A DNA stretch of 64,000 bases, from NCBI RefSeq assembly GCF_000284255.1, contig NC_017075.1, forward strand, positions 3,100,001 through 3,164,000, read 5' to 3'. The position numbers were made by a program, and so were the translations under genes. Below are positions 1 through 64,000 of this stretch, one piece after another. How positions within the stretch are numbered: position 1 is the first letter of the stretch; each line of letters begins with the position of its first letter. The notes under the pieces were generated by a model. The model worked only from the letters and a program-made list of their open reading frames with translations, had not been told where the DNA came from and searched no databases. Source of the DNA: Rubrivivax gelatinosus IL144. Lineage in GTDB: Bacteria > Pseudomonadota > Gammaproteobacteria > Burkholderiales > Burkholderiaceae_C.

Positions 1-1106
1 CCGGCCGGCGCTGGACGCCGCTGCAGACGATCGAGCGCCTGAAGCCCGCAGCCCAGGCCGCGGGCCTGTGGAACCTGTTCCTGCCCGAGAGCGAGTACGG
101 CGCCGGGCTGACGAACTCCGAGTACGCGCCGCTGGCCGAGATCATGGGCCGCGTGCCCTGGGCCAGCGAGGTCTTCAACTGCTCGGCGCCGGACACCGGC
201 AACATGGAAGTGCTGGTGCGCTACGGCACGCCCGAGCAGAAGCGCCAGTGGCTGGAACCGCTGCTGCGCGGCGAGATCCGCAGCGGCTTCGCGATGACCG
301 AGCCGGCCGTCGCCTCGTCGGACGCGACCAACATCGAAGCGCGCATCGAACGCGACGGCGACGACTACGTCGTCAACGGCCGCAAGTGGTGGACCAGCGG
401 CGCCGGCGACCCGCGCTGCAAGGTCCTGATCTTCATGGGCAAGACCGACCCGCAGGCGGCGAAACACGCCCAGCAGTCGATGATCCTGGTGCCGATGGAC
501 GCGCCGGGCGTCACGGTGCTGCGGCCGCTGGGCGTCTTCGGCTACGACGACGCGCCGCACGGCCACATGGAGGTCGACTTCGTCGACGTGCGCGTGCCGG
601 CGGCCAACCTGCTGCTCGGCGAAGGCCGCGGCTTCGAGATCGCCCAAGGGCGGCTGGGCCCGGGCCGCATCCACCACTGCATGCGCCTGATCGGCCTGGC
701 CGAACGGGCGCTGGAGCTGATGTGCCGGCGGGCGCTGGCGCGCAGCGCCTTCGGCCGCACGATCGCGCAGCAGACCGTCACCCAGGAGCGCATCGCCGAG
801 GCGCGCTGCCGCATCGAGCAGGCGCGGCTGCTGACGCTGAAGGCGGCGTGGATGATGGACACCGTCGGCAACAAGGCGGCCAAGGCCGAGATCGCGATGA
901 TCAAGGTCGTCGCGCCGACGATGGCCGGCCAGGTGATCGACTGGGCGATCCAGGCCCACGGCGGCGCCGGGGTCTGCGACGACTTCCCGCTGGCCTACGC
1001 CTGGGCCAACGCACGCACGCTGCGTTTCGCCGACGGGCCCGACGAGGTGCACCGCAACGCCATCGCGAAGATCGAACTCGGGCGCTGGGCGCCGCGTCAG
1101 GGCTGA
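1..1106 (+). CDS. Acyl-CoA dehydrogenase, 5' end outside the window
   Basis: FAD-dependent alpha,beta-dehydrogenation of an acyl-CoA, feeding electrons to ETF. The frame is open from base 3, and in-frame coding with family-like residues ([20 protein letters not shown]) precedes the first internal ATG at 144, so the gene begins upstream. About 367 residues are visible. The beta-domain segment [19 protein letters not shown] and the C-terminal [16 protein letters not shown] are typical of the ACAD10/11-like subgroup. Substrate chain length cannot be read. Its stop overlaps by 10 bp the end of the convergent gene that follows. Family assignment is firm. Confidence 0.93.
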
Positions 1107-1795
1107 GGCGGCCGCGGCGCGACCATCGCCTCGGCGCCGAAGATCTCGACGCCGGCGCGCTGAGCCTCGTGCACCGCGACCTCGAACAGCGCCAGCCAGG
1201 CTTCGAGCGCGGCGTTGTCGGGATCGGACTGGGCCACGCGCAGCGTCAGCCGGCCGCGCGCGGCCATCAGCACGAAGGGCGTGTCGCCGCCGGGCGCGGC
1301 GGCCAGGCGCTCGCCCAGCGGGCCGGCCAGCCACTGCATCAGCCAGGGCTTGGCGCTGGCCATCGCGACGTAGTGCTCGCGCAGATCGCCGAGCTCGAGC
1401 CCGGTCAGGCGCGGGAACATCACCAGCCAGCGCATCTCGGGCGGCGTCTGGTCGTCGATGCGCGTCTGCACGCCTTCGACGTACTGGTCGAAGACCTGCT
1501 TCTCCAGCCGCTGCTGCAGCTCGCGGCCCATCACCAGCGCCTGCAGGTCGGGCGGCAGGCCGCATTCGGAGCGCAGGCGCAGTTCGGCGCCGACGATGTA
1601 CGGCCGCTGCGACGGGCCCCACTCCAGCCGCCAGGGCCGCTTGCCGCGGAAACGCCCTTCGACGACGAAACCGTCGTGGTCACGCACGCCGCGGAAGGCC
1701 CACTGGCGCGTCTCCGCCCAGGTCGACACGGCGTCCCAGCGGCGGGATCCGGACGACGAGCGCGAGGTGAACAGACGTTTCAGGCCTTCCAGCAT
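1097..1795 (-). CDS. Conserved hypothetical protein, 232 aa
   Basis: Not recognised. It is a soluble-looking 232-residue protein with no signal peptide or membrane helix, rich in Trp and Arg in the first half ([38 protein letters not shown]). Aromatic-rich beta-strand-like segments are followed by helical C-terminal sequence. Codon use matches its neighbours, which supports a real gene. It is convergent with the acyl-CoA dehydrogenase and divergent from the GST at 1848, with 52 bp between starts. No strong Shine-Dalgarno is visible before the ATG at 1795. No function is proposed. Confidence 0.7.
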
Positions 1796-1847
1796 GTCTT
1801 AGAGTCCGCACGAGGCGGCCGACGGTCCGGCCGCGACGGGGGACGGG

Positions 1848-2540
1848 ATGATCGAAGTGTATTCGTGGGCCACACCCAACGGGCACAAGGTGCACGTGAT
1901 GCTGGAGGAGTGCGGCCTGCCCTACCGCGTGCACGCGGTGGACATCGGCGCCGGCGAGCAGTTCGCGCCGGAGTTCCTGGCGATCAGCCCGAACAACAAG
2001 ATCCCGGCGATCGTCGACCCCGACGGGCCCGACGGCCAGCCGATCTCGCTGTTCGAGTCGGGCGCGATCCTGCTGTACCTGGCGGGCAAGACGGGGCGCT
2101 TCCTGCCCGCCAGCGTGCGCGGCAAGTACGAGACGCTGGAGTGGCTGATGTTCCAGATGGGCGGCGTCGGCCCGATGCTCGGCCAGGCGCACCACTTCCG
2201 CATCTACGCGCCGGAGAAGATCGCCTACGCCGTCGATCGCTACACCAACGAGGCCAAACGCCTGTACGGCGTGATGAACCGCAAGCTGGCCAAGACGCGC
2301 TACATCGCCGGCGACGAGTACACGATCGCCGACATCGCGATCTTCCCCTGGCTGCGCAGCTGGAAGAACCAGGGAATCGACTGGAACGACTACCCGCACC
2401 TCAAGGGCTGGTTCGACGAGATCGGCGCCCGCCCGGCGGTGCAGCGCGGCTGCGAGGTGCTGGCCGACCGGCGCAAGCCGATCACCGACGACAAGTCGCG
2501 CGAGATGCTGTTCGGCGCGACGCAGTACCGGCAGCGCTGA
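1848..2540 (+). CDS. Glutathione S-transferase, YfcG/Nu-class-like
   Basis: Cytosolic GST-fold protein of 230 residues. The N-terminal thioredoxin-like domain (about 1-85) contains SWATPNGHKVHVMLEE, the cis-Pro strand NNKIPAIVDPDG and the glutathione-binding ESGAILLYLAGKTG. The C-terminal all-helical domain follows, with IAGDEYTIADIAIFPWL. The TPNG motif and overall length match YfcG/YghU-type Nu-class enzymes, which act as disulfide-bond reductases using bound glutathione. The exact substrate is unknown. A G-rich ribosome site (GGGGAC) precedes the ATG. It is a single gene followed by a palindromic terminator candidate. Confidence 0.9.
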   Translation: MIEVYSWATPNGHKVHVMLEECGLPYRVHAVDIGAGEQFAPEFLAISPNNKIPAIVDPDGPDGQPISLFESGAILLYLAGKTGRFLPASVRGKYETLEWLMFQMGGVGPMLGQAHHFRIYAPEKIAYAVDRYTNEAKRLYGVMNRKLAKTRYIAGDEYTIADIAIFPWLRSWKNQGIDWNDYPHLKGWFDEIGARPAVQRGCEVLADRRKPITDDKSREMLFGATQYRQR

Positions 2541-2546
2541 TACGAC

Positions 2547-2572
2547 GACGGCCGCCCCGCGGGGCGGCCGTC
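2547..2572. terminator. Perfect 26-bp palindrome between convergent genes
   Basis: Two 13-base arms (GACGGCCGCCCCG and its reverse complement) abut without a spacer, 7 bp after the GST stop and 25 bp before the end of the receptor gene on the other strand. The RNA would fold into a very GC-rich hairpin on either strand. There is no T-tract, so a bidirectional or Rho-assisted terminator is inferred from position and structure. Confidence 0.5.
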
Positions 2573-2597
2573 GCAGCCGGCTTGCGGCGTCAGGACA

Positions 2598-3386
2598 TCA
2601 GAACGCCGGCACCACGGCGCCCTTGTACTTGTCCTGGATGAACTTCTTCACCTCGGGCGAGTGCAGCGCGGCGACGAGCTTCTTGATCGCCGGAGCGTTG
2701 GCGTTGTCCGGCCGTGCGGCGACGAAGTTGGCGTACGGCGAATCGGCGCCTTCGATGAACAGCGCGTCCTTCGTCGGCACCAGCTTGGCTTCGAGCGCGT
2801 AGTTGGTGTTGATCAGCGCGAGGTCGACGTCGTCCAGCGCGCGCGGCAGCTGCGCCGCCTCGAGCTCGCGGAACACCAGCTTCTTCGGGTTGGCCGTCAC
2901 GTCCTTGGCGGTGGCCAGGATGTTGGACGGGTCCTTCAGCTGGATCAGGCCCTGCTTCTGCAGCAGCACCAGCGCGCGGCCCGAGTTCGACGGGTCGTTG
3001 GGGATCGCCACCGTGGCGCCGTCGCGCAGCTCGGCGATCTTCCTGATCTTCTTCGAGTAGGCGCCGAAGGGCTCGACGTGCACCTTGCCGTCGGCCACCG
3101 GCACGATGTGCGTCTTGCGGTCCTTGTTGAAGCTGTCGAGATACGGCTTGTGCTGGAAGTAGTTGGCGTCGAGCTGCTTCTCCTCGACGGCCAGGTTGGG
3201 CTGCACGTAGTCGGTGAAGACCTTGACCTGCAGGTCCACGCCCTGCTTTTTCAGCACGGGCTTCACGAATTCGAGGATCTCGGCGTGCGGCACCGGCGAG
3301 GCGGCGATCTTCAGCACCTCGTCGGCCTGGGCGGCAAACGGCAGCACGGCGACGACCAGCGCCGACAGCGCGTGTTTGAACGACAT
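2598..3386 (-). CDS. MetQ/NlpA-family ABC transporter substrate-binding protein
   Basis: Periplasmic receptor of 262 residues for D/L-methionine or a related amino acid. A signal peptide with AAQADE cleavage, no lipobox Cys, is followed by LKIAASPVPHAEILEFVKP. The family core YVQPNLAVEEKQLDANYFQH and the ligand-pocket segment PNDPSNSGRALVLLQKQGLI are present. The start at 3386 is chosen because AAGGA lies just upstream; a start at 3434 would add 16 non-family residues. No MetN ATPase or MetI permease is in the window, so it is an orphan receptor here. Ligand identity is inferred from family only. Confidence 0.9.
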   Translation of the reverse strand: MSFKHALSALVVAVLPFAAQADEVLKIAASPVPHAEILEFVKPVLKKQGVDLQVKVFTDYVQPNLAVEEKQLDANYFQHKPYLDSFNKDRKTHIVPVADGKVHVEPFGAYSKKIRKIAELRDGATVAIPNDPSNSGRALVLLQKQGLIQLKDPSNILATAKDVTANPKKLVFRELEAAQLPRALDDVDLALINTNYALEAKLVPTKDALFIEGADSPYANFVAARPDNANAPAIKKLVAALHSPEVKKFIQDKYKGAVVPAF

Positions 3387-3528
3387 TTCTTTTCCTTGGG
3401 AAGCGGTTGAACGGACACCGCGGTCGGCGACCACGGCATGCGTCCAGGCTACCCAGCGCCGCTTATCCGGTGAACGGACGTTTGGCTGTTTGAAAACTCG
3501 CTTCCCGCATGACGCGGGAGGCCGCCGC

Positions 3529-3828
3529 TCAAACCTCGAGGTCGAGCAGGCTGGCGGTCATCGCGTCCTGCGCGCGGAAGGCCATCAGGTTGGCGCCGAA
3601 AGCGTGCTGCGCCTCGATCATGCCGACGGTGTCGGCTTCCAGCGCGTTGCCCGCCTCGGGCATTTGCGCGATCGAGACCGTGACGCCGGCGGGCTGGGCC
3701 GTGGCAGCCTGCGCGACCTGGCGGCGAAAGCCTTCGGTCTGCAGGTTGGCGACGTTGTGCCCCGCGACGTCCAGACGGGTCTGGGCGGCGTTCAGGCCGG
3801 AGAGGCTGGCGGAGGCGGCGGGTGTCAC
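3529..3828 (-). CDS. Lone flagellar basal-body rod-like protein
   Basis: A 99-residue protein whose N-terminus (SLSGLNAAQTRLDVAGHNVA followed by NLQTEGFRR) is the N-terminal motif of FlgB/FlgC/FlgG rod and hook proteins. Its C-terminus (VGMIEAQHAFGANLMAFRAQ) resembles the C-terminal helix of those proteins. The central domain is missing, so only the two helices that pair in rod assembly remain. It starts with GTG. No other flagellar gene is nearby. It may be a FlgC-like paralogue or a reduced relic; codon use looks healthy, so it is annotated as intact. Confidence 0.7.
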   Translation of the reverse strand: MTPAASASLSGLNAAQTRLDVAGHNVANLQTEGFRRQVAQAATAQPAGVTVSIAQMPEAGNALEADTVGMIEAQHAFGANLMAFRAQDAMTASLLDLEV

Positions 3829-3922
3829 GGGGTCGGCGCGGCGAGGAACGGCGCCGCGATCATCGCCCGGATCGCCCCCGGCGCGGGAGCGCCGAACGCG
3901 ACGCTGTTCACGCCAGCCCGGC

Positions 3923-5995
3923 TCAGAACGCCGTGCGCAGCGTCACGCGCAGCGTGCGCGGCTCGGCCGGGTGCACGTGCTTGTCGGCCACCGGCGCGCT
4001 CTCGCCCGGCAGCTGCGACTCGTACCAGTACTCGATGTCGTTGACCTTGCGGTCGAAGAGATTGAAGACGTCCAGCGTCAGCTCGGTCCTGGCGCCCAGC
4101 TTGCGGCCGATGCGCAGGTTGGTCGTCAGCGATGCCGCCGAGCGCACACTGTTGTCTTCCACCAGCGCGCCGCTGCCCAGGTAGCGCCACTGCAGGCTGG
4201 CCGACCAGGGCCCGAGTTCGCGCGCCGTGACGGCCAGCGAGGCCACCTTGTCGACCGCGTTCGGGATGCGGTCGCCAGCCGGGTCGTCGTCGGAGAAACG
4301 GGCGTGCGTCCAGGCCAGGTCGGCGTCGACCAGCAGCCAGGGCCGCGGCGCCCAGCGGTTGTTCCACTCGACGCCGCGGCGCTTGCTCGGGCGGTTGGCC
4401 TCGGTGGCGCCGGCGTCGCCGACGTAGACGAGCTCGGAGTCGAAGTCCAGCGTCCACAGCGCCAGCGAGCTCTGCAGCCCCGGGATCCACTCGGTGCGCG
4501 CGCCGAGTTCGTAGCCGCGTGCGGCCACCAGCCCGGGCGCCGGGTCGACGGCGGCCGTCGCGCCGCGCGCGTCGTTGCTGTGGAAGCCGCGCCCGGCGTT
4601 GACGAAGAACTCGGTCTTCGCCCAGGGGCCGAGGATCAGCGACAGCTTGGGCGACACCAGGTGGTCCTTGGCCGAACCCGAGTTGGCGTCGTCGCTCAAG
4701 CCGTCGACGTCGAAATGCACGCGGTCGGCACGCAGGCCGACGACGCTGCGCAGCCAGGGCGTCCATTCCAGCGTCGTCTGGCCGTAGACCCCGGCCATCG
4801 TCTCGCGCACGCGGTCCTCGCGTGTCGTGCCGGTGATGCGCCGGGCCTCGGTCTCGAACAGGCCGACGCGGATGCGGTCGTGGCGCAGCTGGGCGCCGAA
4901 CTCGGTCTTCGCCGGCAGGCCGGCCAGCATGTGGTCGAAGGCGTGGCGCACGGCGACGCCATAGATGCTGCGATCGTCCTGCTGCGAGAACTGGTCGCCC
5001 TGCTGCGGGCGCTCCAGCGCATAGGTGAAGTTGGAATAGAGCTTCAGGCCGTAGTCGATCGCGTAGGCCGAGAGCTCGGTGGACGCGCCGTCGCCGCGCC
5101 AGTGCCATTCGCCCGACAGGCTCGTGCGGTGGGTGCTGCCGCCGTCGCTCGGGTCCAGCGAGTCGAAACGGCCGAAAGGCTTGCCGTCGAGGCTGCCGCC
5201 CTTGATCAGGCGCTCGGGGATCTGGTCGGTGGCATCCCAGCGCGCGTCGTAGGCCATCAGGCTGGTGCTCCAGCCGGCGGCGCGGGTGCCGGCCGACAGC
5301 GTCAGCACCGCGTTGCTCTTGCGCAGATGCTCGGGCACGGTCCAGGGGCCGTCGTTGTGCATCAGCTCCACGGCGCCGAGCAGGCGCAGGTCTTCGCCCA
5401 GCACCGTGGAGCCGCCACCGACCAGGCGCTGGTAGTCGCGCTCGCCCAGCGTCAGCGCCGCGAAGGGTTCGTCCAGCGTCTGGCGGTAGACGATGTCGGC
5501 CGAGCCCGCGGCCGAGAAGTCGCCGTTGCGCGCGAAGTACGGGCCTTTGCGGTACTCGATGCGGTCGACGAGTTCGGGGATCAGGAAGTTGAGGTCCGAA
5601 TAACCCTGGCCGTGGCCGTGCGAGGGCATGTTGACCGGCATGCCGGCGACGCTGGTCGCGAAGTCGGTGCCGTGGTCGAGGTTGAAGCCGCGCAGGAAGT
5701 ACTGGTTGGCCTTCCCGTCGCCCGAGTGCTGGGTGACGATGACGCCGGGCACGAACTCCAGCACCTCGCCCGGGCGCAGCGCCGGCCGGCTCTGCAGCAG
5801 TTCGGCGCGGATCGTGCCTTGCGAGGCGGCGTCGGACGTGCCGACGGCGTTGTCGTAATGGCGGCCGGTGATTTCGATGCGCTCCGCGGCGCCGCCGGTG
5901 GGCTCGGCGCTGGCATCGGTCTGGGTCTGGGCGACGGCGGCGCCGGACAGCAGCACGGCCAGGGCGATCGGGGTGTGGCGCAGCGCGGAGTTCAT
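3923..5995 (-). CDS. TonB-dependent outer-membrane receptor, probably nickel uptake
   Basis: An outer-membrane gated channel of 690 residues. A signal peptide (ALAVLLSGAAVAQ) is followed by the TonB-box/plug region (IEITGRHYDNAVG, VLEFVPGVIVTQHSGDGKA, FLRGFNLDHGTDF). A 22-strand-type barrel follows and ends in a terminal Phe. The start at 5995 is chosen because the longest frame (from 6052) would run into an operator at 6028-6054 and would place residues ahead of the signal peptide. The gene lies directly downstream of a NiCoT permease and carries a NikR-like box in front. Nickel or a nickel chelate is therefore the inferred cargo; receptor sequence alone would not show this. Confidence 0.88.
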   Translation of the reverse strand: MNSALRHTPIALAVLLSGAAVAQTQTDASAEPTGGAAERIEITGRHYDNAVGTSDAASQGTIRAELLQSRPALRPGEVLEFVPGVIVTQHSGDGKANQYFLRGFNLDHGTDFATSVAGMPVNMPSHGHGQGYSDLNFLIPELVDRIEYRKGPYFARNGDFSAAGSADIVYRQTLDEPFAALTLGERDYQRLVGGGSTVLGEDLRLLGAVELMHNDGPWTVPEHLRKSNAVLTLSAGTRAAGWSTSLMAYDARWDATDQIPERLIKGGSLDGKPFGRFDSLDPSDGGSTHRTSLSGEWHWRGDGASTELSAYAIDYGLKLYSNFTYALERPQQGDQFSQQDDRSIYGVAVRHAFDHMLAGLPAKTEFGAQLRHDRIRVGLFETEARRITGTTREDRVRETMAGVYGQTTLEWTPWLRSVVGLRADRVHFDVDGLSDDANSGSAKDHLVSPKLSLILGPWAKTEFFVNAGRGFHSNDARGATAAVDPAPGLVAARGYELGARTEWIPGLQSSLALWTLDFDSELVYVGDAGATEANRPSKRRGVEWNNRWAPRPWLLVDADLAWTHARFSDDDPAGDRIPNAVDKVASLAVTARELGPWSASLQWRYLGSGALVEDNSVRSAASLTTNLRIGRKLGARTELTLDVFNLFDRKVNDIEYWYESQLPGESAPVADKHVHPAEPRTLRVTLRTAF

Positions 5996-6027
5996 GCGCG
6001 GCATGCTGGGTCGGGCCGGTGTCATGC

Positions 6028-6054
6028 GTATGAAACTTGTTGGGTTCTTCATAC
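6028..6054 (-). promoter_or_regulatory. NikR operator candidate for the TonB receptor
   Basis: Inverted repeat GTATGA-N15-TCATAC, 33-59 bp before the chosen start of the receptor gene. The half-sites equal those of the known proteobacterial NikR consensus. The same half-sites with the same 15-base spacer occur again at 6945-6971, and nikR is 1 kb away. Confidence 0.75.
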
Positions 6055-6094
6055 CCGCGGATGCGGGTGGGCTCAGGAAGCGAAGGTGCGCCGC

Positions 6095-6928
6095 TCAGCG
6101 CAGTGCGGGGGCGGGACGCAGGCGCGCGGCGCCGGCGCAGGCGGCCAGATAGGCGAGCGCGATGGCGGTGATGACCGCCAGGCCGACGAACAGCTCCTTG
6201 CCTTCGAGCCAGCCGTCGACCCAGGACGAGGCGAAACGCGCCACGCCCAGCGACGCGACGAGCAGGCTGACGCCGGCCACGGCCAGCGTCATCGTGCGCG
6301 AGGCGACGACGGCCAGGCGGTCGGTGCGGCCGATCAGCCGCGAGATCCACCAGCCGTTGGCGCCGTCGGCCAGCAGCATGCCGAGCACGAACAGCGCGCC
6401 CAGCAGCGCGGCGTTGGCGACGCCGCCGTAGTGCATCGCCGTCACGGCGAACAGCGCCGACTGGCTCAGCGTGTCGAAGGACAGCGCGAACAGCATGCCG
6501 ACACCCATCACCGACAGCGGCCCGGCGGCGCCGCCGCGGCCGCCGAGCAGGCGTTCGACCAGCCGCCCGCGCACGCCGACCAGCGCCACCGGCGCGTCGG
6601 CCGGCGCCGCCCAGACGGCGCGCAGGTTGACGATGCCGACCAGCGTCAGGAAGGCGATCGAGATCAGGCCGCCCAGCGCCTCGAACCAGCCCGGCGGCAC
6701 CCAGCGGCTGCCGAGCGCGCCGACGGCCAGCGCGATGGCCATCACGACGAGGCCGTGGCCGAGCGAGAACAGCGCGCCGCACCAGCGTGCATGCGCCCGG
6801 CCGCTGCGCGAGCCGATGCGCGTCAGGCCGTCGATGGCCGCCAGGTGGTCGGCGTCCAGCCCGTGGCGCATGCCGAGCAGGAACACCACGGCGCACAGGG
6901 CGCTCCAGTCGGCGGGCAGGTCGTGCAT
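6095..6928 (-). CDS. NiCoT-family nickel/cobalt permease
   Basis: Integral inner-membrane protein of 277 residues that takes up Ni2+ (or Co2+) using the membrane potential. The signature H-x4-D-H motif is present as RHGLDADHL (H22, D27, H28) in the second helix region. A second conserved segment, MLFALSFDTLSQSALFAV, contains the family's FDT. Hydropathy suggests seven or eight helices. It is shorter than HoxN/NixA (about 330-350 residues). The start at 6928 is used because upstream codons fall inside the NikR box. Order is nikR, box, permease, TonB receptor on one strand; NikR would repress it when nickel is plentiful. Confidence 0.88.
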   Translation of the reverse strand: MHDLPADWSALCAVVFLLGMRHGLDADHLAAIDGLTRIGSRSGRAHARWCGALFSLGHGLVVMAIALAVGALGSRWVPPGWFEALGGLISIAFLTLVGIVNLRAVWAAPADAPVALVGVRGRLVERLLGGRGGAAGPLSVMGVGMLFALSFDTLSQSALFAVTAMHYGGVANAALLGALFVLGMLLADGANGWWISRLIGRTDRLAVVASRTMTLAVAGVSLLVASLGVARFASSWVDGWLEGKELFVGLAVITAIALAYLAACAGAARLRPAPALR

Positions 6929-6940
6929 CGGAGACGGCGG

Positions 6941-6975
6941 ACTTGTATGAAGATTTGTTCGATTCTCATACAAGT
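6941..6975 (-). promoter_or_regulatory. NikR operator candidate for the NiCoT permease
   Basis: Ten-base inverted repeat ACTTGTATGA / TCATACAAGT separated by 15 bases; the core GTATGA-N15-TCATAC spans 6945-6971. It lies 13 bp before the permease start at 6928 and after the nikR stop, so the permease can be repressed independently of nikR itself. Confidence 0.8.
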
Positions 6976-7016
6976 TCCGTGCCCGTTCGCCCGTCGGCGA
7001 GCGGCCGCACGGCCGT

Positions 7017-7505
7017 TCAACCGGCGCGTGGGGTGCGGCGGGCCCGGCGCGACGCCGGCGGCGCCGTCGCCGGCTCGAGATGGTCGTGGCCGTGCGCGCT
7101 GTGCGCCGTCATCGGCACGAGGTGCAGCTTGCCGTGGCTGACGCCGGGCTGGGCGATCACCGACTCGGCGAAGGCGCGCACCGCGTCGGTGCGGCCGCGC
7201 AGGATCACGGTCTCGATGCAGTGGTCGTGGTCGAGGTGGGCGTGGGTCGTCGCCACCGTCAGCTCGTGGTGCTCGTGCTGCAGGTCGGTGAGGCGCATCG
7301 CCAGCTGGCGCTGGTGGTGGTTGTAGACGTAGCTGAGCGTGGCGACGCAGGGCTGGCCGGGCTGCTCGCGCAGCCGCACCTGGCTCAGGTCCTGGCGCAG
7401 CAGGTCGCGAAAGGCCTCGGACCGGTTCTCGTAGCCGCGCGAGCGCACCAGCGCCTCGAAGGCCTCGGCCAGTTCGTCGTCGAGCGACATCGTCAAGCGC
7501 TTCAT
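7017..7505 (-). CDS. nikR: Nickel-responsive transcriptional regulator NikR
   Basis: A 162-residue repressor. The N-terminal ribbon-helix-helix (about 1-48, MKRLTMSLDDELAEAFEALV) binds operator DNA, and the C-terminal ACT-like domain binds nickel. The high-affinity nickel ligands known from E. coli (H76, H87, H89, C95) are all present with a +1 offset: H77, H88, H90 and C96. The start at 7505 aligns with E. coli NikR; an upstream start at 7580 would add 25 unrelated residues. Unusual is a C-terminal extension of about 30 residues containing HSAHGHDH. It heads the nickel module. No NikR box was seen in front of nikR. Confidence 0.95.
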   Translation of the reverse strand: MKRLTMSLDDELAEAFEALVRSRGYENRSEAFRDLLRQDLSQVRLREQPGQPCVATLSYVYNHHQRQLAMRLTDLQHEHHELTVATTHAHLDHDHCIETVILRGRTDAVRAFAESVIAQPGVSHGKLHLVPMTAHSAHGHDHLEPATAPPASRRARRTPRAG

Positions 7506-7699
7506 CGCCGGGACTCTAGCGCCTTGGCAGGCGCCAGGGCGAGGAGCGAACCGCTGCTGACCTCGTTCGCAGCGGCTCACGAGCGCCGCACATCCGAGAT
7601 CGCGCTTACCGGCGGTTGCCGCCGCGGGGCCCGAATCGCGTGGTGCCCGGGCCCCCGGGCGCTGCCTAGGCTCGGTGCTCCAACCTTGAAGGAGACGAC

Positions 7700-8353
7700 A
7701 TGAACCGCAGCTCGCGACTCGCCGCCGCCCTGCTCGCCGCCACGGCTCCGGCCATGGCCCTGGCGCTCGACGGCATCACCGACCGGCCGGGCGACTTCCT
7801 GTCGACCTTCGCCGGCAGCGCCGCCAGCACCGATCTCGACGTGATCTCGGCGACCGTGCTCTACGACCCGGGCGCCGACCTCTTCAAGCTGACCAGCACC
7901 TTCTCCGGCGACGTCGGCCTGACCGCCTCGGCGCTCTACGTCTGGGGCGTCAACCGCGGCGCCGGCACCGCCGGATTCGCGGCCCAGGGCATCGACGGCG
8001 TGCGCTTCGACCGCGTCGTGCTGCTGCGCCCCGACGGCAGCGGCAGCGTCGCCGGCGTCGGTGCCCTGGCCGACGGCTCGGTGACGGTGAGCGGCGCGAC
8101 GATCACCGCCCTCGTGCCGGGCGCGCTGCTGGAGTCCACCGGCTTCGCCAAGCGCGACTACACCTGGAACCTGTGGCCGCGTGACGCCAGCTTCAGCGGC
8201 TTCGCCGCGATCTCCGATTTCGCGCCCGACAACGCCAACTTCACGACGACGATCGGCATCGTGCCCGAGCCCGGCTCGATGGCGATGATGCTGGCCGGGC
8301 TGGTGCTGCTGGGCGGCGGCGCGCTGCGCCGCGGCGCCGTGCCGCGGGGCTGA
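7700..8353 (+). CDS. PEP-CTERM sorting-domain protein
   Basis: Exported protein of 217 residues with an N-terminal signal peptide (LLAATAPAMALA). A beta-rich, Ala/Gly/Thr-rich body of unknown function follows. The C-terminal sorting signal is VPEPGSMAMMLAGLVLLGGG followed by an Arg-containing tail (ALRRGAVPRG). Such proteins are processed by exosortase EpsH/XrtA in bacteria with exopolysaccharide clusters; no exosortase gene is in this window. A strong ribosome site (AAGGAGACGAC) fixes the ATG. The gene is divergent from nikR and its stop is 4 bp from the end of the convergent VOC gene. Confidence 0.88.
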   Translation: MNRSSRLAAALLAATAPAMALALDGITDRPGDFLSTFAGSAASTDLDVISATVLYDPGADLFKLTSTFSGDVGLTASALYVWGVNRGAGTAGFAAQGIDGVRFDRVVLLRPDGSGSVAGVGALADGSVTVSGATITALVPGALLESTGFAKRDYTWNLWPRDASFSGFAAISDFAPDNANFTTTIGIVPEPGSMAMMLAGLVLLGGGALRRGAVPRG

Positions 8354-8357
8354 GGCT

Positions 8358-8837
8358 TCAGCCCCGGCGCGCCGCCTCGATCGCGGCGACGTCGATGCGC
8401 TCCATCGACATCATCGCCTCGAAGGCGCGCCGGGCGGCTTCGCGGTCGGCACCGGCGATGGTCTCCAGCAGCACGCGCGGCGTGATCTGCCACGAGATGC
8501 CCCAGCGGTCGCGGCACCAGCCGCACTGGCTGGCCTGGCCGCCGTGGCCGACGATGGCGTCCCAGAGCCGGTCGGTCTCGGCCTGGTCCTCGGTCGTCAC
8601 CTGGAACGAGAAGGCCTCGTTGTGGCGCACGCCGGGGCCGCCGTTCAGCCCGACGCAGGGGATGCCCAGGACCGTGAACTCGACCAGCAGGACGTCGCCC
8701 GCGCGGCCCGCCGGGTAGTCCCCCGGTGCGTGCAGCACGGCGCCGACGGCGCTGTCGGCAAAGGTCTCCGCATAGAAGTTCGCCGCCTCCAGCGCGGCAC
8801 CGTCGTACCAGAGGCAGACCGTGTTCCTTGCAGCCAT
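8358..8837 (-). CDS. VOC-family protein, PhnB/3-demethylubiquinone-type
   Basis: A 159-residue vicinal-oxygen-chelate fold protein of the PhnB/glyoxalase type. It has the paired beta-alpha-beta motif, with NFYAETFADSAVGAVLH near the start and the family's GWCRDRWGISWQITPRVLLE near the end. The start at 8837 is supported by GGGAG six bases upstream; an ATG two codons earlier sits too close to it. Members of this subfamily are mostly uncharacterised, and no substrate is proposed. It is divergent from the hybrid kinase gene, with 181 bp between starts. Confidence 0.85.
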   Translation of the reverse strand: MAARNTVCLWYDGAALEAANFYAETFADSAVGAVLHAPGDYPAGRAGDVLLVEFTVLGIPCVGLNGGPGVRHNEAFSFQVTTEDQAETDRLWDAIVGHGGQASQCGWCRDRWGISWQITPRVLLETIAGADREAARRAFEAMMSMERIDVAAIEAARRG

Positions 8838-9018
8838 GCGCATCTCCCGGGCTTGCGAGCATTGCGAAAGGCCGCGCGGCGGCAATCGCCGTTCCGCTGC
8901 CGCCCGAGCCCGCCGCGTGACCGCCATCAATGCAGCCGGCGCCGGCTTGGCATCCAGTACGGGCATACACCGGTGTCGCTCGACGCGCCTCACGCCAGAC
9001 TCGAGCGCAGCACGATCG

Positions 9019-12150
<3,132 letters not shown>

Positions 12151-12325
12151 AGGCGCCGATCGTGTACGATGGGCCTGCAGACATGCACAAGAGCGTCCGC
12201 TCATTGGTCTTTCTTCACGCCCCGGTGCTCTACCGGCCGTCGCGTCGAATCCCCTCTTGAAGATTTTCTTGGCGTTTCTCCGCTGGGTGCGATCTTGCGC
12301 CCGGCAACTTCGAAAGGTATTCGAC

Positions 12326-12538
12326 ATGACGACTCAAACCGGCACCGTGAAGTGGTTCAACGAAGGCAAGGGCTTCGGCTTCATCGCCCCCGATGACGGC
12401 GGCAAGGACCTCTTCGCGCACTTCAAGGAAATCAAGGGCAGCGGCTTCAAGACGCTGACCGAGAACCAGCGCGTCGAGTTCGAGGTGACCCAAGGCCAGA
12501 AGGGCCCGCAGGCCTCCAACATCCGCACGCTGGGCTGA
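12326..12538 (+). CDS. Cold-shock-domain protein (CspA family)
   Basis: A 70-residue single cold-shock domain, an RNA chaperone/antiterminator. It shows [20 protein letters not shown] (RNP1 KGFGFI) and RNP2 DLFAHF. The start at 12326 follows GAAAGG. An untranslated stretch of up to about 150 bases separates it from the preceding kinase gene, as is common in csp mRNAs whose leader controls cold induction. A rho-independent terminator follows at 12593-12616. Confidence 0.95.
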
Positions 12539-12592
12539 GAGCCCGGCTGCACCACAGGACGCGGGGCTCTGCCCTCGCCGTCCTGACGACCG

Positions 12593-12616
12593 AAGCGCGG
12601 CAAGGCCGCGCTTTTT
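12593..12616 (+). terminator. Rho-independent terminator after the csp gene
   Basis: Nine-base GC-rich stem (AAGCGCGGC / GCCGCGCTT), three-base loop, then continuing T residues. It lies 54 bp after the csp stop and 20 bp before the next start. It is the clearest intrinsic terminator in the window. Confidence 0.85.
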
Positions 12617-12636
12617 CATTTCTGCCGGAGGACGCC

Positions 12637-13677
12637 ATGAAGAACCTGCAAGAAGCCACCGAGCGCATCTGCGAGTTGAAGGGCGGCCTCGTCGCGCTGG
12701 ATGCGCTGATGCCGGCGTTGATCGAAACCCTGGGCCCGGCCTCGCTGACGCGGCTGGCCGCGTCCTTCGACGCCTATGCCGAGGCGGCGCGCACGGTGAT
12801 GCTGCACGCCGAGATCTCCGACCTCGTGCTGGCCAGCTTCGAGCGCGACGTCGCGCGCCATCGGGCGGTGCTGCGCGGCAGCGCCGGCCAGCCCAGGCCC
12901 GCGCCGGCCGGCACCGTGGACGCGCTGCTGCTGGCGACGACCCGCGTCGCGACCTTCGTCGGCGCGCAGGCGCTGAGCAGCGCCAGCGGCTTCTTCTTCC
13001 GCCGCGACGAGCGGCTGTTCCTCGTCAGCGCCCGGCACGTCTTCGTCGACGCCGCCAGCGCGCACCGCCCCGACCGCCTGGAGATCACGCTGCACACCGA
13101 CCCCGGCGACCTGGCGCAGCACGCCGTCGTCTCGTTGCCGCTGTTCCGCGACGGCCTGAGCCAGTGGCGCGACGGCAGCGACAGCGGCGGCGCGGTCGAC
13201 GTGGCGGCGATCGAGATCGAAGAATCGCTGCTGCCCGCCGGCACCCGGCTGCAGGCCTTCGACGAGAGCCATCTGCAGGCGCTGGACGAGGACATCGCGA
13301 TCGGCGACGTGCTGACGATCCCGGGTTACCCGCTGGGCTTCCAGGACACGGTGCACCACCTCGCGGTGGCGCGCAACGCGTCGATCGCCTCGGCCTACGG
13401 CGTGCGCTTCCAGCGCCAGGGCTGCTTCCTGACCGATGCGCGCACGCACCGCGGCAGCAGCGGCGCGCCGGTGGTGCGCCGCCGCCGCCAGGGCGCCGCG
13501 GCGGCGCTGGCGTCCTGGCAGCTGCTGGGCGTGCACTCGACGCGCATGGACATGCGCACGCGCGACGAGCACGAGGACGAATCGCTGGGCCTGAACTGCG
13601 CCTGGTACGCCGACGTGCTGCTGGCGCTGACCGGCGAGCGCCAGGCGCCGCCGGCCAGCTCCGCGCTCAGTAGCTGA
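12637..13677 (+). CDS. Trypsin-fold serine protease-like protein with helical N-terminal domain
   Basis: A 346-residue protein with no signal peptide. Residues 1-90 are helical (heptad-like, KNLQEATERICELKGGLVAL) and unrecognised. From about 105 a chymotrypsin-fold domain shows the likely triad: His134 in LVSARHVF, Asp188 in AVDVAAIEI, and Ser275 in RGSSGAPVV (GxSGxP-type oxyanion site). All three appear intact, so proteolysis is possible. Lack of an export signal suggests a cytosolic substrate. GGAGG precedes the ATG. The stop overlaps by 11 bp the end of the convergent copper receptor gene. A precise family name is not offered. Confidence 0.75.
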   Translation: MKNLQEATERICELKGGLVALDALMPALIETLGPASLTRLAASFDAYAEAARTVMLHAEISDLVLASFERDVARHRAVLRGSAGQPRPAPAGTVDALLLATTRVATFVGAQALSSASGFFFRRDERLFLVSARHVFVDAASAHRPDRLEITLHTDPGDLAQHAVVSLPLFRDGLSQWRDGSDSGGAVDVAAIEIEESLLPAGTRLQAFDESHLQALDEDIAIGDVLTIPGYPLGFQDTVHHLAVARNASIASAYGVRFQRQGCFLTDARTHRGSSGAPVVRRRRQGAAAALASWQLLGVHSTRMDMRTRDEHEDESLGLNCAWYADVLLALTGERQAPPASSALSS

Positions 13678-15727
13678 GGTTCAGCTTCACCCAGACGTTG
13701 CGCCCGGTTTCGTGGATGCGCACCGGGTCGGCGGGGTAGCCGAAGTCGGCGCTGCCGGCCAGGTTCAGGTGCTCGCTGTAGGTCCGGTCGAACAGGTTGT
13801 CGACGCCGGCCGTGAGCTGCAGGCGTTCGTCGAAGCGGTAGCCGCCGTTGAGCGCCAGCGTCACGAAGCCGGCGCTCGCGCCCAGGTCGCGGCCGACGAC
13901 GTTGCCCTGGTCGAGCGCGACGCGGCGCTGCGCCGCGACGGCGCGCAGCAGCGTGCCGAAGCTCCAGCGGCCGTCGTCCCAGCGGGCGCTGAACCGCGCC
14001 TCCAGCGGCGGCATCTGCGGCAGCGCCTGGCCGCTCGTGGCGTTCTCGCCCCAGGCGTAGGCCAGCGTGCCGCCGAGCTTCCAGCGCGGCGTCGGCCGCA
14101 GTTCGACGCCGGCTTCGGCGCCGCGGATGTTGGCGTCGACGTTGGTGGCGGTGGACGTCAGGCCCATCATGCCGCCGCCGCCATAGCTGAAGAGGATGTA
14201 GTCGGCGATGCGGCCGGCGTAGGCCGAGACCCAGGCGCTCCAGTCGGCGCTGCGGTATTGCGCGCCGACGTCGAGCTGGGTCGTCTTCTCGGGGCGGAGG
14301 CCGGCGAAGGCGTTGGCGGCGCCGGCCGGGCCCTTGTCGGCCGAGAACAGCTCCCAGTAGTCGGGCATGCGCTCGGTGTGGCCCAGGCCGGCGTACCAGC
14401 CCAGCGGCAGCGTCGAGAGTTCCCGCTCGTAGCGCAGGAAACCGGCCTTCAGCGTCTCGTCGCGCGTCTGGCCGGCCGTCGGGTTGGGCATCGCCATCAT
14501 GCCGGTGGTCTGGCGCTTGTCGGTGGCTTCGGCGCGGTCCAGGCGCAGGCCGGCGACGACGCGTTGGCGGGCTTCGATCGCCCAGCTGCCCTCGGTGAAG
14601 ACGCCGACGCTGCGCAGCTCGGCGTCGGTGGCCCAGGGCTGGTCGCGGTAGGCGCCGCGGCCCATCGCGCTGCGGTCGCGGTGGCGGCTGGCCAGCGCGT
14701 CGATGCCGCTGGTCAGCGCCAGGCCCGCGGCCGTCCAGTCGACCGCCACGCGGCCGCCCTGCGTGCGGCGCTCGACGTCGGCGGCCATCGGCATCGGCAT
14801 CGAGCTCATCGGGTTCGGCTCGCGCAGCGTGTAGTTGTCCATCACGTGGTCAGCGAGGTTGTAGTAGACGCTCGCCTTGACGGACTTCAGCACCGGGCCG
14901 AGGTTCTTGCGCTCGAGGCGCAGGCCGTAGCTCTGGCGGCGGAACTGCGCGCCGTCCATGCCGCGGCCGGCGTAACGCGCCTCGCCGTCGCCGGTGCCGG
15001 CGCTGAACTCGACGACGGTGTCGGCGTCGGGCGTCCAGCCCAGCGCCAGGTCGGTGTTCCACTTCTTCCACGAAGAAGGCACGGTCTTGCCGTCGCCGTC
15101 CTCGTAGTCGTCGGCCTGCGCATGGTTGGCTGACAACCGCGCGTAACCCTGCGCGAAGCCGGCGGTGGCGTCGAGCACCGCGTCGGCGCGGCCGAAGGCG
15201 CCGGCCAGCAGGCTGCCGGTGGCGTGCACGCCGGGTTCGTCGAAACGCGGCGTCTCGCGCTCGAAGCGCACGGTGCCGGCCGAGGCTCCCGGCCCCCAGA
15301 GCACGGTCTGCGGGCCCTTGACGACGACCAGCTTGTCGTAGGTCTCGGGCGAGACGTAGGACAGCGGGTTGTCCATGCGCGCCGGACAGGCGCCGGGCAT
15401 CGCGCCGTCGTTGCTCAGCACGTTCAGGCGCGAACCGAACATGCCGCGCAGCACCGGGTCGCCGTTGGTGCCGCCGTTGCGCACGGCGCTGAAGCCGGGC
15501 ACGGTCTTCAGGTAGTCGGCGCCGTCGCTGGCCGGCACCGGCTGGCGCGGCAGCCGCGGGTCGGTCTCCCAGGTCAGCGCCGAGATCGGCGAAGCGGTGA
15601 TGACGATGACCTCGGTGGGCAGCGGCGGTTCATCGTCGGCGAACGAGGTGCTGGGTGAGGCGAAAGCGGCCAGGACGGCCAGGCTCAGGGCAGACGCACG
15701 CGGCGTCTTCCGTTGGGACGTGGACAT
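13667..15727 (-). CDS. TonB-dependent copper receptor, OprC-like
   Basis: Outer-membrane receptor of 686 residues. A signal peptide (LSLAVLAAFASPSTSFA) is followed by a plug with the OprC-type segments MFGSRLNVLSNDGAMPGACP and ARMDNPLSYVSPETYD. The barrel ends in a terminal Tyr. Methionine-rich loops (PMSSMPMPMAADV, TTGMMAMPNP, GGGMMGL) fit copper coordination. The start at 15727 has GGAG four bases upstream and begins the signal peptide; longer frames to 16234 run through the DUF2946 gene. It is in the same orientation as, and 61 bp downstream of, the DUF2946 gene, a recurrent pairing with copper receptors. Confidence 0.9.
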   Translation of the reverse strand: MSTSQRKTPRASALSLAVLAAFASPSTSFADDEPPLPTEVIVITASPISALTWETDPRLPRQPVPASDGADYLKTVPGFSAVRNGGTNGDPVLRGMFGSRLNVLSNDGAMPGACPARMDNPLSYVSPETYDKLVVVKGPQTVLWGPGASAGTVRFERETPRFDEPGVHATGSLLAGAFGRADAVLDATAGFAQGYARLSANHAQADDYEDGDGKTVPSSWKKWNTDLALGWTPDADTVVEFSAGTGDGEARYAGRGMDGAQFRRQSYGLRLERKNLGPVLKSVKASVYYNLADHVMDNYTLREPNPMSSMPMPMAADVERRTQGGRVAVDWTAAGLALTSGIDALASRHRDRSAMGRGAYRDQPWATDAELRSVGVFTEGSWAIEARQRVVAGLRLDRAEATDKRQTTGMMAMPNPTAGQTRDETLKAGFLRYERELSTLPLGWYAGLGHTERMPDYWELFSADKGPAGAANAFAGLRPEKTTQLDVGAQYRSADWSAWVSAYAGRIADYILFSYGGGGMMGLTSTATNVDANIRGAEAGVELRPTPRWKLGGTLAYAWGENATSGQALPQMPPLEARFSARWDDGRWSFGTLLRAVAAQRRVALDQGNVVGRDLGASAGFVTLALNGGYRFDERLQLTAGVDNLFDRTYSEHLNLAGSADFGYPADPVRIHETGRNVWVKLNLSY

Positions 15728-15788
15728 GGGACTCCAAAGCACAAGGAGCACGGCCAGCAGGCCGCGCGGAGTAAACGGGACTTGTGGT

Positions 15789-16145
15789 TCAGAGCGAGGC
15801 CGGCGGGCCTTGCGCGCCGAGGCCGCACAGGCGCACCGGGCGGGCACGCGGCGGCTCGTCGACGAGCGCGAGCTGCGTGGCCGGCGCAAGCGGCGGCAGC
15901 GGCGCCTGCCAGCGCGGCGGCGGCATCGGCGCGCCGAGCACGCAGTAGCCGCAGTCCGCGCCGGCGTGCAGGCTGGCCGGCAGGCCGCTGTCGCCGTGGC
16001 CGCCCTCGGTGCTGCAGAGCTCGGCCCAGGACGGCGGCGCCTGCGCCGCCAGCACCCGGCTGATCGACGGCATGAGCGCCATGAGCAGCGCGGCCAGGAA
16101 GGCCAGGCGGGACATGGAGCGCAGGAATGCCGTGCGGCGGAGCAT
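15789..16145 (-). CDS. DUF2946 family small exported protein
   Basis: A 118-residue protein with an N-terminal hydrophobic signal (LAFLAALLMALMPSISRVLA). The body has a small Cys set, one Cys in ELCSTEGGHG and a CGYC pair, and then a Pro-rich tail. This matches DUF2946, which is often beside copper TonB receptors and efflux genes. A role in periplasmic copper handling is inferred from Cys/His content and position. It is the first gene of a likely two-gene operon with the receptor, divergent from the sigma-factor gene at 16233. Confidence 0.78.
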   Translation of the reverse strand: MLRRTAFLRSMSRLAFLAALLMALMPSISRVLAAQAPPSWAELCSTEGGHGDSGLPASLHAGADCGYCVLGAPMPPPRWQAPLPPLAPATQLALVDEPPRARPVRLCGLGAQGPPASL

Positions 16146-16232
16146 GGGGCGGATTCTCGCCGCCCGGCGGGCGACATTCCTTCAATTGCTTCAAGAATCG
16201 AAGCTCGCCGCCGCCGGGCTAAGCTGGCGCCC

Positions 16233-17441
16233 ATGCGGGCCGCCCTCGACGCCGTCTACCGCGAACACGCGCGCCGCGTGTTCTCGACGCTGGTGCGGCT
16301 GCTCGGCAGCTTCGAGCTCGCCGAGGAGGCGCTGCACGACGCCTTCCTCGCCGCCGCCGAGCAATGGCCGGCGCACGGCGTGCCGGCGCATCCGGTGGCC
16401 TGGCTGGTGTCGGCCGGGCGCTACCGCACGATCGACCGGCTGCGGCGCGAACGCCGCTTCATGGCCTGGGACGACACGCTGGCCGACCCCGCGCCCGGGC
16501 CCGACGCGCTGGCCGAGGCCCGCGACGAAATCCCCGACGACCGGCTGCGCCTGGTCTTCACCTGCTGCCACCCCAGCTTGTCGGAAGACGCGCGCATCGC
16601 GCTGACGCTGCGCGAGGTCTGCGGCCTGGGCACCGAGGCCATCGCCGCGGCCTTCGTGCTGCCGACGCCGACGCTGGCGCAGCGCATCGTGCGCGCCAAG
16701 GCCAAGATCGCCGCGGCCCGCATCCCCTACGAAGTCCCCGGACCGGCCGAGCTGCCGGCGCGCCTGACCAGCGTGCTGCGCGTCGTCTACCTCGTGTTCA
16801 ACGAAGGCCACGCGGCGCGCGACGCCGGCCTGGCCGACGAGGCGATCCGCCTGGCGCGGCTGCTGCTGGTGCTGATGGCGCCCGAGCCGCCGGCCGAAAC
16901 ACGTGGCCTGCTGGCGCTGCTGCTGCTGAGCGACGCCCGCCGCGCCGCCCGCCTGGACGCCGACGGCGCGCTGGTGCCGCTGGACCGGCAGGACCGCCGC
17001 CTCTGGAACCGCGCGCTGATCGCCGAAGGCTGCACGCTGGCCGAGGCCGCGCTGCGCCAGCGTGGTTTCGGCGCCTATGCGCTGCAGGCGGCGATCGCCG
17101 CGGTGCATGCCGAAGCCGCCGACGCCGATGCCACCGACTGGGCGCAGATCGTCGGCCTGTACGACGCGCTGTGGCGCGTGGAGCCGACGCCGGTGGTGGC
17201 GCTGAACCGCGCCGTCGCGGTGGCGATGCGCGACGGCCCCGAGGCCGGCCTGGCCTTGCTGCGGCCGCTGCTGCCGCAACTGCCCGCCTACCCCGCCGCG
17301 CCGGCTGCTGCCGCGGAGCTGTGCCGCCGCGCCGGCCTGCTCGACGAAGCACGACGGCACTACCGCGACGCCGTCGCGCTGGCACGCCAGGCGCCCGAAC
17401 GCGACTTCCTCGCCGCACGGCTGGCGGCGCTGTGCGGTTGA
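16233..17441 (+). CDS. ECF42-type RNA polymerase sigma factor (first copy)
   Basis: A 402-residue extracytoplasmic-function sigma factor with a long C-terminal extension. Region 2 (about 1-75) includes LLGSFELAEEALHDAFLAAA and RYRTIDRLRRERR. Region 4 (about 105-160) includes LTLREVCGLGTEAIAAAF. The C-terminal part (about 180-400) has helical, TPR-like repeats with VVYLVFNEGH and PTPVVALNRAVAVAM, diagnostic of the ECF42 group. ECF42 factors lack an anti-sigma partner and are encoded beside DGPF/YciI proteins, as here. Three small target-like genes follow behind a TGTCGA promoter. Its own start has only a weak ribosome site. Confidence 0.9.
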   Translation: MRAALDAVYREHARRVFSTLVRLLGSFELAEEALHDAFLAAAEQWPAHGVPAHPVAWLVSAGRYRTIDRLRRERRFMAWDDTLADPAPGPDALAEARDEIPDDRLRLVFTCCHPSLSEDARIALTLREVCGLGTEAIAAAFVLPTPTLAQRIVRAKAKIAAARIPYEVPGPAELPARLTSVLRVVYLVFNEGHAARDAGLADEAIRLARLLLVLMAPEPPAETRGLLALLLLSDARRAARLDADGALVPLDRQDRRLWNRALIAEGCTLAEAALRQRGFGAYALQAAIAAVHAEAADADATDWAQIVGLYDALWRVEPTPVVALNRAVAVAMRDGPEAGLALLRPLLPQLPAYPAAPAAAAELCRRAGLLDEARRHYRDAVALARQAPERDFLAARLAALCG

Positions 17442-17458
17442 AACAAGTCGTCAGCGGC

Positions 17459-17485
17459 TGTCGATATCGCCGCCCCCCGTTCGAC
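17459..17485 (+). promoter_or_regulatory. ECF42-type promoter candidate, module 1
   Basis: TGTCGA-N17-CGAC lies between the sigma gene and its first putative target, about 49 bp before the ATG at 17534. The same hexamer and spacing recur before the second module at 50527. TGTCGA as the -35 element of ECF42 promoters is recalled from published work; the -10 assignment is by comparison of the two copies. Confidence 0.65.
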
Positions 17486-17533
17486 CAGTGGAGACCGGCT
17501 TGCCGGTTTCACCACCCCGAACCAGGAGACGAC

Positions 17534-17989
17534 ATGGCCACCACGCTCACCCCCTACCTCAGCTTCCCGGGCAACACGCGCGAGGTTTTCGCGTTCTACG
17601 CCCAGGCGCTGGGCGGCACGATCGAGGCGATGATGACCCACGGCGAGATGCCGCCCCCGCCCGACGACCAGCCGGCGCCCGAAGGCTGCGGCTTCGCGCC
17701 GCCGCCGGCCGACTCGATCATGCACGCCTGCCTGCGGCTGCCCGACGGCGCCCGGCTGATGGCCGGCGACGCACCACCGGGCATGCCGTTCGACGGCGTC
17801 AAGGGCGTGATGCTGGCGCTGCAGTACGACACGGTGGCCGAGGCCGAACGCGTGTTCGCCGCGCTGGCCGAAGGCGGCAGCGTCACGATGCCGCCGGCGC
17901 CCACCTTCTGGGCGCGGAGCTTCGGCATGCTGACCGACCGCCACGGCATCGCCTGGGCCGTCAACGGTGAGCCGATCGCCATCGCCTGA
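17534..17989 (+). CDS. VOC-family protein (PhnB-like), ECF42-associated
   Basis: A 151-residue vicinal-oxygen-chelate protein: TLTPYLSFPGNTREVFAFY at the start, ALGGTIEAMMTHGEMP, and WARSFGMLTDRHGIAWAVNG at the end, all typical of the PhnB/YjdN group. An AGGAGACGAC ribosome site fixes the ATG. It is the first gene behind the ECF42-type promoter and is followed at 26 bp by an SRPBCC protein. Biochemical activity is unknown for this subgroup. Confidence 0.88.
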   Translation: MATTLTPYLSFPGNTREVFAFYAQALGGTIEAMMTHGEMPPPPDDQPAPEGCGFAPPPADSIMHACLRLPDGARLMAGDAPPGMPFDGVKGVMLALQYDTVAEAERVFAALAEGGSVTMPPAPTFWARSFGMLTDRHGIAWAVNGEPIAIA

Positions 17990-18015
17990 ATCACAAGCCC
18001 CACCAGGAGACGACC

Positions 18016-18507
18016 GTGACCGAGACCGCTACCCCCGCCGCCGCGGCCGCCGACGACCGCGACCTCGTCATCACGCGCGACATCGCCGCCAGCCCGGCGG
18101 CGCTGTTCCGCTGCTGGACCGACCCGGCGCTGATCCCGCGCTGGTTCTGCCCGCCGCCGTGGACCGTCAGCCATGCCGAGACCGACCCGCGCCCGGGCGG
18201 CGCCAGCCTGATCGTGATGCGCGGCCCCGAAGGCCAGGAGATGCCCAACCCGGGCGTCTACCTGGAAGTCGTGCCGGGCCGGCGCATCGTCGCCACCGAC
18301 GCCTATGTCCGTGCCTGGGAGCCCGCGGCCAAGCCCTTCATGACGTTGATCCTCGAGTTCGAGGATCTCGGCGACGGCCGCACGCGCTACACGGCGACCG
18401 CCCGCCACTGGAGCGCCGAGGACCGCGAGACGCATCGCAGGATGGGCTTCCACGAAGGCTGGGGCATCGCCACCGACCAGCTCGCGGCGCTGGCGGCCAC
18501 GCTCTGA
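18016..18507 (+). CDS. SRPBCC/AHSA1-family protein
   Basis: A 163-residue START-like fold protein: LVITRDIAASPAALFRCWTD at the start, PRWFCPPPWTVSHAE, and EDRETHRRMGFHEGWGIATD near the end. These are the landmarks of the activator-of-Hsp90 homology group often found with ECF42 and DGPF genes. It starts with GTG behind AGGAGACGACC. The ligand is unknown. It is the second gene of the three-gene set, followed by the DGPF gene at 10 bp. Confidence 0.88.
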   Translation: MTETATPAAAAADDRDLVITRDIAASPAALFRCWTDPALIPRWFCPPPWTVSHAETDPRPGGASLIVMRGPEGQEMPNPGVYLEVVPGRRIVATDAYVRAWEPAAKPFMTLILEFEDLGDGRTRYTATARHWSAEDRETHRRMGFHEGWGIATDQLAALAATL

Positions 18508-18517
18508 GGAGGCGGCG

Positions 18518-18871
18518 ATGAAGTACCTGTGCCTCGTCTACCTGGACGCCGAACACTGGAACGCCTGCCCCGACGCCGACTGCGCCGACTACGCGCGCGA
18601 GCTGGCCGACAGCGGCCGCATGCTGGCCGCCGAGCCGCTGCACGGCACGCACACCGCGACCACGGTGCGCGTGCGCAACGGCCAGGTCAGGCTGTTCGAC
18701 GGCCCGTTCGCCGAGACCCGCGAGATGCTCGCCGGCTTCTACCTCGTCGACGCGAAAGACCTGAACGAAGCGATCCGCATCGCCGCCGGCATCCCGCCGG
18801 CGCGACACGGCAGCGTCGAGGTGCGGCCGGTGAGGGAGTTGCAGGTCGCGCCCGTCGCGCAGAAGAGATGA
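18518..18871 (+). CDS. DGPF-domain (YciI-like) protein, module 1
   Basis: A 117-residue dimeric alpha-beta-fold protein of the YCII-related/DGPF group. It opens MKYLCLVYLDAEHW and carries the signature RLFDGPFAETREMLAGFYLV. GAGG precedes the ATG. DGPF proteins are the usual targets of ECF42 sigma factors; their reaction is unknown. It is the last gene of the module and is convergent with the borosin methyltransferase fusion, 24 bp away. Confidence 0.9.
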   Translation: MKYLCLVYLDAEHWNACPDADCADYARELADSGRMLAAEPLHGTHTATTVRVRNGQVRLFDGPFAETREMLAGFYLVDAKDLNEAIRIAAGIPPARHGSVEVRPVRELQVAPVAQKR

Positions 18872-18887
18872 GGCGGCATTGGCCGCC
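18872..18887. terminator. Short hairpin between convergent genes
   Basis: Stem GGCGGC / GCCGCC with the four-base loop ATTG sits between the DGPF stop and the end of the borosin fusion gene. No T-tract follows on either strand, so terminator function is only suggested by placement. Confidence 0.35.
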
Positions 18888-18895
18888 CGTGCCGC

Positions 18896-21439
18896 TCAGT
18901 GAGTAGAGGCGGAACGGCCCTCCGCGGCGCTTTGCCGGAGCAGGCCCGCCGTCGTGTCCTTCTCCAGCCGGCCCAGCGGCGGGATCACCAGCGTCGTGTA
19001 CTCGGCGTACTGGGCGTCGGGCAGGTCACGCAAGGCCAGGCGCTGCATGCGCGGCTGCTCGATCGGCAGCCACGCCGCTTCGTAGAGGATCACTTCGTGC
19101 TCCGGCGGGTACCAGCGCAGCAGCTTGTCCACCAGCGCCTTCAGGCCCTCGCGCTCGGCATGAAAGCGTGCACATGTGAGGTCGCCGGCCAGCGCCACCT
19201 GCCACAGCAGCACCAGGCCGGCGCTGTCGATGCGGCGGTCGTAGACCAGGAAGTGCGTCGCTTCCATCGACTGCACGCCGCGCCGGCCCGGGTCCAGACC
19301 GAGGTCGGCGTACAGGCAGGCTTCGGCCGAGATGCCCGGTTCCATGCGCGCCGGGATGCCTTCGGCGCGTGCCTTGCGCACCACCACGTGCGGCACGTCG
19401 GCGAACACGCCCGGGTGGCCGTAGAACACGGCGCAGACGCGCTTGCCGGCACGCACCTCGGTCATGATCCGCTCGTCGATCTCGCGATAGGTCTCGCGCC
19501 GGTCCTTGCCCGGCGCGTAGTGCAGACCGAGGTTGATCGCATCCGGCCGCAGGCTGCTGATCATCGCCAGCGCCATCGGGTTCACCAGGCAGAACACCCG
19601 CTCGGCCTCGCGGATCTCCGACAGGCAGCGCTCGCTGGCGTGGCGGCCGAAATCGATGCCGCTGCCCACCACCACCAGGCTGGCCGGCCCGCTCTTGCGC
19701 GGCTCGTGGCCGCCGGCACGCACCACGCGGTTGCGCCCGGCGTGTTTGGCACGGTAGAGCGCCTGGTCGGCCTCATGCACCAGTTGCTCCAGCGTGCTCG
19801 CTTGTTCGTTGGCTTCGCAGATGCCGGAGCTGATGCTGAAGTGCACCGTCCTGCCGAAGACGGTGATCGGCTCGATGCGCTCGCGCAAGCGCTGCAGCAG
19901 CGCCTCGGCATGCGGGGCATCGCCCTCGACGAGGATCATGAACTCGTCGCCGCCGCTGCGTCCGGCGATGCCGCCTTCGCCCACGACCTCGGCGATCCAG
20001 GTCCCGAGCGAGCGCAGCGTTTCGTCGCCGGCGGCGTGACCGAAGTGGTCGTTGACGCCCTTGAAGCGGTCGACGTCGGCGACGATCGCGGTGAACGGCC
20101 GCCCCCGCTTGCGCGCCGCGGCGAAGGCCGCTTCGCCGAGCTTGTGCACCTGCTGGTAGTTGTAGAGGCGGGTCAGGCCGTCGTGTTCGGACTGCCAGCG
20201 GTAGCGCCGACGCTCGAGTGCGGTATGCCGCAGCAGCGCCGTCAGCAGGATCGCGGCCAGCAGCAGGCCACCGATGCCTCCCCACAGCAGCCACTGCCGG
20301 CGCTCTGCCGCGGTGACCTGCAGCGTCGCCAGTTCCTTCTCGGCCTGCAGCAGCGCGATCTGCTGCTCCTTCAGGCGGGTGTCGAACTGCACCTGCAGAA
20401 AGGCCAGCCGGCGCTCGCGCGCCTCGCTCTCGGCCGACGCCGACGCCGTCGCCGGGGCGGCTCTCTTGTAGTGCGCCAGGGCCTCGGCGAACTCGCCACG
20501 CTTCTCGGCCAGGCGCGCCAGGAGGCCTTCCGTTTCCGCCACCGCCGAATCGGCATTCCGGCCGCGGTAGTAACGCAGGATATCGGTCAGCAGCTTGCCG
20601 GCACGGTCCAGGTCACGTCCCGAGTCGATCAGGCTGCCCGCCAGCGCCTGGCGCGAGTCCCACTGGCCAGCGGCGTAGCCGGCCTTCTCGTACTCCGCCA
20701 ACGCCTGGCCAAACCAGCGCAAGGCCTCGCCATGCAAGCCCTGCGCGGCCAGCATCCTGCCGACCCCGTACTTGCCGTTGGCGGCGAACACCATGTCGCC
20801 AGCGCGCGTGCAGGCCTCGATCTGCCGCCGATGCCAATGTTCGGCGTCCCGGAACCGGCGCGAAAGCTCCTCGGCCGTCGCGATGTGGGTCAAAGCCATG
20901 CACCGGCCATGGCCGTCGCCTCGCTCTTCGACCAACGAGAGCTCGCGCATTGCGAGTTCGCGCGCTTTGCCGGTTTCGCCGACCAAGGAGTACACGTAGC
21001 TGGCGACGCCCAACAGACGCGCCGACTCTTCTGGCGCCTCGTCCAGATAGCCGAGCGCCTCGTCGAGCCAGGTGAACGCCCGTACCCATTGCTCGACGTT
21101 CGCCGCGACGCTGATTGCGGTGCTATAGGCGCGAACGCGCAGTGCAGCGGGAAGCGGCGAATCCTGAAGCAACGCGCTCAACCCTTGGATCGCGCCGCTC
21201 TCGTCGCCCGACAGTGCGAGCATTCGCAGCCGCACGAACTCCACCCGCTGCCGCTGCTCGCGGCTCAGCGCCTCCAGTCGCGGGGACAGCGCCTGGATGT
21301 TGTCAGTGGTCTGCCGCCAGTTCGCAGTGGCGCCCAGACGCTCGATCTCGGCGACCTGCGGTTCCAGCGCCTCGCCGGCAAACGCAGGACCGCCGACGAG
21401 CGCAAACCACAAAGACGCAACGAGCCAGGATGCACGCAT
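18896..21439 (-). CDS. Fusion protein: TPR sensor, TM, GGDEF cyclase, borosin-type N-methyltransferase
   Basis: An 847-residue protein of three parts. After a signal peptide, residues about 25-330 form TPR-like helical repeats, then a coiled coil and one membrane helix near 383-403. A diguanylate cyclase domain (about 415-580) has an intact GGDEF at 496-500, but no RxxD inhibitory site precedes it. From about 588 a tetrapyrrole-methylase-superfamily domain begins with LVVVGSGIDF and carries VFYGHPGVFADVPHVV (GHPG at 674-677) and ARMEPGISAEACLYADLGLD, then EATHFLVYDR and LLWQVA. These blocks resemble the fungal OphMA and bacterial SonM enzymes that N-methylate peptide backbones with SAM. A borosin-like precursor gene ends 24 bp upstream on the same strand. 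GGDEF fused to such a methyltransferase is not an arrangement I know. Confidence 0.85.
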   Translation of the reverse strand: MRASWLVASLWFALVGGPAFAGEALEPQVAEIERLGATANWRQTTDNIQALSPRLEALSREQRQRVEFVRLRMLALSGDESGAIQGLSALLQDSPLPAALRVRAYSTAISVAANVEQWVRAFTWLDEALGYLDEAPEESARLLGVASYVYSLVGETGKARELAMRELSLVEERGDGHGRCMALTHIATAEELSRRFRDAEHWHRRQIEACTRAGDMVFAANGKYGVGRMLAAQGLHGEALRWFGQALAEYEKAGYAAGQWDSRQALAGSLIDSGRDLDRAGKLLTDILRYYRGRNADSAVAETEGLLARLAEKRGEFAEALAHYKRAAPATASASAESEARERRLAFLQVQFDTRLKEQQIALLQAEKELATLQVTAAERRQWLLWGGIGGLLLAAILLTALLRHTALERRRYRWQSEHDGLTRLYNYQQVHKLGEAAFAAARKRGRPFTAIVADVDRFKGVNDHFGHAAGDETLRSLGTWIAEVVGEGGIAGRSGGDEFMILVEGDAPHAEALLQRLRERIEPITVFGRTVHFSISSGICEANEQASTLEQLVHEADQALYRAKHAGRNRVVRAGGHEPRKSGPASLVVVGSGIDFGRHASERCLSEIREAERVFCLVNPMALAMISSLRPDAINLGLHYAPGKDRRETYREIDERIMTEVRAGKRVCAVFYGHPGVFADVPHVVVRKARAEGIPARMEPGISAEACLYADLGLDPGRRGVQSMEATHFLVYDRRIDSAGLVLLWQVALAGDLTCARFHAEREGLKALVDKLLRWYPPEHEVILYEAAWLPIEQPRMQRLALRDLPDAQYAEYTTLVIPPLGRLEKDTTAGLLRQSAAEGRSASTH

Positions 21440-21463
21440 GCCGGCCCCAATGCCCTAGAAAGC

Positions 21464-21682
21464 CTAGTTGTCGTAGGCGTGGATGAGGTGATTGGTCGCG
21501 AACTGCCCGTCTTGCAGCCCGGTGAGGCGCTTGATCGCTTCGTAGTCCTTGTTCAGCAGCGCAGCGCTCTCTTCGGCGGACAGACCGAAGCGGCTGATCA
21601 CCGCCTGCGGGTTCTGCTCGTACTCGCTGCTCAACGCAGCATCACTGCCCAGCTTCCTCATCAGGTCAAGCAGCTTCGACAT
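21464..21682 (-). CDS. Split-borosin precursor peptide
   Basis: A 72-residue peptide. The leader (about 1-55: MSKLLDLMRKLGSDAALSSE, NPQAVISRFGLSAEESAALL) is a small helical LigA-like domain of the kind that docks SonA-type precursors on their methyltransferase. The C-terminal tail GQFATNHLIHAYDN is the likely core that would receive alpha-N-methyl groups. The start at 21682 is supported by AGAGGA upstream and by the leader alignment; a longer frame to 21787 adds unrelated residues. It is the first gene of a two-gene operon with the GGDEF-methyltransferase fusion. No protease or exporter is adjacent. The leader type is clear; the methylated positions are not predictable here. Confidence 0.82.
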   Translation of the reverse strand: MSKLLDLMRKLGSDAALSSEYEQNPQAVISRFGLSAEESAALLNKDYEAIKRLTGLQDGQFATNHLIHAYDN

Positions 21683-21976
21683 GTCGCCCGTTCCTCTTCT
21701 TGATGATCGAAAACGTGATCCAGCCGTTTCGCGGACCGGATCGACCGATGACGGCTCGGCCGCCGGACGCTGCCCTGTCGGGCCCACGCACGGGTGACGA
21801 ACCTAGCATAGAGGTCGACACGCCCCGGCTCACCCGGGTCAGCCGGGCAGCCGAGGCCGGCGCCCAGGCCGCCCGGGGCGTGACAAGTCGTGCGGAATGC
21901 CTCGTTGCCCTGTCTGCTGCGTGCAACGCGGGCCTGCCACGAGGCCGGCATCCGGCGCCCTCGCGACGACCTGGAC
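21683..21976. other. Non-coding region upstream of the borosin operon
   Basis: About 294 bp between the precursor start and the end of the upstream cyclase gene. On the minus strand a weak -10-like TATGCT lies at 21805-21810 without a recognisable -35 hexamer. I saw no c-di-GMP riboswitch-like fold, no tRNA and no convincing small gene. The operon promoter is presumably here. Confidence 0.4.
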
Positions 21977-23335
21977 CTAGGCCCTCGCCTCGTCCGTGTC
22001 CCCGGCGACGCACACCCGGTTGCCGCCGGCCCGCTTGGCGCGATACATCGCCTCGTCGGCGCGGTCGATGAGCGGGTCGGCCTCTTCGCCGTCTTTCGGA
22101 TAACCGACGAGGCCGATGCTGGGCGACACCAGGACGGCGTTTCCGGCGACGTCGAAGGGCTCGCACAGCGCCGCACGGATCTTCTCGGCCACCAAGGCCG
22201 CGTCCTCGGGCGCGTGCAGCTGGGCGAGCAGCACGACGAACTCGTCGCCGGCCATGCGGCCGACGGTGTCGGACGCGCGCACGCAGTGCTTCAGGCGCTG
22301 CGCCACCTGCTGCAGCAGGCCGTCGCCGACGGCGTGGCCGAAACGGTCGTTCACCGGCTTGAAGTCGTCGAGGTCCAGGTACATCAGCGCCAGGCCCGTG
22401 CCGTCGCGCCGCGCGCGTGCCAGCGCCATCGCGACGCGGTCGCGCACCAGGTTGCGGTTGGGCAGATCGGTCAGCGCGTCGTGCTGGGCCACGTGCTGCA
22501 GCCGCAGCTGCCCCTGCTTGCGCTCGATGGCGTCGGCGATCTGCGCCGACACGAACTTCAGCAGCTCGACGTCGGCCTGGCCGTACCGCACCTCGGGCGA
22601 ATGGCTCTTCACGAGCAGCGCGCCGATGACACCGTGCGCGACGCCGAGCGGCACGCCCAGCCAGTCGACCGGCGTGCGCACGGGCTGCGCGGGGTCCACG
22701 GCATCGTGGCTGACCAGCCGCTCCTTGCCGCCGCGGATCAGCTCGGTGCACAAGGTCTCGGCGTCCAGCGTGCCCGGCTCCAGCGGCGCACGGTCCTGGT
22801 CGACGAAATACGGGAAGCTCAGCCAGTCGCCGGCGGCGTCGTACAGCGCGACGAAGAAGTTCTTCGCCGGCAGCAGCCCGTCGATGATGCGGTGGATCTG
22901 CGCGAACAGCGCCAGCAGGTCCTCGGCCGCGTGCGCCGCCTCGGAGATCGCGTACAGCGCCGCCTGCATCGCCTCGGCGCGCTTGCGCGCCGTGACGTCG
23001 CGCGCCACGGCGACACGCACCCCGTCCAGCGGCGACCAGCGCGCCGACCACATGATGTGCACGACGCGCCCGTCCTTGCGCACGTAGCGGTTCTCGAAGA
23101 TCGGCTTGTGCTGGTAAGCGACGATCTCGGCCACGGCGACCAGCGTGCGCTCGCGGTCGTCGGGGTGGACGAAGCCGATCACCGGGCGGCCGATCATCTC
23201 CTCGGGCGGGTAGCCGAAGATGCGCTCACCGGCGGCACTGACGAAGACGAACCGGCCTTCGGTGTCGACGACGCAGACGGCGTCGAGCATCAGGTCGAGG
23301 ACGTTGGCCAGAAATGCTCGGTCCAGAGGTTCCAT
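21977..23335 (-). CDS. PAS-GAF-GGDEF diguanylate cyclase
   Basis: Cytosolic 452-residue protein that should make c-di-GMP. A PAS domain (about 10-125: AVCVVDTEGRFVFVSAAGER, IFGYPPEEMIG) is followed by a GAF domain (about 150-290) and a GGDEF domain (about 300-440). The active-site motif reads AGDEF, a variant found in active cyclases. An RxxD product-inhibition site (RASD) sits at the canonical distance before it. The start at 23335 is the first ATG before the PAS fold; upstream codons approach the divergent lysR. It is on the same strand as the borosin operon, but 294 bp apart, so probably a separate transcript. Confidence 0.9.
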   Translation of the reverse strand: MEPLDRAFLANVLDLMLDAVCVVDTEGRFVFVSAAGERIFGYPPEEMIGRPVIGFVHPDDRERTLVAVAEIVAYQHKPIFENRYVRKDGRVVHIMWSARWSPLDGVRVAVARDVTARKRAEAMQAALYAISEAAHAAEDLLALFAQIHRIIDGLLPAKNFFVALYDAAGDWLSFPYFVDQDRAPLEPGTLDAETLCTELIRGGKERLVSHDAVDPAQPVRTPVDWLGVPLGVAHGVIGALLVKSHSPEVRYGQADVELLKFVSAQIADAIERKQGQLRLQHVAQHDALTDLPNRNLVRDRVAMALARARRDGTGLALMYLDLDDFKPVNDRFGHAVGDGLLQQVAQRLKHCVRASDTVGRMAGDEFVVLLAQLHAPEDAALVAEKIRAALCEPFDVAGNAVLVSPSIGLVGYPKDGEEADPLIDRADEAMYRAKRAGGNRVCVAGDTDEARA

Positions 23336-23423
23336 CGCCGCAGCATTCTCGTCGAGCCGCCGCGATCCGGCTGCGAACTGCTGCGCAGCCGCCGCCGGCC
23401 AGGCCACGCGCTAGGCTTGCGCC

Positions 23424-24317
23424 ATGAAGATCGATTTCGACGGCGTGCAGGCGTTTGTCGCCATCGCCGAGCTCGGCGGCTTCAACAAGGCCGCGCGCGA
23501 GCTGCACGTGACGCAGACCGCGCTGACGCGGCGCGTGCAGAAGCTCGAGGCCTACCTGGGGCTGAAGCTGCTGGACCGCACGACGCGCCGCGTCGAGCTG
23601 ACGGCCGTCGGCCGCGAGTTCCTGCCGCAGGCACGCGCCATCGTCCAGGAGATGACGGCCGCCGTCGAGCAGCTGAAGGACATGTCGCGCCGCTCCACCG
23701 GCCACTTCACGCTGGCCTGCATCCCGTCGATGACGTCCCACGTGCTGCCCCGCGTAATGCAGCGCTACGCCCAGCTCCACCCCGGCAACCGCATCCGGCT
23801 GCTCGACGGCAGCTCGCACGAGGTGCGCAACGCGGTGCTCGGCGGCCAGGCCGAACTCGGCATCGCGGTGCACGGCGAGAAACACCCCGACCTGGCCGAG
23901 ACGGTGCTGTTCGCCGACGAGCTGGTGCTGCTGTGCCGCAGCCCGCATGCGCTGGAAGACCGCGACAGCGTGACCTGGGGCGACCTGCGCGACACCGAGC
24001 TGATCGGCATCAGCAGCTTCACCGCGACGCGCGTCTTCATGGACTATCAGCTCGCCAAACAAGGCATCCGGCTGCAAGGCCACTGCGAGGTCCAGCACCA
24101 CGCGACGGCGATCAACCTCGTCGCCGCCGGCGTCGGCAGCGCGATCCTGCCGTCGTCGGCCTTCGAGGAAGGCGACCGCCCGGGCGTGCGCAAGATCCCG
24201 CTGACCCAGCCTACGGTCAAGCGCAAGGTGTCGCTGCTGCGCACGCGCCATGGCGGGCTGTCGCCGGCGGCCCAGGCCTTCCACGAGCTGCTGAAGGCCA
24301 CGCCACTGGGCAACTGA
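23424..24317 (+). CDS. LysR-family regulator, probably of the tcu operon
   Basis: A 297-residue LysR-type regulator. The winged helix-turn-helix (about 1-65) includes FVAIAELGGFNKAARELHVT and ALTRRVQKLEAYLG. The effector-binding domain (about 92-290) includes HFTLACIPSM and LVAAGVGSAILPSSAF. It lies directly upstream of tcuA in the same direction, in the position of TcuR in Salmonella, so tricarballylate or a related acid is the likely inducer. It is divergent from the PAS-GAF-GGDEF gene with an 88-bp gap that could hold shared control sites. Confidence 0.88.
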   Translation: MKIDFDGVQAFVAIAELGGFNKAARELHVTQTALTRRVQKLEAYLGLKLLDRTTRRVELTAVGREFLPQARAIVQEMTAAVEQLKDMSRRSTGHFTLACIPSMTSHVLPRVMQRYAQLHPGNRIRLLDGSSHEVRNAVLGGQAELGIAVHGEKHPDLAETVLFADELVLLCRSPHALEDRDSVTWGDLRDTELIGISSFTATRVFMDYQLAKQGIRLQGHCEVQHHATAINLVAAGVGSAILPSSAFEEGDRPGVRKIPLTQPTVKRKVSLLRTRHGGLSPAAQAFHELLKATPLGN

Positions 24318-24324
24318 GTGATGC

Positions 24325-24354
24325 GCGGAACGCAATAATTCCGCCCTGTTTTTC
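24325..24354 (+). terminator. Weak intrinsic terminator candidate after the lysR gene
   Basis: Six-base stem GCGGAA / TTCCGC with an eight-base loop, followed by CCTGTTTTTC. It could separate the regulator from tcuA, or attenuate read-through. The stem is short. Confidence 0.4.
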
Positions 24355-24417
24355 ACTTCCCAGATCAATCGCCGACTCCAAGAATCCGCCGTCCTCGTTC
24401 CAGGCGGTGTTTTCTCG

Positions 24418-25830
24418 ATGAGTCCCGACGTGCTGGTCATCGGCGGCGGCAACGCCGCCTTGTGCGCCGCCCTGATGGCGGCCGAAGCGGGCGCCAGCGT
24501 GCTGATGCTGGAAGCCGCGCCGCGCGCCTGGCGCGGCGGCAACTCGGCGCACACGCGCAACCTGCGCTGCATGCACGACGCGCCGCAGGACGTGCTGGTC
24601 GAGGCCTATCCCGAAGAGGAGTTCTGGCAGGACCTGCTGAAGGTCACCGGCGGCCTCACCGACGAGCGCCTGGCGCGGCTGACGATCCGCGCCTCGGCGA
24701 CCTGCCGCGACTGGATGCGCCGCCACGGCGTGCACTTCCAGCCGCCGCTGTCGGGCGCGCTGCACGTCGCGCGCACCAACGCCTTCTTCATGGGCGGCGG
24801 CAAGGCGCTGGTCAACGCCTACTACCGCAGCGCCGAAAAGCTGGGCGTGCGCGTGCGCTACGAAGCGCCGGTCGACCGACTCGAAATCGAAGACGGCCGC
24901 TTCGTCGCCGCGCACGTCGGCGGCGAACGCATCGAGGCCGGCGCCTGCGTGCTGGCCGCCGGCGGCTTCGAGTCCAACCGCGAGTGGCTGCGCGAGGCCT
25001 GGGGCGAGAACGGGCGCGGCGAATGGCCGGCCGACAACTTCATCATCCGCGGCACGCGTTTCAACCGCGGCGTGCTGCTCAGGCACCTGCTGGCCGACCA
25101 CGGCGCCGAGCGCATCGGCGACCCGACCCAGGCCCACATGGTGGCCATCGACGCGCGTGCGCCGCTGTACGACGGCGGCATCTGCACACGCATCGACTGC
25201 GTCTCGCTGGGCGTCGTCGTCAACCGGCAGGCGCAGCGCTTCTACGACGAAGGCGAGGACTTCTGGCCCAAGCGCTACGCGATCTGGGGCCGCCTGGTCG
25301 CGCAGCAGTCGGGGCAGATCGCCTACTCGGTGATCGACGCCAAGGCCATCGGCCGCTTCATGCCGCCGGTGTTCCCCGGCACTCGGGCCGAGACGCTGCC
25401 CGGGCTCGCCCTGGCGCTGGGGCTGGACGTCGAGGCCTTCATGCAGACCCTGCTCGCCTACAACGCCGCCTGCCGGCCCGGCCATTTCGACCACACGCGG
25501 CTGGACGACTGCCGCACCGAGGGCCTGTCGCCGCCCAAGACCCACTGGGCGCGGCCGATCGACACGCCGCCCTTCCACGCCTACGCGGTGCGGCCCGGCA
25601 TCACCTTCACCTACCTGGGGCTGCGCACCGACGAGACGGCTGCGGTGCGCTTCGGCGGCCAGCCCAGCGAGAACCTGTTCGTGGCCGGCGAGATGATGGC
25701 CGGCAACGTGCTCGGCAAGGGCTACACCGCCGGCGTCGGCATGTCGATCGGCACCGCCTTCGGCCGCATCGCCGGCCACAACGCGGCCCGCGCCGCCCAG
25801 CGCCAGGGAGCCCGCCATGCGCACGCTTGA
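24418..25830 (+). CDS. tcuA: FAD-dependent tricarballylate dehydrogenase TcuA
   Basis: A 470-residue flavoprotein of the fumarate-reductase/succinate-dehydrogenase flavoprotein family that oxidises tricarballylate to cis-aconitate. It has the N-terminal dinucleotide site [20 protein letters not shown], the TcuA-type stretch [20 protein letters not shown], and the C-terminal FAD segment [20 protein letters not shown]. Length matches TcuA (about 465). The tcuB start lies 14 bp inside its end, so the two are translationally coupled. Confidence 0.92.
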
Positions 25831-26989
25831 AGCGCTGACCCGCGAAGCCCGTGCGCTGGCCGAAGGCGAACTCGTCTTGACCGCCGAAGAAGCCGACGTC
25901 GCGCGTCAGATGACGATCTGCAACGGCTGCCGCTACTGCGAAGGCTTCTGCGCCGTGTTCCCGGCGATGACGCGGCGGCTGACCTTCGGCAAGGCCGAGG
26001 TGCATTACCTGGCCAACCTCTGCCACAACTGCGGCGCCTGCCTGCACGCCTGCCAGTACGCGCCGCCGCACGAGTTCGCCATCAACGTGCCGCAGGCGAT
26101 GGCGCGCGTGCGCGGCCAGACCTACGGCGACTACGCCTGGCCGCCGGCGCTGGGCGCGCTGTACCGGCGCAACGGGGCGACGCTGGCCGTCGCGCTGACG
26201 CTGGCGATCGCCGGCTTCCTGGCCGCCGCGGTGGCGTCCAACGGCCCGCTGTGGGGCGCGCAGCCCGGCGGCAACTTCTACGCCGTGTTCCCGCACCACC
26301 TGCTGGTCAGCCTGTTCGCGCCGGTGTTCCTGTTCGCCGTGCTCGCGCTGGGCCTGGGCGTGCGCCGCTTCTGGCGCGACCTGCTGCCGGTGACCAGCGG
26401 CCGGCCGACGACTGCGCCGGCCGCGGCCGAAGCCGTGCACGACGTGCTGCGGCTGAAGTACCTGGACGGCGGCCACGGCCAGGGCTGCCCCAACGAGGAC
26501 GACGCCTACACGCTGGCGCGCCGGCGCTGCCACCACCTGACCTTCTACGGCTTCGCCGCCTGTCTGGCGGCCACCGCGCTGGGCACGCTCTACCACTACG
26601 CCTTCAAGCTGCCGGCGCCCTACGACCTGCCCTCGCTGCCCAAGCTGCTGGGCGCGGCCGGCGGCCTGAGCCTGCTCGTCGGCACCGCGGGGCTGTGGCG
26701 GCTCAACCTTCGCCGCCACCCGCTGCATGGCGACGCGGCGCAGAAACCGATGGACCTGGGCTTCATCGCGCTGCTGTTCCTGACCAGCGCCAGCGGCCTG
26801 GCGCTGTGGCTGGCGCGCGGCACGCCGGCGATGGCGCTGCTGCTGTGCCTGCACCTGGGCGCGGTGATGGCGCTGTTCGCCACCCTGCCCTACGGCAAGT
26901 TCGCCCACGGCGTGTTCCGCAGCGCGGCACTGCTGCGCCACGCGGTGGAGAAACGCCAGCCCAACCCGGTCGGCCTGGGCGCCGACTGA
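25817..26989 (+). CDS. tcuB: Tricarballylate utilisation protein TcuB (4Fe-4S, membrane)
   Basis: A 390-residue membrane iron-sulfur protein that reoxidises the TcuA flavin and passes electrons to the quinone pool. Two Cys clusters for 4Fe-4S centres appear in [12 protein letters not shown] and [20 protein letters not shown]. About six hydrophobic helices follow from residue 110 on, with His residues suited to haem or quinone contact. GGGAG before the ATG and the overlap with tcuA confirm the start. Confidence 0.92.
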
Positions 26990-27011
26990 AAACACCAAGA
27001 CGGAGACAAGC

Positions 27012-27989
27012 ATGCACAAGAGACGACTGCTGCAAGGCGCTGCCGCCGCGGCCCTGGCCCTGCTCGCCCCGGCCTGGGCCGCCGCCCAGGCCTTCCCGCC
27101 CAAGCCCACGGTGACCATCGTCGTCGGCTTCGCCGCCGGCGGTGCCGCCGACGCCGCGGCCCGCGTGATCGGCAAGAAGCTGGGCGAGAACCTCGGCATC
27201 ACCGTCGTCATCGACAACAAACCCGGCGCCGGCGGCAACATCGCGCACCAGTTCGTCGCCAAGGGGCCGAGCGACGGCGCGACGCTGCTCTTCGGCTCGG
27301 TCGGGCCGCTGACGGTGGCGCCGCACCTGATGAAGCTGGGCTACGACCCGGTGAAGGACCTGGCGCCGATCACGATGGGCGTCAACTTCCCCAACGTGCT
27401 GGTCGTGCACGCCGGGCTGAAGATCCGCACGCTGGCCGAGTTCATCGATTACGCGAAGAAGAACCCGGGCAAGCTGGACTACGCTTCGACCGGCCCCGGC
27501 TCGGCCTCGCACCTGGCCGGCGAGATGCTCAACCACATGGCGAAGATCGAGACCGTGCACATCCCGTACAAAGGCGGCGCCCCGGCGATGCAGGATCTGC
27601 TGGCCGGCCGCGTGGCCTCGTACTACTCGACCTACTCGACCGCCCAGCCGCACATCGACAGCGGCGCGCTCGTCCCGCTGGCCAGCACCGGCCCGAAACG
27701 CCTGGCGGCGCTGCCCGCCGTGCCGACGATCGCCGAGTCGGGCTTCCCCGGCTACAGCGCGACCAACTGGTACGCCTTCCTGGCTTCGTCCAAGGTGCCG
27801 GCGGCGATCCTCGACCGCTGGAACCTCGAGCTGGTGAAGGTGCTGAAGTCGCCCGAGGTCGCCGCCGAACTGAACAAACACGGCATGCCGCCGCAACCCG
27901 GCACGCGCGAAGACCTGGCGCGTGAGATCGAACGCGAGACCGCCACCTGGGGCAAGGTGATCCGCGAGCGCAAGATCGTCGTGCAGTAA
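27012..27989 (+). CDS. Bug/TctC-family tripartite tricarboxylate receptor
   Basis: A 325-residue periplasmic solute-binding protein. A signal peptide with twin-Arg-like KRR start (MHKRRLLQGAAAAALALLAP) precedes the Bug fold: TIVVGFAAGGAADAAARVIG, NKPGAGGNIAHQFVAKG and YKGGAPAMQDLLAGRV. It would bind tricarballylate, citrate or another carboxylate. GGAG precedes the ATG. No TctA or TctB membrane subunit is present in the operon, so it either works with a permease encoded elsewhere or only senses ligand. It replaces the MFS carrier TcuC of Salmonella. Confidence 0.92.
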   Translation: MHKRRLLQGAAAAALALLAPAWAAAQAFPPKPTVTIVVGFAAGGAADAAARVIGKKLGENLGITVVIDNKPGAGGNIAHQFVAKGPSDGATLLFGSVGPLTVAPHLMKLGYDPVKDLAPITMGVNFPNVLVVHAGLKIRTLAEFIDYAKKNPGKLDYASTGPGSASHLAGEMLNHMAKIETVHIPYKGGAPAMQDLLAGRVASYYSTYSTAQPHIDSGALVPLASTGPKRLAALPAVPTIAESGFPGYSATNWYAFLASSKVPAAILDRWNLELVKVLKSPEVAAELNKHGMPPQPGTREDLAREIERETATWGKVIRERKIVVQ

Positions 27990-28574
27990 GTGACCCCGAC
28001 GCTCGACGACCGCCCCGGGCCCCGGACAGCCTCCGAGCTGTTCTGGGCTTTCTCCGCGATGGCGCTGCAGGGTTTCGGCGGCGTGATGGCCGTCGTGCAG
28101 CGCGAGCTGGTGGAGCGGCGCGGCTGGCTGAGCAACGAGCAGTTCGTCGAGGACTGGGCCGTCGCCCAGGTGATGCCCGGCCCCAACGTCTGCAACCTGG
28201 CGCTGATGTATGGCGACCGGCTATTCGGCTGGCGCGGCGCGCTGGCGGCGCTGGCCGGGCTGCTGGCCTTTCCGCTCGTGCTGCTGCTGACGCTGGGCGC
28301 GCTGTACGGCCGTTTCGCGCAGCACGCGGCGATGGTCGGCGCGCTGCGCGGCATGGGCGCCGTCGCCGCCGGGCTGATCGCCGGCACGGCGCTGAAGCTC
28401 GCCGACAGCCTGAGGCGGCACCCGATGGGCGCCTTGCCGGCACTGCTGCTGGCTGCCGCGGCCTTCGCCGGCGTCGCGCTGGCCCGGCTGCCGCTGCACC
28501 TGATCGTCTTCGTGCTCGGCGGTGCCGCCTACGGTCTCACCTGGCGCGCGCTGCGGCGCGGCGAGCGACGATGA
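27990..28574 (+). CDS. Chromate transporter family protein, first half-size unit
   Basis: A 194-residue membrane protein of the short-chain CHR family (about five or six helices). Landmarks are FWAFSAMALQGFGGVMAVVQ with the GFGG motif and VMPGPNVCNLAL with the PGPN motif. It starts with GTG immediately after the TAA of the Bug receptor, with no spacer, and overlaps the next gene by ATGA. The tight coupling puts it in the tricarballylate operon. CHR proteins expel chromate in exchange for sulfate; here the true substrate may be another anion. Confidence 0.85.
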   Translation: MTPTLDDRPGPRTASELFWAFSAMALQGFGGVMAVVQRELVERRGWLSNEQFVEDWAVAQVMPGPNVCNLALMYGDRLFGWRGALAALAGLLAFPLVLLLTLGALYGRFAQHAAMVGALRGMGAVAAGLIAGTALKLADSLRRHPMGALPALLLAAAAFAGVALARLPLHLIVFVLGGAAYGLTWRALRRGERR

Positions 28575-29155
28575 GCCTGGCCGACTGGGCCCACCTGCTG
28601 CTGTTCCAGCTGTCGCTGTCGCTGCTGGCGGTGGGCGGCGCGGTGACGCTGGCGCCCGAGATGCACCGCTACCTGGTGCAGGGCCAGGGCTGGCTGGGCG
28701 ACGCCCAGTTCAACGCCTCGATCGCGCTGGCCCAGGCCGCGCCCGGGCCCAACGTGCTGTTCATCGCGCTGCTGGGCTGGAACATCGGCCTCAACGCCGC
28801 CGGCGGTGCGCCCACCGGCCTGTTCGCGCTGGCGAGCGCGACCTTCGGCGCCGCCGTCTGCGTCGCCGGCGTGCTGACGCCGAGCTCGCTGCTGACGCTG
28901 TTCGCGGCCCGCTGGGCACAGCGCCACCAGGACCGGCTGGCGGTGCGCGCCTTCCGTCAGGGGCTGTCGTCGCTGGTCGTCGGCATCATGCTGGCGACGA
29001 GCTGGCTGCTGGCCCAGCCTTCGGGCCGCTGGCGCGAAGACGGCCTGCTGTGGCTGCTGACGGCGGTGACGGCGCTGCTGGTCTGGCGCACGCGCCTGCA
29101 CCTGCTGTGGCTGCTGGCCGCCGGTGCGCTGCTGGGCGCGCTGGGCTGGGTCTAA
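28571..29155 (+). CDS. Chromate transporter family protein, second half-size unit
   Basis: A 194-residue short-chain CHR protein, partner of the preceding one. Landmarks are LLAVGGAVTLAPEMHRYLV and IALAQAAPGPNVLFIALLGW. Short-chain CHR proteins act as heterodimers of opposite membrane orientation, which the ATGA overlap (28571-28574) supports. It is the last gene of the tcu operon and convergent with the outer-membrane efflux gene. Confidence 0.85.
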   Translation: MSLADWAHLLLFQLSLSLLAVGGAVTLAPEMHRYLVQGQGWLGDAQFNASIALAQAAPGPNVLFIALLGWNIGLNAAGGAPTGLFALASATFGAAVCVAGVLTPSSLLTLFAARWAQRHQDRLAVRAFRQGLSSLVVGIMLATSWLLAQPSGRWREDGLLWLLTAVTALLVWRTRLHLLWLLAAGALLGALGWV

Positions 29156-29172
29156 CCGGCCGCCGCGCAGCT

Positions 29173-30555
29173 TCACTGCACCGCCGCCGGCCGGCCGTCG
29201 CCCCCCAGCGCCTGCACCAGAGCGACGGCGTTGCCGAGTTCGGCGCGGCGCAGCTCCAGCAGCGCGAGCTGCGCCGCGTGCTGCTGGCGGCGGGCGTCCA
29301 GCAGTTCCAGCCGCCCTTCCAGGCCGGCGCGGTAACGCAGCTCGGTCAGTGCGACGCGGCGCGCGGCGCTGGCGACGGCGCGCGACTGGGCCTCGATCTG
29401 CGGCCCCAGCGTCGCCGCCGCGGCCAGCGCGTCGGCGACTTCGCGGAACGCGGTCTGGATGCCGAGTTCGTAGCTCGCCAACGCCTCGCTGCGGCGCAGC
29501 TCGGCCAGCCGCAGCTCCTGCCGCCGGCGGCCACCGTCGAAGACCGGCAGGCTGGCCTGTGGCGCCAGCCGCCAGACGCCACGGCCGTCACCGAACAGCG
29601 CATCGAGCGACGGGCTCGCGACGCCCAGCGCCGCGGTCAGCGTGATCTGCGGGAAGAAAGCCGCGCGGGCGGCGCCGACCTCGGCCTGGGACGCGGCCAG
29701 CAGCTGCTCGGCCTGCTGCAGGTCGGGCCGTCGCAGCAGGCGCTGCGACGGCAGGCCCGCCGGGGCCTGGATGGCCACGGGCGGCGCGTCCAGCGCCAGC
29801 GGCGGCGGCAGCTCGTCGGGCAGCGTGGCCCCGACCAGCAGCCGCAGCGCGTTGCCGGCCTGGTCCAGCGCCCGCCGGCGCGCCTGCAGCTCGGCCTCGG
29901 CCGCGGCCAGTTCGCCTTCGGCCTGCACCAGGTCCAGCGCGCTGCTCTGGCCGGCTTCGCGCTGCAGGCGCAGCAGCGCCAGCGTCTGCCGCCAGTCCTC
30001 GCGAGAGCGTTCGGCCAGATCACGCTGCGCCAGCGCCAGCCGCTGGGCGAACCAGGCGTCGGCGACGGCGCCGTCCAGCGCCAGCTCCGCAGCACGCCGG
30101 CCGTGTTCGCTGGCGAGGTAACGCGCCAGCGCGGCGTCGGACAAGGCTTTCACGCGGCCGAAGAAGTCCAGCTCGAAGGCGCTGAGGCCGAGGTTCAGGC
30201 TCGACTGCTGCGAGCGCGTGCTGGTGCCGGCGCCGTCGCCGGCCAGCGCACGCTCGCGCTGGGCTCCGGCTTCCAGCGCCACGGCCGGCAGGCGCGCCGC
30301 ACGTTCGATGCCGTACTGCGCGCGTGCGATCTCGACCTTGAGCGCGGCCAGTCGCAGGTCGCGGTTGTGCTCGCGCGCCGCGGCCGTCAGGCGCTGCAGC
30401 GCCGGGTCGGCGAAGACGCCGCGCCACTCGGGTTCGACCTCGGCGGCCAGCGGGAAAGCCGCCGGCAGGCCGGCGTCGGCTTGCGGCAGCGGTGTCGGTG
30501 TGCCGGCACAGGCCGCCAGCAGCAGCGGCAGCAAGACCAGAAACGGGGTCCGCAT
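29173..30555 (-). CDS. Outer-membrane efflux lipoprotein (OprM/AdeK-like)
   Basis: TolC-type channel of a tripartite RND pump, 460 residues. A lipoprotein signal (LLPLLLAACAG, lipobox LAAC) is followed by two repeats of the outer-membrane efflux fold. Landmarks are LSAFELDFFGRVKALSDAAL, PSQRLLRRPDLQQAEQLLAA and ARAAFFPQITLTAALG. It begins 2 bp after the RND subunit gene, completing the order adaptor, pump, channel. Confidence 0.92.
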   Translation of the reverse strand: MRTPFLVLLPLLLAACAGTPTPLPQADAGLPAAFPLAAEVEPEWRGVFADPALQRLTAAAREHNRDLRLAALKVEIARAQYGIERAARLPAVALEAGAQRERALAGDGAGTSTRSQQSSLNLGLSAFELDFFGRVKALSDAALARYLASEHGRRAAELALDGAVADAWFAQRLALAQRDLAERSREDWRQTLALLRLQREAGQSSALDLVQAEGELAAAEAELQARRRALDQAGNALRLLVGATLPDELPPPLALDAPPVAIQAPAGLPSQRLLRRPDLQQAEQLLAASQAEVGAARAAFFPQITLTAALGVASPSLDALFGDGRGVWRLAPQASLPVFDGGRRRQELRLAELRRSEALASYELGIQTAFREVADALAAAATLGPQIEAQSRAVASAARRVALTELRYRAGLEGRLELLDARRQQHAAQLALLELRRAELGNAVALVQALGGDGRPAAVQ

Positions 30556-30557
30556 CG

Positions 30558-33500
30558 TCAAACCTCCTGCGGCGGCGTGGTGTCGGCCTGGCGGCCGCGC
30601 CAGCGCTGCCAGCGTTCGGTGCCGCCGACGACCAGGACGAAGAACACCGGCACGAAGAACACCGCCAGCAGCGTGGCGCTGAGCATGCCGCCGAAGACGC
30701 CGGTGCCGATGGCGTGCTGCGTCGCGGCGCTGGCGCCACTGGCCAGCATCAGCGGCAGCACGCCCAGCGTGAAGGCCAGCGAGGTCATCAGGATCGGCCG
30801 CAGGCGCAGCCGCGCGGCCTGCAACGCCGCTTCGGCCAGGCCGTGGCCCTGGGCGTGCAGCTGGCGCGCGAACTCGCAGATCAGGATCGCGTTCTTTGCC
30901 GACAGGCCGATGATCGTGATCATGCCGACCTTGAAGAACACGTCGTCGGGCAGGCCGCGCAGCACCACCGCGGCGACCGCGCCGACCAGCCCCAGCGGCA
31001 CGACCAGCATCACCGACAGCGGCAGCGACCAGCTCTCGTACAGGGCCGCCAGCACGAGGAAGACAACCAGCGCCGACAGCAGCATCAGCATCGGCGCCTG
31101 CGAGGCCGACTGGCGTTCCTGCAGCGACTGCCCGGTCCACGCGACCGTGTAGCCCGGCGGCAGCTGCGCCGCCAGACGTTCCATCTCGGCCATCGCCTTG
31201 CCGCTGGACACGCCCGGCGCCGGGCTGCCGGCGATGCGCGTCGCCGGCAGGCCCTGGAAGCGCTGCATCTGCAGCGGCGCCTCGCTCCACACCGGCGTCA
31301 CCAGTTCGCGCAGCGGCACCATGCCGCCGTCGGCGTTGCGCACCTGCAGCCGCAGCACGTCGTCGAGCTGCATGCGCGCCGACGCATCGGCCTGCACGAT
31401 GACCTGCTGCATGCGGCCGTCGTGCGGGAAGTCGTTGACGTAGAGCGAACCCATCGCCGCCGACAGCGTCTGGCTGACGGCGTCGAAGGACACGCCCAGC
31501 GCCTCGCCCTTGCGGCGGTCGATGTCCAGGCGCAGGCTGCTGCCGGCGGGCAGGCCGTCGGCGTAGACCTCGCGCAGCAGCGGGCTCTTCGCAGCCAGCG
31601 CCAGCAGCTGCGCCTCGGCGGCCTTCAGCGCCGCCTGGCCCTGCTGGGCACGGTCCTGCAGCACCAGCGTGAAACCCGAGGAGGTGCCAAGCTCGTCGAT
31701 CGCCGGCGGCATCAGGCTGATCACCTGGCCTTCGGTCGTGTCCTGCATCGCTTCCATGACGCGCCAGACTTCCTCGATCGCGGTGGCGCCGTCGCGCTGG
31801 CCCCAGTCCTTCAGCGTCGTGAAGGCCATCGCCGCGTTCGGCCCCGAGCCCGAGAAGCTGAAGCCCTGCACGACGAGGTTCGACTCGATCGCCGGGCGCG
31901 TCGCGATGTGGGCCTCGAAGGCCTTGACGAGGTCCAGCGTGCGTTCGGCCGTGGCGTCGGCAGGCAGCTGGATCGAGGTCATGAAGTAGCCCTGGTCCTC
32001 CTCGGGCAGGAAGGACGAGGGCAGCTCGCGCCAGGCCAGCACCAGCAGCAGGCACAGCGCCACGAACACCGCCATCACGCGGCCGCCGCGCGACAGCAGC
32101 GCCGCGACGCCGCGGCCGTAGCGCCCGGTCAGGCGCTCGAAGCCGCGGTTGAAGGCGGCGAAGAAACGCGAGCGCGGATGCGCCGCCGACACCGGCTGCA
32201 GCAGCGTGGCGCACAGCGCCGGCGTCAGGCTCAGCGCCAGGAAGGCCGACAGCCCGATCGACAGCGCCATCGCCAGGCTGAACTGGCGGTAGATGACGCC
32301 CACCGAGCCGCTGGCGAACGCCATCGGGATGAAGACCGCCGTCAGCACCAGCGTGATCGCGACCACCGCGCCGGTGATCTCCTTCATCGCCTTGGCCGTC
32401 GCGGCCTTCGGCGACAGGCCTTCGCTGGCCATCAGGCGCTCGACGTTCTCGACGACGACGATGGCGTCGTCGACGATGATGCCGATCGCCAGCACCATGC
32501 CGAACATCGTCAGCACGTTGATCGAGAAGCCGATCGCCAGCATCGCCGCGAAAGTGCCCAGCAGCGCGATCGGCGCGACGATGGCAGGGATCAGCGTGCA
32601 GCGCAGGTTCTGCAGGAAGAGGTACATCACCAGGAAGACCAGCACCATGGCCTCGGCCAGCGTGTAGAGCACCTTCTCGATCGAGATCTTCACGAAGGGC
32701 GCGGTGTTGAACGACACCGTCGGGCGCATGCCTGCCGGCATCGTCGGCGCCAGCTCGTCCAGGCGCTCCTGCACCGCCTGCGCGGCGCGCACCGCGTTGG
32801 CCCCGGGCGACAGCTGCAGCGCGGCGCTGGTGGCCGGCCGGCCGTTCTCGCGGTTGGAGAAGGCATAGGTCTGCGCGCCCAGCTCGACCCGCGCCACGTC
32901 GCCGAGCACGACCTTGGAGCCGTCGCGGCCGGCGCGCAGCACGATGGCGGCGAAGGCTTCCGGCGACGACAGCTGGCCCTGCACCGTCAGCGGCACCGTG
33001 ACGCGCTGGCCCGGCAGCGCCGGCTCGTCGCCCAGGCGTCCGGGCGCGATCTGCGCGTTCTGGCGCTCGATGGCCTGCGCCACGTCGCCCATCGTCAGGC
33101 CGAGACCGGCCAGGCGCTCGGGCAGCACCCAGACCCGCAGCGCCTGCTCGGCGCCGAACAGCTGCACGCGGCCGATGCCCTCGATGCGGCGCAGCTCCTC
33201 GACGAGGTGGCGCGCCATGTAGTCGTCGAGCGCCAGCGCGTCGTGGCGGCCGTCGTCGGACACCAGGCCCACCAGCATCAGGAAACCCGAGGCGGCCGAC
33301 TCCACCTGCAGCCCGTTCTGGCGCACCGCCTGCGGCAGCCGCGGCTCGACGGCCTTGAGGCGGTTCTGCACGTCGACCTGGGCGAGTTCGGGGTCGGTGC
33401 CGGGCTGGAAGGTGACCGTGATCTGCGCCGTGCCGGACGAGTCGACCGAGGACTCGAAGTACAGCAGCTTGCGTACGCCCGAGAGTTCACGCTCGATCGG

Positions 33501-33689
33501 CGCGACGACCGAATCGGCCAGCGTCTGCGGCGTGGCGCCGGGATAGCTGGCGTACAGCGACACCGAAGGCGGCGCCACCGACGGATAACGCGCGATCGGC
33601 AGCTGCGGGATCGCGATCAGCCCGAAGAGCACGATGAACAGCGCGATGACCCAGGCGAACACCGGGCGCTGGATGAAGAACTGCGGCAT
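30558..33689 (-). CDS. RND inner-membrane drug efflux transporter (HAE1 family)
   Basis: A 1043-residue, 12-helix proton-driven pump that captures drugs from periplasm and inner membrane. It has the family start FFIQRPVFAWVIALFIVLFG. The proton-relay Asp pair is in TM4 (GIIVDDAIVVVENVERLM) and the essential Lys in TM10 (GLSAKNAILICEFARQ). The second half starts near HEADER-like GRYGRGVAALLSRGGRVMAV. Length and both proton-relay segments agree with AcrB/AdeJ/MexB. It is coupled to the adaptor (14 bp) and the channel (2 bp). A divergent two-component system probably controls it. Confidence 0.93.
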   Translation of the reverse strand: MPQFFIQRPVFAWVIALFIVLFGLIAIPQLPIARYPSVAPPSVSLYASYPGATPQTLADSVVAPIERELSGVRKLLYFESSVDSSGTAQITVTFQPGTDPELAQVDVQNRLKAVEPRLPQAVRQNGLQVESAASGFLMLVGLVSDDGRHDALALDDYMARHLVEELRRIEGIGRVQLFGAEQALRVWVLPERLAGLGLTMGDVAQAIERQNAQIAPGRLGDEPALPGQRVTVPLTVQGQLSSPEAFAAIVLRAGRDGSKVVLGDVARVELGAQTYAFSNRENGRPATSAALQLSPGANAVRAAQAVQERLDELAPTMPAGMRPTVSFNTAPFVKISIEKVLYTLAEAMVLVFLVMYLFLQNLRCTLIPAIVAPIALLGTFAAMLAIGFSINVLTMFGMVLAIGIIVDDAIVVVENVERLMASEGLSPKAATAKAMKEITGAVVAITLVLTAVFIPMAFASGSVGVIYRQFSLAMALSIGLSAFLALSLTPALCATLLQPVSAAHPRSRFFAAFNRGFERLTGRYGRGVAALLSRGGRVMAVFVALCLLLVLAWRELPSSFLPEEDQGYFMTSIQLPADATAERTLDLVKAFEAHIATRPAIESNLVVQGFSFSGSGPNAAMAFTTLKDWGQRDGATAIEEVWRVMEAMQDTTEGQVISLMPPAIDELGTSSGFTLVLQDRAQQGQAALKAAEAQLLALAAKSPLLREVYADGLPAGSSLRLDIDRRKGEALGVSFDAVSQTLSAAMGSLYVNDFPHDGRMQQVIVQADASARMQLDDVLRLQVRNADGGMVPLRELVTPVWSEAPLQMQRFQGLPATRIAGSPAPGVSSGKAMAEMERLAAQLPPGYTVAWTGQSLQERQSASQAPMLMLLSALVVFLVLAALYESWSLPLSVMLVVPLGLVGAVAAVVLRGLPDDVFFKVGMITIIGLSAKNAILICEFARQLHAQGHGLAEAALQAARLRLRPILMTSLAFTLGVLPLMLASGASAATQHAIGTGVFGGMLSATLLAVFFVPVFFVLVVGGTERWQRWRGRQADTTPPQEV

Positions 33690-33703
33690 GCGGCGCCCCG
33701 GCT

Positions 33704-34822
33704 TCAGCGGCGCACGGCGCTGGCCACCTGGGGCTCGGCCCAGGGCCGTGCCGCCACCACCGCGCCTTCGTGCAGGCGTTCACCCCCGGCGACGACGACC
33801 TTCTGGCCGGCCTTCAGCCCGGCGGCGACGCGGTAGCGACGCTGCACCAGTTCGCCGAGTTCGACCGCCACGGCGTGGGCGCGCTGCTGTGCGTCGACGA
33901 CCCAGACGCGCGCCTGGCCGCCGACGCGGAAAACCGCATGCTGCGGCAGCGTCAGCGCCGCGTCGTAGTGCGCCCGCGTCAGGCGCGCCTGGACGTACTG
34001 CCCCGGCAGCAGCTGGCGCTGCGGGTTCGCGACGGCGACACGCAGCAGCCGCTCGCCGGTGCCGACGTCGACGTCGATGCCCGACATCAGCACGCGCCCG
34101 GCCAGCCCGGTCGGGGCGCCGCCGGCATCCAGGATCTGCACCTCTGCCGCGGCCGGCACTCCCGCTGCGGCCGAGGCGCCGGGCTGACGCAGGTCGACGT
34201 AGACGCGGTCGATCTGCTGCACACGCGCCATCGGCGCCGTGTCGCTGGCCGACACCAGCGCGCCTTCGCTGACCAGGGCCTCGTCGACGCGCCCGGAGAT
34301 CGGCGCCGTCACCGTCGCGAACTGCAGGTCCAGCCGGCGGCGCGCCAGCGTCGCGCGGGCCAGCGCGACCTCGGCCGCGGCCTGGTCGCGTGCGCTCAGG
34401 GCATCGTCGTAGGCTTGACGGCTGACCGCATCGGCCTGGACCAGCGGCGCCAGGCGCTGCTCCTGCAGCCGCGCCCGCGCCAGCGCCGCCTCGGCGCGCT
34501 GCAGCGAGGCGGCGGCCATGTCGAGCTCGGCCTGGAAAGGCCGCGGGTCGATGCGGAACAGCGGCTTGCCGGCGGCGATTTCGGCGCCTTGCTCGAACAG
34601 CCGCTGCTGCACGATGCCGCCGACCTGCGCCCGGATCTCGGCGCTGCGCCAGGCGGCCACGCGGCCCGGCAGGTCCTCGGACACCGTCAGCGCGGCCGGC
34701 GCCAGCGTCTGCACCAAGACACGCGGCGCGGCCGCCGCGCCCGTGTCGTCTTCCGCCGGCGCGCAGCCCGCGATCACCACCGCGGCCACGAGCGCCGCCC
34801 ACCGAGTCCAGTTGTCGTTCAT
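33704..34822 (-). CDS. RND periplasmic adaptor lipoprotein
   Basis: Membrane-fusion protein of 372 residues. The lipoprotein signal ends in VVIAGCAP. The lipoyl/barrel-sandwich halves are visible as EIRAQVGGIVQQRLFEQGAE and TVTAPISGRVDEALVSEGAL, flanking an alpha-hairpin rich in Ala, Gln and Arg. The start is taken as ATG at 34822; a GTG two codons upstream is possible. Divergent from the response regulator gene with about 124 bp between, which should hold both promoters. Confidence 0.92.
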   Translation of the reverse strand: MNDNWTRWAALVAAVVIAGCAPAEDDTGAAAAPRVLVQTLAPAALTVSEDLPGRVAAWRSAEIRAQVGGIVQQRLFEQGAEIAAGKPLFRIDPRPFQAELDMAAASLQRAEAALARARLQEQRLAPLVQADAVSRQAYDDALSARDQAAAEVALARATLARRRLDLQFATVTAPISGRVDEALVSEGALVSASDTAPMARVQQIDRVYVDLRQPGASAAAGVPAAAEVQILDAGGAPTGLAGRVLMSGIDVDVGTGERLLRVAVANPQRQLLPGQYVQARLTRAHYDAALTLPQHAVFRVGGQARVWVVDAQQRAHAVAVELGELVQRRYRVAAGLKAGQKVVVAGGERLHEGAVVAARPWAEPQVASAVRR

Positions 34823-34946
34823 GTCCACACCGAAAGCGGGCGCCGTGTCAGGCCCGGCGCGTCGAGGCGCGGCAGTGTCACGGCCCCAGGCTGCGGGACG
34901 ATCGAGGTTTTGTGGAGATACGATGGAGGCGAACCGAGGAAATGCG

Positions 34947-35656
<710 letters not shown>

Positions 35657-35660
<4 letters not shown>

Positions 35661-36739
35661 GCGCCGCCTCGGCCTCCGGGCTCAAGCGCCAGATCGTGCT
35701 GGCGATGGCGGCGCTGGCGCTGGCCGTGATCCTGCTGTCGCTGCTGGGCTCGTACGCGTTCTACGCCTTCTTCCAGGTGTATTCGCCGTCCAGCATTTCC
35801 GACACCTGGGTTCCCAACCAAGTCGAGATCGCCTGGATGCTGGCGACGACCGCGGCCGCGCTGGCGATCGCGATCCAGGCCGCGACCCGGCTGTCGCGCC
35901 GCATCCTGCGGCCGCTGAACTCGGTGGCCGAGAGCCTGCGCGAGGTCGCCGAAGGCAACTTGCAGGCGCGTGCCGCCACCGATGACGAGTCGCTGGGCGA
36001 GGCCTCGCGGCTGGTCGGCGACTTCAACACGATGGCCGAGCGGCTGCAGTCCATGGCCGAGGAGCGCCGCTTCTGGAGCGCCGCCATCGCCCACGAACTG
36101 CGCACGCCGGTGACGGTGCTGCGCGGGCGTCTTCAGGGGCTGACCGAAGGCGTGTTCGCGCCCGACCCGCAGCTCTTCGAAAGCCTGCTGCGCCAGGTGG
36201 AAGGCCTGAGCCGGCTGATCGAGGACTTGCGCGTGCTGAGCCTCACCGACAGCGGCCACCTCGACCTGCAGCGCGCGCCGGCCGACCTGGGTGCGGAGAT
36301 CGCGGCCGTCGTGCACGCCGTCGAGGCGCGGCTGGCGGCGCGCGGTTTCACGCTCGCGCTCGCACTGGAGCTGCCGGCGCCGGTCGACTGCGACCCGGTG
36401 CGCATCCGCCAGGCGCTGATGGCGCTGCTGGAGAACGCGCTGATGCACGCCGACCCCGGCCCGCTGCGCGTGCGCGCGCGGCTGCACGAGGGCTGGGCGA
36501 CGCTGGCCGTCGAAGACGGCGGCCCCGGCATCCCGCCAGAGCTGGAAGGCCAGCTGTTCGAAGCCTTCCGCCGCGGCGACCCGTCGCGCTCGCGCCGCAG
36601 CGGCGGCAGCGGGCTGGGGCTGGCGGTCGTCAAGGCGATCGCCCAGGCGCACGGCGGGCGGGTGGGCAGCGAGCCGCTCGCCGGCGGTGGCACGGCGGTG
36701 TGGCTCGCCTGGCCGGTCGCGCAAGCCGCGAGCGACTGA
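35657..36739 (+). CDS. Sensor histidine kinase, HAMP type
   Basis: A 360-residue membrane kinase. Two helices (about 12-34 and 55-75) enclose a very short periplasmic loop of some 20 residues. HAMP follows (about 78-130). HisKA has FWSAAIAHELRTPVTVLRG with His146. The HATPase domain has ALLENALMHA (N box), VEDGGPGIP (G1) and GGSGLGLAVVKAI (G2). The small loop suggests sensing within the membrane rather than a bound ligand. Translation is coupled to the regulator by the ATGA overlap. Confidence 0.93.
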
Positions 36740-36795
36740 AACCGCGGCGAGGCCAGACCCAGGCCCCGGCCGATGCACCGGCACGAACAAGCTCC

Positions 36796-36810
36796 GCACT
36801 GAACCAGTGC
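36796..36810. promoter_or_regulatory. NtrC binding site candidate
   Basis: GCAC-N7-GTGC dyad, the accepted NtrC core, about 52-66 bp upstream of a sigma-54-like promoter and in front of the ammonium transporter gene. One clear site was seen; NtrC usually uses two, and another half-site-like GCACC occurs nearby. Confidence 0.55.
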
Positions 36811-36861
36811 GGCGACGGCGTCGCGCCGGTGCGCACCCGGACAAGGCGACCGCACCAATGC

Positions 36862-36877
36862 GGGCCTGCAACTTGCT
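36862..36877 (+). promoter_or_regulatory. Sigma-54 promoter candidate for the ammonium transporter
   Basis: GGGCCTGCAACTTGCT matches the -24/-12 consensus (GG-N10-GC with TTGC at -12), with two mismatches in the -24 block. It lies 87-102 bp before the TTG start and downstream of the NtrC-type dyad, as expected for nitrogen-limitation control. Confidence 0.55.
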
Positions 36878-36963
36878 TCCTCGGTGCGCCGCCTGCCCGT
36901 GGGCGGTGCAGAAACAGAGGCAAGCCCGCCAGCGAACGGCGGCACGCTGGAGGGACTCCCGAT

Positions 36964-38166
36964 TTGGACTCGATCCGTCAGGGCGCCGATGCGCTCTTCA
37001 TCCTGCTGGGCGCCATCATGGTGCTCGCCATGCACGCCGGCTTCGCCTTCCTGGAGCTGGGCACGGTGCGGCAGAAGAACCAGGTCAATGCGCTGGTCAA
37101 GATCCTGGTCGACTTCGCGATCTCGACGGTCGCCTACTTCTTCGTCGGCTACACGGTGGCCTACGGCACCAGCTTCTTCACCGGCGCCGAGACGCTGGCC
37201 GCCAAGAACGGCTACGAGCTGGTGAAGTTCTTCTTCCTGCTGACCTTTGCCGCGGCGATCCCGGCCATCATCTCCGGCGGCATCGCCGAGCGCGCGCGTT
37301 TCGGCCCGCAGCTGATGGCCACCGCGGTGCTCGTCGGCCTGGTCTACCCGCTGTTCGAAGGCGTGGCCTGGAACCAGCACTTCGGCCTGCAGGCCTGGCT
37401 GAAGGCCACGACCGGCGCCGAGTTCCACGACTTCGCCGGCAGCGTCGTCGTGCACGCGGTCGGCGGCTGGGTCGCGCTGGCGGCGGTGATCCTGCTCGGC
37501 GCGCGGCGCAACCGCTACCGCAAGGACGGCGGCATCAGCGCGCACCCGCCGTCCAGCATCCCGTTCCTGGCGCTGGGCGCGTGGATCCTCGTCGTCGGCT
37601 GGTTCGGCTTCAACGTGATGAGCGCGCAGACGCTGGACAAGGCCTCGGGCCTGGTGGCGGTGAACTCGCTGATGGCGATGGTCGGCGGCACGCTGGCCGC
37701 GGTGGCGATGGGCCGCAACGACCCCGGCTTCGCGCACAACGGCCCGCTGGCCGGGCTGGTGGCAGTGTGCGCCGGCTCCGACGTCATGCACCCGGCCGGC
37801 GCGCTGGTCGTCGGCGCGGTCGCCGGCGTGATCTTCGTCTTCATGTTCACGCAGACGCAGAACCGCTGGAAGATCGACGACGTGCTGGGCGTCTGGCCGC
37901 TGCACGGCCTGTGCGGCGCCTGGGGCGGCATCGCCTGCGGCATCTTCGGCCAGCACGCGCTGGGCGGCACCGGCGGCGTCGGCTTCGAGGCCCAGCTGGC
38001 CGGCACGCTGGCCGGCGTCGCCTGGGCGCTGCTCGGCGGCTTCGCCGTCTACGGCGTGCTCAAGGCCGTGGTCGGCATCCGCCTCGGCGCCGAGGAGGAG
38101 TACGACGGCGCCGATCTGTCGATCCACCGCATCGGCTCGACGCCGGAGCGCGAAGCGGCCTGGTAG
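36964..38166 (+). CDS. amt: Ammonium transporter (Amt family)
   Basis: A 400-residue, eleven-helix trimeric ammonium channel. It has MVLAMHAGFAFLELGTVRQK in helix 1-2, the AWNQHFG segment, a pore His region FAGSVVVHAVGGWVALAAVI and GVWPLHGLCGAWGGIACGIF with the second pore His. The start is a TTG at 36964 (MDSIRQGADALF in translation), supported by GGAGGG nine bases upstream and by family N-termini; no suitable ATG exists there. No glnK (PII) gene is adjacent. NtrC and sigma-54 sites upstream suggest induction by nitrogen limitation. Confidence 0.93.
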   Translation: MDSIRQGADALFILLGAIMVLAMHAGFAFLELGTVRQKNQVNALVKILVDFAISTVAYFFVGYTVAYGTSFFTGAETLAAKNGYELVKFFFLLTFAAAIPAIISGGIAERARFGPQLMATAVLVGLVYPLFEGVAWNQHFGLQAWLKATTGAEFHDFAGSVVVHAVGGWVALAAVILLGARRNRYRKDGGISAHPPSSIPFLALGAWILVVGWFGFNVMSAQTLDKASGLVAVNSLMAMVGGTLAAVAMGRNDPGFAHNGPLAGLVAVCAGSDVMHPAGALVVGAVAGVIFVFMFTQTQNRWKIDDVLGVWPLHGLCGAWGGIACGIFGQHALGGTGGVGFEAQLAGTLAGVAWALLGGFAVYGVLKAVVGIRLGAEEEYDGADLSIHRIGSTPEREAAW

Positions 38167-38206
38167 CCGGCGGGTTACTCCCGGCCTCGGTGCTAAGCTG
38201 TCCGCC

Positions 38207-38611
38207 GTGAAGACGATCCGCCTGCTCGTTCTGGTGCTGCTGGCCACGCTGCTCCCGTTCCGGGGAGCGGTGGCCGAGGTGCTGCTGTGCGCCGGGCACG
38301 CGGGCCATTCGGCGGCCGCGGCGGATCACGCGAGCCACGCCGCCGTGGCGGCCCCGGACTGCGAGCCCGCCGCCGCGACCCACGCCGCGCACGACGAGGC
38401 CGCCGACGCCGACGACGACCACCCCGCGACGCCCGGCGGCACGGCCAAGTGCAACACCTGCACCGCCAGCTGCTCGATGTCGCCGCTGGTCGCCGAGGCT
38501 CCGACGCTGCCGGCGCCGCTGCCGCAGCCGGACCGCCGGACGGTGCATCACGACGCCCCCGCGCCAAGCCATCTGACCGATGGCCAGGAGCGCCCTCCCC
38601 GAAGCATCTGA
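38207..38611 (+). CDS. His/Cys-rich small exported protein, CzcI-like
   Basis: A 134-residue protein. A signal peptide (LLVLVLLATLLPFRGAVAE) is followed by a His-rich stretch (CAGHAGHSAAAADHASHA), an acidic run (DEAADADDDH) and CNTCTASCSM. The combination of metal-ligand residues and position at the head of a CzcCBA-type operon resembles CzcI, thought to bind metal in the periplasm or modulate induction. Sequence likeness is compositional, so the name is tentative. It starts with GTG, 40 bp after the ammonium transporter. Confidence 0.68.
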   Translation: MKTIRLLVLVLLATLLPFRGAVAEVLLCAGHAGHSAAAADHASHAAVAAPDCEPAAATHAAHDEAADADDDHPATPGGTAKCNTCTASCSMSPLVAEAPTLPAPLPQPDRRTVHHDAPAPSHLTDGQERPPRSI

Positions 38612-38713
38612 CGCCGACAGGCCTCCGCGCGAGGCCTCGATCACCCGCGCCTGAACGGCCCGGGCCGCGGCGTGGACCCCGTCGTCCACGCGTCAGACCG
38701 CTTCGAGGATTCC

Positions 38714-39943
38714 ATGTCTTCCCCCACCCTGCGTGCGCTGGCCATCGCGGCAGCGGCGCTCTCGGCCGGTGTCGTGCTGCGGGCCGCGGCCCAGACGGCC
38801 GACCCGCCCACGGGCGCCTGGCGCCGCGCGATCGACGCCGCCTGGCAGCGCAGCGTGCTGGCCGCCGAGGCCGGCGGCCAGCGGCGCTCGGCGCTCGCCG
38901 AACGAACCGCCGCTTCGTCGACCTGGGCCGGCTCGCCCTCGTTCGAGTTCGACCAGCTGCGCAAACGCCAGGCCGGCACCGGCAGCCGCGAGACCGAGGT
39001 CGGCATCGCGCTGCCGCTGTGGCTGCCCGGCCAGCGCGACGCGCGCCTGGCCGCCGCAGACGCCCAGGCGGCCGCCGCGGCCGCCGCCACCGACGCGGCG
39101 CGGCTTCAGCTGGCGCGCAGCGTCGTCGACGCCGCCGCCGCGGTCTGGGCCCAGCGCGCCGAAGCCGAGGCCGCCGAAGTCCAGGCCCGCGAGCTGGACG
39201 CCCTGGCCCAGGACGTCGCGCGCCGCGTGAAAGCCGGCGACCTGGCGCGCGCCGACGCCCTGGCCGCCGACGCCGAGCAGCTGGCCAGCCAGGACGCCCT
39301 GTCCCGCGCGACGCTGCAGCGGCAGAACGCCGAAGCGCGCTGGACGGCGCTGACCGGCCTGGCGACCTTGCCGCCACCACCGCCACCGCAGGAGCCGCCG
39401 CCGGCGCGCCTGCACGCGACGCACCCGCTGCTGCAGGAAGCGACGGCCCGGCTGGCCCTGGCGCACAAGCGGCTGGACGCGGTGCGGCTGTCGCGCCGCG
39501 ACGCACCGGAGCTCGTCGTGCGGGCGCACCAGGAAGTCGGCGGCGGCGAACCCGACACCCGCGGCATCGGCGTCGCGCTGCGCATTCCTTTGGCCACCGC
39601 CGGGCGCAACGAAGCGCTGCTCGGCGCGGCGCTGGCCGAAGTCGAACTCGCCGAGGCGCACGAGGCCGGGCTGCGGCGCGAGCTGGAGCTCGAACAGGCC
39701 GCGGCCGAACGCGAGGCCGAGGCCTCGCGCCGCCAGGCCGGGCACGAAGCCACCCGCGCACGGCTGCTGCGCGAGCGCGCCGCGCTGATCCAGAAATCGT
39801 TCGACGCGGGCCAGACGCCGCTGCCCGAGACCTTGCGCGCGCTGTCGCAAGCCGCGCAGGCCGAAGCCGCGTCACGCCGCCAGGCCGTCGCCGCGGCGCT
39901 GGCGGCGCTGCGAGTCGAACTGGCACGAGGACTGATGCCATGA
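38714..39943 (+). CDS. CzcC-type outer-membrane efflux protein
   Basis: A 409-residue TolC-type channel for a heavy-metal RND pump. After a signal peptide the barrel/helix segments FEFDQLRKRQAGTGSRETEV and VGIALPLWLPGQRDARLAAA mark the CzcC branch of the family. Long Ala/Glu/Arg-rich coiled helices follow. It has no lipobox. The start at 38714 begins the signal peptide behind GAGGA. Its stop overlaps the next start by ATGA. Confidence 0.88.
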   Translation: MSSPTLRALAIAAAALSAGVVLRAAAQTADPPTGAWRRAIDAAWQRSVLAAEAGGQRRSALAERTAASSTWAGSPSFEFDQLRKRQAGTGSRETEVGIALPLWLPGQRDARLAAADAQAAAAAAATDAARLQLARSVVDAAAAVWAQRAEAEAAEVQARELDALAQDVARRVKAGDLARADALAADAEQLASQDALSRATLQRQNAEARWTALTGLATLPPPPPPQEPPPARLHATHPLLQEATARLALAHKRLDAVRLSRRDAPELVVRAHQEVGGGEPDTRGIGVALRIPLATAGRNEALLGAALAEVELAEAHEAGLRRELELEQAAAEREAEASRRQAGHEATRARLLRERAALIQKSFDAGQTPLPETLRALSQAAQAEAASRRQAVAAALAALRVELARGLMP

Positions 39944-40503
39944 ACCCCCTGATCCACGCCGGGCTGCTGAGCCTGGCCATCGCCGCCGGCGCTGCCGCCG
40001 CGCACGGCGACGAACCGCACGGCGACGCCCCGCATGCGCCCTCGCCCGCCATGAGCACCGGCCCGCGTTTCGAAACCGCGACCGAGCTGTTCGAAGTCGT
40101 CGGCCGGCTCGACGACGGCGCGCTGACGCTGTGGCTGAACCGCTTCGCCACCGGCGAGCCGGTCGCCGGGGCCGCGATCGAACTCGAGCTCGACACGCTG
40201 AAGGCCCTGGCGCGCTACCGCGCCGAGCGCGGCGACTACCTCGTCGCGGACGCCGCGTTCGTCGCCGCCCTGGCCACCCCCGGCCAGCACGCGCTGGTGC
40301 TGACGGTGACCGCCGGCGAAGACGCCGACCTGCTGGACACCACCGTCGCGATCGCACCGCCGCCCGCGGCCGACGCCGGCGCGGCCGGCACCCCGGCCCG
40401 CGGCCGCCTGGCCGGCGGCGCCCTGCTCGCGCTGGCCACGGCGGCGGGCCTGGTCTTCGTCTGGCGCCGGCGCCAGTCCGTCACCCGGGAGCGCACCGTA
40501 TGA
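39940..40503 (+). CDS. Periplasmic domain plus C-terminal membrane anchor, metal-efflux associated
   Basis: A 187-residue protein. A signal peptide is followed by a His-rich start (AAHGDEPHGDAPHAP). A compact domain follows (ETATELFEVVGRLDDGALTL, LNRFATGEPVAGAAIELEL), then a single C-terminal helix (GGALLALATAAGLVFVW) and a basic tail. The domain resembles segments found at the N-terminus of some CzcB-type adaptors. It overlaps by ATGA both the channel gene before it and the adaptor gene after it, so it is part of the pump operon. Metal capture or handover is inferred. Confidence 0.72.
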   Translation: MNPLIHAGLLSLAIAAGAAAAHGDEPHGDAPHAPSPAMSTGPRFETATELFEVVGRLDDGALTLWLNRFATGEPVAGAAIELELDTLKALARYRAERGDYLVADAAFVAALATPGQHALVLTVTAGEDADLLDTTVAIAPPPAADAGAAGTPARGRLAGGALLALATAAGLVFVWRRRQSVTRERTV

Positions 40504-41609
40504 AGCGCCTGATCGTCCACACGCTGCTGGCCCTGGCGGCCAGCGCCCAGGCCGGACCCGGCGCGCACGACGCCGACGGCCGGCAGCTCGCGGCGCCCGC
40601 CGCGACGGCGGCCGAGGCCCCGGCACGCCTGCCCGACGGCAGCGTCGCCCTGCCGATGCCGGTGCAGCGCCGGCTGCAGATCCGCACCCAGCTCGCCGCG
40701 CCCGGCGAAGCCGCACGCAGCGTCGTGCTGCCGGCGCGCGTGGTGATGGACCCGAACCACGGCGGCCGCGTGCAGACCGCCACCGGCGGCACCGTGCGCC
40801 CCGGGCCACGCGGCCTGCCGCTGCCCGGACAGAAGGTGCGCAAAGGCGAGCTGCTGGCCCAGGTCGTGTTCAACGCCAGCCCGGTCGAGGCGGCCAACCA
40901 GCGCGCGCAGCTGGCCGAGCTGCGCAGCAGCCTGCAGCTCGCCCGGCAGCAGGCCGAACGCCTGCAGTCGCTGGAGGGCACGGTGCCGCGCAAGGAGATC
41001 GAGGCCGCACTGGCCGCGGTGCAGAGCCTGGCCGGCCGCGAACGGGCGCTGGCCGGCAGCGTCGGCGCGACCGAGGCGCTGCTCGCGCCGGTCGACGGCG
41101 TCGTCGCGCGGGCCGACGTCGTCGCCGGCCAGGTCGTCGAGCCCAGGGACCTGCTGTTCGAGATCGTCGACCCCGGCCGCCTGCTCGTCGAGGCGACGAC
41201 AGCCGACCCGGCGATCGCGACCGCCGTCGTCGGCGGCACGCTCGAAGGCCAGCCCGGCGTCGAGCTGACGCTGCTGGGCGCGGCCCGTTCGCTGCGCGAC
41301 GGTGCGATGCCGGTCAGCTTTCGCGCCACCGTGCGCGGGCGCGACGGGCTGCCGCTGGCCCTGGGCCAGCCGGTGCAGGTGGTGGCGACGCTGGACGGCC
41401 GCGTGACGGGCATCGTGCTGCCGGCCGCCGCCGTGGTGCGCAACGCCGCCAACGAGCCGGTGGTCTGGCTCAAGACCGGCGCCGAGCGTTTCGTTGCCCG
41501 GCCGGTGCGCGTGCAGCCGTTGGACGCGACGCGGGTTCTCGTCGCGGGCGTCGAGGCCGGCGTGCGCGTGGTCGTGCAGGGCGCGAACCTCGTCGCGCAG
41601 ATCCGCTGA
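40500..41609 (+). CDS. CzcB-type RND periplasmic adaptor
   Basis: A 369-residue membrane-fusion protein with signal peptide LIVHTLLALAASAQAGP. Landmarks are RVVMDPNHGGRVQTATGGTV, LPLPGQKVRKGELLAQVVFN and LLAPVDGVVARADVVAGQVV (the two lipoyl halves). A helical hairpin and a C-terminal membrane-proximal domain follow. It lacks a lipobox. The start at 40500 overlaps the preceding stop by ATGA. It lies 15 bp before the pump gene. Confidence 0.88.
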   Translation: MKRLIVHTLLALAASAQAGPGAHDADGRQLAAPAATAAEAPARLPDGSVALPMPVQRRLQIRTQLAAPGEAARSVVLPARVVMDPNHGGRVQTATGGTVRPGPRGLPLPGQKVRKGELLAQVVFNASPVEAANQRAQLAELRSSLQLARQQAERLQSLEGTVPRKEIEAALAAVQSLAGRERALAGSVGATEALLAPVDGVVARADVVAGQVVEPRDLLFEIVDPGRLLVEATTADPAIATAVVGGTLEGQPGVELTLLGAARSLRDGAMPVSFRATVRGRDGLPLALGQPVQVVATLDGRVTGIVLPAAAVVRNAANEPVVWLKTGAERFVARPVRVQPLDATRVLVAGVEAGVRVVVQGANLVAQIR

Positions 41610-41624
41610 AGGCCGGGAGACGAC

Positions 41625-44600
41625 ATGTTCAACTGGATCGTCCGCCACAGCCTGCACAACCGGCTGCTGGTGCTGGCCGTGGCGGCGCTGCTCCTGGTCT
41701 ACGGCGCGCTGAGCGCCACGCGCATGCCGGTCGACGTCTTTCCGGCGCTGGACAAGCCGGTCGTCACCGTGATGACCGAGGCCGGCGGCATGGCGCCCGA
41801 GGAGGTCGAGCTGCGCGTGAGCTATCCGCTGGAGACGGCGCTCAACGGCATGCCCGGCGTCACGCGCGTGCGTTCGAGCTCGGGCGTCGGCCTGTCGGTG
41901 GTCTACGCCGAGTTCGACTGGGGCACCGACGTCTACCGCAACCGCCAGCTCGTCGCCGAGCGCCTGGCGCTGGTGCGCGAGCAGATGCCGGCCGGCGTCA
42001 ACCCGACGATGGGCCCGGTGTCCTCGATCATGGGCGAGGTGATGCTGCTGGCGCTGCCGCTGGACGCCTCGGCCGGCGCCGCGGTGACGCCGATGCAGGC
42101 GCGCGAGTACGCCGACTTCGTGCTGCGCCCGCGCCTGCTGTCGGTGCCCGGCGTCGCGCAGGTGATCCCGATCGGCGGCGAGCGGCGCCAGCTGCGTGTC
42201 GAGCCCGACGGCACGCGCATGGCGGCGGCCGGCGTGTCGCTGAGCCAGATCGAGAGCGCGCTGCAAGGCTTCGCCGCCAACGCCGGCGGCGGCTTCGTCG
42301 ACCTCTGCGGCCGCGAGTTCCTGATCCGCCATCTGGCCCGGACGGCGAGCGCCGAAGACCTGCAAGGCATGGCCGTCGCCTGGCGCGACGGCCGGCCGGT
42401 GCGGCTGGAGCAGGTCGCGCGCGTCGGCTTCGCCGCCGGCGTCAAACGCGGCGACGCCGGCCACGACGGCGCGCCGGCGGTGATCCTCAGCATCCAGAAA
42501 CAGCCCGACGCCGACACGGTGCGCGTGACGCGCGACATCGAAGCCGCGCTCGACGAGATCGCGCGCGCCCGCCCGGCCGGCCTGGCCGCGCCGGAAGTGC
42601 TGTTCCGCCAGGCCGACTTCATCCAGGCCTCGGTGCGCAACGTCGGCGAGGCGCTGCGCGACGGCGCGGTGATGGTCGCGATCGTGCTGTTCGCCTTCCT
42701 GCTGTCGGCGCGCACGACGCTGATCTCGCTGCTGGCGATCCCGCTGTCGCTGGCGGTGACGGCGCTGGTCTTCAAGGCGCTGGGCCAGTCGATCAACGTG
42801 ATGACGCTGGGCGGCCTGGCGATCGCCATCGGCGAGCTGGTCGACGACGCCGTGGTCGACGTCGAGAACATCCTGCGCCGGCTCAGGCACAACCGCGGGC
42901 TGGCGGCGCCGCTGCCGGTGTTCGAGGTCGTGCGCCAGGCCAGCGTCGAGGTGCGCTCGGGCATCGTCTACGCGACGCTGATCGTCGTGCTGGTCTTCGT
43001 GCCGCTGTTCGCGCTGCCGGGCATCGAGGGCCGGCTGTTCACGCCGCTGGGCATCGCCTACATCGTCTCGGTGCTGGCCTCGATGGCGGTGTCGATGACG
43101 GTGACGCCGGCGCTGGCCTCGTGGCTGCTGCCGCGCATGAAGACGCTGGACCGCGGCGACAGCCCGCTGGTGGCGCGGCTCAAGCGCTGGGACGAGCGGC
43201 TGCTGGCCTGGTCCTTCGGGCACGCGAAGGCGCTGATCGGCGTCGCCCTGGTCGCGGTGGCCGCCGCCGCGGCCAGCGTGCCGTTCTTCCCGCGCGCCTT
43301 CCTGCCGGCCTTCAACGAAGGCTCGGCCGTCGTCGGCGTGCTGCTCGAGCCCGGCACCTCGCTGGCCGAGAGCGGGCGCATCGGCGCGCTCGCCGAGTCG
43401 CTGCTGCTGACGGTGCCCGAGGTCGTGCAGGTCGGCCGTCGCACCGGCCGCGCCGAACTCGACGAACACGCCGAGGGCGTGCATTCGTCGGAGATCGAGG
43501 TCGACCTGAAACCCGGCGAGCGCAGCCGCGACGCGGTGATGGCCGACATCCGGCGCGTGCTGGCGGTGCTGCCGGCGCAGGTGAGCGTCGGCCAGCCGAT
43601 CTCGCACCGGCTGGACCACCTGCTGTCGGGCGTGCGCGCGCAGATCGCGATCAAGGTCTTCGGCGACGACACCGACACGCTGCGCGGCGTGGCCGAGCAG
43701 CTGCGGCAGGCGCTGGCCGGCGTGCCCGGCCTCGTCGACCTGAGCGTAGAGAAGCAGGTGCTGATCCCGCAGCTGGCCGTGCGCCTGGACCCGCGCAAGG
43801 CGGCGCAGGCCGGCCTGTCGCCGGGCGAGGCGGTGCGCGTGCTGCAGGCGCTGACCGACGGCACGACGGCGGCGCAGATCGTCGACGGCGCGCGCCGCTA
43901 CGACCTCGTGCTGCGCCTGCCCGACATGGCGCGCAGCCCTCAGGCGCTGGCGCAGACGCTGATCGACACGCCGTCCGGCCGCATTCCGGTGGCGGCGATC
44001 GCGACGCTGGAAGAGACCGACGGCCCGAACCAGATCGGGCGCGAGAACGGCCGCCGGCGCATCGTCGTCTACGCCAACGGCGACGGCTCGGACATGGCGC
44101 GCATCGTCGGCGACATCCGCGCCGCCATCGCCGCGACGGCACTGCCCGAGGGCGTGTCGGTCAGCCTCGAAGGCCAGTTCCAGGCCCAGGAGCAGGCCAC
44201 GCGGCTGATCGCGGCGCTGTCGGCGGTGTCGCTGGCGATGGTCTTCCTGGTGCTGGTCTCGCGCTACCGCTCGGCGCTGCTGGCGGCCATCGTCATGGCC
44301 AACATCCCGCTGGCGCTGATCGGCAGCGTCGTGGCGATGTGGCTGACGGGCGTGTCGCTGTCGGTGGCGTCGATGATCGGCTTCATCACGCTGGCCGGCA
44401 TCGCGTCGCGCAACGGCATCCTGAAGATCAGCCACTACCTGAACCTGATGCGGCTGGAGCACGAGCCCTTCGGCGAGGCGCTGGTCGTGCGCGGTTCGCT
44501 GGAGCGGCTGACGCCGGTGCTGATGACCGCCCTGGTCGCCGCCTTCGCGCTGACGCCGCTGCTGACGTCGGCCGACGCGCCGGGCAAGGAGATCCTGCAC

Positions 44601-44768
44601 CCGGTGGCCGTCGTCATCTTCGGCGGCCTCGTCAGCTCGACCTTGCTGGACACCTTGCTGACGCCGGTGCTGTTCCTGCGTTTCGGCCGCCGCGCGGCCG
44701 AACGCCTGCTCGCCTCCTCCTCCGCGCCGGCCGACACGCCTGCAGGCCGGCCGCGCGAGGCTTTTTGA
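41625..44768 (+). CDS. Heavy-metal RND efflux pump (CzcA/CusA family)
   Basis: A 1047-residue, 12-helix proton antiporter that exports metal ions across both membranes. HME-type features include [40 protein letters not shown] and [22 protein letters not shown]4 reads [18 protein letters not shown]. By my alignment the second Asp and the Glu of the CzcA proton relay (D408, E415) are kept, while the first (D402) is Ala, as in CusA. Metal specificity cannot be read from this. A clear ribosome site (GGGAGACGAC) precedes the ATG. Confidence 0.9.
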
Positions 44769-44785
44769 CCCTGTCGGAGATCACG

Positions 44786-45157
44786 ATGAAAAGAAGCTAC
44801 CTGTCCCTGGCCGCCGCGTTCGCGTGCGCGCTGTCCGTCCCCGCACTGGCCCACGGCGACGCCAAGCCGCTGTACGGCGGCGTCGTGCAACTCGTCGCCG
44901 ACCTGCAGTTCGAACTGGTGCCGCAGGCCGGCGGCGCGGCGCTGTACGTGGTCGACCACGGCAAACCGGCCGACGCGTCGGCGATGAGCGGCCGCCTCGT
45001 CGTGCTCAACGGCACGCGCAAGAGCGAAGCGGCGCTGAAGCCGGCCGGCGGCAACAAGCTCGAGGCCGCCGGCCTGCTCGTCGAGAAAGGCGCCAAGGCC
45101 GTGGCCACCGTGAACCGGCCCGGCGCCGCGCCGCTGACGGTGCGCTTCGCGCCGTGA
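44786..45157 (+). CDS. Small periplasmic protein of the metal-efflux operon
   Basis: A 123-residue protein with signal peptide SLAAAFACALSVPALA. The mature part opens HGDAKPLYGGVVQLVADLQF and looks like an all-beta domain with one His-Gly-Asp start that could bind metal. It is the last gene of the efflux operon, 17 bp after the pump, with GGAG before the ATG. I recognise it only as a recurrent companion of such pumps; function unknown. Confidence 0.7.
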   Translation: MKRSYLSLAAAFACALSVPALAHGDAKPLYGGVVQLVADLQFELVPQAGGAALYVVDHGKPADASAMSGRLVVLNGTRKSEAALKPAGGNKLEAAGLLVEKGAKAVATVNRPGAAPLTVRFAP

Positions 45158-45206
45158 CCTGCGGGGCGGGCGGGCGCGTGGTTCAGCGAAGCCGCGGTGT
45201 GCGGCC

Positions 45207-45998
45207 TCAGAACGCGCTCTTGACCACCCCGCCATCCACGCGCAGCGCGGCGCCGGTCGTCGCCGAGGCCAGCGGGCTGGCGACGTAGGCGACCAGCGAG
45301 GCCACTTCCTGCGGCGATGCAAAACGCTTGATCAGCGAGGTCGGCCGCACCTGCTCGAAGAACTCGGCCTCGACCTGCTCGAAGCTCTTGCCGCCCGAGC
45401 GCGCCAGGTCTTCGACGAAGTCGCCCACGCCGCGCGACCGGGTCGGGCCGGGCAGCACGCTGTTGACCGTGATTCCGGTGCCGGCGACGGACTCGGCCAG
45501 GCCGCGCGACACGGCGAGCTGCGCCGTCTTGGTCATGCCGTAGTGGATCATCTCGCTCGGGATCTGCACGGCGCTTTCGCTGGAGATGAACACGATCCGT
45601 CCCCAGTTGGCGCGCTTCATCGCCGGCAGCACCAGGCGCGCCAGCCGCACGCCGCTGAGCACGTTGACGTCGAAGAAGCGTCGCCAGTCTTCGTCGGGAA
45701 TCTCCTCGAACGGCTTGGGCTCGAAGATGCCGAGGTTGTTGACGAGGATCTCGATGCCGGGGAACTGCCGCACGGCCAGCTCGGCGGCGTTCGCGTCGCT
45801 CAGATCGGCGGCCAGGCCGTGCACGGTGCCCCGCGTCTCGGCACGGATGCGCTGCACCGCGTCGTCGACGGCCGACTGCGTGCGCCCGTTGACGATGACG
45901 GCCGCGCCCTCCTGGGCCAGCGTGCGCGCGATCGCGTAGCCGATGCCGGCCGTGCTGCCGCTCACGAGGGCCAGCTTGTCGTCGAGTTGAAGGTCCAT
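45207..45998 (-). CDS. Short-chain dehydrogenase/reductase (SDR)
   Basis: A 263-residue NAD(P)-dependent oxidoreductase with Rossmann motif SGSTAGIGYAIA, NNLG structural motif, and the catalytic Ser and Tyr-x3-Lys in FISSESAVQ and YGMTK. The C-terminus ends GAALRVDGGVVKSAF. The region VGDFVEDLARSGGKSFEQVE is a substrate-loop insert seen in one branch of classical SDRs. Substrate is unknown. It is 17 bp behind the second SDR and probably co-transcribed with it. Confidence 0.9.
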   Translation of the reverse strand: MDLQLDDKLALVSGSTAGIGYAIARTLAQEGAAVIVNGRTQSAVDDAVQRIRAETRGTVHGLAADLSDANAAELAVRQFPGIEILVNNLGIFEPKPFEEIPDEDWRRFFDVNVLSGVRLARLVLPAMKRANWGRIVFISSESAVQIPSEMIHYGMTKTAQLAVSRGLAESVAGTGITVNSVLPGPTRSRGVGDFVEDLARSGGKSFEQVEAEFFEQVRPTSLIKRFASPQEVASLVAYVASPLASATTGAALRVDGGVVKSAF

Positions 45999-46015
45999 CT
46001 CGGTGATCTCCCGTG

Positions 46016-46792
46016 TCAGGCCGCGAAGCCGCCGTCGATGAGCAGGTCGGCGCCGGTGACGAACGCCGCTTCCGGGCCGGCCAGGTAGGCCACCATGCCG
46101 GCGATCTCGTCGGCCCGGCCGTGGCGAGGAATCGCCATCAGGCCGTGCATGGTCGCGGCGAAGTCGCCGGTCTGCGGATTCATGTCGGTGTCCACCGGGC
46201 CGGGAGACACGTTGTTCACGGTGATGCCGCGCGGGCCCAGGTCGCGCGCCAGCCCCTTGACCAGGCCCACCAGGGCGGCCTTGCTCATCGCGTACGGCGC
46301 GCCGCCGGCAAACGGCATGCGCTGCGCGTTGGTGCTGCCGATGTTGACGATGCGCCCGCCGTCCTTCATGTGCCGGGCGGCGGCCTGCGTGGCGACGAAC
46401 ACGGAGCGGATGTTGACGGCCACGGTGCGGTCGAAGTCGGCGAGCGTGAACTGCTCCAGCGGCGCGAGGGTCAGCACGCCGGCGCTGTTGACCAGGATGT
46501 CGAGGCGGCCGTAACGATCCGCCACGCCGTCGATCGCCTGGCTCAGGCTGGCCGGTTCGTTGCCGTCCGCCTTGACGGCGACGGCCTGGCCACCGCCGGC
46601 GACGATCTCCCGGACGAGCGCCTCGGCCGCACCGGCCGAGGCCGCGTAGCCGACGGCGACGGTGGCGCCGTCGCGCGCCAGTCGGCGTGCCGTCGCGGCG
46701 CCGATGCCGCGCGAGCCCCCGTGGATGAAGGCGACCTTGCCGGCCAGAGGCAGGGCGGCGGTCGACGGGTTGGCGTGGAGGGCGGTGTTCAT
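46016..46792 (-). CDS. Short-chain dehydrogenase/reductase (SDR)
   Basis: A 258-residue classical SDR: cofactor motif GGSRGIGAATA, NSAG, catalytic NIGSTNAQRM and YAMSK, and C-terminal TGADLLIDGGFAA. The start at 46792 is chosen because AAGGAAG precedes it at good distance; the longer frame to 46882 adds a non-family leader. It is the first gene of the two-SDR operon and is divergent from the LysR gene with 110 bp between starts, which suggests control by that regulator. Confidence 0.9.
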   Translation of the reverse strand: MNTALHANPSTAALPLAGKVAFIHGGSRGIGAATARRLARDGATVAVGYAASAGAAEALVREIVAGGGQAVAVKADGNEPASLSQAIDGVADRYGRLDILVNSAGVLTLAPLEQFTLADFDRTVAVNIRSVFVATQAAARHMKDGGRIVNIGSTNAQRMPFAGGAPYAMSKAALVGLVKGLARDLGPRGITVNNVSPGPVDTDMNPQTGDFAATMHGLMAIPRHGRADEIAGMVAYLAGPEAAFVTGADLLIDGGFAA

Positions 46793-46902
46793 GTCGCTTC
46801 CTTTCGGACTCGGGTTGGAGGCGTCCAGTGTGGGCGGCGGCATCTCGTCGCGGTAGCCAGCGAATCGCGCGTTCAGTTTCAACCTTCGGTATAAGACGGT
46901 GG

Positions 46903-47838
46903 ATGTCGACCGAACTCCGCGGCGCGCTGGACGCCTTCATCACGGCCGCCGACGCCGGCAGCTTCTCGGCTGCGGCGCGCCGCCTGGGCCTGACGCCGGC
47001 AGCGGTCAGCAAGAGCGTGGCCCAGCTGGAGGCCCGGCTGGGCGTGCGCCTCTTCCAGCGCAGCACGCGCAGCCTGGCGCTGACCACCGACGGCGAGCGC
47101 CTCTACGGCCAGGTGCGGCTGCCGTGGCACGAGATCGGCACCGCGCTGACCGAGCTGCGCCAGGGTGCCGGCAAGCCCGCCGGCACGCTGAAGATCGCGC
47201 TGGCGCCGACGGTCGGCCGCGAGTACGTGCTGCCCTTGCTCGCCGGGTTCGTGCGCCGCTACCCCGAGGTGCTGCCCGACCTGCATTTCGACAATCACCA
47301 GGTCGACCTGGTGGCCGAGGGTTTCGACGTCGCCATCGGCGGCGGCATCGAGCTGACCGACGCCCTGATCGCGCGTGAGCTGGCGCGGGTGCAGCTCGTG
47401 CTGGCGGCCTCGCCGGACTATCTGAAGGCCCAGGGCAGGCCCGGGCATCCGCGGGATCTGCCACGCCACCACGGCCTGCTGCGCCGCTCGCTGGTCACCG
47501 GGCGCACGGTGCCGTGGTCCCTGAAGAACGCCGAAGGCGAGGAACTGGTCGCCAACGTCCGGCCGGTGATGGTGCTGGACGACCCCGAAGCCATGGCGCG
47601 CGCCGCGGCCATGGGGCTCGGCATCGCGATGCTGCCGCTGCCGCACGCCCTGCCGCTGCTGGAGAGCGGCGCCCTGGCGCGCGTGCTCCCGGGCTGGCAC
47701 GCCGAGGCGCGGCCGCTGTCGATCTACTACACCAGCCGCAGACTGCTGCCGGCCAAGCTGCGGGTGTTCGTCGACTACATCGTCGAGCAGTTCCGCGCCA
47801 GCGGGCATGCGGATCGGTTCGCGCCGCCGCTGGGCTAG
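46903..47838 (+). CDS. LysR-family regulator, divergent from the SDR operon
   Basis: A 311-residue LysR-type regulator. The winged helix-turn-helix is ITAADAGSFSAAARRLGLTP followed by AVSKSVAQLEARLGVRLFQR. The effector domain includes DLVAEGFDVAIGGGIELTDA. The start at 46903 aligns with the family; a TATAAG sequence lies 13 bp before it. Divergent LysR genes usually control their neighbours, so the SDR pair is the likely target. Inducer unknown. Confidence 0.9.
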   Translation: MSTELRGALDAFITAADAGSFSAAARRLGLTPAAVSKSVAQLEARLGVRLFQRSTRSLALTTDGERLYGQVRLPWHEIGTALTELRQGAGKPAGTLKIALAPTVGREYVLPLLAGFVRRYPEVLPDLHFDNHQVDLVAEGFDVAIGGGIELTDALIARELARVQLVLAASPDYLKAQGRPGHPRDLPRHHGLLRRSLVTGRTVPWSLKNAEGEELVANVRPVMVLDDPEAMARAAAMGLGIAMLPLPHALPLLESGALARVLPGWHAEARPLSIYYTSRRLLPAKLRVFVDYIVEQFRASGHADRFAPPLG

Positions 47839-47957
47839 GAGTTCCTCGCCGCCGCAGGCCGACGGGCGGCGTCGTGTGGCGTGAAAACTCCCGTGACGGC
47901 CATGGGGTTGAGGCGCGCTCGCGGACGGCCGTTCTTCGGCCCGCGACACTGCGCCGC

Positions 47958-49526
47958 ATGGCGGCGTTCGAGCAGGTTCTCTTGCTGTTCCTCGCCGCCG
48001 TGGTGCTGGCCGCGGCGGCGCGGCGGGTCGGTGCGCCGTATCCGGTGTTCCTGGCGATCGGCGGCGCGCTGCTGGCCTTCGTGCCCGGGGCGCCGCAGCT
48101 GAGCCTGCCGCCCGAACTGGTGCTGGCGCTGTTCGTCGCGCCGGTGCTCGTCGACGCCGGCTTCGACGCCTCGCTGCGCGACCTTCGCGACAACTGGGGG
48201 CCGCTGCTCGGCCTGGTGGTCGTGGCGATCGGCCTGACGACGGCGGCGGTGGCGCTGGTCGTGCATGCACTCGCGCCCGGCGTGCCCTGGGCGGCGGCGG
48301 TCGCGCTGGGCGCGCTCGTCGCCCCGCCCGATGCCGTGGCGGCGACGGCCGTCCTGCGCCCGCTGCGCCCGCCGCAGCGGCTGCTGAGCGTCCTGGAAGG
48401 TGAGAGCCTGCTCAACGACGCCAGCGCGCTGCTGATCTATCGCCTGGCCGTCGGCGCCGTCGCGGCGGGCGGTTTTTCGGTGCAGGCGGTGGCGCCGACC
48501 TTTCTGCTCGGCGTGGCCGGCAGCCTCGTCGCCGGGCCGGTGCTCGGCTGGCTGGTGCAGCGTGCACTCGAGCGTGTGCAGCACATCCCGACCTCGATCA
48601 TCCTGACCTTCCTCGGCGCGATCGGCGTCTGGCTGTTCGCCGAGCGCGTCGGGCTGTCGGGCGTGCTGACGACGGTCTGCTTCGCGATGACCTTGTCGCG
48701 CACCGCGCCGGCACGGGTGCCGGCCCGCGTGCGCCTGCCGACCAACGCGGTCTGGGCGACGGTCGTCTTCGCGCTGAACATCTTCGCGTTCATCTTCATC
48801 GGGCTGCAGATCAGGCCGATCCTGGTCGAGCTGGCCCCGGCGCTGCGCGAGCAATACCTGACGGTGGGCGCCGCGGTGCTGGCGACCGTCATCGGCGTGC
48901 GCATCGCCTGGCAGATGTCGTTCAACGCGGTGCTGCGCTGGCGCGACCGCCGCTTCGGCTTCCGGCCGCCGCGCCCGATGCTGCAGCCCACCGCGGGCAG
49001 CGGGCTGGTGATCGCCTGGGCCGGCATGCGCGGCATCGTCACGCTCGCCGCCGCGCTGGCGCTGCCCGAAGGCTTCCCGGCACGCGACATGATCGTGCTC
49101 ACCGCCTTCCTGGTCGTGCTCGGGACCCTGCTGCTGCAAGGCCTCACGCTGAGACCGCTGCTTTGCGCCCTGAAGCTCGACGACGGCGACCCGGTCGCCC
49201 ACGAGGAACGGCTGGCACGCGAGCGCCTGCTGCAGGCGGCCTGCAGGCACCTGCCGGCCGGCGGCTCGCCGGCCGTCGATCTCGTGCGCCACGAGCTGAC
49301 GATCCGCCTGGGTCAGATGCACCTGCGGGACGGTCCGAATGCCGCCTTCGGCGCGGAATGCGACACCGCCTACCGCAGCGCGCTGCGGGCCGCGCGGGCG
49401 GCGCTGCTGACGCTGCGCCAAAGCGGCGAGATCGGCGACGACGCCTTCCACCGCCTGGAGAACGACCTGGACTGGATGGAGGTCTCCGACCCGCTGCGGG
49501 CGGCGAACGCCGATGCCACCGAGTAA
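47958..49526 (+). CDS. Na+/H+ antiporter, CPA1 (NhaP-like) family
   Basis: A 522-residue inner-membrane antiporter with about 12 helices (to residue 395) and a cytosolic tail of about 125 residues. Diagnostic segments are ALGALVAPPDAVAATAVLRP (ion-site Asp), LEGESLLNDASALLIYRLAV and GLVIAWAGMRGIVTLAAALA. It exchanges Na+ or K+ for protons. The start at 47958 is the first ATG at the head of helix 1. No partner gene is adjacent. Confidence 0.9.
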   Translation: MAAFEQVLLLFLAAVVLAAAARRVGAPYPVFLAIGGALLAFVPGAPQLSLPPELVLALFVAPVLVDAGFDASLRDLRDNWGPLLGLVVVAIGLTTAAVALVVHALAPGVPWAAAVALGALVAPPDAVAATAVLRPLRPPQRLLSVLEGESLLNDASALLIYRLAVGAVAAGGFSVQAVAPTFLLGVAGSLVAGPVLGWLVQRALERVQHIPTSIILTFLGAIGVWLFAERVGLSGVLTTVCFAMTLSRTAPARVPARVRLPTNAVWATVVFALNIFAFIFIGLQIRPILVELAPALREQYLTVGAAVLATVIGVRIAWQMSFNAVLRWRDRRFGFRPPRPMLQPTAGSGLVIAWAGMRGIVTLAAALALPEGFPARDMIVLTAFLVVLGTLLLQGLTLRPLLCALKLDDGDPVAHEERLARERLLQAACRHLPAGGSPAVDLVRHELTIRLGQMHLRDGPNAAFGAECDTAYRSALRAARAALLTLRQSGEIGDDAFHRLENDLDWMEVSDPLRAANADATE

Positions 49527-49589
49527 GGCCGCGGCAGCGGACGGACCCGGGCCGGCCTACGATGGCCGCATGGCAACCGGAGCCTGCCG

Positions 49590-50513
49590 ATGAACCCGAA
49601 CGAGACCCACCCGCACGCTGCGCCGCCAGCCCCGCGGCGCATCGAGGCGCGCCCTTCCGACGTCGGCGGCATCGTGCTGCGGCGCGCCCTGCCCCACCGT
49701 GCGCTGCGCACCGTCGGCGCGTGGTGCTTCGTCGACCACGCCGGTCCGGCGCACTTCCCGCCCGGCCAGGGCATGCACGTGGGGCCGCATCCGCACATCG
49801 GGCTGCAGACCTTCACCTGGATGATCGAAGGCGCACTGCTGCACCGGGATTCGCTGGGCAGCGAGCAGCTGATCCGCGCCGGCCAGGTCAACCTGATGAC
49901 CGCCGGGCGCGGCATCGCGCACAGCGAAGACCAGGTCGGCGACGGCGGCGCGCTGCACGCCGCGCAGATGTGGATCGCGCTGCCCGACGCCGAGCGCAAC
50001 CGGGCGCCGGCCTTCGAGCACCACGCCGAACTGCCGGTCGTCGAAGGCGACGGCGTCAGCGTCACGGTGCTGGTCGGCGAGGCGCTCGGCCGGCGCTCGC
50101 CGGTGCAGGTGTTCAGCCCGCTGGTCGGCCTGGACCTCGTCGCGCAGCGCGAAGCGACCGTGAGCCTGCCGCTGGATCCCGGCTTCGAGCATGCGGCGCT
50201 GGTGCTGCGCAAGAGCGCCACCGTCGCGGGCGAAGCGCTGGAGCCTGGAACGCTGCTCGATCTGGGCCGGGGCGCCAGCGCCGTCGAGATCCACCTCGCC
50301 GCCGACGCGCAACTGCTGCTGCTGGGCGGCGCGCCGTTCGGGCCGCCGCCGCTGCTGTGGTGGAACTTCGTCGCCCGCACGCAGGACGAGCTGGAGCAGG
50401 CGCTGGCCGACTGGAACGGCGGCAGCGAGCGCTTCGGCGAGGTCCCGGGTGCGGGCTCGCCGCGCCTGGTCGCGCCGTCGCTCGCCGGGCTGCGCCTCAA
50501 GTCCGGCACCTGA
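49590..50513 (+). CDS. Pirin-family bicupin protein
   Basis: A 307-residue bicupin. The N-terminal cupin has the iron ligands in GMHVGPHPHIGLQTFTWMIE and MTAGRGIAHSE. The C-terminal cupin and PFGPPPLLWWNFVARTQDEL match pirins. Such proteins bind Fe; some degrade quercetin, others act as regulators. A GGAG site precedes the ATG. It stands alone between the antiporter and the second ECF42 module. Confidence 0.92.
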   Translation: MNPNETHPHAAPPAPRRIEARPSDVGGIVLRRALPHRALRTVGAWCFVDHAGPAHFPPGQGMHVGPHPHIGLQTFTWMIEGALLHRDSLGSEQLIRAGQVNLMTAGRGIAHSEDQVGDGGALHAAQMWIALPDAERNRAPAFEHHAELPVVEGDGVSVTVLVGEALGRRSPVQVFSPLVGLDLVAQREATVSLPLDPGFEHAALVLRKSATVAGEALEPGTLLDLGRGASAVEIHLAADAQLLLLGGAPFGPPPLLWWNFVARTQDELEQALADWNGGSERFGEVPGAGSPRLVAPSLAGLRLKSGT

Positions 50514-50526
50514 ACCGGGGGCGGCC

Positions 50527-50553
50527 TGTCGAAACGGCGCCCCGCCGTTCGTC
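50527..50553 (+). promoter_or_regulatory. ECF42-type promoter candidate, module 2
   Basis: TGTCGA-N17-CGTC lies 30-56 bp before the DGPF gene at 50583. Hexamer and spacer equal those of the copy at 17459, with a one-base change in the second element. Because the sigma gene lies downstream in the same operon here, this arrangement would give positive autoregulation. Confidence 0.65.
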
Positions 50554-50582
50554 GTGCAAGACCACTGCCACAGGAGACGTGC

Positions 50583-51011
50583 ATGCCCCGCTACATGATC
50601 CAGGTCCGCGCCACCGCGATGAGCGAGGCCGGCGACTTTCCCGACGACCCGACGCTGGTGCCGCGCATGATGGCCTTCCATGACGAGATGGCGCGGGCCG
50701 GCGTGCTGCTCGACGGCGCCGGCCTGCAGCCCAGCAGCCAGGGCTTTCGCGTGCAGTACGACGCCGCCGGCCTGGCGAGCCTGATGGACGGGCCGTTCGC
50801 CGAGACCAAGGAGCTGATCGCCGGCTACACGCTGATCGAGGTGCGCTCGCACGAGGAGGCGCTGGCATGGGCGCAGCGCTTTCCGGCGCCGTTCCCGGGC
50901 CAGGCCTGCTGCATCGAGGTGCGCCCGCTGATGGGCGGCATCGATCTGCCGCCCGAGGACGCCGAGCGCCTGATCCGCGAGCAGCTGGCGGCCATCAAGC
51001 AGCGCCGATGA
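50583..51011 (+). CDS. DGPF-domain (YciI-like) protein, module 2
   Basis: A 142-residue YCII-related protein opening MPRYMIQVRATAMSEAG and carrying the signature SLMDGPFAETKELIAGYTLI. It is longer than the first copy because of a C-terminal tail (PPEDAERLIREQLAAIKQRR). AGGAGACG precedes the ATG. Its stop overlaps the sigma-factor start by ATGA, the classical DGPF-ECF42 operon. Confidence 0.92.
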   Translation: MPRYMIQVRATAMSEAGDFPDDPTLVPRMMAFHDEMARAGVLLDGAGLQPSSQGFRVQYDAAGLASLMDGPFAETKELIAGYTLIEVRSHEEALAWAQRFPAPFPGQACCIEVRPLMGGIDLPPEDAERLIREQLAAIKQRR

Positions 51012-52255
51012 CAGCGTCGATCGAGGCCGTCTGGCGCCTCGAGGCCAGGCGCCTGACCGCAGCGCTGCTGCGCGCGGGCGCCGATCTGGCGCAGGCCGAG
51101 GACTGCGTGCAGGACGCGCTGCTGGCCGCGATGCAGCACTGGCCGGCGGAAGGCTGGCCCGAGCGCCCCGGCGCCTGGTTGATGACCGCGGCCAAACACC
51201 GCCTGCTGGACCGCATGCGCCATGCGCAGATGGCCGCGCGGGAACAGCAGGCGCTGGGCCACGATGCCGACGCGCGCGCCGCGCACGTCGCGCCCGACCC
51301 GCTGGACCTGCTGCTGCAGGACGAGGCCGACGAGGTCGGCGACGACGCCTTGCGGCTGATGTTCATCGCCTGTCACCCCAAGCTCGCGCGCGAAGCCAGA
51401 TGCGCCCTCACCTTGCGTCTGGTGGCCGGCCTGACGGTGGCCGAGATCGCACGCGCGACGTTCACCAAGGAGGCCACCGTCGCGCAGCGCATCTCGCGGG
51501 CGAAGGCGCAGCTGGCCGGCGAGCCGTTCGAGCTGCCGCCGGCGGCGGAGCGCGCCGCGCGCCTGGACGCCGTCTGCACCGTGCTCTACCTGATGTTCAA
51601 CGAAGGCTACGCCGCCAGCCACGGCACCGAGTGGACGCGGCCGACCCTGTGTCACGAGGCCCTGCGGCTGGCGCGCCATCTGGCCGTGCTGCTGCCGGCG
51701 GAACCCGACACCCACGCCCTGCAGGCCTTGATGGAACTGCAGGCTTCGCGCCTGCCGGCGCGGACCGACGCCCACGGCCGGCCGGTGCTGCTGATGGACC
51801 AGGACCGCCGCCGCTGGGACCGGCTGCTGCTGCGCCGGGGCCATGCGGCGCTGGCGCGCTGCCGCAGCCTGACGGCAGCAGGCTCGTCCGGGCCGCGCAG
51901 CCTCGCGCTGCAGGCCGAGCTGGCGGCGGTGCATGCCCGCGCGAGCCGCGCCGAAGACACCGACTGGGCCGAACTGCTGCGGCTCTACGACCAGTTGCTG
52001 GCGCTACAGCCCAACCCGGTCGTGGCGCTGAACCGCGCCGTGGCGCTCAGCCACGCGATCGGACCGGCACAGGCGCTGCCGCTGGTGGAGGCTCTGCCGC
52101 TGAGCGGCTATCCCTGGTGGGCCAGCGCGCGCGCCGACCTGCTGTGGCGGCTGGATCGTGTCGCCGAGGCCCGCGAGGCCCTGCAGGAGGCCATCGCCTG
52201 GACCGCCAACGAGCGTGAGCGCGAGCTGATGGCGGCGCGCCTGGCGCAGATGTAG
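51008..52255 (+). CDS. ECF42-type RNA polymerase sigma factor (second copy)
   Basis: A 415-residue ECF sigma factor. Region 2 includes AGADLAQAEDCVQDALLAAM and KHRLLDRMRHAQ; region 4 includes LTLRLVAGLTVAEIARATF. The long C-terminal extension (about 190-415) has VLYLMFNEGYAAS and LQPNPVVALNRAVALSHAIG, as in the first copy. Overall similarity to the first copy is clear but moderate, so the two are diverged paralogues rather than a recent duplication. It is coupled to the preceding DGPF gene. Confidence 0.92.
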   Translation: MTASIEAVWRLEARRLTAALLRAGADLAQAEDCVQDALLAAMQHWPAEGWPERPGAWLMTAAKHRLLDRMRHAQMAAREQQALGHDADARAAHVAPDPLDLLLQDEADEVGDDALRLMFIACHPKLAREARCALTLRLVAGLTVAEIARATFTKEATVAQRISRAKAQLAGEPFELPPAAERAARLDAVCTVLYLMFNEGYAASHGTEWTRPTLCHEALRLARHLAVLLPAEPDTHALQALMELQASRLPARTDAHGRPVLLMDQDRRRWDRLLLRRGHAALARCRSLTAAGSSGPRSLALQAELAAVHARASRAEDTDWAELLRLYDQLLALQPNPVVALNRAVALSHAIGPAQALPLVEALPLSGYPWWASARADLLWRLDRVAEAREALQEAIAWTANERERELMAARLAQM

Positions 52256-52307
52256 ACCGCGCCGCGGCGGCCGCCCCGGACACCGGGCGTCGTCATCGCG
52301 TTGTCCG

Positions 52308-53288
52308 TCATTCCCACTCGAGCTCGGCATAAGCCGCAGTTAGATTGCGCCGGTGGTACTGGTCGTACAACGCCCAGGCCGAACGCCCTGCCGTCGCGTC
52401 CGCCGCAGCGTCCTGAGCCAGCATCTCGGGCAGCGTTCTGCCGGCCTTGATCGCGCTGCGGACCTGGGCCTGCACCGCCTCCAGGTAGTCGGTCTGCCGC
52501 GCGAGCGTGTCGCGCCAGGCGCCGTGGAAGTCGCCGTGCCCCGGCACCAGCCGTTCGGCCGGCGACAGCGCGAGCTCGCGACAGGCCGCGAGCCAGCCCG
52601 ACAACCTGCCGTCGATCGCCGGGATGCGGCCGACGAACAGCAGGTCGCCCGTCCAGAGCGTGCGCGTGGCCTCGTCCCAGACGGTCAGGTCGTTGTCCGT
52701 ATGAGCCGTCGGCCAGGCCCGCAGCAGCAGCCGTCGCCCGCCGAGGTCCAGGCTGTCCTGCTGCTCGACCAGACGCGAAGGCAGCAGCACCCGCGTCCCC
52801 TCTGCCGGCGGCCCGACGTCGCGCTGCACGGCCCGCAGGTAGCTTCCGGCACGAACCGCGAGCGCGCCCGGCAGGCGCGCGTGTCCGACGAACACCGGCC
52901 CGCCGTCGACGCCCTCGAACGCCGCGTTGCCTAGCACGTGGTCGGGATGCATGTGCGTGTTGACGACGAAGCACACCGGCTTGGCCGTGACGCTGCGCAC
53001 CGCGGCCAGCAGGCGCCGGCCGACTTCCAGCGTGCTGCCGGTGTCGATCACGGCGACGCAGCGATCGCCGACGACGAAGCCGACGTTGGCCACGTCGCCA
53101 CGGTTGGTCTCGTCGAACTCCTGCTGTTCGCCGCGATGCACGTAGACGCCGGCGGCCACGACCTCCAGCGACAAGGGCGCCGCGGCGGCCGCGGCTGCGC
53201 CACCGCGGGGATCGCCGGCGCATCCGGCCAGCCAGACGGCCGCCAGCAGCAGCGCCCACCCGGCGCGGCGGCACGGCGACACGCTCAC
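52308..53288 (-). CDS. Quinoprotein relay system zinc metallohydrolase (MBL fold)
   Basis: A 326-residue lipoprotein (signal ending AAVWLAGCAG) of the metallo-beta-lactamase fold. The zinc motif THMHPDHVLG, further ligand His in WPTAHTDND and Asp/His in TLWTGDLLF and VPGHGDFHG are intact. The sequence and the SoxYZ-like partner match the quinoprotein relay metallohydrolase type 2 group. The start is the GTG at 53288, overlapping the previous stop as GTGA; a GTG two codons on is possible. No quinoprotein dehydrogenase is in the window. Confidence 0.82.
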   Translation of the reverse strand: MSVSPCRRAGWALLLAAVWLAGCAGDPRGGAAAAAAAPLSLEVVAAGVYVHRGEQQEFDETNRGDVANVGFVVGDRCVAVIDTGSTLEVGRRLLAAVRSVTAKPVCFVVNTHMHPDHVLGNAAFEGVDGGPVFVGHARLPGALAVRAGSYLRAVQRDVGPPAEGTRVLLPSRLVEQQDSLDLGGRRLLLRAWPTAHTDNDLTVWDEATRTLWTGDLLFVGRIPAIDGRLSGWLAACRELALSPAERLVPGHGDFHGAWRDTLARQTDYLEAVQAQVRSAIKAGRTLPEMLAQDAAADATAGRSAWALYDQYHRRNLTAAYAELEWE

Positions 53289-54121
53289 GACGCCGTCACG
53301 GGGGCGCTGATGTCGAAAGTGGCCGACTCGGTGTCGACGACCACGGCCTTCAGCTCGCCGGGCCCCGTGGGCTGGACACGAAAGCGCAGGTTCGGGTTCT
53401 CGCTCAGCGTGAAGTCCACGTCGGCGGTCAGCACCGGGCGGCCTTCGAAGGTGATCGCCACGCGCCGCACGAAGCGCGGATGCGGGGCCAGGCGCGTCAG
53501 CTGGTCGATCGCGAGCCCGGAGATGTTGGGGTGGCTCACCATCAGCTGCGCCACGGCCGCTTCTCCGGGCGCCGCGGGCGGGTTCACGCTCAGCCGCATG
53601 CGGCCGAGATGGGCCATCGCTTCGGCGGCGTCCTTGCCGGCCGGCGCCGAGCATCCGCCGGAAGCCTTGACGAAGCGGGTGTCCATGACGAGCCTGCCGT
53701 CGTTCAGTTCGGCGATCGCCCGCACCGTCGTGTATTCCTCGACCCTGACGCGGGTCTCGAAGTCGGCGCGGCCCGACAAGGGCGTGAAGTCGATCGCCAC
53801 CCCGAACGGCGACGGGTTGTGGTCGATGACCAACTGGATGCGCCGGATGTAGCGCTGCGGCGTCTGGGGAATCAGCGCTCGAACGGCGATCGGCACGACG
53901 GCCGCATCCTCCGCCCGGACCGGCGCCTCCAGCTCGATGACGCCGTCCGCCGATCCGATCTCGCGCGTGCCGAACACGGCCTGCCGCAGCGCCGGCCACG
54001 GGTCGGGCTTCTGCCGCCCGGGAGCGTCCGCCGCGGCGCCACGGCCTGCCAGTCCGACGCCCGCGGCCGCGAGGCTCCAGCGGAGCACATCGCGGCGATG
54101 CATGGATCTCGACTCAGGCAT
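53285..54121 (-). CDS. Quinoprotein dehydrogenase-associated SoxYZ-like carrier
   Basis: A 278-residue protein with a Tat-type signal (MHRRDVLRWSLAAAGVGLAG). A SoxY-like domain (VPIAVRALIPQTPQRYIRRI, VIDHNPSPFGVAIDF) is joined by KASGGCSAPAG, holding the single carrier Cys, to a SoxZ-like domain (MVSHPNISGL, RRVAITFEGRPVLTADVDFT). The start at 54121 is six bases after AAGGAG; an ATG at 54127 sits directly on that site. It is co-transcribed with the metallohydrolase by overlap. Confidence 0.85.
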   Translation of the reverse strand: MPESRSMHRRDVLRWSLAAAGVGLAGRGAAADAPGRQKPDPWPALRQAVFGTREIGSADGVIELEAPVRAEDAAVVPIAVRALIPQTPQRYIRRIQLVIDHNPSPFGVAIDFTPLSGRADFETRVRVEEYTTVRAIAELNDGRLVMDTRFVKASGGCSAPAGKDAAEAMAHLGRMRLSVNPPAAPGEAAVAQLMVSHPNISGLAIDQLTRLAPHPRFVRRVAITFEGRPVLTADVDFTLSENPNLRFRVQPTGPGELKAVVVDTESATFDISAPVTAS

Positions 54122-54210
54122 GGTCATCTCCTTTGCCTTGCTCGCCAGCGCCTCCGGCAGCGATCGGCATGCCGGCCAACCTTAGCACCGTGGCGAGCGT
54201 CGAAGCGTTC

Positions 54211-54225
54211 AGCTCTCCGAGAGCT
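54211..54225. promoter_or_regulatory. Perfect 15-bp palindrome upstream of the SoxYZ-like gene
   Basis: AGCTCTC-C-GAGAGCT, 90-104 bp before the start at 54121. Operator-like in size and symmetry. No regulator gene is adjacent on this strand, so its user is unknown. Confidence 0.35.
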
Positions 54226-54379
54226 TCTACTAGGTGGCAAGCGCCGCGCACCATCAAGGGGCGCCTGCGGGCAGGCGAGTCACAGCGCGCGCAGAGTGGG
54301 CGCGCGTGTGCATCGCCGACGCCGGCAGCGGCATCCCAGCCGAGCTCGCCGGGCCGCATCGCGGGCGAACGTCGCCCGT

Positions 54380-57300
54380 TCAGGGCGGGCCGAATCGAGG
54401 CGGCATGAAGGAGCCGCCATCCGGCGTTTGCGGCCCCTGGCGGTCGGTTCTCCTGATCTTGCGCGCCACCCACTGCTCGGCGTCGTCGACGAAGGTGAAC
54501 ACGACCGGGATCACCAGCAGGCTGAGGAAGGTCGAGGTAATCAGGCCGCCGATCACGACGATCGCCATCGGCGCGCGGAAGCTCGGGTCCACGCCCAGGC
54601 CGAGCGCGATCGGCATCATGCCGGCGCCCATCGCCACCGTCGTCATGACGATCGGCCGCGCGCGCTTGCGGCAGGCGTCGACGATGGCGTCCCAGCGCGC
54701 CAGGCCGTGCTCGCGCCGCGCCAGGATCACGTAGTCGATCAGCAGGATCGAGTTCTTGGTCGCGATGCCCATCAGCATCACCAGGCCGATCATCGACGGC
54801 ATCGACAGCGCGGTGTGCGTGACGAACAGCGCCAGGAAGGCGCCCGGCACCGAGAGCAGCAGCGCCGCGAGGATGGTCAGCGGCTGCACGAAGTCCTTGA
54901 ACAGCAGCACCAGCACGACGTAGATGCACAGCACGCCGGTGGCCATCGCCAGGCCGAAGCTCGCGAACAGCTCCTCCATCACCTCGGCGTCGCCCACCGA
55001 GGTCTGCATCACGCCGGGCGGCAGCTGGCGCAGGCTGGGCAGCGCCTGCGCCGCGTCCTGCACCTCGCCCAGCGGCCGCTGGTTGAGTTCGATCTCGAAG
55101 TTGACGTTGCGCAGCCGGTCGTAGCGCGCGATCTCGGACGGGCCGCTGGCGATCTCCAGCGTCGCCACGTTCGACAGCGCGACCGGGCCGCGCCGGCCCG
55201 GCACCGGCAGGCGCGACAGCAGGTCGATGTCCTGCCGCGCATCGTCCGGGAGCCTCACCACCACCGGCACCTGGCGCTGGCTGAGGTCGAGCTTGGCCAG
55301 GTCCTGCTCGTAGTCGCCCGCGGTGGCGATGCGCAGCGTGTCGGCGATGTCGGCCGAGGTGACGCCGAGGTCGGCGGCACGCGCGAAGTCGGGCCGCACC
55401 ACCAGCTCCGGCCGCACCAGGCTGGCCGTCGAGGTGACGGCGCCGATGCCCGGCAGCGTGCGCAGCTCGCGCTCGACGACACGCGCGTGCTCGGCCAGCG
55501 CGGCGCCGTCCTCGCCGGCCAGCACCAGCACGTACTTCTCGTTCGACGAGCCCATGCCCACCTGCACCCGGGCGCCGGGCACGGCTTCGAGCGCGCTGCG
55601 CAGCTGGGCCTCGACGGCCTGCTTGCTCAGGCCCTTGCGCTCGCTGCGGTGCGTCATGTTGACGGTCAGCACCGCGGTGCGAACGTTGGAGCCGCCGCCG
55701 AAGGCGAAGGGATCCGAGCCCGCGCTGCCGCCGCCGATCGCGGTGTAGACCATTTTGACCTGCGGGTTGCGCTGCACCACCTGCCGCGCCTGTTCGGCCA
55801 GCGCGTAGGTCTGCCTGAAACTGCTGCCGGGCGGCAGCGTCAGCGTCACCTGCGTCTGCGACAGGTCGTCGGGCGGGAGGAAGCCGGTGTCCAGCAGCGG
55901 CACCAGCGCGAACGACCCGACGAAGAACAGCGCCGCCGCGGCCAGCGTGCGCAGCCGGTGCTTCAGGCACCAGCGCACCACGTTCAGGTACGGCGCCAGC
56001 CAGCCCGGCTCGCGCGCCTCGTGCCGCGGCGCCTTCAGCAGGTAGGCGGCCATCATCGGCGTCAGCATGCGCGCGACCAGCAGCGAGAAGAACACCGCGA
56101 TCGCCGCCGTCCAGCCGAACTGGACGAAGAACTTGCCCGGCACCCCGCCCATGAAGGCCGTCGGCAGGAACACCGCGATCAGCGTGAAGGTGGTGGCGAT
56201 CACCGCCAGCCCGATCTCGTCGGCGGCCTCCATCGCCGCCTGGTACGGCGTCTTGCCCATGCGCAGGTGGCGCGTGATGTTCTCGATCTCGACGATCGCG
56301 TCGTCGACCAGGACGCCGACCACCAGCGACAGGCTCAGCAGCGTGATGCCGTTGACGCTGAAGCCCAGCAGCTGCATCGCGGCGAAGGTGGGGATGGCCG
56401 CCAGCGGCAGCGCCACGGCCGACACGAAGGTCGAGCGCGCGTCGCGCAGGAACAGGAAGACCACCAGCACCGCCAGCGCGGCGCCTTCGTACAGCAGCTT
56501 CATCGAGCCGTCGTAGTTCTCGACGACGGGGTCGACGAAGTTGAAGGCCTCGGTGAGCTGGATGTCGGGATGCGACTGCTTCAGCCGCTCGAGCGTGGCG
56601 CGCACGCCGTCCGTGACGTCGATCTCGCCGGCGCCGCGCGAGCGCACGATCTCGAAGCCGACCACCGGCTTGCCGTTCAGCAGCGCGGCCGAGCGCTGCT
56701 CGGCCACCGTGTCGGCGACCGTGGCCACCTGGTCGAGGCGGATCTGGCGGCCGTCGCCCAGCGACACGGTCATCGCCGCCAGCTCGGCAGCCGACTGCAC
56801 GGTGGCCAGCGTGCGCACCGACTGTTCGGCACCGCCCAGGCCGGCACGCCCGCCCGAGGCCTCCTGCTGGATGCGGCGCAGCTGGCGCGAGATGTCGGCC
56901 GCGGTGGCGTTCAGCGCCAGCAGCTTGGCCGGGTCGAGTTCGACCCGCACTTCACGCGTGACGCCGCCCACGCGCGTGACGGCACCGACCCCCGGCACCG
57001 CCAGCATCGCCTTGGTGACCTGGTTGTCGACGAACCACGACAGCGCCTCGTCGTCCATGCGTGCCGAGGACACGGTGTAGGTCAGGATCGGCGAGCCGGC
57101 GAGGTCGAGCTTCTGGATCACCGGGTCGCGCAGGTCGGCCGGCAGGTCCGAGCGCACGCGCGCGACGGCGTCGCGCACGTCGTCGACGGCCTCCTGCGTC
57201 GGCTTCTCCAGGCGGAACTCGACGGTCAGCGTCGCGGTGCCGTCCTGCAGGTTGGTGTAGACGTGCTTGACGCCCTGCACCGTGGCGATCGAGTTCTCGA

Positions 57301-57502
57301 TCTTGCGTGCGACCTCGGTCTCCAGCTGCGCCGGCGACGCGCCGGGCAGCGACGCCGTCACGGTGACCATCGGCAGGTCGATGTCGGGGAAGTTCTGGAC
57401 CTTCATCGCCCGAAAGCCCAGCAGCCCGGCCAGCGTGAGCAGCACGAACAGCAGGATCGCCGGCGTCGGATTGCGGATCGACCAGGAGGAGACGTTGAGC
57501 AT
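54380..57502 (-). CDS. RND efflux transporter, HAE1-type (second multidrug-like pump)
   Basis: A 1040-residue, 12-helix pump. It opens SSWSIRNPTPAILLFVLLTL. TM4 has VVGVLVDDAIVEIENITRHL and TM10 has MLMGIATKNSILLIDYVILA (proton-relay Asp pair and Lys). The branch (KVQNFPDIDLPMVTVTASLP) is that of pumps with one RND subunit paired with an adaptor of the RND/HlyD type rather than classical AcrB. Substrate unknown. It lies 14 bp after the adaptor and ends the TetR-controlled operon. Confidence 0.92.
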   Translation of the reverse strand: MLNVSSWSIRNPTPAILLFVLLTLAGLLGFRAMKVQNFPDIDLPMVTVTASLPGASPAQLETEVARKIENSIATVQGVKHVYTNLQDGTATLTVEFRLEKPTQEAVDDVRDAVARVRSDLPADLRDPVIQKLDLAGSPILTYTVSSARMDDEALSWFVDNQVTKAMLAVPGVGAVTRVGGVTREVRVELDPAKLLALNATAADISRQLRRIQQEASGGRAGLGGAEQSVRTLATVQSAAELAAMTVSLGDGRQIRLDQVATVADTVAEQRSAALLNGKPVVGFEIVRSRGAGEIDVTDGVRATLERLKQSHPDIQLTEAFNFVDPVVENYDGSMKLLYEGAALAVLVVFLFLRDARSTFVSAVALPLAAIPTFAAMQLLGFSVNGITLLSLSLVVGVLVDDAIVEIENITRHLRMGKTPYQAAMEAADEIGLAVIATTFTLIAVFLPTAFMGGVPGKFFVQFGWTAAIAVFFSLLVARMLTPMMAAYLLKAPRHEAREPGWLAPYLNVVRWCLKHRLRTLAAAALFFVGSFALVPLLDTGFLPPDDLSQTQVTLTLPPGSSFRQTYALAEQARQVVQRNPQVKMVYTAIGGGSAGSDPFAFGGGSNVRTAVLTVNMTHRSERKGLSKQAVEAQLRSALEAVPGARVQVGMGSSNEKYVLVLAGEDGAALAEHARVVERELRTLPGIGAVTSTASLVRPELVVRPDFARAADLGVTSADIADTLRIATAGDYEQDLAKLDLSQRQVPVVVRLPDDARQDIDLLSRLPVPGRRGPVALSNVATLEIASGPSEIARYDRLRNVNFEIELNQRPLGEVQDAAQALPSLRQLPPGVMQTSVGDAEVMEELFASFGLAMATGVLCIYVVLVLLFKDFVQPLTILAALLLSVPGAFLALFVTHTALSMPSMIGLVMLMGIATKNSILLIDYVILARREHGLARWDAIVDACRKRARPIVMTTVAMGAGMMPIALGLGVDPSFRAPMAIVVIGGLITSTFLSLLVIPVVFTFVDDAEQWVARKIRRTDRQGPQTPDGGSFMPPRFGPP

Positions 57503-57516
57503 GGCGGCGCTCCCGT

Positions 57517-58659
57517 TCAGTTGCCGGCCGTCACGGCCGCGGAGCGCGGCGCGCCGACCACCCTCACGGTGTCGCCGTCGCCGAGGAAGCCGCTGCCCGC
57601 GGCGACCACCTTGGCCGCGGCGTCGAGCCCGCCGGTGATCTCGATGCGCTCGCCGGCGCGCCGGCCGACGGCCACCTTGGTCAGCGCGACCCGGGAGTCG
57701 GCGCTCAGCTTCAGCACATAGTGGAAACCGTCGCGCAGCACGACCGCGCTCTGCGGCAAGGTCAGCGCCTCGCTGCTGCCGACCTCGAACTCGCCGCGCG
57801 CGAACATGCCGGCCCGGGTGTCCGCCGACGGGCCGAGGTCGACGTAGACGATGCCGTTGCGCGTCTGGGCGTCGACGGTCGGGGCGACGACGCGCACCGT
57901 GCCGGCGACAGCGGCGCCGTCATTGATCGGCAGCACGCGGGCCCGCATGCCGGGCTTCACGCGCGCCAGGTCGCTGGACGGCAGCTCGGCGCGCCATTCC
58001 AGGCGGCCCTGGCGGATCAGGCGGAACAGCTCCTGCCCGGCCGGCAGCACCGCACCGACGGTGGCCGAGCGGGCCGAGATGACACCGGCGTCGGGCGCGA
58101 GCACCTGCGTCTGCGCCAGCCGCAGCCGCTGCACGCGGGCGGCGGCGCGCTGCGCCTGCAAGCGGGCTTGGGCCGTTCGTTCGGCGGTGAGGTACTGGCT
58201 GACCTGCTGCGCACTCAAGGCGCCGCTGGGCTGCAGCTCGCGGGCGCGCCCGGCGTCGGCGGCGGCCTCGGCCAGCGCGGCCTCGGCTTCGGCGACGCCG
58301 GCGTCGATCTGCGCCAGATCGGCCTGCACCGTGTCGGGCGCGAACACCGCGAGCACCTGGCCGCGTTTGACGACGTCGCCGACGTTGGCGCGCACCTCGG
58401 CCAGGCGCAGGCCGTTGGCTTCGGTGCCGACGCTGGCTTCCTGCCAGGCGGCGACGTTGCCGTTGGCGGCGATGCGGATCGGCAGCCGCTCGATCTGCGG
58501 CTGGGTCACGGTCACCGTCAGCGCGGCCTTGGGTGCCGGCGCGGCCTTCGGCTCGTCGGCAGCGCGGGCACCGAACGCGAGGAAGGCGGCAGCGGCCACG
58601 GCAGCCACCGTGCACGACAGCACGAGGAGCTTGGAACGCGAGGGCATGGCGAAAGGCAT
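57517..58659 (-). CDS. RND periplasmic adaptor (HlyD-like)
   Basis: A 380-residue membrane-fusion protein with an N-terminal membrane anchor or signal (LLVLSCTVAAVAAAAFLAFG). Lipoyl halves are ANGLRLAEVRANVGDVVKRG and VLAPDAGVISARSATVGAVL, flanking an Ala-rich hairpin. The beta-barrel and membrane-proximal parts follow. The start at 58659 has GGAG five bases upstream; a downstream ATG at 58647 would also keep the signal. It begins 10 bp after the channel gene. Confidence 0.9.
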   Translation of the reverse strand: MPFAMPSRSKLLVLSCTVAAVAAAAFLAFGARAADEPKAAPAPKAALTVTVTQPQIERLPIRIAANGNVAAWQEASVGTEANGLRLAEVRANVGDVVKRGQVLAVFAPDTVQADLAQIDAGVAEAEAALAEAAADAGRARELQPSGALSAQQVSQYLTAERTAQARLQAQRAAARVQRLRLAQTQVLAPDAGVISARSATVGAVLPAGQELFRLIRQGRLEWRAELPSSDLARVKPGMRARVLPINDGAAVAGTVRVVAPTVDAQTRNGIVYVDLGPSADTRAGMFARGEFEVGSSEALTLPQSAVVLRDGFHYVLKLSADSRVALTKVAVGRRAGERIEITGGLDAAAKVVAAGSGFLGDGDTVRVVGAPRSAAVTAGN

Positions 58660-58669
58660 CGGGGCTCCG

Positions 58670-60097
58670 TTATCGGTTCGGGTCTTGCGCCGCGGTGGCG
58701 TCGGCCGCGCTCCAGCCACCGCCGAGCGCGCGGTACAGCGCGATCCAGGCGGCGACACGTTCGCGCTGCAGGTCGATCAGCGCGACGCGGGCCTGCACGG
58801 CGCTGCGGCGCGCGTCCTCCAGCTCGAACAAGCTGGCGGCGCCGCTCTGCTGGCGGCGCTCGGTGGCGCGGAACGCGAGCTCGTAGCCTTCGGCGGCGGT
58901 GCTTGCGTCGTCGGCGCGCGTGGCCGTGCTCTTCAGCTGCAGCAGCGCCTCTTCCACCTCGCGCACCGCGGCGCGCAGCTGGCTGCGGTAGGCGACGGCG
59001 GCGGCGTCGTAGGCGGTGCGCGCGGCGTCGACGTTGGCGCGCCGCGTGCCGCCGTCGAACAGCGGCAAGGTCACCGCCAGCGGGCCGACCGACCAGGTTC
59101 GGCCGTCTAGCTGGGCGCCGGCGGCGTCCAGCCGCGCGGCGGCGACGGTGCCGGCCAGCGTGATGCGCGGCAGCCGTGCGGCGCGGCTTTGCGCCAGGTC
59201 GCCGCTGGCGGCCACCAGGTCGCGGCCGGCGGCGTAGAGGTCGGGCCGCTGGTTCAGCAGCGCGCCGGGCACGGCCTGCACGTCGATCTGCGCCGGGCGC
59301 GGCAGCTCGGCCGTGCGGGCCGCGAGACGGCCGCGCAGGCCAGGCTCGTCGTCACCGGTCAGCGCGACCAGCGCCTTGAGTTCGGCGTCGCACTGCGCCT
59401 GCTGGGCGGTGAGCAGCGCGTTGCCCTGCGCGGCGCTGGCGCGGGCCAGCGCGGCGTCGGCCGGCGCCCGGAACCCCGCGCGGGCGCTGAGTTCGGTCAG
59501 CCGGGCCGATTCGGCGCGCGACGCGGCGTCGGCGCGGCTCTGCACGAGCTGCGCTTCGCAGGCGCGCAGCGCGAGGTAGCGGCCGGCGACCTCGGCGGCC
59601 ACCGACACACGCGCCGCGTGCCACGACGCTTGGGCGCCTTCGAAACGCGCCTGCGCCGCGTCGCGGGCGGCGCGGCCGCCGCCGAAGAGGTCGAGCTCCC
59701 AGCCCGCCTGCAGCCCGGCCGAGCGGCTGGTGCCGACCGAAGCACCCAGCTCGGACCGAGCACGGGTGACGCCGGCCGTGGCCTCGAGCGTCGGCAGCAG
59801 CGCCGCCCCGGCGGCGACGCCGGCCGCGCGCGACTGCGCCAGCCGGGACGCGGCGGCGGCGAGCGTCGGGCTTTCCTGCTGCGCTGCGGCGATCAGCTGC
59901 ACGAGCAACGGGTCGTCGAACTGCTGCCACCAGCGCGTCAGATCGGCCACGCGGCCGTCGTGCGGCAGCGGCGCCGACCATTGCGGCGGCGCGACGGCCG
60001 CAGGTGCAGGCGGCGGCTCGACCGCCGCACAGGCGCCCAGCAGCAAGGCCGCCAGGGCCGGCGCGGCACGGCGGTGGAACGTGAGATGCATGGTCAT
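58670..60097 (-). CDS. Outer-membrane efflux lipoprotein (NodT/OprM-like)
   Basis: A 475-residue TolC-type channel with lipobox LLLGACAA. Landmarks are RWWQQFDDPLLVQLIAAAQQ, GWELDLFGGGRAARDAAQAR and VPGALLNQRPDLYAAGRDLV. Its ATG shares one base with the TGA of the MFS gene (TGATG), so translation is coupled. It would serve the RND subunit encoded downstream. Confidence 0.92.
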   Translation of the reverse strand: MTMHLTFHRRAAPALAALLLGACAAVEPPPAPAAVAPPQWSAPLPHDGRVADLTRWWQQFDDPLLVQLIAAAQQESPTLAAAASRLAQSRAAGVAAGAALLPTLEATAGVTRARSELGASVGTSRSAGLQAGWELDLFGGGRAARDAAQARFEGAQASWHAARVSVAAEVAGRYLALRACEAQLVQSRADAASRAESARLTELSARAGFRAPADAALARASAAQGNALLTAQQAQCDAELKALVALTGDDEPGLRGRLAARTAELPRPAQIDVQAVPGALLNQRPDLYAAGRDLVAASGDLAQSRAARLPRITLAGTVAAARLDAAGAQLDGRTWSVGPLAVTLPLFDGGTRRANVDAARTAYDAAAVAYRSQLRAAVREVEEALLQLKSTATRADDASTAAEGYELAFRATERRQQSGAASLFELEDARRSAVQARVALIDLQRERVAAWIALYRALGGGWSAADATAAQDPNR

Positions 60098-61290
60098 CAG
60101 GGAGTCGGTTGGCTCTCGCCTTCGCGCGCGCGCCGGCTGAACAGCAGCGGCAGCGCCAGCAGGTAGAACAGCGCCGCGGCGATCCAGACGCTGCCCGGCG
60201 CAGACTGCTGCGTCGCCGCGAAGGCCGCCGTGACGACCAGCGGCCCGCCGACGCCGATCAGGCTCGTGAGGCTGGCCAGCGTGCCCTGCAGCTCGCCCTG
60301 GTGCTGCTCGTCGACCTGGCGCGCCAGCATCGCCTGCAGCGCCGGCAAGGCCAGGCCGCCGGCGGCGAACAGCGGCAAGAGCGCGAACGGCATCCAGCCC
60401 ACCGTCGCCACGCCGATCAGCACGAAGCCCAGGCCGTCGGCGGCCATGCCGACCAGCAGCCCGCGCCGCTCGCCGAGCCGGGCCACCAGCGGCCCGGTGA
60501 CGAAGGCCTGCGAGACGGCATGCAGGCCGCCGTAGCAGGCCAGCGACAGGCCCGCGACCCAGGCGGTCCAGCCGTAACGCTCCTGCCCGTACAGGATCCA
60601 CAGCGAGCCCGGCACCTGCGACACCAGCGCGACGACGGCGAACACGCCGACCAGCGGCAGCAGCGGCCGCCGGCCCTGCAGGCGGTGCAGCGCCGAGAAG
60701 GCGCTGAGCTTGACGACTTCCAGCGCGGCCGTGCGGTGCTGGTTGGACTCGGGCAGCACGCGCCAGGCGAGCAGCAGGTTCAGCGCGTTCATCGCCGCCG
60801 CTGCCAGGAAGGGCGCACGCAGCGACCATTCGCCGAGCGCGCCGCCGATCAGCGGCCCGACGACGAAGCCCAGGCCCAGCGCCGCGCCCATCTGGCCGTA
60901 GCGCCGGGCGCGGTCGGGCTCGTCGGTGACGTCGGTGATGTAGGCCGTGCCCACCGCCATGCTGGCGCCGGTGACACCGGACAGCACGCGGCCGACGTAC
61001 AGCCAGGCCAGGTTGGGCGCCAGCGCCATCAGCACGTAGTCGGCCGCCGCGCCGGCCAGCGAGGCCAGCAGCACCGGCCGGCGGCCGTAGCGGTCGCTCA
61101 AGGCGCCCAGCACCGGGGAGAACAGGAACTGCATCGCCGCATAGACGGCCAGCAGCGCGCCGTAGTGGTAGGCGGTGGCGTCGGCACCGGCGAGTTCACG
61201 CAGCAGGCCGGGCAGGATGGGGAACACCAGGCTCATGCCGACGGCGTCCAGCGCCAGCGTCAGCAGGATGACGGTCAAAGCTCGGTTCAC
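60097..61290 (-). CDS. tetA: TetA-type MFS efflux transporter
   Basis: A 397-residue, 12-helix drug/H+ antiporter. Matches to class A/C tetracycline pumps include TLALDAVGMSLVFPILPGLL, FSPVLGALSDRYGRRPVLL (motif A), RVLSGVTGASMAVGTAYI and AMLARQVDEQHQGELQGTLA. It starts with GTG behind GAGAGAG, 9 bp from a tet-operator-like palindrome. The likely substrate is a tetracycline or related compound, but environmental members can have other drugs. It is the first gene of a four-gene operon with a complete RND system. Confidence 0.87.
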   Translation of the reverse strand: MNRALTVILLTLALDAVGMSLVFPILPGLLRELAGADATAYHYGALLAVYAAMQFLFSPVLGALSDRYGRRPVLLASLAGAAADYVLMALAPNLAWLYVGRVLSGVTGASMAVGTAYITDVTDEPDRARRYGQMGAALGLGFVVGPLIGGALGEWSLRAPFLAAAAMNALNLLLAWRVLPESNQHRTAALEVVKLSAFSALHRLQGRRPLLPLVGVFAVVALVSQVPGSLWILYGQERYGWTAWVAGLSLACYGGLHAVSQAFVTGPLVARLGERRGLLVGMAADGLGFVLIGVATVGWMPFALLPLFAAGGLALPALQAMLARQVDEQHQGELQGTLASLTSLIGVGGPLVVTAAFAATQQSAPGSVWIAAALFYLLALPLLFSRRAREGESQPTP

Positions 61291-61298
61291 AGACTCTC

Positions 61299-61313
61299 TC
61301 TATCATTGATAGA
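61299..61313. promoter_or_regulatory. tet operator-like palindrome 1
   Basis: TCTATCATTGATAGA is a perfect 15-bp dyad around a central T, nearly identical to known tetO sites. It lies 9 bp upstream of the tetA-like GTG, so bound repressor would block its promoter. Confidence 0.82.
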
Positions 61314-61332
61314 CGGATTGTGAACCATCTTC

Positions 61333-61347
61333 CCGATCATTGATAGA
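61333..61347. promoter_or_regulatory. tet operator-like palindrome 2
   Basis: CCGATCATTGATAGA, an imperfect copy of the first dyad (core ATCATTGAT), centred 34 bp away and 9 bp before the tetR-like ATG. It would allow autorepression, matching the two-operator layout of classical tet control regions. Confidence 0.72.
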
Positions 61348-61355
61348 GTGACACC

Positions 61356-61976
61356 ATGACCGACCGTGCCCGACTCCACCGCGACGACGTGCTGCGCGCC
61401 GCCCTCGAGCTGTTGAACGAGGTCGGCATCGACGCGCTGACCACCCGCAGGCTGGCCGAGCGCCTGGGCGTGCAGTCGCCGACGCTGTACTGGCATTTCG
61501 AGAGCCGCGCCGCGCTGCTGGACGCGATGTCGGCCGCCGTCATGCTGGAAAGCCGTGCCCGGCTGTCCCCCGACCCGCAGCAGCCCTGGCAGGACTGGCT
61601 GATGGCCGACGGCCTGAGCTTCCGCCGTGCGCTGCTGGCCTACCGCGACGGCGCGCGGCTCCATGCCGGCACCCGGCCTGGCAAGGCCCAGCACGAGCCC
61701 ATCGAGGCCCGGCTGCGCATGCTGCACGCGGCCGGCTTCACGCCGGTCGCTGCGACGACGCTGCTGATGTCGGTGGGTCGTTTCGTCGTCGGCTGGGTGC
61801 TGGAGGAACAGTCGATCCAGCAGCCCGATGCCCTGGCGGCCGCCGCGATTCCCGACGCCACGCAATACCCGCTGCTGGCCGAAGGCTGGGCCGCGACGGT
61901 GGGCGGCGATGCCGACCTGTTGTTCGAGCGCGCGCTGCGTCTGCTCCTGGACGGAGCCCAGGCGCGACGGCGCTGA
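61356..61976 (+). CDS. tetR: TetR-type repressor of the efflux operon
   Basis: A 206-residue repressor. The helix-turn-helix (about 8-50) reads LNEVGIDALTTRRLAERLGV then QSPTLYWHFESRAALLDAM. The C-terminal ligand domain includes MLMSVGRFVVGWVLEEQ-like sequence (LLMSVGRFVVGWVLEEQS), close to TetR of tetracycline determinants. It is divergent from the MFS gene across a 65-bp region with two tet-operator-like sites. Induction by a tetracycline-like ligand is the best inference. Confidence 0.88.
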   Translation: MTDRARLHRDDVLRAALELLNEVGIDALTTRRLAERLGVQSPTLYWHFESRAALLDAMSAAVMLESRARLSPDPQQPWQDWLMADGLSFRRALLAYRDGARLHAGTRPGKAQHEPIEARLRMLHAAGFTPVAATTLLMSVGRFVVGWVLEEQSIQQPDALAAAAIPDATQYPLLAEGWAATVGGDADLLFERALRLLLDGAQARRR

Positions 61977-62024
61977 CGCGGCGCTCGGCAGCCTGCGCCC
62001 TCCCCGGCCCAAGGGCGACGCCGC

Positions 62025-64000
62025 CTATTTGACCGGCTCGATCCTGGGCTGCTTCTGCTTGTCGAGCATGCGCACGTTGAACTTCATCGTCCGGACTTCC
62101 TTGGCGCCCTGCATCACCGTCTTCTCTTCGGTCTTGGTGTACTTGTAGGAGCCCTCGCCTTCCAGCTCCACCACCTTGATCGTGCCGCCGGCCTTGACCG
62201 ACGCGCCCCACTCGTCGGAGCTGGTCTTGGCGGTCGTGTTCTCGTCCTCGGTCTCCAGCGTCAGCTCGAGGTTCGCTTCCTTGGTCTGGCCGATGATGTT
62301 GAAGCCGGTCACGCCGTCCATGCTGCCGAACTGGTCCGTGCGCTGGATCTCCAGCGACCAGCTGCGCGGCTCGATGCCCGAAGGCGCCTGGATCGTGCGC
62401 GGCTTCACGGCGCCCTGCACGCGCACGACGACGCCCGCCTTGATGCTGGACGGCACGTCCATGTAGAGGATGTTGCTGCTCTGCTGGTTGCCGTCCGGGA
62501 TGTAGCTTCGCATCGTCTGCGTGTCCTGCAGCTCGACCTGATAGTCGCCCCACATCTCCTGGCCGGTGTCGAACAGGAAGGTGAAGGTCAGGCGCCGTGT
62601 CTTCGGGCTCAGGACGACGGGCTTCTTCGGCTCCAGCGGCTTGGGAACCCCCTTGATGACGGGCGGGGTCTCGGGCTTGGGTGGCGGCACCGTCTCGGGC
62701 TTGGGCGCGGGCTCCGGCTTGGGGTCCGAAGCCGGTGGCGCCACGTTGTTCTTCACCTGCCCGGTGAGCAGTTCGCTCATCAGGTCGGCCCGTTGCTGCG
62801 GTGACAGCTCCTTGGCATTGCGGATGGTGCTCACCAGGCCGCTGGTCTGGGCGTTCTTCAGCCCTTGCGAGGCCAGCTGCGTGGCGTTGTTGGACAGCGT
62901 CGTGAGGTAGGGCCCCAGCTCCTTGATGCCGGACATGTCCCGGAACGGCCCCAGTGCCGCGAGCACGCCGGACGCCGCGTTGAAGCCGCCGGCGTCCGGG
63001 AGGCTCTGCGGATTGACGATGTTGACGATCGGCGTCGGGAACGCGGTGGGCGCCAGTCCCTTGGTCGGGTCCTGGTAGCGCGAGTCGGTGCTGGCGGGCG
63101 CGATGTCGGGCGCGTCGTCGGGAATGGGCGAGGTCTGCCAGTCCCAGAAGCGGTCGGGATCGATGATCTCCGAGGCGTTGCAGTGGCCGAGCTTGGCCTC
63201 GGCGAACACCCCTCGCGCCGGCACCGTCAGCAGCTGTTCGACGTACTCGAGGTACGGCGTCTTCGACACGCCCAGGTTCCGGGTCTCGAAGGCCTGGTCG
63301 AGCGCCCGCTGGGCGCCGGCCACCGTGGGCATGACCAGATACTCGCCGTCGACCTCGAGCAGGGTGTTGTCGACGAGGTCCAGCAGCGGGACGCCGGCCA
63401 CCCTCCAGCCGTCCAGACGGACGGCGCGGTCGGCCGCGGTCTCCGCCAGCCAGATCGCGCGCCAGTAGTGGCCGGCATGGGCGTTCAGGTGTTCGACCAG
63501 CCGGCGCAGGCAGCAGCGTTCGTCGTCGCTGAGCAGGTCGTCGACCGAGGTCAGCGGCGGCGTGAAGGCGAGCACGTTGGCGCGGGTGCTGCCGTCCCAC
63601 TTGACGGCCGCCGGCGTCGGGACGCCGTCGAACATCGTCCAGCGATCGCTGCCGGACTGCGTCACGAACTTCATGCGCGTCACCAGCCAGTCGGCCGGTG
63701 AGCCGCGGTTCGTGAACTCGATCCGGTTGCCGGGCGCGATCGTCTGTCCCACCTCGATGGCGGCGACGTTGCCCCAGCGGATCTTGCGCGTCGGCCGCAG
63801 CGAAGCGATGAACTCCTCGTTCGGCCGCACACGATGCGGTGCGAAGAAGTTGTCCAGCACCGTCGGCAGCGGGGTCGAGCCGCTCATGACGACCAGCGAC
63901 AGGTCGCTGAAGGCGCATTCGATCGGCGTGCCGCCGGCCTTGGGGATGACCGTCAGATACAGGTTCATCTGCGGGCCGTCGGCGCCCGTCGCGACGGTGA
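62025..64000 (-). CDS. Large protein of unknown function, start beyond or near the window edge
   Basis: At least 647 residues from the first internal ATG (63968). The frame stays open to the window end and that ATG has no ribosome site, so the true start is probably outside. It has no recognisable domain. An N-terminal part with mixed beta/helix (KFVTQSGSDRWTMFDGV, LVEHLNAHAGHYWRAIWLAE) is followed by a Gln/Asn/Ser-rich stretch. A Pro-Lys-rich linker follows (PKPEPAPKPETVPPPKPETP). A beta-rich C-terminal domain ends it (FTFLFDTGQEMWGDYQVELQ, GASVKAGGTIKVVELEGEGS). A DxxG-type cell-surface or secreted architecture is possible, but no function is assigned. Confidence 0.6.
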   Translation of the reverse strand, partial: TVATGADGPQMNLYLTVIPKAGGTPIECAFSDLSLVVMSGSTPLPTVLDNFFAPHRVRPNEEFIASLRPTRKIRWGNVAAIEVGQTIAPGNRIEFTNRGSPADWLVTRMKFVTQSGSDRWTMFDGVPTPAAVKWDGSTRANVLAFTPPLTSVDDLLSDDERCCLRRLVEHLNAHAGHYWRAIWLAETAADRAVRLDGWRVAGVPLLDLVDNTLLEVDGEYLVMPTVAGAQRALDQAFETRNLGVSKTPYLEYVEQLLTVPARGVFAEAKLGHCNASEIIDPDRFWDWQTSPIPDDAPDIAPASTDSRYQDPTKGLAPTAFPTPIVNIVNPQSLPDAGGFNAASGVLAALGPFRDMSGIKELGPYLTTLSNNATQLASQGLKNAQTSGLVSTIRNAKELSPQQRADLMSELLTGQVKNNVAPPASDPKPEPAPKPETVPPPKPETPPVIKGVPKPLEPKKPVVLSPKTRRLTFTFLFDTGQEMWGDYQVELQDTQTMRSYIPDGNQQSSNILYMDVPSSIKAGVVVRVQGAVKPRTIQAPSGIEPRSWSLEIQRTDQFGSMDGVTGFNIIGQTKEANLELTLETEDENTTAKTSSDEWGASVKAGGTIKVVELEGEGSYKYTKTEEKTVMQGAKEVRTMKFNVRMLDKQKQPRIEPVK

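Follow-up and report, generated by a model that had tools for sequence, protein, structure and literature searches.

The window analysed here, a stretch of 64,000 nucleotides from Rubrivivax gelatinosus IL144, encodes a predicted protein in which a TPR sensor, a membrane helix and a GGDEF diguanylate cyclase domain are followed by a borosin-type peptide N-methyltransferase, with a gene for a SonA-like precursor peptide upstream (Table 1). Partnership with a cyclase is nearly universal in the SonM-like borosin clade, and the borosin-cyclase operon is, on the sequences compared, near-obligate and reaches the model SonM locus, which is what gives the arrangement its wider interest. The conserved operons lend strong indirect support to a link between c-di-GMP and peptide methylation, and functional coupling of the methyltransferase and precursor with the cyclase appears very probable. 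That methyltransferase and cyclase occur together in almost all of the close relatives examined suggests a signalling device under peptide control, and we give about an even chance to the proposal that these genes form a self-contained peptide-to-c-di-GMP signalling module. The purpose of bacterial split borosins is unanswered in the literature searched; if borosins feed c-di-GMP signalling, a ribosomal natural product would be a dedicated second-messenger input.

Architecture of the fusion protein

The fusion gene has the coordinates given in an earlier note made from the sequence alone, and it lies on the minus strand; plus-strand translation of 18896-21439 yields a different sequence and not the fusion protein. 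The blocks on which that note had relied (VGSGIDF, FYGHPGVF, MEPGISAEACLYADLGLD and LLWQVA) are all found in the minus-strand translation. The GGDEF domain, described there as intact, was recovered by Pfam at residues 418-571 (E 4e-35), and the TP_methylase family was matched at residues 588-789 (E 6e-19). A GG[DE]EF signature and a DxDxFKxxND motif are the marks of a diguanylate cyclase, and both are present in the protein sequence. The periplasmic-sensor layout proposed earlier is likewise borne out by Pfam and hydropathy, with a TPR_12 match barely over its cut-off (30.3 against 30.1 bits), a hydrophobic N-terminus at about residues 3-21 and a transmembrane helix before the GGDEF domain at about residues 384-403, the last two placed by a hydropathy script rather than a signal-peptide predictor. 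An AlphaFold2 model built on 38 alignment rows (mean pLDDT 76, pTM 0.44) has a helical-repeat superhelix at about residues 41-331 and a long helix running through the membrane stretch into the GGDEF domain, its methyltransferase part being less certain; because the pTM of the whole model is 0.44, no domain arrangement is claimed. The VIA-align rows span residues 20-340 and 381-577 only, so that the absence of a methyltransferase match there is no counter-evidence.

Table 1. Features of the fusion locus and of neighbouring genes; positions are those of the window unless locus numbers are given.
Feature	Position or loci	Strand	Basis or remark
Precursor gene, 72 aa, 24 bases upstream of the fusion gene	21464..21682	minus	SonA-like match
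Borosin-binding-domain-like leader of the precursor, residues 1-55	21518..21682	minus	SonA alignment
Linker and conserved core region of the precursor, residues 56-72, ...DGQFATNHLIHAYDN	21467..21517	minus	
Fusion gene, 847 aa	18896..21439	minus	Signal peptide, TPR sensor, TM helix, GGDEF, borosin-type methyltransferase
Probable signal peptide (hydrophobic N-terminus), residues 1-22	21374..21439	minus	Hydropathy and translation
TPR superhelix, predicted periplasmic, about residues 23-340	20420..21373	minus	
Transmembrane helix, about residues 384-403	20231..20290	minus	Hydropathy; model helix 378-418
GGDEF diguanylate cyclase domain, residues 418-571	19727..20188	minus	Pfam
GGDEF signature, residues 496-500, without RxxD inhibitory site	19940..19954	minus	
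SonM-like alpha-N-methyltransferase domain, residues 586-828	18956..19684	minus	
TonB-dependent receptor	13667..16234	minus	
YCII-family gene	18518..18871	plus	
FAD-binding oxidoreductase	24418..25830	plus	
Pepsin gene upstream of the methyltransferase	L068, L071, L076, L089, L091, L168, L169, L170, L172, L173, L199, L217, L219, L220, L222, L225, L227		
S66 gene	L021, L023, L026, L028, L030, L032, L033, L050, L051		

The methyltransferase and its precursor

Homology shows the C-terminal domain to be a predicted borosin backbone N-methyltransferase. In line with the OphMA/SonM-like blocks pointed out in the earlier note, its best relatives among the sequences of solved structures are SonM and then the fungal OphM enzymes (E 3e-35 to 6e-43; dbOphM 6e-43), and the match to SonM, at E 4.9e-65 over residues 587-828, is far beyond chance. 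A best score to cobalamin-pathway methylases, named in the same note as the outcome that would speak against a borosin enzyme, was looked for, and the NCBIfam cobI_cbiL model gave 11.1 bits against a cut-off of 163; on this and the SonM and OphM scores a cobalamin-methylase origin of the domain is rejected. In the retrieved text of PMC8429565, Y58, R67, Y71, Y93, F99 and W166 of SonM are among the catalytic, cofactor-binding or lock residues. They align with Y641, R647, Y651, Y673, F679 and W746 of the fusion protein, and the equivalents of all six are invariant in 27 of 27 aligned methyltransferase domains.

The precursor, to which the earlier note had given no coordinates, was located as the ORF at 21464-21682 on the minus strand, which matches SonA at E 1.7e-8 over residues 1-58. 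It is by homology the probable cognate precursor of the fused methyltransferase, and the locus has the separate precursor with a borosin-binding domain (BBD) leader beside the enzyme that marks a split borosin. Pfam gave a sub-threshold LigA match for the precursor (21 against 25.3 bits), and the solved SonA chains carry the name of LigA-domain proteins. Across 36 fused-type precursors the core region (residues 58-72) had a mean majority fraction of 0.74 compared with 0.78 for the leader, the pattern DG(Q/K)FATNH-x-I-x-AY being common to the cores; a peptide held fixed across genera would fit a ligand better than a diversifying antibiotic. A second precursor type, found in L067-L093 (except L086) and L168-L173, has a longer acidic tail in place of the short core, often after a cysteine-containing stretch (for example ...VVCGVHPAEEPEEEP...).

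Both genes resemble those of the Shewanella oneidensis split borosin SonM/SonA, which is of type IV (PMC8429565, as retrieved; PDB 7LTC among others), in the methyltransferase, the six checked residues and the BBD-type precursor, and differ from them in that the methyltransferase is fused behind a cyclase, the precursor precedes the fusion and the core sequence is another one. OphMA and the fungal fused borosins belong to the same methyltransferase family (PDB 5N0O and 6MJF, E 1e-39 and 6e-43), but in these the enzyme and its own substrate form one polypeptide, while here the enzyme is fused to a diguanylate cyclase and the substrate is separate.

Occurrence of the fusion

The same genome, a single contig (C1) of 5.04 Mb, carries a second full fusion at C1:1989490-1992267 with a methyltransferase 84% identical and a precursor 92% identical to the first, the complete precursor-fusion pair being L009:3491-6268. 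A clear copy was present in four of the 81 genomes of the Rubrivivax genus searched, and two more matched weakly (E 8e-5 and 8e-4) and were taken as other methylases. That the fusion is unique to this genome is ruled out by relatives with both domains: in a survey admitting only proteins of 0.55-1.75 times the query length, GGDEF and TP_methylase were both present in all of the best 120 of 332 proteins (query and own second copy included), and Luteimonas and its relatives commonly carry the fusion. The earlier note had taken fusion to a diguanylate cyclase for a form not known before, a view overtaken by this spread and by a borosin-type figure in PMC11395268, the legend of which (the part of that source considered) already defines "GGDEF, GGDEF-sequence-containing domain". 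The protein adds one more example to an architecture that the borosin literature, in that legend, has already named; the retrieved text of PMC11285071 credits Cho 2022 and Imani 2022 with the definition of bacterial borosin types V to X. No borosin text mentioning diguanylate or di-GMP was found in the literature searched, most subscription papers lying outside its scope.

Cyclase partnership across borosin loci

Loci were drawn from named genomes, an even draw of Gammaproteobacteria, Shewanella, an even draw of the phylum and the Luteimonas family, and those with identical methyltransferase sequences were dropped as redundant. Set A held the best 79 of 570 confirmed relatives and the two own copies, set B nine of ten class-level matches (the tenth being L086's genome, already part of set A), set C 20 hand-picked Shewanella loci, set D 14 of 18 phylum rows (two own and two already included being left out, and one later dropped as a duplicate) and set E 26 of 65 family rows, hand-picked. 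Outside the counts stand L001-L008 and L010-L014, and the short loci L094-L114, L124-L153, L174-L193 and L234-L240.

Among the 136 non-redundant loci with a methyltransferase of at least 330 bits, 40 were fused, 91 had a same-strand GGDEF ORF within 1.6 kb, one had a divergent GGDEF ORF (L200) and four had none (L049, L230, L231 and L232), L049 and L230 lying near a contig end and L231 and L232 not. Below 330 bits, a line set after the data were seen, a GGDEF partner was found in one of 13 loci (L164, 328.9 bits), not all of which need be borosins; with 12 of them lacking a partner, the idea that every relative of the enzyme is linked to GGDEF is ruled out. The background was two same-strand GGDEF ORFs in 403 kb of flanks more than 5 kb away. 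The even draws behaved in the same way, with a partner in two of two loci at or above the line and none of seven below it for the class, and nine same-strand plus one divergent of ten against none of three for the phylum. The methyltransferase was found in 83 of 97 Shewanella genomes, and a GGDEF frame lay beside it in all 20 hand-picked Shewanella loci, three of the frames being broken or shortened (L156, L163 and L171). The close-clade methyltransferases of L231 and L232 have no nearby GGDEF gene, and in L231 the precursor is still present.

One Shewanella genome encodes a SonM that is 100% identical over the 246 residues searched. There sonM is followed by sonA and then by a gene whose start can lie at the very stop of sonA; its product has a hydrophobic N-terminus, a weak match to TPR and a GGDEF domain. 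Judging by this genome, a GGDEF gene with that same layout stands next to the enzyme and precursor that have been solved from S. oneidensis MR-1, and we take it to be SO1480. No mention of SO1480 was found in the literature searched, in which SO1478/SO1479 are named only in PMC8429565; the retrieved text of that paper mentions none of GGDEF, diguanylate and di-GMP.

Gene order and origin of the fusion

Three orders were observed, precursor-GGDEF-methyltransferase, precursor-fusion and methyltransferase-precursor-GGDEF, and in all three the precursor ORF can lie within 400 bp of the cyclase frame or overlap it, as it does in 108 of 132 loci. Five of the 24 loci outside this rule have a cyclase frame cut by the contig start, and L024 and L042 have a precursor nearby that the 400-bp rule missed through joined or shifted frames; L115 is a real departure, its precursor lying upstream of the methyltransferase at a distance of about 3 kb. 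Each of the two cyclases or fusions in L027, L070 and L075 has a precursor of its own, and in at least eight loci (L053, L056, L060, L072, L076, L089, L162 and L194) a second same-strand GGDEF frame has no detected adjoining precursor. As to a possible in-frame reading from precursor to cyclase, the precursor stop was the only stop ahead of the cyclase frame in 32 of the 108 loci, and as this is close to the chance expectation of one in three no meaning is given to it.

A quick tree of 143 rows and a careful tree of 91 rows, thinned by locus number, were made. The careful tree has two clades at 100/99, and the fused rows with the contig-end locus L049 form a 100/92 clade within the precursor-GGDEF-methyltransferase clade. 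Fusion needs one change on the careful tree (71% of bootstraps) and one on the quick tree, and this nesting makes it most likely that the fusion arose once, by the joining of two adjacent genes already in that order. A clade of six Rubrivivax-type rows (99/94) is nested in a fused clade of 20 rows (98/91) made up for the rest mostly of Lysobacteraceae, which suggests that transfer between these groups is likely to have occurred.

Proposed mechanism and alternative readings

In the mechanism that we favour, the methyltransferase domain would serve as the docking site of the precursor leader, and methylation of the conserved C-terminal core would take place on the cytoplasmic side. Cyclase activity needs two GGDEF domains together. 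The methyltransferase dimer, a 14-residue linker away, may help to hold two of them together, SonM and OphMA acting as homodimers in the retrieved text of PMC11285071. The precursor or its methylated product could then be the cyclase's own input, the state of the peptide setting c-di-GMP output; this is the least certain step, and whether the peptide is the input of the cyclase is, from the sequences, close to evenly balanced. The TPR superhelix in the periplasm would be the most likely binding site of such an input, which might otherwise act by occupying the methyltransferase. In relatives the parts of this proposed module are separate genes, and here the cyclase and methyltransferase genes have merged. 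To our knowledge, Rap peptide-pheromone receptors are cytoplasmic, with no membrane helix and no GGDEF domain. The TPR part has fold similarity to them (PDB 4I9C, 4GYO and 8RSV; 10-16% identity), and other TPR proteins score equally.

Of 132 partner cyclases, 128 carry GG[DE]EF, the four others being two fragments (L016 and L059) and two without a recognisable motif (L167 and L202), and among the 125 whose N-terminal part is long a transmembrane-like stretch precedes the GGDEF domain in 122. RxxD is the product-inhibition site of diguanylate cyclases. It was found in 54 of 73 cyclases downstream of the methyltransferase compared with two of 17 upstream, none of two loci with both and none of the 40 fusions (one a fragment, and fragments being scored as without). 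This absence from the fused cyclases would suit the reverse direction of control, in which the methyltransferase is regulated and anchored by the TPR sensor and the GGDEF domain (through binding of c-di-GMP or GTP), so that an outside stimulus switches peptide production on or off, and the peptide may be an ordinary effector natural product; so would the position of the methyltransferase, which forms the output end of a sensor protein and follows the GGDEF domain after 13-22 residues in the 18 of 40 fusions whose linker is readable by pattern. We regard reverse control as unlikely, since the precursor mostly adjoins the cyclase wherever the methyltransferase sits, the precursor core is conserved across genera and the nearly constant GG[DE]EF suggests that the cyclase itself is needed.

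Co-regulation of mere neighbours, with the peptide acting elsewhere, the cyclase setting a lifestyle (biofilm) in which it is useful and the fusion a near-neutral join, is a rather improbable account: operon linkage often joins genes that have no effect on each other's activity, L231 and L232 do without a cyclase and second cyclases are often without a precursor, but the linkage spans two deep clades and all three gene orders, and several genera have retained the fused form with neither active site lost. That the domain is an ordinary tetrapyrrole (cobalamin-type) methylase fused by chance is hardly credible, for although it is a PF00590 member and the genome has 10 further PF00590 matches beside the two fusion copies, its closest solved relatives, cobI_cbiL score, conserved borosin catalytic residues and adjoining SonA-like precursor all speak against it.

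Extended beyond this genome, the peptide-input reading would make the gammaproteobacterial SonM-type split borosins, SonM/SonA included, a signal arm rather than antibiotics or toxins, the methylated peptide being the ligand of its own TPR-GGDEF receptor and setting c-di-GMP, with one branch matured by a bacterial pepsin of the shewasin type. This extension is offered tentatively and may well prove too broad.

Neighbouring genes

None of the 14 neighbour clusters listed is a third component conserved everywhere, and none is an exporter or protease common to the fused loci. A pepsin-family cluster was found in 17 of 130 compared loci and a GNAT cluster, adjoining or near the methyltransferase, in 30 of 130, all in the methyltransferase-first order; Pfam agreed for the genes run, with PF00026 in seven pepsin genes and PF13302 in three GNAT genes (for example L173:5141-5683). 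Among the 97 Shewanella genomes PF00026 was present in 25, and in 24 of these it lay within 3 kb, on the same strand and upstream of a second-type methyltransferase (about 50-54% to SonM), the gene in the 25th (G533) being at a contig end; six of 30 Shewanella genomes with the second-type methyltransferase had no pepsin match. No such link was seen class-wide, where PF00026 occurred in four of 369 genomes and in none beside the methyltransferase, one (G451) having both on different contigs. The pepsin-family gene is a candidate maturation protease of the borosin-cyclase operon, and its presence in matching operons of other Shewanella would offer a candidate job for bacterial pepsins. Shewasin D has been described as an active, mainly cytosolic enzyme whose in vivo function needs further study (shewasin D paper, retrieved text), a text without mention of operon, GGDEF, methylase or cyclase. 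The characterised shewasins may be these operon pepsin genes.

In the window, the flanking TonB-dependent receptor, FAD-binding oxidoreductase and YCII-family genes showed no sign of module membership. Directly upstream of the precursor lies a gene for a PAS-GAF-GGDEF protein (21977-23407, minus strand) with no counterpart observed next to the second copy (L009). A gene of the S66 (LD-carboxypeptidase) family, assigned by Pfam on L023, stands upstream of the precursor-fusion pair in nine Luteimonas-type loci (Table 1), and this cluster looks like local gene context or a putative peptide-handling gene.
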